Shown here: positions 1 to 35,634 of the stretch, piece after piece
Layout of the letters: each line of letters starts with the position of its first letter
Position numbering within the stretch: the stretch's first letter is position 1
The notes under the pieces: generated by a model
The model's database searches: none
The model's input: the letters and a program-made list of their open reading frames with translations, nothing else
Told to the model about the DNA's origin: nothing
Program-made: the position numbers and the translations under genes
Assembly (NCBI GenBank): GCA_021161865.1
Contig: JAGGZU010000041.1
Coordinates: forward strand, 1 to 35,634
DNA: 35,634 nt
From: Thermoplasmata archaeon
GTDB taxonomy: Archaea; Thermoplasmatota; E2; DHVEG-1; B18-G2
Direction: 5' to 3'

Positions 1-66
1 CAGCTTTTGATATTTTCTATCTAATTGATAAAACTTTTTAAATATAGATTAAATTGGCGTGATCAT

Positions 67-2316
67 ATGAGTGTACAAAAATTTGTGTTATGTTTTGTTT
101 GTATTTTTTTCATAACAAACATAACAATGTCGGTTATTGCTGATGAAAACGGTAAAGGCAGTATGCAAAATAATGTGCTTGGAAAAAAATGGACGTTTAT
201 GTTTTATGATGACGCCGATTTTCATAGTTCTGGTGATCCTTTAAAGCTATTTGTTAAAGAGGCGTTTTCAGGAGAAAATCTCAATGTGATAGTGCTTCAA
301 GATGAGGAATATGATCCTGCGAAGATATGGTACATCGATGAGAATCATAACAAAGAACTGCTGAAGGATTTAGGTGAGATAAACATGGGTGACTACAAAA
401 CTCTGAAAGATTTTATTGAGTACTGCAAAACTAACTTCACAGCAGACAGGTACATTATTTCTTTTTACAACCATGGCATGGGATGGGAGGGTGCTTGTCG
501 AGATGACACAAGTAACGATTCTTTAACTATGGATGAAATGCAGAAGGCGTTTACAGAAACTGGTGGTGTTGATATCGTATGTTTTACTGCCCCATGTTTA
601 ATGGCTAATATAGAAGCTGTTTATGAACTCAGAAACTGCACAGACGTATATGTAGGGAGTGAAGAAACAAGTGGATACAGATGGTGGAGTAACGTAATAG
701 GGCCTTTATGCGAGATGTTGAATCAAAACTCAGATATAGGTAATATCGAGCTGGGAAAAAGAATTATAGAGTTGATCAAAGAACAGAGTTACAGTTGGCC
801 TGAGAAAAGAGACAATTTCACAATGAGTGCTATGAAAACAGATAAAATGGATGAATTGGGAGAGGCTATCGATTCTCTTAGTCTTGGGGTTCTTAGTAAC
901 TTTAATAGGTCATATGAACTTATTTGTTCGATTTATGAAGGAGTTCAATCTTTCGGCTTGAATGGATTCCTAGATGTTTACGATTTTGCCGAAAAATGCT
1001 TCGATGTCGAGATGAATCAAACTATCCGCCATGATTTGGAGCATGTTTTAGAGAACTTAACTGATGTTGTTATTGCAGAAGCCCATGGTAACAACAAACC
1101 AGGTGCTCATGGTCTGTCAATCTACCTTCCTAATCCATCGCATCCGATTTATGAGACAAAATATGGTGAATCCGAATATGGTTTAGACTTTGCAGGTGAC
1201 ACTCACTGGGATGAACTACTTAATCGAATATGGCTGAAAAAAATTAGAGGGATTGCAATCGGATCTGCTACTGTTGGTAATGAAATCGAAGTATCGGATA
1301 TTTTGAGATTTATTGACGACTGTAACATCAACATGTTGATAGTAGACTTTGGATGGATAACATGGTCATGGAATATTACAAACTTCAATGCTGTAAATGT
1401 TCTTATAAATGCCACTCAACAACGCAGTATCCCTACTTGGGTTATGTACAGAGCCAGAACTTTACCTGGTCAATATAAGGATATTCAGCATCAAGTCCAT
1501 AAAAACGGAGAGGTTGATGAAAGAGAAATCTGCTTTACAAGTCCAGAAGGTAGGAATTGGTCGATTAGATGGGCACACAAACTGTTGGAGAAGTACCCCG
1601 CTATTGATGGGTTAATCCTTTATAATCCACATTTTTTGCCCGATTGCTGTTACTGTTCTCGATGTTTAGAGAAATTTGCAAAAGATACAGGAATAGATGG
1701 AAATCCAGCACAATTTGATACACAGAGTCCTCAATATGAGGCGTGGTCAAACTGGAGAACAAGAGAACTCGCAGATTTTATAAAAGAATGGAAAAACAGC
1801 GTGGCAACTCTTTATCCACATCTAAAAGTTGGTTTGGTTCTGGATTCAGGTGATACAGCATATTTAACCGGACAGAATCTTACTGAATTGGGAGAAATTG
1901 TTGACATGATTTGTCCATTTGTGGCTTTAGACTCTGTAACAGACAATGATTTTGCGGGAGGGATATGTAATCATGTAAAAGAAGCCACTAACGCAACTGT
2001 TGTTGCCGACATAAAAATATATGGACCATATGATAACAACGATAACGATATAGTTAATGCAATAGACAGTTCGTTGAAATCAAACGGAGATGGTTTTTTT
2101 CTTTGGGATTTCGATTCTCTTGATCCCGGTAGATATAATATAGATTTGGTGAAAAAAGCATATAATCCCTATTACTATGGTTCTCCCAGATATACCTCTA
2201 ACTCTCAAAGCTCATTAAGCAACTATGAACCCATATTTATCGTTGTAGTAAAGATGGTTTTAACGGTTGTATCAATCCTGTTTCTCATACTGTTGAAACA
2301 AAAAAGATTTGTTTGA
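67..2316 (+). CDS. Secreted, membrane-anchored clostripain (peptidase C11) N-terminal domain fused to a TIM-barrel glycoside-hydrolase-like C-terminal domain
   Basis: ORF 25..2316 (TTG at 25; ATG at 67 more likely). N-terminal hydrophobic segment FVLCFVCIFFITNI; C11 His in SFYNHGMGWEG and Cys in CFTAPCLMANIEAVYEL; C-terminal half with DGLILYNPHFLPDCCYCSRCLEKF resembling TIM-barrel GH-like families; C-terminal TM IFIVVVKMVLTVVSILFLILL followed by KQKR. Confidence 0.8.
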   Translation: MSVQKFVLCFVCIFFITNITMSVIADENGKGSMQNNVLGKKWTFMFYDDADFHSSGDPLKLFVKEAFSGENLNVIVLQDEEYDPAKIWYIDENHNKELLKDLGEINMGDYKTLKDFIEYCKTNFTADRYIISFYNHGMGWEGACRDDTSNDSLTMDEMQKAFTETGGVDIVCFTAPCLMANIEAVYELRNCTDVYVGSEETSGYRWWSNVIGPLCEMLNQNSDIGNIELGKRIIELIKEQSYSWPEKRDNFTMSAMKTDKMDELGEAIDSLSLGVLSNFNRSYELICSIYEGVQSFGLNGFLDVYDFAEKCFDVEMNQTIRHDLEHVLENLTDVVIAEAHGNNKPGAHGLSIYLPNPSHPIYETKYGESEYGLDFAGDTHWDELLNRIWLKKIRGIAIGSATVGNEIEVSDILRFIDDCNINMLIVDFGWITWSWNITNFNAVNVLINATQQRSIPTWVMYRARTLPGQYKDIQHQVHKNGEVDEREICFTSPEGRNWSIRWAHKLLEKYPAIDGLILYNPHFLPDCCYCSRCLEKFAKDTGIDGNPAQFDTQSPQYEAWSNWRTRELADFIKEWKNSVATLYPHLKVGLVLDSGDTAYLTGQNLTELGEIVDMICPFVALDSVTDNDFAGGICNHVKEATNATVVADIKIYGPYDNNDNDIVNAIDSSLKSNGDGFFLWDFDSLDPGRYNIDLVKKAYNPYYYGSPRYTSNSQSSLSNYEPIFIVVVKMVLTVVSILFLILLKQKRFV

Positions 2317-2430
2317 ACTCAACAAATCCCCTACAATTTGTAAATTGGTAACTAGATATTTCTCCGCCTGGTACATAATTTCAGGTAAACCAGTTTCCCG
2401 CAAAAGTAGAATTTTGATGAAGAATCCACC

Positions 2431-3441
2431 TTAGATCTTTAAAACCCCTGCTCCTCTGTATTTGCCATGTTTCAACATAATTAGTGCCTCGTTCGCCTCC
2501 TCAAGTTTAAACTCCTTCACCTCAGGTTTAATTGGTATCTCAGCGGCTAACGGTAGAAACTCTTGAACATCTTCTCTGGTTATGTTTGCCACACTTTTAA
2601 TCTCCTTCTCATTCCAGAGATGAGTAGCGTAGTCAAGCTCAGGAATCGGTGTCTCTTTACGTATAGCGTTTACAATAAGTCTGCCTCCTTTCTCCAGGTT
2701 GCGGAGAGCCTCCTTTACAGGTACGCCAACAGGTGTTGTATCTATTGCTCTGTCCAATTTCTCAGGAGGTGTATCTCCTGTTGTTCCAACCCAGTTTGCA
2801 CCCATATCTAAAGCGAGTTTACTGGGTTCATCGTTTCTTCTTCTCGTGAAAACAAAAACCTTCGAGTTTGGGTAAAGGTGTTTGACAAGCTGTATAACTA
2901 TGTGTGCTGATGCACCGAAACCGTAGAGACCAATGTTTTCTCCATCCTTTAAACCGGTTAGTTTCAACGCCCTGTACCCTATGGCTCCAGCGCACATTAG
3001 AGGAGCAGCCTCGGTATCCGAGAAAACTGGTGGTATCAGGTATGCAAAGTCCTCTGACACCTTCATGTATTCTGCGTAACCCCCGTTTGCATCGCACCCT
3101 GTAGCCTTGAACTCTGCGCACAGGTTTTCCATTCCATTCCTGCAGAACCTGCATCTTCCACAGGCATGGTATATCCATGCTACACCAACTCTGTCCCCGG
3201 TTTTGAATCTTTTAGCCTTTGAACCATTTTTTTCAACGTAACCTATAACCTCATGCCCAAGTACTACTGGTAGCCTCGGTTTTTTTCTCCCCTCTATCTC
3301 ATCAAGTTCTGTGTGACATACGCCGCATGCAGAAACCTTTATCAGAATTTCATTGGAATCAGGTTTTGGAACAGGTAACTCTTCCAGTTTCAATGGCTTG
3401 GTTTCAACCTCCGCTATTTTATTTAAAACCATGGCTTTCAT
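2431..3441 (-). CDS. Zinc-dependent alcohol dehydrogenase (MDR family)
   Basis: CGVCHTELDEIEG, GHEVIGYV, structural zinc CGRCRFCRNGMENLC, Rossmann GLYGFGASAH. Confidence 0.9.
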   Translation of the reverse strand: MKAMVLNKIAEVETKPLKLEELPVPKPDSNEILIKVSACGVCHTELDEIEGRKKPRLPVVLGHEVIGYVEKNGSKAKRFKTGDRVGVAWIYHACGRCRFCRNGMENLCAEFKATGCDANGGYAEYMKVSEDFAYLIPPVFSDTEAAPLMCAGAIGYRALKLTGLKDGENIGLYGFGASAHIVIQLVKHLYPNSKVFVFTRRRNDEPSKLALDMGANWVGTTGDTPPEKLDRAIDTTPVGVPVKEALRNLEKGGRLIVNAIRKETPIPELDYATHLWNEKEIKSVANITREDVQEFLPLAAEIPIKPEVKEFKLEEANEALIMLKHGKYRGAGVLKI

Positions 3442-4002
3442 TCAATCATCCTCCTTACCATCGATTTTTTCATCTACTCCCATACCAACCGCTATAAGAT
3501 AACCCTTCGCTCTCTCAGTATACCTGTAACGGTTAACCAGCTGCCAGAATTTTTTTGAATGATTCGGTTGTATTAGGTGGGCAAGCTCATGGATTATAAC
3601 GTAGTCTCTAACCCACTGTGGCATATCTGCTAATCTATCTGATATCCTGATTTTTTTGTTTTTTGGACTGCAACTGCCAAACCTATGGTTTTGGTTCGTT
3701 ACATACTTTATTTCAAACTCCAGTTTTCCATCAAAATATTTTTTGTTCAACTCCTGCGCCCTTTTTTGTAGTAAACCATCGTTGTTTAGTTTCTCCCTTT
3801 TTTTACGTTTTTTTATTTTAGCTACAAGTTCTTCAACATACTTTTTTTCCTTGTTTTTATCCAAACCAGCAGGCAGGTACACGATAATGTTTCCTTTGAC
3901 TTCTTTGGCTTGAACCGTTTTCTTTCTCCTTCTGCTTCTAATTATTTTGATGCGACTGTAATCTATGTTGTTATACTTTTCATCCATGTTTTTTACGTTC
4001 AC
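3442..4002 (-). CDS. YgjP/WLM-type (DUF45) zinc metallopeptidase-like protein
   Basis: HELAHLIQPNHSKKFWQLV (HExxH plus downstream H) and RFGSCSPKNKKIRIS motif typical of M48-like DUF45. Confidence 0.85.
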   Translation of the reverse strand: MNVKNMDEKYNNIDYSRIKIIRSRRRKKTVQAKEVKGNIIVYLPAGLDKNKEKKYVEELVAKIKKRKKREKLNNDGLLQKRAQELNKKYFDGKLEFEIKYVTNQNHRFGSCSPKNKKIRISDRLADMPQWVRDYVIIHELAHLIQPNHSKKFWQLVNRYRYTERAKGYLIAVGMGVDEKIDGKEDD

Positions 4003-4066
4003 AAAATAAAAACATGGTTGTTAAACGTTTTTGATTCAACCGTTTTTTTCGGTTTTTTTCGAAAGG

Positions 4067-4077
4067 AATATATATAG
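4067..4077 (+). promoter_or_regulatory. Candidate archaeal TATA box upstream of the DUF424 gene
   Basis: gaaaggaatatatatagagg about 55-60 nt upstream of the ATG at 4130. Confidence 0.45.
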
Positions 4078-4129
4078 AGGAGTAACAGATAACAAAATTA
4101 GGAACCAGACCTTAAAGAGTTGAACATGG

Positions 4130-4429
4130 ATGAAGATTAGTATAAAACTTTACATGCAGGGTGAAGAACTCCTCGTCGGGGCATGTGATGTGGAACTTCT
4201 CGGTAAACGTTTTAGTGAAGGTGAGCTCAGGTTGCATGTCAAAAAAAGTTTTTATGATGGACACAGGGTTGATGAGAAGGCTCTCGTTGCTTATCTTGAG
4301 GAGGCAACCATCGCTAACCTCGTTGGGAAGAGAACAGTTGACTGCGCGATAAAACATGGTTTTGTTAACCCTGAGTGTGTAATATTTATAGATGGTGTTC
4401 CTCATGCTCAGATGGTTAAGATGCTTTAA
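4130..4429 (+). CDS. DUF424 domain protein
   Basis: 99 aa; MKISIKLY...LLGACD..LLGKRFSEGELRLHVKKSFYDG...VNPECVIFIDGVPHAQMV matches the archaeal DUF424 pattern. Confidence 0.75.
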   Translation: MKISIKLYMQGEELLVGACDVELLGKRFSEGELRLHVKKSFYDGHRVDEKALVAYLEEATIANLVGKRTVDCAIKHGFVNPECVIFIDGVPHAQMVKML

Positions 4430-4889
4430 CTTTTTCTGTTAACTCCTTCATCTTTTCTTCGATTCTGACCCAGTGGCTACCTTTCCAATATATTTTGTCG
4501 CATTTTTTACAATACCAAAACTCCTCGTGTGCATCGAAAACCTTAGAGGGAACCTTTCCTTTAACATCCTCCTTTTTCACCTTCAGTAAGGGGGTGTTGC
4601 ACAGGGAGCATCTTGAAAGAACCGTTTTGTTGTTTACAGGGTAAACTGAGGTTACCGTTTTAAGCTGCTCATCAAGATCCGTTGACGTGACTTCTATGTT
4701 TGGCATCCTTCTTTTCTCCGCTCTTTCAACAAGCTGTTTATCCCTTGATATAACAACACGTTTTTCTTTTTCAGCGATATCTAGGATTTCATCATCCGTT
4801 GTTTTTTCATTTGCATAATACACATCAAATCCTAGCAGACGAAGCCATCTCGCCAGCGTACCAAGCATTTGATCGCATAACAGTTTCAT
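4416..4889 (-). CDS. Mut7-C RNase domain protein (DUF82) with zinc ribbon
   Basis: MKLLCDQMLGTLARWLRLLGFDVYYAN (PIN-like Mut7-C start), VVISRDKQL, paired CxxC (CSLCNTPLL, CKKCDKIYWKGSHW). Confidence 0.85.
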   Translation of the reverse strand: MKLLCDQMLGTLARWLRLLGFDVYYANEKTTDDEILDIAEKEKRVVISRDKQLVERAEKRRMPNIEVTSTDLDEQLKTVTSVYPVNNKTVLSRCSLCNTPLLKVKKEDVKGKVPSKVFDAHEEFWYCKKCDKIYWKGSHWVRIEEKMKELTEKVKAS

Positions 4890-5533
4890 GGTATCGGCAC
4901 ATACCTCACGAGTAATCCTTCTCCAAGGGTTTTTACTTCCTCAACCTTAAGTTTTATGATCTCTTTTTCATCCTCTGCTCCTTCTCCATCCGCGATAGTT
5001 GGTGTGTTTTTTCCACCAACCACCATCGGTCCAGTGTAAATGAGGAGTTCATCAAAAAGGCGTTGTTTTATAAAGTTCCATATAACGGTTCCTCCACCCT
5101 CCACGAGAAGGTTTTTTACTCCACGTTTTACAAGCTCAGCCATCACCTCATTGAGGTCAACAAATCCTTTTTCATCAAGGTTGCAAGGCACAACCTCAAC
5201 ATTTTTTTTGTTAAACCTTTTTTTAACGTTTTTCCCAACAAAAAGTATTGTATAGGTTTTTTCATTCATCACTTCAGCATCCTCAGGGGTTCTACCATTA
5301 CTATCCAGTACAACACGTAAAGGTTGTTTTGCATCAGGTTTTTTAACGGTAAGCTTAGGGTCATCCGTGAGAATGGTTCCGATGCCTACCAGCACCGCAT
5401 CACATCTCTCCCTTAGAAGCTGTACTCTTCTAAAGTCCTCCTCTGATGATATACGCAGCTGCTTTCTTGAGGGAAACGCTATTTTGCCGTCTACGGTTGC
5501 AGCACAGTTTATTATAGTGTAGGGTCTTTCCAT
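4886..5533 (-). CDS. 2,5-diamino-6-ribosylamino-4(3H)-pyrimidinone 5'-phosphate reductase (riboflavin biosynthesis)
   Basis: RibD-C/DHFR-like fold: NCAATVDGKIA, CDAVLVGIGTILTDDPKLTV, LRVVLDSNGRTP, LLVEGGGTVIWNFI. Confidence 0.85.
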   Translation of the reverse strand: MERPYTIINCAATVDGKIAFPSRKQLRISSEEDFRRVQLLRERCDAVLVGIGTILTDDPKLTVKKPDAKQPLRVVLDSNGRTPEDAEVMNEKTYTILFVGKNVKKRFNKKNVEVVPCNLDEKGFVDLNEVMAELVKRGVKNLLVEGGGTVIWNFIKQRLFDELLIYTGPMVVGGKNTPTIADGEGAEDEKEIIKLKVEEVKTLGEGLLVRYVPIP

Positions 5534-5539
5534 ACTCTT

Positions 5540-6208
5540 TCACTTCTTTTTTGGGTATAGAGGACAATCTTTTTTCTCCTCAGGACATATTCCTTTTGTT
5601 TTACATGGCGGTCCAGCGTTTTTGAAAATCGTTGGAGCAACCTTTTTCACCTCACTAAGCATCTTGTTTGCAAGCCTCCTTATCTCCCATTGTGCGTGTA
5701 AACAACATCTCAGCTCAAAGAAGTTGAGAAGGGCGCGTGCGTTCATGGTGACTATGACGTTGCTTGTTGTTGCGTTTGGTAGAACATAACGTGCGTCCTC
5801 AGCGGGTACATCAAGGTCAAGTAGTTTGTTGTATTCATCCCATATTTTCTCCATTGTTTCATCATAGGCTTTTTTCATTTTTTCATTTTTTCCTATGGAG
5901 GGCGGGGTCACATAGGTCGGTTTATCTAGACTGACGTATCTCTGACTCTGCTGACAGTAACTCGCTATTCTGTGTCTAACAAGCTGATGGGTTAATGCTC
6001 TGCTTACACCAGTGATTGCAAACGTAAAGTTTGCATGTTCAATAACGCTTGTGTGACCGAGTTTGATGACGTAGGATAGTATTTCTTTGAGTTGTTCATC
6101 ATCCATTTCCTCCAGTTTCTCTGGTGTTGTTTTACTGTGAGTAAGAGCAGCAGCCATCCCACAAACCCTTTCAGGTTCAGGGGTGTATCTTATCAGCTTT
6201 ACCTTCAT
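5540..6208 (-). CDS. thyX: FAD-dependent thymidylate synthase
   Basis: ThyX motif RHRIASYCQQSQRY, ARYVLPNATTSNVIVTMNARALLNFFELR. Confidence 0.95.
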   Translation of the reverse strand: MKVKLIRYTPEPERVCGMAAALTHSKTTPEKLEEMDDEQLKEILSYVIKLGHTSVIEHANFTFAITGVSRALTHQLVRHRIASYCQQSQRYVSLDKPTYVTPPSIGKNEKMKKAYDETMEKIWDEYNKLLDLDVPAEDARYVLPNATTSNVIVTMNARALLNFFELRCCLHAQWEIRRLANKMLSEVKKVAPTIFKNAGPPCKTKGICPEEKKDCPLYPKKK

Positions 6209-6310
6209 GTTCCCAGGATTAATAGCGGGTTTTATTTAATTATGTTTGGGAAAACTCCAACAGTTAATCAAAAAGGATAATTACCCTTAACGGTATTACT
6301 CTATGGTCTT

Positions 6311-6682
6311 ATGCCTGAGGTGAGAAAAAACCCGGTTATAGCTGCTGTTTTCAGTTTCCTAGTTTGGGGTCTCGGTGAGATGTATGCTGCTGTAACCAAC
6401 CTTAAGATAGCGGTTGGCATGGTGTTGTTTGTTGGATGGATGGTTTATCTTTTTATCGCGCCTTTTTTCATCAAAAACATTCTCTTTGTGGTTGCAATAC
6501 TTTTGGTTGTGGGTGTACCTCTCGCCTTTGATGCCTTCAGGGATGCAAAGGCGTATAACATGCAGATTAAACTGAAGGAGATTGAGCGTAAGAGAGTGGG
6601 TAATATATGCCCAGCCTGTGGAGCTAAACTGGAGGGGAACCCGAGGTTTTGTCCGCAGTGTGGGAAGAAACTGGTGTGGTAA
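6311..6682 (+). CDS. Small membrane protein with C-terminal double-CxxC zinc ribbon
   Basis: Two to three hydrophobic segments, then NICPACGAKLEGNPRFCPQCGKKLVW. Confidence 0.7.
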   Translation: MPEVRKNPVIAAVFSFLVWGLGEMYAAVTNLKIAVGMVLFVGWMVYLFIAPFFIKNILFVVAILLVVGVPLAFDAFRDAKAYNMQIKLKEIERKRVGNICPACGAKLEGNPRFCPQCGKKLVW

Positions 6683-6727
6683 ACTATTTGAAAAAGTTTC
6701 ATGTAATTCGTTTAAGGGGGGTTTAAG

Positions 6728-8140
6728 GTGGTAACGTTAACCTTTTACGGAGGAATCAGAGAGATTGGTGGAAACAAGGTTTTGTTAGAAGACAGTGGCA
6801 CAAAGATTTTCCTTGACTTTGGTATGAGTTTCGGCAGACGGGGCCTTTATTTTGAAGAGTTTTTGACACCAAGAGTGGCAAACGGTATAGGAGATTTTCT
6901 TGCTATGAAGCTTATACCAGACATTCGTGGTGTTTACCGTGAGGATCTTTTAACGCACATGGGTAGGAAACCTGAGGAGCCTGAGGTTCAGGGTGTTTTG
7001 TTGTCTCACGCACATGCGGATCACGCGAATTACATCTCCTTTCTCCATAAGGATATACCTGTTTATTGCGGTGAGACCTGTAAACATGTTTTAGAGGCGG
7101 TTAATGAGCAGAGTCAGCGGAGTATTGAGAACGAGGTTGTTGATTTTAAACTTCGTCCTTTGTATAGACGGGATTACAGGAAACCACCTGTTAAAAGAAG
7201 ATTTAAAACCTTCAGAACCGGTGATAAGATAAGGATTGATTCATTGGAGATTGAACCTGTTCATGTTGACCATAGTGTGCCGGGAGCCTATGGTTTTGTG
7301 ATTCATACAACTGAGGGTGATGTTGTTTACACAGGTGACCTCAGGATGCATGGGCTGCATGCCAGTATGACAGATGATTTTGTGGAGGCTGCAAGAGAGG
7401 CGAAACCACGGGTTATGATTACAGAAGGTACAAGGATTGACCGTGGTAGAACAGGCGAATCTGAGCATAGAGTTTATGTTAAGTCGAAAAAGGAGTTGTT
7501 CAACAACAGTAAACTTTCGATTGTTGATTTCAATTTCAAGGATGTTGATAGGTTCAGAACCTTCTACCGTATCTCTAAAGAGGTTGGTAAGAAGATGGTT
7601 ATAAGCTTTAAACACGCCTGTTTCCTTGAGAGGTATCATAGCGATTCTAAACTTCAGGTGCCTGATAGCAGAGATGAGAACATTCTTCTTCTTAAACCCA
7701 AGCGGTTAACAGGTACATATATTGACGAGGACTACACTGAACCCTATATTAAAAAAAGGTTGGGTTATCCAAACATTGTAACGGCGGAGGAGATAAGGGA
7801 TAAACCCGAGAAGTACATGGTGGTTTTGAACTTCTGGTACTTCAATACTTTGATTGATTTGAAACCAGATGGTGGCGTATACATTCATTCTCTTTCTGAG
7901 CCGTTTAATGAGGAGATGCAGATGTCGTTTGACAGGATGATGAACTGGCTAAAGTTTTTCAATCTAAGGTTTGTTCAGGCGCATTGTTCAGGTCATATAA
8001 ATGGGACTGACCTCAAGGAACTTATAAAAAAGGTTAATCCAAAGGAGCTTTATCCAATTCACACTGAGCATCCTGGTATGTTTAGGAAACTTGGGATAAA
8101 GACAAGGATGGTGAAGGAAGGAAAAGTGTATAAACTGTGA
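6728..8140 (+). CDS. MBL-fold, beta-CASP-type ribonuclease (RNase J-like)
   Basis: GTG start; HAHADHANYI, HVDHSVPGAYGF, VVYTGDLRMHG, TEGTRI, AHCSGHINGTDL, YPIHTEHP. Confidence 0.8.
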   Translation: MVTLTFYGGIREIGGNKVLLEDSGTKIFLDFGMSFGRRGLYFEEFLTPRVANGIGDFLAMKLIPDIRGVYREDLLTHMGRKPEEPEVQGVLLSHAHADHANYISFLHKDIPVYCGETCKHVLEAVNEQSQRSIENEVVDFKLRPLYRRDYRKPPVKRRFKTFRTGDKIRIDSLEIEPVHVDHSVPGAYGFVIHTTEGDVVYTGDLRMHGLHASMTDDFVEAAREAKPRVMITEGTRIDRGRTGESEHRVYVKSKKELFNNSKLSIVDFNFKDVDRFRTFYRISKEVGKKMVISFKHACFLERYHSDSKLQVPDSRDENILLLKPKRLTGTYIDEDYTEPYIKKRLGYPNIVTAEEIRDKPEKYMVVLNFWYFNTLIDLKPDGGVYIHSLSEPFNEEMQMSFDRMMNWLKFFNLRFVQAHCSGHINGTDLKELIKKVNPKELYPIHTEHPGMFRKLGIKTRMVKEGKVYKL

Positions 8141-8185
8141 CATCATTGAAAGTTTAGTATCCACCTTAAGAGGGGAGAATGTATC

Positions 8186-9265
8186 ATGCCTGACCTGTAT
8201 GAGTATGACAAAAAGCAGGGTGAACAAACCATGATTGAAGCAGATATTGGAAAAAGGAGAAAGGAGCAGTTTGTTGAAAACCTAAGAGAAGGAGATGTGA
8301 TAAACGATTTTTTTGCTGTGAAAAGCAAAAACCCCATTAGACCATATAAGCGAGGAACATGGTTTGATTTTGTTGCCGCAGACAAGACAGGTGAAATCTT
8401 TGTTAAGTTTTGGGGTGGAGACAATAGGGATCGTGTTAAACGCCTCTATGATAGTTTTTCAGTTGGGGATGTTGTGCAGATACGTGCTGGTAACGTAGAG
8501 ATTTATGATGAAAAACCTCAGATTTCTGTCAATGAAACAAGCGGCGGTTTAAGGAGATGCAGTCCATCTGAGTATGATGTAAGCGATTTTGTTCCTGCAT
8601 TGGATGAGAATAGGATAGAGGAGTTGTTCAAGGAGATTAAGGCTGAGATTGATGGGGTTAAAAATGAGCAGTTGAGAAACCTCCTTGAAGCATTCTTCTC
8701 TGATTCATCTTTTGTTGAGGATTTTAAACATTCTCCCTCAGCTATGACGCATCATCATAATTATGTTGGTGGAAACCTTGAACATACGGTGGGTGTTATA
8801 CGTTTATGTAAAACTATTTGTGGTATGTACTCTGGTGTGGATAAAGACTTGTTGATAACTGGTGCTATTCTACATGATGTTGGTAAACTCAGGGAGTATA
8901 AAACCACTGCTGCTATAGACAAGACGGATGAGGGCAACTTTATTGGCCACATTGTGATTGGTGACAGATGGGTGCGGGAGAAGATAGATGATTTAAGGGA
9001 GAGTGGTAAAGATTTTGATGTAGAGCTTGAGAACCGTTTATGTCATATTTTGTTGAGTCATCATGGAAAGTATGAGTGGGGTTCCCCTCAGATACCAAAG
9101 CTTCTTGAGGCTTTTGTTCTTCATCAGGCTGATCTGATGGATTCTCAGGTTAAAAACTACATGCAGCTCAGAGAGGAGGGCAGGAGGCTTACTGATGATG
9201 ATTGGACGGTTGTGTGGGACTCTGGTCTTGGCAGGAAAAGAATGATGCATCTGGGTGACCGTTGA
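8186..9265 (+). CDS. OB-fold plus HD-domain 3'-5' exoribonuclease (YhaM-like)
   Basis: N-terminal OB-like segment (WFDFVAADKTGEIFVKFWGG), HD domain HHHNYVGGNLEHTVGV...LLITGAILHDVGKL...LSHHGKYEWGSPQIPKLLEAFVLHQADLMDSQV. Confidence 0.85.
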   Translation: MPDLYEYDKKQGEQTMIEADIGKRRKEQFVENLREGDVINDFFAVKSKNPIRPYKRGTWFDFVAADKTGEIFVKFWGGDNRDRVKRLYDSFSVGDVVQIRAGNVEIYDEKPQISVNETSGGLRRCSPSEYDVSDFVPALDENRIEELFKEIKAEIDGVKNEQLRNLLEAFFSDSSFVEDFKHSPSAMTHHHNYVGGNLEHTVGVIRLCKTICGMYSGVDKDLLITGAILHDVGKLREYKTTAAIDKTDEGNFIGHIVIGDRWVREKIDDLRESGKDFDVELENRLCHILLSHHGKYEWGSPQIPKLLEAFVLHQADLMDSQVKNYMQLREEGRRLTDDDWTVVWDSGLGRKRMMHLGDR

Positions 9266-9283
9266 TTTTGTTGAGGTGGTGAC

Positions 9284-9454
9284 ATGAAAAAAGATCTTTT
9301 GGATATATTGTGCTGCCCGACATGTAAGGGTGAGCTTGAGCTTAGTGTTGAGAGTGAGAATGGAGATGAGGTTGTGAAGGGTACGCTTTTCTGCAGAAAA
9401 TGCAATGTATCTTACCCTATCAGGGAGGGTATACCTGAACTCCTTCCAAAATGA
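9284..9454 (+). CDS. Trm112-like small zinc protein (UPF0434/Trm112 family)
   Basis: Not in the supplied ORF track (56 aa). Translated by hand: MKKDLLDILCCPTCKGELELSVESENGDEVVKGTLFCRKCNVSYPIREGIPELLPK*; two CxxC and the YPIREGIPELLP signature. Confidence 0.85.
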   Translation: MKKDLLDILCCPTCKGELELSVESENGDEVVKGTLFCRKCNVSYPIREGIPELLPK

Positions 9455-11405
9455 AGCTTTGCAACTCCTGTATTACATCGTCTGCAGCCTGTATGTCTTT
9501 GATGTAACGTTTGAATCGTGCTGCTCTTTTGTCAAGCAGTATAGCAACTCCTCTGTCTGTTTCATTTCTGATTAGTCTTCCAATGGCTTGCAGTAGTTTC
9601 CGTGCGGTTGGTGCATTCACAGTGTACTCCCATCCTTTTCCAAACTTTCTCTGATAGTATCTTTGCAGCCCCCTTTGCCGTGCAGTTGGCTTGGGGTAGG
9701 GTATTCCAACTATTACAGCCACCTCCAGTTCATCTGCTGGGAAATCCATGCCTTCACTTATTCTACCGCCCATTACTGAGAATAAAACCGAGCCATTGTT
9801 TTTCTCTCCCTCTCTCTCCTTGAACCTCTGTATGACATCCATTAGATCATGTTGGCTCATCCGTTGTTCCTCTATGTATGTTAGACGTTTTATTTTTTTA
9901 AGTAGTCCATCTCTGATGCATATGTTCATGAAATCGAAGCTTGGGAAAAACACGATGGTGTTTCTGTTTGTGGTGTTGCATATCTCAGCTATGTATTGCT
10001 GTATCCTTTTTATCATCCCCTTGTAGTTTTTTATTTCATCATACCTTGTTGTTACATCTTTAACATAGAGGATTCTTCTATTTTCTTTTGGAAAAGGCGA
10101 GGGGTATGAGTAGAGCATCGTGGACTCAGGTAAACCAATGGAGTCCTTGTACTCATCAAGAGGGGAGAGGGTTCCTGACATGTGTATGGATGTTAGGAAT
10201 CTGTGCACAATGTTTGCACCGAGTGAGGGATCGAGGCAGTAGGCTTCTACCCTTGGGTTTTTACCATCAGTTTCATCGACTATGAGTTTAATGTAGTGTT
10301 CATCATCTATGTTCATCCAGAAGGAGAGGAAGACACCGAGTTTATGTATGTAGGAACGCGGTAGTTTACCCTGTTTTTGTTTTGCTGTCTGTATCTGCTC
10401 ACCGTATGCTATGAGAGCGGAGATTATTTTCTCCATTTCTTGAGTGGTTAAAGAGTATTTTTCAGCGATTTGGGAGACAACTGCATTTGGTGGCAGGAGG
10501 GCATCCTTTTTTTCTACATATTTTAATTTGTTGTCTCCTCCAAGGAGAAACCTTTGTCTGAGTTCAAAGATTATGTTGTTTAAATCCTTAACGAAACGTG
10601 AAAGCGTTACCCCTCTGGCTAGCAGTGAAGGGTCACCAAACCTTTCTATTTCATAGAGGCAGCTGTTCAGCATGTATGCACTGAGTTGAGATGAGAGTAG
10701 GTCACGTAGGTAATCTGGTAGGTTGTGCGCCTCATCAATTACCAGGATTATATCCTCCTCGCCAACTCCCATCCAATCTAGGAGCATGTTTCTAAGGTTT
10801 GTGTCGAAAACATAGATGTATGGGACAACAACGAGCAGGGCATCCTGAACAAGGAGTTTGTTGATTTCATATGGGCAGAGGGTGTGTTCCTCGCAGTATT
10901 TCACCAGCTCCTCAGCTGTCGGTAAAACGGCTCTCATCCATTCAAGGGCGTGTTTAACAGCCTCCTCGTTTTCCACACCCTTTCTAAAGTATGGGCAACC
11001 CTTTTTTCTTCCTCTTCTAACCTTTTTCTTTTCCTCTGCACATAGACGAGCGAGTTCATCTGCTGAACCCTTCTGCAGCTCAGGGTTGTTTTTTGCAAGC
11101 AGGCACATGTGTGTTCTTCCCTGCATGCCTACAGTTACAACATTCTTTGTCTCATTTGGGAAACGTTTTTTTATCGTCCTTATCTCTGTTATAACCTGTT
11201 TTTGCTGAGCGTTGGTCCTGGTGGTGTAAATGATTTTTTTGTTGTTTTTGAGGGCATAGGATATCGTTGATGAGACAGCACAAACCGTTTTTCCTGAGCC
11301 TGTACCTGATTCGAGCACCAACGGCGTCCCTGTGGCAAGTGACTCATCCATGTAATGCATGATGTTTTTCTGGTAACTCCTTGTGTTGTAGGGAAAAAGT
11401 TCCAT
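9420..11405 (-). CDS. XPD/Rad3-family superfamily 2 DNA helicase (DEAH, Fe-S type)
   Basis: MELFPYNTRSYQKNIM start; ESGTGSGKTV Walker A; VIDEAH; four candidate Fe-S Cys (HMCLL, RLCAEE, KGCPYF, TLCPYE); ISEGMDFPADELEVAVIVGIPYPKP; QAIGRLIRNETD. Confidence 0.92.
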   Translation of the reverse strand: MELFPYNTRSYQKNIMHYMDESLATGTPLVLESGTGSGKTVCAVSSTISYALKNNKKIIYTTRTNAQQKQVITEIRTIKKRFPNETKNVVTVGMQGRTHMCLLAKNNPELQKGSADELARLCAEEKKKVRRGRKKGCPYFRKGVENEEAVKHALEWMRAVLPTAEELVKYCEEHTLCPYEINKLLVQDALLVVVPYIYVFDTNLRNMLLDWMGVGEEDIILVIDEAHNLPDYLRDLLSSQLSAYMLNSCLYEIERFGDPSLLARGVTLSRFVKDLNNIIFELRQRFLLGGDNKLKYVEKKDALLPPNAVVSQIAEKYSLTTQEMEKIISALIAYGEQIQTAKQKQGKLPRSYIHKLGVFLSFWMNIDDEHYIKLIVDETDGKNPRVEAYCLDPSLGANIVHRFLTSIHMSGTLSPLDEYKDSIGLPESTMLYSYPSPFPKENRRILYVKDVTTRYDEIKNYKGMIKRIQQYIAEICNTTNRNTIVFFPSFDFMNICIRDGLLKKIKRLTYIEEQRMSQHDLMDVIQRFKEREGEKNNGSVLFSVMGGRISEGMDFPADELEVAVIVGIPYPKPTARQRGLQRYYQRKFGKGWEYTVNAPTARKLLQAIGRLIRNETDRGVAILLDKRAARFKRYIKDIQAADDVIQELQSFILEGVQVYPP

Positions 11406-11531
11406 CAAAACTGCAATTGAGGAACAGGTAAATAGAGTTGTTGGCGACATCTATTTTTTGGTTTTGGTGAATGATTAGTTTTTTATTATGTAATGCTTTG
11501 ATTATAATGAAATGATTAAACACCTTATGAG

Positions 11532-12353
11532 TTGATAAGGGAGAGGTTGCGGGATGTCCTATCAGCGAATCTAATACGTTTTATTCCAAGTAAATGGGAG
11601 AAGATTGGTGACGTTTTGATATTTAAAATGCCGGTGGAGCTTCAATCTTACAGTGAAGAGATTGCGGGGGTTTACGCTGAGGTTTTAGGCTGCCGAAGCG
11701 TTCTTGAGGATGTTGGCGGTGTTGAAGGCGAGTGGAGGAAACCACGGGTGAAACTTGTTTATGGCAGCTCAGATACGGAGACCATCCATTGTGAAAACGG
11801 CATCCGGTATAAGCTTGACCCCGTTAAGGTTATGTTTTCCTCTGGTAACATGGATGAACGTATAAGGATGGCAAGGATTTCAATGAGAGATGAAACGGTT
11901 GTGGACATGTTCGCAGGTATAGGGTACTTCTCTCTTCCGATGGCGGTTTATAGTAAACCAAAAAAGGTTTATGCTGTTGAGATAAACCCTGTAGCCTATG
12001 GTTATCTTTGTGAGAACATTTCTTTGAATAATGTGAATAATATTGTTGAACCTGTTTTGGGTGACAACAGGGAGAAAACCCCGGAGGGTGTGGCCGATAG
12101 AGTGATTATGGGGTATCTTCATGATACCTATCGTTTTCTTCCTGCGGCGTTCTCTGCGTTCCACAACTCGGGTATGCTGCATTACCATGAGGTTTGTCCA
12201 AATGAGCTTTTGAACGATAGACCTCTGAGGAGGGTTGAGACGGCTGCGGAGAGGTTTGGTTTTCATGTTGAAGATGTGAAGAGTAGGGTGATAAAATCGT
12301 ATGCACCTGGGGTAAGCCATGTTGTCCTTGATGTAAAGGTTGAGAGGGTTTAG
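11532..12353 (+). CDS. Trm5/TYW2-family SAM-dependent tRNA-modification enzyme, more likely Taw2 (acp transfer in wyosine pathway)
   Basis: TTG start; VVDMFAGIGYFSLPMAVYSKPKKVYAVEINPVAYGYLCENI; GYLHDTYRFLPAAFSAFHNSGMLHYHEV, which lacks the NPP-type motif of Trm5. Confidence 0.75.
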   Translation: MIRERLRDVLSANLIRFIPSKWEKIGDVLIFKMPVELQSYSEEIAGVYAEVLGCRSVLEDVGGVEGEWRKPRVKLVYGSSDTETIHCENGIRYKLDPVKVMFSSGNMDERIRMARISMRDETVVDMFAGIGYFSLPMAVYSKPKKVYAVEINPVAYGYLCENISLNNVNNIVEPVLGDNREKTPEGVADRVIMGYLHDTYRFLPAAFSAFHNSGMLHYHEVCPNELLNDRPLRRVETAAERFGFHVEDVKSRVIKSYAPGVSHVVLDVKVERV

Positions 12354-12860
12354 ATGACTGTGAGGTTGCTAACATACCATGTTAATCAGGATGACCCAAA
12401 GAAATGTACTGCAAAGAAGCTAAAAAGACTTGGGTTTGCTGAGATAACACATGATTTACATGGTATCCCTTTTAATGCTGTGATACTCAATCCTCTTGTT
12501 AAAACTGTTTTTTCACCTGAGGACAGGGTTTACGCTGAAAGAGGTGGTATTGTGGCTGTAGATTGTTCGTGGAACAAGGTGGATGAGGTGTTTTCGAGGT
12601 TGAAACGGTTTAGAAACCATCGCGCTCTTCCATTCATTGTACCTGTCAATCCAGTTAACTATGGTAAGCCTTTTCAGCTTACAACCCTTGAAGCCTTTAT
12701 CACTGCTCTTTATATTATTGGTGCGGAGCAGCAGGCAGAGGAGATTTCATCCATCTACAAGTGGAGTCAACATTTTATTGATTTAAACAAACGTTTTTTA
12801 GAAGCCTACAGAAATGCATCAACAAGGCAGGAGATAATCGAGTTTATGAAGCGTATCTAA
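12354..12860 (+). CDS. tsr3: Tsr3 (DUF367) 16S rRNA aminocarboxypropyltransferase
   Basis: DDPKKCTAKKLKRLGFA, LNPLVKTVFSPEDR, GIVAVDCSWNK, RALPFIVPVNPVNYGKPFQLTTLEAFITALYIIG. Confidence 0.9.
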   Translation: MTVRLLTYHVNQDDPKKCTAKKLKRLGFAEITHDLHGIPFNAVILNPLVKTVFSPEDRVYAERGGIVAVDCSWNKVDEVFSRLKRFRNHRALPFIVPVNPVNYGKPFQLTTLEAFITALYIIGAEQQAEEISSIYKWSQHFIDLNKRFLEAYRNASTRQEIIEFMKRI

Positions 12861-13207
12861 TCTATCCATTCTATACCCAGTTTTTTCTCCCAGTCAGGGT
12901 TTTCTTGTTTCCATTTTTCAACGACCTCCTTAGACACGCATTCTGTGCATAAACCAAGTATGCTGAAGTAGCATGATGCACAGACCTTACGGTGGCATTT
13001 TATGCAGACAAACTTTGCATCTCTTTCTTTGCATATCTCACATTTACCAGTTATTTCCTCTGCCTTTTTAGACTCCTTTATTGCTTTTTTGAGTTTTTTC
13101 TCCTCAGTCTCCTTGATCCATAGTTCAAGTTCTTTGTTCATCTTTGAAATAGATTTAACCCTGTTTATCTGCTGTTCAACCCTATCCTCATCCTCTCCGT
13201 TTTTCAT
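12857..13207 (-). CDS. Coiled-coil protein with B-box-like zinc finger
   Basis: Lys/Glu-rich coil, then CEICKERDAKFVCIKCHRKVCASCYFSILGLCTEC. Confidence 0.6.
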   Translation of the reverse strand: MKNGEDEDRVEQQINRVKSISKMNKELELWIKETEEKKLKKAIKESKKAEEITGKCEICKERDAKFVCIKCHRKVCASCYFSILGLCTECVSKEVVEKWKQENPDWEKKLGIEWID

Positions 13208-13234
13208 AAATCAAAATAAACAAACATTGTTGAG

Positions 13235-13825
13235 TTAAAAGCTCTTTTGTTTAAACCTTCTATGAAGCGTGTTCGCCAGTATATGTATACCCGGGGTCAC
13301 AGTTAATATGACAAGGAGATGCCATAGTGTAAAGTTTTTTAGAAACCAGTTGTAGTTTGTTACTCCTGTTAGTTGAAGGAGACCACTGGTTATTAACGCC
13401 AGAATCAACGCTCCTGCTACAAAGTCAAGTTGGTCAAATAGCAGCCAATCCTCGCCTCTCTCCTTACCTACTCTTCGTTTGAAGAAGCTCTCTATCAAGT
13501 CACCGAGAAGCGCTCCTATGCATAGCGATAAAATGATGGGTATCATCAATGGGTAACCTTCAAAGTAGTCGAGGTTTATCATGTTTAGACCGTGTTCAGT
13601 TAGGTATTTTGCTGCTGTAACTTGAGAGAAACCAACTATTGAGCCAAGGAGGGAGCCGAAAAACAGGCCACGCCATGTTTTACCATCACCAAGTATTCTT
13701 TTTCCATCTCTCCACGTTTTACCGAAATCTATGGCTAACCCTCCACCTACAAGCACAGCGCAACCATTCGCAGCATAGGCTGGAAGTATAAGCCACAGTG
13801 CTTGGAGGATTATCTCGTACTGCAC
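13235..13825 (-). CDS. carS: CDP-archaeol synthase (CDP-2,3-bis-O-geranylgeranyl-sn-glycerol synthase)
   Basis: LWLILPAYAANGCAVLVGGGLAIDFGKTWRDGKRILGDGKTWRGLFFGSLLG; D(F/S)K motif and multiple TMs. Confidence 0.92.
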   Translation of the reverse strand: MQYEIILQALWLILPAYAANGCAVLVGGGLAIDFGKTWRDGKRILGDGKTWRGLFFGSLLGSIVGFSQVTAAKYLTEHGLNMINLDYFEGYPLMIPIILSLCIGALLGDLIESFFKRRVGKERGEDWLLFDQLDFVAGALILALITSGLLQLTGVTNYNWFLKNFTLWHLLVILTVTPGIHILANTLHRRFKQKSF

Positions 13826-13857
13826 AAGCAGCGAAACACGAGTTACCTTAAAACGAT

Positions 13858-14358
13858 TTACTTTTTCTTCTCTATCTTCATGCCTTTGTAAACAAAGTTG
13901 TTTGATCTCTTAATTATGCTTTTTAGGGAGAGGTTGGAGAGGTTGAAATGCTCTGCGACAACGCTGCTGAATTTTCCTTCGTCACCTATAAACTGGGCTA
14001 TCTGTTTCTCAAGCGCTGCAAACTCGTTGTCATTAAGTGAAGCTATTGTGAAAACCTCACTCATTTCCGTTATAGGGCAGGAGATGTTTATGTTGAAGGT
14101 TGAGTAGTATGCTTTGTACATCTTCTGTGGTTTTCCACCAGTGTTTTGGTCAGGCATAGTCCATTTTGTTTCAGCCAGTTTTATTTTTTCAAAGAATTCC
14201 AGTGCTTTTTTTCCCTCCTCACCATACTTCTCTACTATTTCGCTGACTGTTTTCCAATCGCTGGATATCTCATTGAAAACATTCTTTTTAACTTCGGTGT
14301 CAAACGCTCTTAAAACTGGGACAAGATCTATAGAGTCGTTGACAACCTTTACACGCAT
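13858..14358 (-). CDS. ArsR-like winged-helix transcriptional regulator (archaeal)
   Basis: LVPVLRAFDTEVKKNVFNEISSDWKTVSEIVEKYGEEGKKALEFFEKIKLAETKW fits an HTH-type start. Confidence 0.6.
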   Translation of the reverse strand: MRVKVVNDSIDLVPVLRAFDTEVKKNVFNEISSDWKTVSEIVEKYGEEGKKALEFFEKIKLAETKWTMPDQNTGGKPQKMYKAYYSTFNINISCPITEMSEVFTIASLNDNEFAALEKQIAQFIGDEGKFSSVVAEHFNLSNLSLKSIIKRSNNFVYKGMKIEKKK

Positions 14359-14460
14359 ACTATCAGACCCTAATTGTTTTGATGCTTTATAAAATATCCT
14401 ATTACCATAATATTTTTTTGAGAGGAGTAGGCTTAAAAGCCTTCACCTTTTTTTGCAAAC

Positions 14461-14983
14461 ATGCGTGTTAGGGTTGGAAGTAAACTTGTGTTGATGTTCT
14501 TTGTGTTTACTCTTGTTTTTGTTGCTTTTCAACTTTTTGCGCCTGTTTTCCTTCCTCCATCCACTATAGGAAACCTCTCCGGCAGTGCTGGTATTATAGA
14601 TAATGGTGAAAAGTTGGAACAGATTGGATTACCCTGGCGGATTGTTTATCTAGTAGGGGATTTTATGTGCCATCAGAGAGCAGATCGCTCTTTTTTTATA
14701 AATAGCAATCAGATGCCTTTTTTGCAGCAGATGCACAGCTATCTGGGTGGGGCTTACTATTGGTTTAGGTGTAATGGTTTTTCGTAAAATAAGGTTGAAC
14801 GGCAGGTTTGTTTTTGGTATGCTGTTTGGTCTTGTTCCCATCGCCGTTGATGGTCTTGGTCAACTTTTTGGTTTATGGGAAAGCACAAACCTTATCCGAG
14901 TGCTAACGGGTTTACCTGCAGGTTTTGTGTGTGGTTTAGCGGTTGGAGTTATAGTTTATGAGAGCATAGACGGCAGAAACTGA
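14461..14983 (+). pseudogene. DUF2085 membrane protein with a +1 frameshift in a T6 run
   Basis: ORFs 14461..14787 and 14747..14983 join as ...CHQRADRSFFINSNQMPF/CSRCTAIWVGLTIGLGVMVFRK..., a recognisable DUF2085 CHQR...CxRC core. One fewer T at 14718-14723 restores the frame. Confidence 0.8.
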
Positions 14984-15084
14984 AACGTTTTTTGGCAAAG
15001 GTTGCGTTTCTATGGTTTTGATTACATAAATGTATTTAAACATGAAGTTATATTGATACCCAGGTGATGAGGAGAGGAGAAAAG

Positions 15085-15693
15085 ATGAGTAATTTAAGTA
15101 ATGCAAAAATATATGGAGGAATAGGAGCATTGTTGATGCTGGTGGGGGGTTTTATCCCCGCAGTTGGTGGCATAATACCTTTGATCGGTTTGATACTGGT
15201 GTTTATAGCGGTGAAGAATATAGCTGATGAGACGAATGATGAGTCTATTTTCAAAAACTATCTTTGGTATTTCGTTGTGTCTATAATAGCGATGGTTGTT
15301 GTGTTCGGTATTTTCATAGCTTCCTTTGGTGCCGCGGGAGGATTTTCTATCTTGAGCATGATGCAGATGCAGGGCGGTCAAACTGTTAACCCAGAGGATA
15401 TCACGGGCTTGGTTGGTAACATGATGGATGGTTGCCTTGCAGCTTTGGTCATCGGATGGATACTTATGATCGTAGCAACCCTGTTTTTACGTAAAAGTTT
15501 CAACAGCATAGCTGAGCATACAGGGGTTAAACTTTTTGCAACAACAGGTTTGTTGTTCTTTGTTGGCGCTATAACTTTGATCATACTAATCGGTGCTTTC
15601 ATTCTTTTGATAGCACTGATACTTGAGATAGTAGCGTTCTTTTCCTTACCTGAGACACTTCCGAAGGCTATCCCATCTGCAGCGGAAAGCTAA
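15085..15693 (+). CDS. DUF996-like integral membrane protein
   Basis: MSNLSNAKIYGGIGALLMLVGGFIPAVGGIIPLIGLILVFIAVKNIADETND...IFKNYLWYFVV; purine-rich SD (gaggagaggag) before ATG 15085. Confidence 0.6.
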   Translation: MSNLSNAKIYGGIGALLMLVGGFIPAVGGIIPLIGLILVFIAVKNIADETNDESIFKNYLWYFVVSIIAMVVVFGIFIASFGAAGGFSILSMMQMQGGQTVNPEDITGLVGNMMDGCLAALVIGWILMIVATLFLRKSFNSIAEHTGVKLFATTGLLFFVGAITLIILIGAFILLIALILEIVAFFSLPETLPKAIPSAAES

Positions 15694-15699
15694 AGAACA

Positions 15700-15722
15700 A
15701 AACACCCTTTTTTATTTTTTTA
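15700..15722 (+). terminator. Candidate archaeal oligo-T terminator
   Basis: acacccttttttatttttttatt immediately after the stop of 15085..15693. Confidence 0.5.
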
Positions 15723-16439
15723 TTGGCTGAAAAACCTATGAGTGGTTACACTGAAAAAGGCTTGGTTTTGATCATATTAAGCCTGGTTTTAACTATTATT
15801 CTCAACTTAACCGTTTTTTTCACAGGGTTTTACTCCATCGGCGGATTAAACCAAATTACTGGTCTTTTAACATTGATTGGTTTAATTCTAATGTTTGTCG
15901 GCAGAAAGGAGTACGGCGTTAAACATCAAAGGTTTGTGGTTTATGCGGTAGTTGTCTTCTTGATAGCAGTTGTTTTTTCAGTCATATACCTATTTTATAT
16001 TGCAGCAATGATTTTCAGTGCAGTATCAACAGGTAACGTAGACTTTAGTGCTTTCGTGAGTATTCTTTATATCGTTCAGATTACTGCAATACTTGGTGGT
16101 TTGGTAAACGTTTTTTTGTTGCATGAACTTGAAAGCTGGAATGGGAGGATAGTATTGTATGCAGCTTTTGTTGCAGTGGTTTTTACCTCAATCTTGGTTG
16201 TTTATGCAGCAGCGCCTGCTGTAGAAGATTTGGTAACCAATATGGAGAAAAACTTTGAGACCAACCGTTATTCTTTTCAGACTAACGAGTTTACCGTTGA
16301 ATTGCAGAAGAGTTTAAGCCGGTTAAACATTTATGGGGTGATCAACAGTCTACTTTTTCTTGTAGCAACCGTTATCGCGTATAGACGCGTGAAATCAGGA
16401 GAGGTTTTACAGGTTAATCCAACGGATTTGATGTCGTAG
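15723..16439 (+). CDS. Polytopic membrane protein of unknown function
   Basis: 238 aa, about 6 hydrophobic segments; start TTG 15723 or ATG 15738. Confidence 0.55.
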   Translation: MAEKPMSGYTEKGLVLIILSLVLTIILNLTVFFTGFYSIGGLNQITGLLTLIGLILMFVGRKEYGVKHQRFVVYAVVVFLIAVVFSVIYLFYIAAMIFSAVSTGNVDFSAFVSILYIVQITAILGGLVNVFLLHELESWNGRIVLYAAFVAVVFTSILVVYAAAPAVEDLVTNMEKNFETNRYSFQTNEFTVELQKSLSRLNIYGVINSLLFLVATVIAYRRVKSGEVLQVNPTDLMS

Positions 16440-16444
16440 TTGAG

Positions 16445-17134
16445 TCAAACACCCATTTTTTTTCTTTTACTCCTTGGTAGTATTGAAGGAAGGATTTTTG
16501 TTGTCACATACCAGTACAGCAGTACACCGTACAGTAATTCCCCTCCTTTCAGCAGCAGTATGAGTATGTTGTTCTCTGGTGTTCCCCACAGGAAGGATAA
16601 ACCGAATTCAAGTGTTGTGATTGGCAGGCCAAGTAGGATCACTAAGAGTAACATCCTCCATATTTTACTATGGTCAGCTGATGCCGCACCATAACCTATT
16701 ATGCACCCGGTTGCTCCATGAAAGAGCATCACTCCTACCCCAAATATTAAGGCGATGAATAAAAGTGTCTGTTCCAACTGAATGGTTGTGGCGGTCATGA
16801 TGGTATAGAGGGGCATGTAGATTGCACCGAAACCAAGCCCTACAACCAAACCATACAATGGCGTATCCTTTTTCTCCTGGAATGTTCGCATGTTTATTAT
16901 TATCATTTTTGCGAACTGTTCTACAGCAGGGAAAAGAATTATGAAGAATATGCCCGCACCTAGTGTGTTGAACTCTAGTATGAGTATTATGAAACCGGTT
17001 GCAAACCCTGCGATGAGTGAGATAAAAAGTTTTTTTTCAACAAAATATCCTTCATATCTTTTCAGGGTTAACCATAGGATTGCTAGTACCACCATTACGC
17101 CAACAAGTATTGTGCCCTGCGGGAGCGGGTTCAT
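16445..17134 (-). CDS. PrsW-like polytopic membrane protein with apparently degenerate catalytic motifs
   Basis: FPAVEQFAKM where PrsW has EExxK; GLGFGAIYMPLY where PrsW has FxxxEN; FHGATGCIIGYG retained. Confidence 0.5.
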   Translation of the reverse strand: MNPLPQGTILVGVMVVLAILWLTLKRYEGYFVEKKLFISLIAGFATGFIILILEFNTLGAGIFFIILFPAVEQFAKMIIINMRTFQEKKDTPLYGLVVGLGFGAIYMPLYTIMTATTIQLEQTLLFIALIFGVGVMLFHGATGCIIGYGAASADHSKIWRMLLLVILLGLPITTLEFGLSFLWGTPENNILILLLKGGELLYGVLLYWYVTTKILPSILPRSKRKKMGV

Positions 17135-17184
17135 GTTTTATGGTAAAAACCTGTTAAGTTAAATATTTGTTCATGAGGTAAGTT

Positions 17185-17198
17185 ATATATTTTGCAAT
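17185..17198 (+). promoter_or_regulatory. Candidate TATA box for TauE/SafE gene
   Basis: gttatatattttgc roughly 20-30 nt upstream of GTG 17215. Confidence 0.4.
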
Positions 17199-17214
17199 AT
17201 GTATTCCCTGGCTC

Positions 17215-18003
17215 GTGTTTCCTGATGTCTTGGGGTTCATAGTGTTGGTTCTCTCAGGTTTTTTCGGCGGGGTTTTTGTTGGCATAGCATCTGGTACTGC
17301 GGCGATTTTTGTGATACCTTGTTTAACGTTGCTTATGGGTTTTTCTATGCATCATGCTGTTGGAACCAATCCATTGGTGGACTCGGTTATAGGTGGAGTA
17401 GCTGGTTTGGTGTTTCTTTTGAACAAAAACGTGGATTTACGTTCAACACATTTCCTTGTTTTCATGGGTGTGATAGGTGCTTTTTTTGGCAGCAGGTTCA
17501 CTTCCAGTGCACCGGAGCTGGGTTTAACGGTTTTTATGGCTTCGTTTCTTTTTGTGATGGGTGTTGATTTTGTTGTGAAGGGTATAAAAAAGAATGTTGA
17601 TTACATTGAGAGTAAAGTGGATTTTTCTTTTATAAGGAAACATAGATTGTTTTTTATGATGTTTTTTGGTTTAACCACAGGTCTTGTAAGCGGTTTCTCA
17701 GGCATGGGTGGTGCTGGTATGCTTGTTTTTATCTTCGTTCTTTTGTTTAGGTATGATTTACATACCGCTATTGGAACATCGCTTCTTCTTTCCTTTTTCA
17801 TTGGTGCCGCTGGAACACTGGGTCATGTGTTGAGTAATGAGACCGTTTTTGATGTTGCTTTGGTTGCTGCTGCGGCGGCAGCCTTTGGCGCTGTTTTTGG
17901 TGCAGTTTTTGCTAACAGGGTTGATGAGGATAAACTTGGGCGTTTGATTGGTTTTGTGGTTTTACTCTCCGGGTTTTTACTTTTTGTTAGAGCATTCGTT
18001 TAA
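17215..18003 (+). CDS. TauE/SafE-family anion/sulfite exporter-like permease
   Basis: Two-fold repeat: GGVFVGIASGTAAIFVIPCLTLLMGFSMHHAVGTN and GLVSGFSGMGGAGMLVFIFVLLFRYDLHTAIGTS. Confidence 0.9.
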   Translation: MFPDVLGFIVLVLSGFFGGVFVGIASGTAAIFVIPCLTLLMGFSMHHAVGTNPLVDSVIGGVAGLVFLLNKNVDLRSTHFLVFMGVIGAFFGSRFTSSAPELGLTVFMASFLFVMGVDFVVKGIKKNVDYIESKVDFSFIRKHRLFFMMFFGLTTGLVSGFSGMGGAGMLVFIFVLLFRYDLHTAIGTSLLLSFFIGAAGTLGHVLSNETVFDVALVAAAAAAFGAVFGAVFANRVDEDKLGRLIGFVVLLSGFLLFVRAFV

Positions 18004-18053
18004 CAAAGAATATCTGGGAAGATTTATATGGTATCAAACTGTTTTTGTTGTGG

Positions 18054-18640
18054 ATGCACTCCTATGTTGTTGAAACAGAAAACCTGACGAAGTATTATGG
18101 CAAAACAAGAGGAGTCGAAGATTTAAGTTTCTCCGTTGAAAAGGGAGAGATTTTTGGTTTTCTTGGTCCAAATGGTGCGGGTAAAACCACAACCATAAGA
18201 ACACTTCTTGGTTTTCTTAGACCAACAAGTGGTGAGACTTACATTTTTGGTAGAAGCATATGGGAGAATGTTGAGGAGATAAAAAAAAAGTTGGTTATAT
18301 CCTTGGTAATTTGAATCTTTATGGTCATTTAACTGGGCAGCAATTTATTAGCTATTTTTCATCACTCCGTGGTGGCAATACTGGTTTACTTGATGAGAAG
18401 ATGAAGGCAAGCGTTGTTATGATAGCAGCGGTTGTTGCAATGTTCATCTTTGAATCCATATCTCTTATTGTACCGGATTATAAGTCCATTGGATATCTTT
18501 CTCTCATGCACTACTATAATCCTGCAGATATTCTTTTGAGAGGCGATGTGGATGGTGTTGTTGTTTTACTTGCTGTTATCGTTGAAACCCTTGTTTTTGC
18601 GATGCTTTACTTTGAGCACCGTGACATAGCAATATCCTAA
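18054..18640 (+). pseudogene. ABC transporter remnant: ATPase N-terminus (Walker A) frameshifted and deletion-fused to the C-terminus of an ABC-2-type permease
   Basis: 18054..: NLTKYYGKTRGVEDLSFSVEKGEIFGFLGPNGAGKTTTIRTLLGFLRPTSG; frame change at A9 run 18281-18289 into VGYILGNLNLYGHLTGQQFISYFSSLRGG; then abruptly hydrophobic SVVMIAAVVAMFIFESISLIVPD...HYYNPADILLRGD. Walker B and the signature motif are absent. Confidence 0.85.
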
Positions 18641-18703
18641 ATGATTTGTTAAGCCAAAAACAATATAACACCGGTTTTGTTTCACCTTTTGTGAGGAGTA
18701 GAT

Positions 18704-19378
18704 ATGTTGAAAACCCCTGTTATTGTGGTTAACGTCAAAACCTATGCTGAGGCAACTGGAGGTAAGGCTTTGGAGTTAGCTAAGCTCATGGACGAGGTAG
18801 CCTCTGAGACAGGTGTTAGTATGGCCATTGCTGTTCAAGCAAGCGATATTTACATGGTTTCTCAGGCTGTTTCTATACCCGTCTTTGCTGAGCACATTGA
18901 TCCAATTAAACCAGGGAGTCACACCGGTTGGACTCTGCCTGAGGCGGTTAAGGAGGCAGGTGCCGTTGGTACGTTTATAAACCATAGTGAACATAGGTTG
19001 AAGCTTGCAGATCTTGATGAATGTATAGCTCGTGCAAAGGAGTTGGATTTAGATCAGATTGTTTGCAGCAACAATATTGCAACCTCTAAGGCCATTGCTG
19101 CTTTGAACCCAAATTTTGTTGCTGTTGAACCACCTGAACTCATAGGCGGGGAGGTTTCAGTTACAAAGGCAAACCCTGATATTGTCAGCGGTACCGTTAA
19201 AGCCGTCAGGGAGATAAACAGGGGCATAGGCATCCTTTGTGGAGCTGGCGTTAAAAACGGTGAGGATGTTAAAAAGGCATTGGAGCTTGGAACAGATGGT
19301 GTGTTGCTTGCCAGCGGTGTGGTTAAGGCTAAGGATAAAAAAGCTGTACTTCTGGATTTAACAAACAATCTTTATTAG
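18704..19378 (+). CDS. tpiA: Triosephosphate isomerase (archaeal short type)
   Basis: VVNVKTYAEATGGKALELA, VFAEHIDPIKPGSHTGW, TFINHSEHR, VAVEPPELIGG, LCGAGVKNGEDVKKALELGTDGVLLASGVVKAKD. Confidence 0.95.
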   Translation: MLKTPVIVVNVKTYAEATGGKALELAKLMDEVASETGVSMAIAVQASDIYMVSQAVSIPVFAEHIDPIKPGSHTGWTLPEAVKEAGAVGTFINHSEHRLKLADLDECIARAKELDLDQIVCSNNIATSKAIAALNPNFVAVEPPELIGGEVSVTKANPDIVSGTVKAVREINRGIGILCGAGVKNGEDVKKALELGTDGVLLASGVVKAKDKKAVLLDLTNNLY

Positions 19379-20019
19379 CGGATTAAATCATTTACCGCCT
19401 GGTTGTAGTCTTTGCCTTTGAAGACAAAACTTCCAGCTACGAGAACATCAGCACCTGCTTGTCTTACAACCCTTCCAGTTTCTCTGTTGATGCCGCCATC
19501 AACCTCAATCAAAACATTATACTCATGTTCATCGATCTGCTGTCTCAGCCACTCTATTTTTGGTACAACATCTGGGATGAATTTCTGTCCACTGAATCCT
19601 GGGTTTACAGACATGACGAGAACAAGGTCAACCTCTGAAAGCAGGTTTTTTATTCTCTCTATAGGTGTTGATGGGTTCAGTGAGACACCAACCTTACAAC
19701 CTGTTTTCTTAATTTCTTCGATAACCGTTAGAGGATTTTTGCAGGATTCTATGTGAAATGTTATGCCATCTGCTCCAGCATCAGCAAAGTTTTTTGCATA
19801 TTTAGTGGGGTTTTCTATCATAAGATGGACGTCAAAAAACAGTTCTGTTATTTTCCGTATAGATTTTACAACTGGTGGACCTATGGTGATGTTTGGAACA
19901 AAATGCCCATCCATGACATCTATGTGCAACCATTTTGCTCCTGCTTTTTCTACAGCTTTTATTTCTTCTCCAAGTTTCGAGAAATCCGCGGATAGTATGG
20001 ATGGAGCCACTATAACCAT
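19375..20019 (-). CDS. rpe: Ribulose-phosphate 3-epimerase
   Basis: ORF runs to 20298 but the family start MVIVAPSILSADFSKLGEEI is at 20019; WLHIDVMDGHFVPNITIGP, FDVHLMIENP, VLVMSVNPGFSGQKFIP, EVDGGIN, VAGSFVF. Confidence 0.95.
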   Translation of the reverse strand: MVIVAPSILSADFSKLGEEIKAVEKAGAKWLHIDVMDGHFVPNITIGPPVVKSIRKITELFFDVHLMIENPTKYAKNFADAGADGITFHIESCKNPLTVIEEIKKTGCKVGVSLNPSTPIERIKNLLSEVDLVLVMSVNPGFSGQKFIPDVVPKIEWLRQQIDEHEYNVLIEVDGGINRETGRVVRQAGADVLVAGSFVFKGKDYNQAVNDLIR

Positions 20020-20113
20020 TGTGTATTTGAGATAAAACCTGGGTTTATAGAGGTTTTGAAATTCCAAAATGCTTATCAACAACCTTTTGTTTTCCACCTT
20101 TTGGGGTTTAGTT

Positions 20114-20758
20114 ATGAAGATATTTGTTGACACAGCAGATCTTGATGAGATAAGGGAGCTTGCATCTTGGGGTGTTATAGATGGTGTTACCACAAACCCT
20201 ACTTTGATTGCAAAAAGCGGTAGGTCGTTTAAGGAGATTGTGGATGAGATTTTCAAGATAGTTGATGGACCGATAAGCCTTGAGGTTGTTGGCACCACAG
20301 CTGAGGAGATGGTTAAGGAGGCAAGGCAGCTTGCAGGGATTCATAGGAACGTTGTTGTGAAGATACCGATGACTGCTGAAGGTCTTAAGGCTGTTAAAAC
20401 ATTGAGTAAGGAAGACGTTAAAACCAATGTCACCCTTGTTTTCTCCGCTAATCAGGCTCTTCTCGCAGCGAAGGCTGGTGCAACCTATGTTAGCCCGTTT
20501 ATCGGCAGATTAGACGATATGGGACATGAGGGGATGCAGATAGTTGAGGAGATTGTTGATATATTTGGGAACTATGGCTTTAAAACCCAGATTATTGTTG
20601 CAAGTATTAGGCATCCTGTTCATGTTGTGCAGGCAGCAAGACTGGGAGCGGATGTAGCGACTATTCCACCCGCTGTAATCAAAAAAATGGTGAAGCACTC
20701 CTTAACTGACGTTGGTATACAACGGTTTCTTGAAGATTGGAAGAAGGTGCCAAAGTAA
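20114..20758 (+). CDS. tal: Transaldolase / fructose-6-phosphate aldolase-type (TalC-like)
   Basis: [86 protein letters not shown]. Confidence 0.95.
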
Positions 20759-20760
20759 GT

Positions 20761-21042
20761 TTATGAGAGTTTTGAAAACTCTTTTTTTCTCTCCTTAACT
20801 GTTTTCCCTGTAGCTTCGTATAGGAAGTCATTCCATTTTTTTATTATAGAGTAATCAGCCTTTGTTGACGATGTTTTTGTTTCTATGAACAACGAGATTC
20901 CCTTCTGTTGAATGAATATTTCACCCAATCCTTCTACATTGAAGCTGAAGCCTTTCTCCAAGTCGCCGTTTACACCAAAATACTTTGACAAAATGCCGTT
21001 TAAATCAGGTTTGTACCCTCTTTTAATCCTGTACTCCCTCAT
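20761..21042 (-). CDS. Small conserved archaeal protein (possibly DUF5611)
   Basis: 93 aa; MREYRIKRGYKPDLNGILSKYFG...; family assignment from memory only. Confidence 0.5.
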   Translation of the reverse strand: MREYRIKRGYKPDLNGILSKYFGVNGDLEKGFSFNVEGLGEIFIQQKGISLFIETKTSSTKADYSIIKKWNDFLYEATGKTVKERKKEFSKLS

Positions 21043-21077
21043 TATATGTTCCTCCTTCAGATACCGATATGGTTTTT

Positions 21078-21722
21078 TTATTTTAATGTTTTAACCCACT
21101 CGTACACGGGTTCCACCAGTTTTTTAATCCTCTCCTTTTCCTTGTTCATCGGTGAAGGCTCCCACTCATCAGCTGGTTCAAAATGCCAGTCTGTTATAGC
21201 ACCTATCCGTTGTTCTTTTGGTTTGAAAACTACCTTCAGAGGCATGTTGAACTCGACGTCCCATGGGTTCACACCATGCAACTCGTTTGCTATCGCTGTT
21301 TTTGAACCCTCTATCACACCGTAAACAAGTATTATCGGCAATCTTTTCAACGACGACCTCCCCGACCATCCTGCCACTGTCCAGGTGTGAACCTTTGCTT
21401 TCTTTGGCATCTCAATCCACTCTGTTCTCTGCAGGTTACAGTCAAGGTTCCAGCAATGTGTCCTCGGTGGAACCCATGTGTCACCGCATTTCGGGCAGCG
21501 GGTTCCCATTATCTTTCCTTCAAGTAATCCTATGAAAAAGGGTGAATTCCATCCATGCCGGATGGTGTAGAGTTGATCATAGTGTAGGAACTGGTTCATC
21601 GTTTTTTTGTCATCAGATATCTCGTAACCGACAAAAACCAGCCCTTTTTCTTTAACATCTAGTGGTCTGAAATCTTTTCTAATGGTGAAGTTTGGTGTTT
21701 CCGCAAACTTTTTCTTAACCAT
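21078..21722 (-). CDS. Thiolase-associated DUF35 (Zn-ribbon plus OB-fold) acyl-CoA-binding protein
   Basis: GTRCPKCGDTWVPPRTHCWNLDC zinc ribbon followed by OB-like KVHTWTVAGWSG; 1 nt from the upstream thiolase gene. Confidence 0.85.
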   Translation of the reverse strand: MVKKKFAETPNFTIRKDFRPLDVKEKGLVFVGYEISDDKKTMNQFLHYDQLYTIRHGWNSPFFIGLLEGKIMGTRCPKCGDTWVPPRTHCWNLDCNLQRTEWIEMPKKAKVHTWTVAGWSGRSSLKRLPIILVYGVIEGSKTAIANELHGVNPWDVEFNMPLKVVFKPKEQRIGAITDWHFEPADEWEPSPMNKEKERIKKLVEPVYEWVKTLK

Positions 21723-21723
21723 T

Positions 21724-22974
21724 TCAAACCCTCCTCAGTATGAAGTTTGATATGCTTGTCCCTGTTCCAGCATGACTGTTTACTATCCCTGTGTGGGGGT
21801 CTGGAACTTGAGTTTTTGAGCTTAAATGTTTTTTTGGAATTAAACCAGCCAGTTGGTAGTATGCTTCTATGGCACTCATGAGTCCTGTTGCACCAACCGG
21901 ATGCCCATAACCCATTAAACCGCCACCTGGGTTCATGGGTATACTACCTTCGAGATATGTTTCTTTGTCTCTTATGAACTGTGCTATGTTTTCACTGTCC
22001 GCTAAACCAAGGGCTTTGTAGATTTGTGCTTCTGAGGTGGAGAACGCGTCATGTATTTCCCCGAAATCTATCTGCTTTAGCGGGTTATCTATTCCAGCTT
22101 GTTTGTAGGCTACCTCTGCTGATTGTCTGCATGCAGCGAACTCTGTCATCTCTGGGTAACCTGGTCCGTATCTTTCTATCCAACCTGGAAAGTTGAGTCT
22201 ATCCCCTGCTCTTATGGTGCAGCTTGATAATCCCATTCCATCGATGGTTACATAATGATCTGGGTTCACTTTTTTAGCATACTCTTCGGTTGTTACAAGT
22301 AGGAATGCTACTCCTCTTGTCATAAGGCAGCAATCGTATTTTTTGATTGGATAAGATATCAGACGGGAGTTTAGAACATCATCCACGGTTATGTACCTAT
22401 GTTCGTTTCTATACCATTGTGCCTTTGGGTTATCCATGGCGTTGTTCCTGTTTTTCACGGCAATCAACGCCACATCTTCTTCTGTAACCTTGTTTTCTCT
22501 CATCCATTTGTTTGCCATAGCTGCATAGTAGATTGGGTAGATGCCGCCAACCATCAGTTCGTATCTTATGTCTGATGCAAGGGCTATGAACTCGCTGCCC
22601 TGGGATTGTGACACTGAGTCCATGGTTTCCCAGCCGATTACTCCAACAACGTCATGTTGTCCTGATTTAACAGCAAGTGCTGCGGCGTATAATGCAGAGC
22701 CACCAGTGTTTCCACCATTCTCTACCCTATAATGTGGTACACCAACGAGACCAAGGTGGTCATGTATTATCCACTCTGCTGAGAGTTGATGCCCAAAATG
22801 CACTGAGAAATGAGAGTAAATCATCATGTCTATGTCTCTGAGGTTGAAGTCTGGTATGTCACGCATAACCTCACGTACGCATTCCGCTGCGCCCCCTTCT
22901 ATGCTTTCAAAACCGGTTGGACCATAATCAAATGGTGTTGTTGCACCACCTATTATACAAACCTTCCTGGACAT
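21724..22974 (-). CDS. Thiolase-family protein (acetyl-CoA acetyltransferase / SCP-x-like)
   Basis: GEIHDAFSTSE, NPGGGLMGYGHPVGATGLMSAIEAY, HAGTGTSISNFIL. Confidence 0.9.
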   Translation of the reverse strand: MSRKVCIIGGATTPFDYGPTGFESIEGGAAECVREVMRDIPDFNLRDIDMMIYSHFSVHFGHQLSAEWIIHDHLGLVGVPHYRVENGGNTGGSALYAAALAVKSGQHDVVGVIGWETMDSVSQSQGSEFIALASDIRYELMVGGIYPIYYAAMANKWMRENKVTEEDVALIAVKNRNNAMDNPKAQWYRNEHRYITVDDVLNSRLISYPIKKYDCCLMTRGVAFLLVTTEEYAKKVNPDHYVTIDGMGLSSCTIRAGDRLNFPGWIERYGPGYPEMTEFAACRQSAEVAYKQAGIDNPLKQIDFGEIHDAFSTSEAQIYKALGLADSENIAQFIRDKETYLEGSIPMNPGGGLMGYGHPVGATGLMSAIEAYYQLAGLIPKKHLSSKTQVPDPHTGIVNSHAGTGTSISNFILRRV

Positions 22975-23061
22975 GTTTATCTTCCTCTCCCCGAAACCAA
23001 AGAAAACTACTCTTGGCTCCCTTTTTGAGGTAATGCAACATGTGTTAAAATGTTTTTCTTT

Positions 23062-24879
23062 TTATCTTCCAACCACTATACCCGCCGGATCAATTTGTTT
23101 GAGTATACTCAACTCTTTTTTGGTTGGTGGAGTTGTTGTCTGCACATTCTCTGGTATTGTTATGTTGAACCCGCTGTTGTTTTTTATATCCTCAATGGTT
23201 ACACCAGGATGAATCGATAGCAGTGTCATTTGTTTTGTTTTCTCATCAAACCCGTATACTCCAAGTTGGGTTATCACCCTGTAGGGTCCACTCGTAGTGG
23301 GTAAACCATTTTTTTCCCTAGAGTTTTTACCGTTTAGGTAACCTGGTGTGGTTAGGAAATCGATTTTTTTTACAAACCTGTTTTTGTCTTGTCTCATTAT
23401 TATAATGGTTTTGTTGCATAGACTTCCAACGTCGTTTGCACCACCACTCCCAGGGAGTCTCACCTTTGGTTTTTCGTAGTCTCCTATCACGGTCGTGTTT
23501 ATGTTCCCGTACATGTCTATCTGTGCTGCTCCAAGGAAGCCGTAGTCTATGTATCCTGCTTGTGCCATGGACATGGAGTCATGCATGCTTGATGCAGCAA
23601 CAGCCATGTGGAAGGTTCTTGAGTCCCCAACCGATATCGGGAGTACAGGTATTTCTGGTCCGATTCCTCCTGCTTCGAAGAAAAGCAGCAGGTTTGGTGC
23701 ATGTGTTTTTTGTGCGAGCATTGCCGCTATCATTGGTAAACCTGTTCCCACAAACACCGACTTGTTGTCTTCCAGGAGGTGTGATGCGGCGCAGGCAAGC
23801 AGTTCAGTGGATGAGTAGGTTTGTTGTTGGAACTGTTGTTTTTTCTTTTTTATCCAGGGTGCGTTCATGGGTTTTTCAAGTCGTTCAATTTTTTCAAGCT
23901 GTTGAAGCCTTGTTTTTCCACCGATTAATCTTAGATATTCTTCTAAATCTTCGGTTCCATAAACGTATTTTTCCAGGTAACTCTTTACGCCTTCATCTGT
24001 TTTCGAAAGTGTAAGCCATTCCCCAATGTGTTGTTCATCAAAGAAATACTGGTAGGGCATTTGGCAGGGATGGGAACCAAATGCTGCTTCAACAACAGCG
24101 TCAACAAGGTAGAAGGGTATAACGGTTTTCCAAGGCTCTTGCCTTATTTCTTTACTGTCAACGATTTTTTCGGTTGTGATGATAACTCTTCTTGCTGCAC
24201 GAGCAAGCTCAAAGTCTTCAACCATTATACCATCAATCTGAGCGTTCCCATGTTTGTCGCATCTTGGTACATGTATAACCGTTACGTCAGGATAGCACGC
24301 CGGTAGCAAACAAACAGTTTTACCACTAAAAGGGTCTTTTATTGTTTTTGCTGAACTATGTTTGAATGTGTCTGTTCCAAGCATCACCCGTGTTGGTATA
24401 AAAGGTACTCCCATCATTGCTGCTAGGAAACGCCATTGGTAACCGGCGTTACTGATTTCACCAACTACCTTGCATTTTCCTGTTTCAACTGCTCGGCGTG
24501 ATGCTGGTGAGAGTCCTCGAAGCTCATGACCAAAGGCGTAGGCTACCTCGACTTTGTTAACACAACCAGAGGCTACAAGGAGATCAAGGTCATGGACGGC
24601 TGTTTTTCCAGCCATTATTAGGTTTCTTCTAGGTTGCCTTATGATCTCGTAAACAACAGCCATTGAAACCCTCACATGACCGAAGCCACCCATTGCTAAA
24701 AGGTCGCCGTTTTTTATAAAACTGGAGACAGCTTCCTTAGCATTCATTCTTTTGTCAATTAAACCCCTGGGTTTGTTTTTTAGTATCCACCTGCGGTTTT
24801 CATCAGGGTCATACCATCCAATTAGTTTGCCCCTGCCTTCCTCCAGCACCATTTTGTCGTCTGCTTTGCTGTGTCCCAT
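23062..24879 (-). CDS. Family I CoA-transferase with GctA-like and GctB-like halves fused
   Basis: 605 aa; N-half GDLLAMGGFGHVRVSMAVVYEIIRQ...VTVIHVPRCDKHGNAQIDG; C-half VFVGTGLPMIAAMLAQ...LLLFFEAGGIGPE...LGAAQIDMYGNINTTVIGDY. Confidence 0.88.
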   Translation of the reverse strand: MGHSKADDKMVLEEGRGKLIGWYDPDENRRWILKNKPRGLIDKRMNAKEAVSSFIKNGDLLAMGGFGHVRVSMAVVYEIIRQPRRNLIMAGKTAVHDLDLLVASGCVNKVEVAYAFGHELRGLSPASRRAVETGKCKVVGEISNAGYQWRFLAAMMGVPFIPTRVMLGTDTFKHSSAKTIKDPFSGKTVCLLPACYPDVTVIHVPRCDKHGNAQIDGIMVEDFELARAARRVIITTEKIVDSKEIRQEPWKTVIPFYLVDAVVEAAFGSHPCQMPYQYFFDEQHIGEWLTLSKTDEGVKSYLEKYVYGTEDLEEYLRLIGGKTRLQQLEKIERLEKPMNAPWIKKKKQQFQQQTYSSTELLACAASHLLEDNKSVFVGTGLPMIAAMLAQKTHAPNLLLFFEAGGIGPEIPVLPISVGDSRTFHMAVAASSMHDSMSMAQAGYIDYGFLGAAQIDMYGNINTTVIGDYEKPKVRLPGSGGANDVGSLCNKTIIIMRQDKNRFVKKIDFLTTPGYLNGKNSREKNGLPTTSGPYRVITQLGVYGFDEKTKQMTLLSIHPGVTIEDIKNNSGFNITIPENVQTTTPPTKKELSILKQIDPAGIVVGR

Positions 24880-24985
24880 GGTTTTTTCACATCCCCTTTT
24901 TTATGAAACTTTTTTTTGTACTAAAAAGCTTCGAAGAAGAGGTAACTTTTTACCCTCTTTGTGTATCACGGTATGAGGAGTTACC

Positions 24986-26125
24986 ATGAACTTTGAGTTA
25001 ACACCTGAGCAGAAGGCTATACAAAAAACGGTGCGTGAGTTTTGTGAAAAAGAGATAAAACCCATTGCTGCCAAGATCGATGACGAGGAGGAGTTTCCAT
25101 GGGATCTTTACAAAAAGATGGGTAAACTTGGTCTCATGGGGATGACCGTTCCCAAGGAGTACGGCGGTGCAGGTATCGACCGGTTGAGCTACATGCTCGC
25201 TCTTGAGGAGATCTCCAAAGCATCTGGTTCGGTTGGTATAACGGTTGAGGCACATAACTCACTTGGTATAGGTCACATCTACGAAAAAGGCACGGAGGAG
25301 CAACGTAGGAAGTATTTGCCGAGGCTTACAAGCGGTGAAGCCATCGCTGCGTGGGCGCTCACTGAGCCAAATGCCGGCTCTGATGCCGCTTCGATTCAAA
25401 CAACAGCTGTGCTTGAGGGGGATGAATGGGTTTTGAATGGTACAAAACATTTCATCACAAGCGGTGATATCGCTGAGGTTGTTACGGTTATGGCTAAAAC
25501 TGATAAGGAAAAGGGTGCAAAGGGCATTAGCGCTTTTATTGTTGAGAAGGGGACACCTGGTTTTGAGGTTGGTGTACTTGAGGACAAGCTTGGTTTACGT
25601 GGCAGTAGAACCGCTGAGCTTATCTTAGAGGACTGTAGGGTTCCTAAGGAGAATCTTCTTGGTGAAAAAAACATGGGTTTCATTGGTGCAATGAACATTC
25701 TTGACCGTGGTAGAACAGCGATTGGTGCTATGGCTGTCGGTATAGCTCAGGCTGCTCTTGAGGAAAGTATAGAGTATTCTAAACAACGGCAGCAGTTTGG
25801 TAGACCAATCTCTAAGTTTCAAGCAGTTCAGTGGATGATTGTTGACATGGCCACTGAGATTGAAGCTGCTCGTTTACTGGTTCACCGTGCTGCATTCCTT
25901 GAGGATCATGATATACCGTTTACTAAAGAGGCTGCTATGGCTAAACTTTTTGCCTCTGAGATGGCGATGCGAGCCACCAGGAAAGCTATTCAGGTTCATG
26001 GTGGCTATGGTTACACAAAGGAGTATCCTCTCGAAAGGTTTTTCAGGGATGTAAAGCTCTGTGAGATTGGTGAAGGCACTTCTGAGGTTCAGAGATTGGT
26101 TATTGCAAGGAGACTTGGTTTATAA
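24986..26125 (+). CDS. Acyl-CoA dehydrogenase (short/branched-chain type)
   Basis: WALTEPNAGSDAASIQTTA, NGTKHFITSGDIA, YSKQRQQFGRPISKFQAVQ, VHGGYGYTKEYPLERFFRDVKLCEIGEGTSEVQR. Confidence 0.95.
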   Translation: MNFELTPEQKAIQKTVREFCEKEIKPIAAKIDDEEEFPWDLYKKMGKLGLMGMTVPKEYGGAGIDRLSYMLALEEISKASGSVGITVEAHNSLGIGHIYEKGTEEQRRKYLPRLTSGEAIAAWALTEPNAGSDAASIQTTAVLEGDEWVLNGTKHFITSGDIAEVVTVMAKTDKEKGAKGISAFIVEKGTPGFEVGVLEDKLGLRGSRTAELILEDCRVPKENLLGEKNMGFIGAMNILDRGRTAIGAMAVGIAQAALEESIEYSKQRQQFGRPISKFQAVQWMIVDMATEIEAARLLVHRAAFLEDHDIPFTKEAAMAKLFASEMAMRATRKAIQVHGGYGYTKEYPLERFFRDVKLCEIGEGTSEVQRLVIARRLGL

Positions 26126-26147
26126 TAAATAGAAAAAGGTGGTTGGT

Positions 26148-27794
26148 ATGAAGAACATGTTGAGTGGTGCTTCTAAAAAGGAGGACAGGTATGAGGAGAT
26201 GTACAGGAACTTTAAATGGAATGTTCCAGAGTACTACAATTTTGGTTTTGATGTTGTTGACAGGTGGGCTGAGGACAGGACTAAACTAGCTTTGATTTCC
26301 ATTGATAGAACAGGGAAACATGATAGGTATCACACATTTTATGACCTCAGTGTTGCGTCGAACAGGTTTGCTAACGTGCTTAGAAATATTGGTGTGAAAA
26401 AAGGAGATCGTGTGCTTGTTATCCTTCAGAGCATACCTGAGTGGTATATTGCGTTGATTGGCATGTTTAAACTTGGTGTTGTACCTATGCCTGGAACCGT
26501 GTTGCTTACAGCAAAGGACATTGAGTACCGTATCAACCGTGCAGAGGCTTGTATGGTGCTCACAGACCTTGATCATGCGGATAGTGTGGAGGCGGTGAAG
26601 GCTAACTGCCCAACGTTGAAACATATGATGCTTGTTGACGGTAAAAGAGCTGGTTGGTACAACTTTTATGAGGAGATGAGCGAGGCTTCACCAGAGCTTT
26701 CCCAAGAGGGGGTTGGTAAAACTAGGTCTACGGATCCAATGCTTATCTATTTCACCTCCGGTACCACCGGTCACCCTAAAATGGTTCTTCACACTCATAG
26801 TTATCCTCTTGGTCATGAGGTGACCGCTAAGTTCGCGCAGGCTTTGACTGATAAGGATTTGCATTGGACTGTTTCTGAAACCGGTTGGGCGAAGGCTGCC
26901 TGGGGTAAGCTTTTTGGTCAGATGATTGTTGGAGCCGCTATTATTCAGTGGGAGACACCTGGTAGGTTTGACCCTGATGGTTTACTGAGGGCTATGGAGA
27001 AGTATGGTGTAACAACCTTTTGCGCTCCACCAACGGTTTACCGGATGCTTATCCAGCTTGATCTCTCCAAGTATAATCTTAAGCTTCGTCATTGTATGAG
27101 CGCTGGTGAGCCACTCAACCCGGAGGTTATAAGGGTTTGGAAGAAAGCCTTTGGTTTAGACATCTATGATTTTTATGGTCAAACCGAGACCGTTTGTGTA
27201 CTGTCCAACTACCCTTTTATGCCCATCAAGTATGGTTCAGTGGGGAAACCAACACCTGGTCATGATGTGAGGATAGTGGACGACGATGGAAACGAGTTGA
27301 AGCCAGGTGAAGTTGGCAACATAGCCCTCTATATTGGTAAGGAGCGTCCACCAGGTTTGTTCAAGGAGTATTGGAAGGATGAGGAGGCGATGAAGGAAGC
27401 ATTCAGAGGGGACTATTATTTCACAGGTGATCTTGGTTACAAGGATGAGGATGGTTATTTCTGGTTTGTTGGTCGTAGAGATGATGTGATAAAATCTTCT
27501 GGTTATCGTATAGGCCCTTTTGAGGTGGAGTCTGCTTTGATGGAGCATCCAGCTGTTGCTGAGTGTGCTGTCGTTGGCGTACCTGACCCACAGGGAATAA
27601 GGGGGACTGTAGTCAAGGCCTTCGTCGTTCTTGCAAAGGGTTTTAAACCATCTGAGACGCTTACAAAGGGGCTTCAGGATCATGTGAAGAAAACCACTGC
27701 ACCGTACAAGTACCCACGTATAGTGGAGTACGTTGATGAGTTACCGAAGACTATTTCAGGTAAGATACTTAGACGTGAACTTAGGAAAAAATGA
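26148..27794 (+). CDS. AMP-forming acyl-CoA synthetase (MACS/medium or branched-chain-like)
   Basis: ORF from GTG 26139; ATG 26148 likely. LIYFTSGTTGHPKMVLHTH, YDFYGQTETV, YFTGDLGYKDEDGYFWFVGRRDDVIKSSGYRIGPFEVES, KTISGKILRRELR. Confidence 0.95.
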   Translation: MKNMLSGASKKEDRYEEMYRNFKWNVPEYYNFGFDVVDRWAEDRTKLALISIDRTGKHDRYHTFYDLSVASNRFANVLRNIGVKKGDRVLVILQSIPEWYIALIGMFKLGVVPMPGTVLLTAKDIEYRINRAEACMVLTDLDHADSVEAVKANCPTLKHMMLVDGKRAGWYNFYEEMSEASPELSQEGVGKTRSTDPMLIYFTSGTTGHPKMVLHTHSYPLGHEVTAKFAQALTDKDLHWTVSETGWAKAAWGKLFGQMIVGAAIIQWETPGRFDPDGLLRAMEKYGVTTFCAPPTVYRMLIQLDLSKYNLKLRHCMSAGEPLNPEVIRVWKKAFGLDIYDFYGQTETVCVLSNYPFMPIKYGSVGKPTPGHDVRIVDDDGNELKPGEVGNIALYIGKERPPGLFKEYWKDEEAMKEAFRGDYYFTGDLGYKDEDGYFWFVGRRDDVIKSSGYRIGPFEVESALMEHPAVAECAVVGVPDPQGIRGTVVKAFVVLAKGFKPSETLTKGLQDHVKKTTAPYKYPRIVEYVDELPKTISGKILRRELRKK

Positions 27795-27802
27795 AAAAGG
27801 TT

Positions 27803-29407
27803 TTACATTCTGTACATTGTTGGTTTCCACTTTGGTATTGGTGCGTTGAGTGCAGCTGATATACCTAAACCCAGTACCATTCTTGTGTCAGCTGGGTCGA
27901 TAACACCATCATCCCATATCCTCGCTGTGCTGTAGTATGGGCTTCCCTCTCTCTCATATTTTTTGAGTATAGGTTCTATGATGGCTTTTTCCTCCTCCTT
28001 TGTCAAGGTTTTTCCTTTACGCCAAAGCTGGTCTTTTTTTACGGTTAAAAGCACGTTCGCTGCCTGTTCGCCACCCATAACTGAGATTCTAGCGTTTGGC
28101 CACATCCAAAGCTGCCTTGGCTGGTAGGCTCTACCACACATCCCATAGTTTCCTGCACCGAAGGAACCGCCTATTATAACAGTGAACTTTGGAACGTTTG
28201 CTGTGGTTACTGCACTAACCATTTTCGCTCCATCCTTTGCTATACCGCCTGCCTCGTATTTTTTTCCAACCATGAAACCTGTTATGTTCTGTAGAAACAC
28301 TAATGGTATTTTTCGTTGACAGCATATCTCTATGAAATGTGTTCCTTTGAGTGCAGATTCAGAGAACAGTACACCATTGTTTGCGAGTATACCAACAGGA
28401 TAACCCATGATTCTTGCAAAACCACACACAAGTGTAGTACCATAGAGTGCTTTGAATTCATGGAATTTTGACCCATCCACCAGTCTAGCTATGATTTCTC
28501 TGACCTCGAAGGGTTTCCTGGGATCCTTTGATATTACCCCATAGATTTCTTTTATATCATACAGTGGTTCCTCAGGTTTTTTGACATCAAGCTGTGTTTT
28601 CTCAGGTCTATTGAGGTTTTCAACAATGTTTCTCGCTATCTGTATAGCCTCCATGTCGTTGTGCGCGTAATGGTCTGCAACCCCACTTTCCCTGCAGTGT
28701 ACGTCTGCTCCACCAAGCTCCTCAGCTGTGACTTCTTCACCAGTTGCTGCTTTAACAAGAGGTGGACCGCCGAGGAAGATTGTACCAGTGCCTTTGACGA
28801 TTATTGTTTCATCGGACATAGCAGGTACGTATGCTCCTCCGGCGGTGCAGGAGCCCATGACAACAGCTATTTGAGGTATACCCATTGATGACATCTTGGC
28901 TTGGTTGTAGAATATTCTACCAAAATGTTCTCTGTCAGGGAAAACCTCATCCTGCATTGGTAGGAATGCTCCACCAGAATCAACAAGGTATATGCACGGT
29001 AGGTTGTTTTCCATTGCTATCTCTTGAGCGCGGAGATGTTTTTTTACAGTCATCGGGTAGTAGGTTCCACCTGTTACTGTGGCATCGTTTGCTATAACAA
29101 CAACCTCTCGTCCATGGATGATTCCTATCCCTGTTATAATGCCTGCAGCGGGAGCCTTGTTGTCGTACATGTCGTAGGCAGCAAGAGGGTTGAACTCCAT
29201 GAAGGGTGTGTCTGGGTCAAGGAGCGCTTCTATTCTTTCCCTGGCAAGCATTTTGCCACGTGATTTATGAAGTTTTATTCTCTCCTCTCCTCCTTTAGAT
29301 GCTTCAGCGATTTTGGCTTTTAAATCTTTGACAAGTTTCTCATAGTGGGCATAGTTTTCTTTAAACTCTTTGCTTGATGTGTCAATGTGACTCTCAATCA
29401 CATCCAT
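27803..29407 (-). CDS. Acyl-CoA carboxylase carboxyltransferase, best fit 3-methylcrotonyl-CoA carboxylase beta
   Basis: [122 protein letters not shown]. Confidence 0.9.
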
Positions 29408-29411
29408 TTTT

Positions 29412-29903
29412 TTATTCCTCCTTCTTTTCAATTTCCACCGTGATTTCTCCAAGTTCTATCTGATCTTTCTCTTTGAAGTTAACCTTTTTTACCATTCCAT
29501 CATATGGCGCTTTTATGAGGTACTCCATCTTCATGGCCTCTATGACCATGAGCACATCTCCTTTTTTAACTGCATCTCCCTTTTTCACGTTAACCCGCAC
29601 GACTTTCCCTGATATTGGTGAGGAGAGATTTCCCTCTTTTTTCTCCATTCTTTTTCTACCCGTTAAAGGTACAGGTTTAACTTTGAAGACATCACCGTCT
29701 ATGAAAACAAACTTACCGTTTTTTCCCTCAGCGACAACACATTTTATGTACCTGTCGCCAAGCTTTATTTTGAGTTGACCTGGTTTAACCTCCTCTGCTT
29801 CAACGGTGTAGGTGGTGTTGTCGTAGGTAACAAGGTATTTATCTTCTTTTCTTTCGACCTCAACATTGTAAACATGGTTTTCGTACTCATAGTTGATGAA
29901 CAT
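29412..29903 (-). CDS. Biotin carboxyl carrier protein with N-terminal BT-like beta domain
   Basis: Biotinylation site [17 protein letters not shown]; preceding ~80 aa of beta-rich sequence; ORF from 29912, start probably M at 29903. Confidence 0.88.
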
Positions 29904-29904
29904 G

Positions 29905-31401
29905 CTACACACCTATCCTCCATCTACCAGTGTGTTTCCATGGTGAATGCGGATCAGGTTCCTTGTATCTAACCACTTCCTCTCGTTTTGGATGCAGGGC
30001 ATTATAGATTGCAAGACCTATAATGGCATCAAGTGGCAGTCCTTTTTGTTGTTCACCCCAGTCTTTGAAGTAAGTGTCTATGAAGTGTGTTGTGATGTTT
30101 CCTCTTCTAAAAGCTTCATGTTTCAAAACCCTTTTCAGAAATGGAATGTTTGTTGTAACTCCCAGTATAACATACCTTGACAGAGCCCATATCATTTTGT
30201 TTATGCTTTCCTCCCTGTTTTCGCCACCGACTATGAGTTTGGCAAGCATTGGATCATAGTAGGGTGTTATCTCTAACCCTGTTTCGATTCCAGCATCATT
30301 CCTTATGTTTGGACCCAGTGGCATCTCCACTTTTTCTAGTACTCCAACGCTCGGCAGGAAACCATGAGCTGGATCCTCAGCATATATCCTGCATTCCAAG
30401 GCGTGCCCCCTTTGGTGAACATCCTTTTGAGTGAGGTCGAGTTCTTTTCCAGCAGCGATTTTTATCTGACGTTTAACGATGTCTACACCTGTAGTCATCT
30501 CTGTGATTGGATGCTCGACTTGTAACCTCGTATTCATCTCCATGAAATAGTAGTTTAGGTTGCCATCGACCATAAACTCTATGGTGCCAGCATTTGTGTA
30601 ACCAACCGCTTCTGCAGCTTTAACAGCAGCCTCACCCATCTCTTTTCTTAAATCCTTTGTCATAACAGGAGAAGGTGTTTCTTCTATGATTTTTTGATGC
30701 CTTCTTTGGATGGAGCATTCTCTTTCAAACAGATGTATGATGTTGCCGTGTTCGTCAGCAAGTATCTGAAACTCTATGTGCCGTGGTTTGTCAAGGTATC
30801 TTTCAAGGAAAACCATGTCGTTTCCAAAGGAGGATTTTGCTTCACGTTTCGCGCTTTCTATGGATTCTTCAAGGTTTTCTTCTGAGTGAACGATTTTCAT
30901 TCCTTTCCCGCCACCGCCGGCAACAGCTTTAACAAGCAGAGGGAAACCTATCTTTTTTCCCTCTTTAACCAGTATTTTTGTGTCCTGTTTAAGCCCATGG
31001 TAACCCGGGATAATAGGTACACCTGCTTTTTCCATTGTTTTTTTGGCTTTTATTTTGTCACCCATGAGCGCGATAACCCTTGCATCTGGACCTATGAATT
31101 TCAATCCACTGTCCCTGCAAGCCTGCGCGAAATCAGGGTTTTCAGCCAGGAAACCATAACCCGGGTGTATGGCTTCAGCTCCCTTTTTTTCAGCTGCTTC
31201 AATGATCTTTCCTATGTTTAGGTAGCTCTCAGATGGTGTGGGGTCGCCAAGGTTCACTGATTCATCAGCTAGGTTTACATGTGGTGCTTTTTCATCAACC
31301 TTGGAGTAGACTGCAACGGTTTCTATCCCCATCTCCTTGCATGCATGGATCACTCTGATTGCTATTTCTCCACGGTTTGCTATCAGGATCTTTTTGAACA
31401 C
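29905..31401 (-). CDS. Biotin carboxylase subunit of an acyl-CoA carboxylase
   Basis: GTG start at 31401 preceded by ggaggg; VFKKILIANRGEIAIRVIHACKEMGIETVAVYS; AVAGGGGKGMKIV; ERYLDKPRHIEFQILAD; FMEMNTRLQVEHPITEMTTG. Confidence 0.95.
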   Translation of the reverse strand: MFKKILIANRGEIAIRVIHACKEMGIETVAVYSKVDEKAPHVNLADESVNLGDPTPSESYLNIGKIIEAAEKKGAEAIHPGYGFLAENPDFAQACRDSGLKFIGPDARVIALMGDKIKAKKTMEKAGVPIIPGYHGLKQDTKILVKEGKKIGFPLLVKAVAGGGGKGMKIVHSEENLEESIESAKREAKSSFGNDMVFLERYLDKPRHIEFQILADEHGNIIHLFERECSIQRRHQKIIEETPSPVMTKDLRKEMGEAAVKAAEAVGYTNAGTIEFMVDGNLNYYFMEMNTRLQVEHPITEMTTGVDIVKRQIKIAAGKELDLTQKDVHQRGHALECRIYAEDPAHGFLPSVGVLEKVEMPLGPNIRNDAGIETGLEITPYYDPMLAKLIVGGENREESINKMIWALSRYVILGVTTNIPFLKRVLKHEAFRRGNITTHFIDTYFKDWGEQQKGLPLDAIIGLAIYNALHPKREEVVRYKEPDPHSPWKHTGRWRIGV

Positions 31402-31402
31402 C

Positions 31403-32185
31403 CTATTCCCTCCAACTTGGTTTCTTTTTTTCAAGAAAAGCACGTATCCCTTCTTGTCCCTCCTTTGACACTCTAAGTTCGGCTATCTTCTTCACCGTAT
31501 ACTCCTTGTATTCTCCTGTTTTCAGCTCCTGATACATTCTTACAAGGTTTTTCACCTCTTTCACAGCATTTGGACCTGATGTTAGCGTTAGGTTAACATA
31601 TTTTTTTATGGTTTCATCAAGCAAATCCTGTGGAACAACATGGTCGATTAAACCCATATGTTCCGCGTACTGGGAGTCGAAACGTTCACCTGTTATAAAG
31701 AGTCGTCTGGTGTTTGCTATGCCTATGCGTCTTATCACGTATGGGGAGATTACAGCAGGTATTATACCCAGTTTCACCTCGCTGAACGCGAACTTTAGGT
31801 TGGGGGTGGCTACGTTTATGTCACATACGGCAAGTAAGCCTAGTCCTCCACCGAAGGCATGCCCGTTTATTCTTCCAATAACAGGTTTTGAACAGTTGTC
31901 AATGGTTTCGTATAAGTCAAGCAGAAGCCTGCTGTCACTGATGTTTTCCTCCATGGTGTAGTCAGCCATACTCTTCATCCAGTTTAGGTCCGCACCAGCG
32001 CAGAAGGATTTACCGTTTCCTGTTAAAACAACGACTCTAATCTGTTCATCTGAGTTTATTTTTTTAAAACAGGAGGTAAGTTCTTTCATCATCTTTTCGT
32101 TCATTGCGTTGTGAACCTCTGGTCTATCCAATGCTATTGTAATAGTTTTTTCTTCTTTTGTAACAGCAATGGTTTCGTAACTCAT
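31403..32185 (-). CDS. Enoyl-CoA hydratase family, best fit methylglutaconyl-CoA hydratase
   Basis: SFCAGADLNWMKSMADYT (the ADLNWMK motif is characteristic of methylglutaconyl-CoA hydratases), NGHAFGGGLGLLAVCD, FAFSEVKLGIIPAVISPYV. Confidence 0.88.
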   Translation of the reverse strand: MSYETIAVTKEEKTITIALDRPEVHNAMNEKMMKELTSCFKKINSDEQIRVVVLTGNGKSFCAGADLNWMKSMADYTMEENISDSRLLLDLYETIDNCSKPVIGRINGHAFGGGLGLLAVCDINVATPNLKFAFSEVKLGIIPAVISPYVIRRIGIANTRRLFITGERFDSQYAEHMGLIDHVVPQDLLDETIKKYVNLTLTSGPNAVKEVKNLVRMYQELKTGEYKEYTVKKIAELRVSKEGQEGIRAFLEKKKPSWRE

Positions 32186-32300
32186 ACTTCTCCCCTGGAG
32201 GTTTCAAGCAGTATATAATGGTTGCTCGCCGATTACCGCTTCGATAAATAAAAGTTTCTATGTTTTTTACAGCATTTGTCGATATTATAAAAGAAACAAG

Positions 32301-32315
32301 CAAAAAATATATAAA
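32301..32315 (+). promoter_or_regulatory. Candidate TATA box upstream of small acidic ORF
   Basis: caaaaaatatataaag about 40-50 nt upstream of ATG 32354. Confidence 0.45.
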
Positions 32316-32353
32316 GAAGCTCATACCTATTGATACGTGGAGGGAATGATAAC

Positions 32354-32542
32354 ATGGAAGAAACCACTGTAAAAACCGACAACTTGAGGAAACTCCTCCT
32401 CGATGAGAGTGTTGGGGATACTCCTGAGGATGAACTTGCTTTCTTCATGAACAGGTTCAACTTGGACATAGAAACCGTTGAGGCTATGCCAGCATTTGAG
32501 GAGCACATCAAACCAATCTTCTCAGCGAAGGAAGAGGATTAA
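32354..32542 (+). CDS. Small acidic hypothetical protein (62 aa)
   Basis: METTT-type start MEETTVKTDNLRKLLLDESVGDTPEDELAFFMNRFNLDIETVEAMPAFEEHIKPIFSAKEED; strong TATA and ggaggg upstream. Confidence 0.6.
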   Translation: MEETTVKTDNLRKLLLDESVGDTPEDELAFFMNRFNLDIETVEAMPAFEEHIKPIFSAKEED

Positions 32543-32622
32543 ACCACCAAGATTGAAATTCTAGGATTTTTTACGAAATAAATATAAGGCAAAAGTAGAT
32601 ACCTCTGAGCGGAGGGTAATTG

Positions 32623-33840
32623 ATGAATCTAGAGCGGTTATTCTCAGGAAGGACAAAAACGATGCGTCCTTCAGAAATTAGAGAGCTCCTAAAGCTTACG
32701 CAGAATCCTGAAATTATATCATTTGCTGGTGGTTTACCAAACCCCTCGTCGTTTCCAATAGATGAGATGCAGAATGTCTGCATAGATGTGCTGAAGAAAC
32801 ATGGTAAACTGGCTCTTCAATATGGACCTACAGAGGGTATGCGGCCTTTGAGAAACTCTTTGGCAAACAGGGCGAAGAAGGAAGGGATAGACGCATCATC
32901 GGATAATGTTTTGATAACCTCTGGCTCTCAGCAGGGTTTGGATGTGCTTGGAAGGGTTTTTCTTGATCCCGGTGACACGATAATAGTTGGCTTGCCAACA
33001 TATCTTGGTGCGTTGAATGCGTTCCGTGCCTATGAAGTAAACTTTGCCGGTATTCCTCTTGACAAAGATGGCATGCAGGTTGATTTACTTGAAGAAAAGG
33101 TGAAGGAGTTAAACAAAAAGGGTGTGACGCCAAAGTTTATTTATTTGGTTCCAACATTTCAAAACCCTGCAGGCGTGGTGATGCCTGAGAGTAGAAGGAG
33201 AAGGGTTGTTGATATTGCAAATGAGTATGACCTTATAGTTATTGAGGATGATCCCTATAGTAAGCTTAGGTTTGAGGGCGACCATATTAAACCAATAAAA
33301 TCCTTTGATGACGAGGGTAGGGTCATTTATCTCTCAACGTTCTCCAAAATTCTTTCCCCTGGTTTCAGATTGGCGTGGATGATTGCATCAGAGCCTCTCA
33401 TAAGAAAGCTAACCATTGGTAAACAAGCTCTTGATCTCTGCACAAACACCTTCGTTCAGTTTATTGCAAACGAGTTCATAGAGAAAGGTTCTCTTGATTT
33501 ACATATAATGAAGATTATAGAGATGTATCGACCAAAGAGGGATATTATGATGGAGTCGATAAAAAAATACTTTCCGTCTGATACGGTGTGTCATAAACCA
33601 AAGGGTGGTATGTTTGCATGGGCCACTATCCCTGGACCAATTGATACCGAGGAGATGTTTCTCGATGCCATTAAAGAAAAGGTTGCCTACATCCATGGTA
33701 AAGCGTTTTATGTTGATGGTGGTGGGGCAAACTCCATGCGTCTAAACTTTTCCTACTCCTCAAACCAGACGATAGAGGAAGGTATGAAGCGGCTTGGGAA
33801 GGTGATAGAGAGAAAGCTGAAAGAAGCGGCTGCACAATGA
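32623..33840 (+). CDS. PLP-dependent class I/II aminotransferase (2-aminoadipate/LysN-like, MocR-type domain)
   Basis: ISFAGGLPNPSSFPIDEM, LITSGSQQGLDVLGRVFLDPGDTIIVGLPTYLGAL, VPTFQNPAGVVM, STFSKILSPGFRLAWM. Confidence 0.92.
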   Translation: MNLERLFSGRTKTMRPSEIRELLKLTQNPEIISFAGGLPNPSSFPIDEMQNVCIDVLKKHGKLALQYGPTEGMRPLRNSLANRAKKEGIDASSDNVLITSGSQQGLDVLGRVFLDPGDTIIVGLPTYLGALNAFRAYEVNFAGIPLDKDGMQVDLLEEKVKELNKKGVTPKFIYLVPTFQNPAGVVMPESRRRRVVDIANEYDLIVIEDDPYSKLRFEGDHIKPIKSFDDEGRVIYLSTFSKILSPGFRLAWMIASEPLIRKLTIGKQALDLCTNTFVQFIANEFIEKGSLDLHIMKIIEMYRPKRDIMMESIKKYFPSDTVCHKPKGGMFAWATIPGPIDTEEMFLDAIKEKVAYIHGKAFYVDGGGANSMRLNFSYSSNQTIEEGMKRLGKVIERKLKEAAAQ

Positions 33841-35420
33841 AAGTGTGGATGAAAAAAACAGGAAAGGTTTTTTCTGTTGCCTTGTTACTTTTTTTGTCCA
33901 TGTTCTCTGGCTGTATAAACCCTTTTCAAACAGGCTCCTGCAAGTTTATCTCATATGAGATAATAGATGATGATGGTTATGCTGCCCTCAGGGTCGAGGT
34001 TAATGCAACAAGTGGTTTAACGCTTAAACTGCTAGGTCCTTTTAACAACCTAGTTGGAGAAAAACAGCTTGAAAATGGTGTTCAAACCGTCACCATTGAT
34101 TTAGCAGAGAGTTATGAAACCCCTGCTGATGGCTCCTATACTCTAAAGGTTTACAATGGAGGAACAAATGTTGTTACTAAGAAGAGTTTTGTTGTTACTC
34201 CTACATCTTTATCCATATCAGATTTTAGAGGGAGGTGGTGGAAGGAGGGAGTGGATAGTTATTCGTTGATAGAGGTTGTTTTATCCATTGAAAACAATGG
34301 GAACGCCCCTGTTTATCTTAAAGAGATGAATGTTACCGTTGACGGCGTCAGCAGTTTTACAGCCCCCATCTTCAATGGCACGGTTGAAGGTAAAACATCA
34401 AAGGGTGTTGCTTCCTCATTTTATGTACCTGGTTTAGATGAGTCGGAGCATGTTTTTGTTGTAAAGGTTTTTGATTACTCAGGGAATGTTTTGTTTTCAA
34501 AGACGTTCTCTGAGGAACCCTATTATGACTCAGCGATGAAGAGGTTTTCTCTCAGTTGGAAATACAAATGGAGGAGTTTCTCAATTAGTCTACCCTTGCC
34601 TGCAGAACTCCTGAGTTTTTATTCCTCCATTAAAAGACCTGTGATTGAGGATTACTCTTTCTACGTTATATCACCATACGACGACAGCTACGTTGATTTG
34701 GTAACCAGAAGGTTGATTTCTTTGTTCAATGGTGAGGGTGAGGAGTTAATAGACTTTGTTGCATCCTTCGTTCAGAGTATTCCTTATGCGGAGGAAGAAG
34801 GGGAGTACCCTCAGTTTCCCATAGAGCTTCTTAATAATGGTTCTGGTGATTGTGAGGATAAAGCCATTTTTGCTTCATCGATTCTTTACAACCTTGGTTA
34901 CGATGTTGCTCTGCTCAGGTTTCCTGAGCACATGGCTGTTGGTGTTCATCTTCCAGATGTGACCTATGATGGAAGGATATACTATGAGGATGAGTCTGGT
35001 AAAAGATACTTGTTTCTTGAGACCTCGAACACAGCATGGACGCTTGGTAACGCTGATTTAGAATATAGGCATGCAGGTAATTTCACCTTGTATCATGTTA
35101 CATCAAAACCTGTTCTTGTGGAGGAGTGTAAACCCCCGACTAGGTACACGAGTGTGGTTAAGGATTACATTAGTGTGGATACCACTGTGAAAAACATTGG
35201 TACTGAGGATGCAGAGAACGTATATGTTTCGGCTGCTTTTTTGACACAATATGGGGTGGTGGTTAATGGTGAAAAATCCTCCCTTTTTACCGTAGCTGCT
35301 GGGAGGGAGAAACGTGTTTCTTTTACAGTTGATTACCCTGATGTTACGGTTGTTAAGGTTTATGTTAGAGTGGTTTATGAGGATAAGATTTCTACTGAGG
35401 CAACCTTTGTCTTCGCCTAA
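33837..35420 (+). CDS. Secreted lipoprotein with C-terminal transglutaminase-like domain and CARDB-like segments
   Basis: Signal with lipobox FLSMFSGC; NNGSGDCEDKAIFASSILYNLGYDVALLRFPEHMAVGVHL...YLFLETS (Cys/His/Asp-type arrangement). Confidence 0.8.
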   Translation: MKVWMKKTGKVFSVALLLFLSMFSGCINPFQTGSCKFISYEIIDDDGYAALRVEVNATSGLTLKLLGPFNNLVGEKQLENGVQTVTIDLAESYETPADGSYTLKVYNGGTNVVTKKSFVVTPTSLSISDFRGRWWKEGVDSYSLIEVVLSIENNGNAPVYLKEMNVTVDGVSSFTAPIFNGTVEGKTSKGVASSFYVPGLDESEHVFVVKVFDYSGNVLFSKTFSEEPYYDSAMKRFSLSWKYKWRSFSISLPLPAELLSFYSSIKRPVIEDYSFYVISPYDDSYVDLVTRRLISLFNGEGEELIDFVASFVQSIPYAEEEGEYPQFPIELLNNGSGDCEDKAIFASSILYNLGYDVALLRFPEHMAVGVHLPDVTYDGRIYYEDESGKRYLFLETSNTAWTLGNADLEYRHAGNFTLYHVTSKPVLVEECKPPTRYTSVVKDYISVDTTVKNIGTEDAENVYVSAAFLTQYGVVVNGEKSSLFTVAAGREKRVSFTVDYPDVTVVKVYVRVVYEDKISTEATFVFA

Positions 35421-35448
35421 AAATATTGGAGAAAGGTAGGTTTTTTAT

Positions 35449-35634
35449 CTAAAACTCTTCTGAGCCCTCTGGTTCTCCTTTTGAACCCTTGGATTTTTCC
35501 TCCATCTCTTTTGATGCTATGACGTCGTCTATTCTCAGTATCATTGTTGCTGCTTCTGATGATGCCTGTATCTCCTGCATGCTGACACGTAGTGGTTCTA
35601 TAACATTGTTTTTCAACATGTCATCTATTTCTCC
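35449..35634 (-). CDS. Thermosome subunit, C-terminal fragment (runs off window)
   Basis: Hand-translated from the complement: [61 protein letters not shown]; absent from the ORF track because the start lies outside. Confidence 0.95.

Follow-up and report, generated by a model that had tools for sequence, protein, structure and literature searches.

A Thermoplasmata gene cluster predicted to make HMG-CoA from a product of leucine breakdown, with a candidate non-homologous HMG-CoA-cleaving enzyme

Does leucine carbon that reaches HMG-CoA in an uncultured Thermoplasmata archaeon pass straight into membrane lipids, or is part of it cleaved? The question arises from a gene cluster in a window of 35,634 nucleotides (the whole stretch of DNA analysed), in which a sequence-only reading had proposed a route from isovaleryl-CoA to HMG-CoA. 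The source genome is 88% complete. Misbinning of the contig was ruled out by tetranucleotide composition, the window lying at a distance of 0.077 from its own genome's contigs (own contigs, 0.095–0.188; order relatives, 0.23–0.63), and the contig is a genuine part of its genome. All six genes named by the earlier reading were recovered as intact ORFs at the coordinates it gave and matched their families. However, it had started the cluster at 24986, whereas the true start is at 21078, and the CoA-transferase and thiolase-like/DUF35 genes at 21078–24879 had been overlooked. Comparison with orthologues indicates that several genes probably start downstream of the longest ORF. The features are as follows:

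21078–21722, minus strand: DUF35/ChsH2-type partner of the thiolase-like protein, with Zn-ribbon and OB domains (Pfam zf-ChsH2, 27.3 bits; OB_ChsH2_C, weak)
21724–22974, minus strand: thiolase-fold candidate retro-aldolase, carrying Gly88 where thiolases have the nucleophile Cys (alignment to 7yvy/6esq)
23062–24879, minus strand: fused two-domain CoA-transferase of the glutaconate CoA-transferase (GctAB) type (1poi_B, 167 bits; 1poi_A, 132 bits)
24986–26125, plus strand: acyl-CoA dehydrogenase of the SCAD/Bcd type (5ol2, 457 bits, versus 320 for human isovaleryl-CoA dehydrogenase, IVD)
26139–27794, plus strand: AMP-forming acyl-CoA synthetase, MACS/MbcS-like (PDB 3etc, 543 bits; MbcS, 512 bits, under the cut-off of 850)
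27803–29452, minus strand: MCC-type carboxyltransferase (beta), likely start ~29407 (794 and 790 bits to human and Pseudomonas MCC beta)
29412–29912, minus strand: biotin carboxyl carrier protein, BCCP (EAMKM motif; Biotin_lipoyl, 59.9 bits)
29905–31443, minus strand: biotin carboxylase, likely start ~31401 (PRK08591, 658 bits, above the cut-off of 597)
31403–32185, minus strand: predicted LiuC-type 3-methylglutaconyl-CoA hydratase (ADLNWMK motif; MCC-linked hydratase clade)
32620–33840, plus strand: class I/II aminotransferase of uncertain pathway membership (Aminotran_1_2, 120 bits)

Whole or in part, the arrangement ECH-BC-BCCP-MCCb-(GGR-like)-MACS-ACAD-CoA-transferase-thiolase-like-DUF35 is found across the order at 54–91% protein identity and is therefore not due to chance. 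The cluster is real, and its predicted role is to make HMG-CoA from a leucine degradation product.

The carboxyltransferase, which is 84–91% identical in most of the order, scored 823, 794, 790 and 770 bits against structures of the MCC clade, 467 against geranyl-CoA carboxylase (GCC) and 278 against the highest-scoring PCC from outside that clade. Judged by these scores, it is of the MCC type rather than PCC, ACC or GCC, with 3-methylcrotonyl-CoA as its predicted substrate. One MCC-clade structure, 9tps, was named PCC by its depositors. The MCC alpha chain is here divided between two genes, and both the biotin carboxylase and the biotinylation motif expected of MCC are present. In the hydratase tree, the window protein fell within the MCC-linked hydratase clade (98/98), separate from generic crotonases (100/99), and the node uniting the archaeal and bacterial MCC-linked groups was recovered at 88/81. 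This placement and the ADLNWMK motif point to a methylglutaconyl-CoA hydratase of the LiuC/AUH type. These assignments bear out the earlier reading for the carboxyltransferase, BCCP, biotin carboxylase and hydratase, but not for the isovaleryl-CoA dehydrogenase that it had proposed. Aligned with human IVD, the window dehydrogenase shows LDRGR...IGEGTSE where IVD has LDLER...IGAGTSE, so that neither the LDLER-helix catalytic Glu nor the non-Glu residue of IGxGTSE is present. The enzyme is of the SCAD/Bcd type, and isovaleryl-CoA is its presumed substrate.

The sequence-only reading saw no HMG-CoA lyase in the window; this holds, and the absence extends further, as a profile search detected no PF00682 protein in the source genome and no protein resembling HMG-CoA lyase was found in 58 relatives or in 20 further genomes of MCC loci. 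As a positive control, real lyases from bacterial MCC loci scored 143–156 bits and were located inside those loci. The PF00682 proteins of the relatives and further genomes were mostly of the ~400-aa synthase type or the ~600-aa pyruvate-carboxylase-B type. The weak ~600-aa matches in relatives were rejected as lyases, since PYC_OADA and biotin domains were present in the single example scanned and the ones read adjoin a biotin carboxylase or begin like PycB. A 325-aa match in one genome (G033, 77 bits) was also rejected; it is without the lyase motif and set among unrelated biosynthetic genes. HMG-CoA reductase (HMGR) is present in the source genome and in 52 of 59 genomes overall. The absence of a recognisable lyase alongside a reductase is the pattern that the earlier reading had named as supporting lipid routing, whereas its proposed search for HMG-CoA synthase gave a divided result: none was found in the source genome, yet all four other family genomes and most of the order have one. 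Genome incompleteness may explain this gap. Whether HMG-CoA is cleaved or passed to lipids, using HMG-CoA lyase as a marker gene would wrongly score leucine degradation as absent or incomplete in these archaea.

The thiolase-fold/DUF35 pair offers a candidate non-homologous HMG-CoA-cleaving enzyme. Its larger member, modelled by AF2 with a thiolase fold (pLDDT 75, pTM 0.85), lacks the nucleophilic Cys of the thiolase CASG motif; Gly occupies this position invariantly in all family members read. Its partner has four invariant Cys residues (C76, C79, C90, C95). Gly at the nucleophile position together with a DUF35 partner is characteristic of the Sal/Ltp2 aldolases and is likewise found in CtSal, a retro-aldolase (PMC12329534). 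However, the Sal/Ltp2 catalytic Tyr (YDCY/YDHF) is missing, with HDAF at residues 308–311 instead. Membership of that group was rejected on this ground, and because of this replacement the Sal/Ltp2 mechanism is not simply transferable to the pair. The adjacent CoA-transferase, aligned to 1poi_B, conserves the catalytic Glu of GctB, as expected of a glutaconate CoA-transferase, which rules out an AibAB-type decarboxylase.

Our preferred reading, held tentatively, is that HMG-CoA is a branch point. Isovalerate or isovaleryl-CoA from leucine would be converted to HMG-CoA by the acyl-CoA synthetase, the acyl-CoA dehydrogenase, MCC (biotin carboxylase, BCCP and beta subunit) and the LiuC-type hydratase. 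Part of this HMG-CoA would be reduced to mevalonate by HMG-CoA reductase, and the remainder would be split into acetoacetate and acetyl-CoA through retro-aldolase action of the Cys-to-Gly thiolase-fold protein together with its DUF35 partner; because HMG-CoA is a tertiary 3-hydroxyacyl-CoA, its retro-aldol cleavage would give acetoacetate. Acetoacetate requires CoA activation, which the neighbouring CoA-transferase could supply. Within the order, the pair was found in 27 of 40 MCC-positive and 3 of 12 MCC-lacking genomes, and in nine of the ten MCC-positive genomes that are at least 90% complete. A CoA-transferase or an ACS-like ligase adjoins it; the identification of the ~650-aa ligases as acetoacetate-CoA ligases was unsupported, the ACS subfamily being a better fit. 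Several observations count against the branch-point reading, namely HDAF in place of Tyr, the 13 MCC-positive genomes of the order without the pair, the non-IVD type of the window dehydrogenase, a module without MCC in one genome (G096: CoA-transferase, pair and dehydrogenase) and the scarcity of MCC alongside the Cys-less family outside the order. There, as counted from listings, the family occurs in ~62 genomes, only 3 of them MCC-positive, and ~115 genomes are MCC-positive, only 3 of them with the family.

A broader proposal, which we regard as doubtful, is that the pair represents an unrecognised 3-hydroxy-3-methylacyl-CoA aldolase family in Thermoplasmatota leucine catabolism. Alongside MCC it would act as a non-homologous HMG-CoA lyase, whereas lineages that have a true IVD but no MCC would use it to convert 3-hydroxyisovaleryl-CoA (hydrated methylcrotonyl-CoA) to acetone and acetyl-CoA. 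In nine MCC-lacking genomes (eight of f36, one of f50), the pair lies directly after an IVD-type dehydrogenase, a placement that also speaks for the branch-point reading. If the pair does cleave HMG-CoA, a thiolase-fold aldolase fills the place of the "missing lyase", and its family, annotated only as thiolase-like, is found in many Thermoplasmatota genomes.

Among the alternatives, the possibility that leucine-derived HMG-CoA flows solely to mevalonate and archaeal lipids, the pair having another role, survives best, though we consider it rather unlikely. It accords with the lyase and reductase findings, with the lack of a detected HMG-CoA synthase in the source genome, with six MCC-positive genomes of Poseidoniia/Marine Group III-type loci (G072–G077) that contain neither PF00682 nor the Cys-less pair, and with precedent in Halobacterium and Trypanosoma brucei. 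However, the synthases of the relatives weaken the argument from absence, and the pair and CoA-transferase, conserved beside the module, are unneeded for lipid synthesis. Some lipid routing of leucine carbon is plausible in itself, but the idea is not new, given the Halobacterium precedent; if the lipid route is true, scavenged leucine supplies some of the membrane material of these archaea.

It appears improbable that the dehydrogenase, CoA-transferase, thiolase-like and DUF35 genes form a separate acyl-CoA pathway merely neighbouring MCC, for example for retro-aldol cleavage of another 3-hydroxyacyl-CoA. The SCAD type of the dehydrogenase, the mostly MCC-free occurrence of the family outside the order and the whole or partial module without MCC in G096 and a second genome (G117) would fit such a pathway, but these genes share one cluster with MCC in several genera of the order, an unrelated genome (G068) independently joins the pair, together with an acetyl-CoA acetyltransferase, to an MCC cluster, and the occurrence of true IVD genes beside the pair in f36 and f50 connects it to isovaleryl-CoA. 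Operation of the module in reverse, from HMG-CoA to isovaleryl-CoA and leucine with an outcome like that of the myxobacterial AIB pathway, is very improbable: despite a dehydrogenase resembling the reductive Bcd/AcrC enzymes and the absence of a LeuA-like PF00682 protein from the source genome, G010 and many MCC-positive relatives, ATP drives MCC towards carboxylation, the AIB pathway employs a GctAB-derived decarboxylase whereas the CoA-transferase here keeps the catalytic Glu of GctB, and LeuA absence also fits a peptide scavenger.

Comparison with known systems places the branch-point reading in context. The best NCBIfam match of the thiolase-fold protein is PRK06365 (thiolase domain-containing protein, function unknown), at 340 bits and under the cut-off of 695. 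The pair shares a thiolase fold (6esq, TMq 0.83) and a DUF35 partner with the archaeal acetoacetyl-CoA thiolase/DUF35/HMG-CoA synthase complex, but it has no nucleophile Cys and does not adjoin HMG-CoA synthase; in relatives, a separate, usually Cys-bearing thiolase lies beside the synthase. With the steroid side-chain aldolases Sal-ShyDUF35 and Ltp2-ChsH2DUF35 it has in common the fold, the DUF35 partner and the Gly substitution, whereas HDAF for YDCY/YDHF and a similarity of only 52–56 bits set it apart, and another substrate is expected. A leucine-to-mevalonate route has been reported for Halobacterium salinarum (Yamauchi 2010, as cited in PMC6155224), and in T. brucei, which still encodes a putative lyase, leucine feeds sterols and not fatty acids (PMC5993337). 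Leucine-derived HMG-CoA could likewise enter mevalonate synthesis uncleaved here; labelling established the route in H. salinarum and trypanosomatids, whereas the archaeal cluster is known from gene content. Finally, MCC beta, biotin carboxylase, BCCP and the LiuC-type hydratase are common to the bacterial and mitochondrial leucine (Liu) pathway, with clades shared with bacterial Liu loci. Those loci carry an HMG-CoA lyase and a fused MCC alpha chain, whereas the archaeal cluster, without a lyase, combines a non-IVD dehydrogenase and separate biotin carboxylase and BCCP genes with an additional CoA-transferase and the thiolase-like/DUF35 pair.

The sequence-only reading had proposed a leucine-to-HMG-CoA module, possibly feeding archaeal lipids, and the six genes that it named at 24986-32185 are intact and correctly identified at the family level. 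The carboxyltransferase is of the methylcrotonyl-CoA carboxylase (MCC) type, scoring 823, 794, 790 and 770 bits against MCC-clade structures, compared with 467 bits against geranyl-CoA carboxylase and 278 bits against the best propionyl-CoA carboxylase (PCC) outside that clade. Its top structure, PDB 9tps, bears the depositors' name PCC yet aligns with the MCC clade. The structure nearest to this MCC-clade protein (9tps/9tqc/9tqg) was thus deposited as PCC beta, perhaps under a wrong name; alternatively, the clade may accept a wider range of substrates. The hydratase is likewise of the MCC-linked 3-methylglutaconyl-CoA hydratase (LiuC) type: a maximum-likelihood tree places it among MCC-linked archaeal hydratases (98/98), beside hydratases from MCC loci of bacteria that in most cases also encode HMG-CoA lyase, with generic crotonases clearly separate (100/99). 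Assignment of the dehydrogenase to isovaleryl-CoA dehydrogenase (IVD) is not supported. Butyryl/short-chain types are nearest (457 bits versus 320 for human IVD), and LDRGR and IGEGTSE replace LDLER and IGAGTSE, so its residues do not place it with IVD; its specificity may be broad or altered. Along the putative route from isovalerate/isovaleryl-CoA through 3-methylcrotonyl-CoA and 3-methylglutaconyl-CoA to HMG-CoA, the MCC and hydratase steps are well supported, while we infer the first, isovaleryl-CoA to 3-methylcrotonyl-CoA.

Because MCC is missing from the other family members of the source genome (G000; 1.44 Mb, 88% complete) yet occurs at 84–91% identity in most of a sister family of the order, contamination was a concern. 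The tetranucleotide distance of the window, contig C111 of that assembly, to fourteen other G000 contigs is 0.077 (0.095–0.188 among those contigs; 0.23–0.63 for order relatives), and a helicase in the window is nearest to a member of G000's own family; C111 is therefore a genuine part of G000. Its MCC cluster came either by inheritance, followed by loss from the remaining members of the family, or by transfer from elsewhere in the order.

PF00682, which recovers the HMG-CoA lyases of bacterial MCC loci at 143–156 bits as a positive control, had no match in the 88% complete G000. No lyase-like protein was seen among the PF00682 matches of 58 relatives and 20 genomes of other, mostly archaeal, MCC loci. 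These were proteins of ~400 aa, the ~600 aa pyruvate-carboxylase-B type and a few un-lyase-like odd sizes; the ~400-aa N-termini read resemble LeuA/citramalate/homocitrate synthases, and a scan of one such protein showed a homocitrate synthase C-domain. The lyase motif is present in twelve bacterial MCC loci of the same set. HMG-CoA reductase occurs in G000 and in 52 of the 59 genomes. Thus, the pattern said to favor lipid routing, lyase absent and reductase present, is found in G000 at 88% completeness. HMG-CoA synthase, present in 51/59 genomes including all four family relatives, was not found in 88% complete G000, which may reflect MAG incompleteness. Separately, no LeuA/citramalate-synthase-like PF00682 protein was found in G000 or many MCC-positive relatives (G010, G005 and others), which suggests leucine auxotrophy or an alternative leucine route.

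Adjoining the module, at 21078-24879, lie three genes that the earlier reading overlooked:
23062-24879, minus strand, CoA-transferase of the fused GctAB type, catalytic Glu kept
21724-22974, minus strand, Cys-less thiolase-fold protein
21078-21722, minus strand, DUF35 partner

The thiolase-fold protein has VENGGNTGGS at the site of the nucleophile motif of thiolases (CASG), Gly88 replacing the Cys. This Gly is invariant across all members read, mostly alongside HDA[FY] and SHAG motifs, and a quick tree places the Cys-less sequences to one side of a single branch (support 99). AlphaFold predicts a thiolase fold for the window protein, nearest to that of archaeal thiolases. CtSal, a retro-aldolase with a DUF35 partner and no thiolysis, also has Gly at the equivalent position (PMC12329534), as does the window protein with its own DUF35 partner. 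Unlike Sal and Ltp2, the window protein lacks their catalytic Tyr and is therefore excluded from those families, though it may work in a similar manner. A second Cys-less thiolase-like/DUF35 paralog is grouped with AMP-forming ligases and a hydratase of MaoC-like type (L333:2306-7549, L335:2365-7596, L336:10470-15700, L337:2004-7261, L338:5684-9427), which recalls the ChsH1-ChsH2-Ltp2 layout of steroid side-chain cleavage. Some thiolases have Asp or Ser for the Cys (L004:2547-3722, L211, L212, L213-L216); that of L004 adjoins HMG-CoA synthase, and the genomes behind L213-L216 are those with Poseidoniia/Marine Group III-type MCC loci.

Several genera of the order conserve the CoA-transferase and the thiolase-like/DUF35 pair in one cluster with MCC, acyl-CoA synthetase and dehydrogenase. 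Of the order's genomes, 27/40 MCC-positive and 3/12 MCC-negative ones have the pair, as do 9/10 MCC-positive ones at ≥90% completeness. An independent MCC cluster (G068, locus L230) combines the pair with BCCP-BC-LiuC-MCCb, an acetyl-CoA acetyltransferase, EtfBA and a dehydrogenase. In eight genomes of family f36 and one of f50, all without MCC, the pair directly follows an IVD-type dehydrogenase; IVD structures were the best match for the two tested (403 and 327 bits), with close homologs in seven more f36 genomes. The pair is therefore tied to isovaleryl-CoA in two settings. Evidence against a dedicated HMG-CoA role is that, outside the order, the Cys-less family mostly lacks MCC (~62 genomes) and MCC mostly lacks the family (~115 genomes; both counted from listings), and that in one genome CoA-transferase, pair and dehydrogenase occur although MCC is missing. 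MCCb-ECH-BC-BCCP operons are widespread in families f24/f34 (L282-L292; MCCb identity 64–68%); the loci read carry neither the lyase motif nor the Cys-less pair.

Retro-aldol cleavage of HMG-CoA, a tertiary 3-hydroxyacyl-CoA, gives acetyl-CoA and free acetoacetate. The CoA-transferase, in some genera an ACS-like ligase, adjoins the pair and could supply the activity required to activate that free acid. For this reason, we favor HMG-CoA as a branch point, one part passing through the reductase to mevalonate and the other cleaved by the pair. The main rival is that leucine-derived HMG-CoA exits to mevalonate and lipids alone, the sole visible exit in six MCC-positive genomes that lack both PF00682 and the Cys-less pair.

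A geranylgeranyl-reductase (GGR)-family flavoprotein lies between MCCb and acyl-CoA synthetase in relatives (L139:8896-10134, L140:11750-12976, L239:6980-8221) and is absent from the window; several f24/f34 genomes (L282, L283, L286, L288, L289) also have remoter GGR-like genes, at a distance of ~5 kb from MCC. One membrane-lipid gene was recognized by eye in the window:
13235-13825, minus strand, CarS-like CDP-archaeol synthase

It lies ~8 kb from the cluster, a nearness that is probably coincidental.

A literature search, with most subscription journals outside its scope, found no paper covering either the Cys-less family or leucine pathways of Thermoplasmatota that do without the lyase. The aldolase reading of the pair, if proven, would define a new enzyme family. 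A leucine-to-mevalonate route is known in trypanosomatids (PMC5993337) and, by the account of Yamauchi 2010 given in PMC6155224, in halophilic archaea. The module is a variation on a known pathway.
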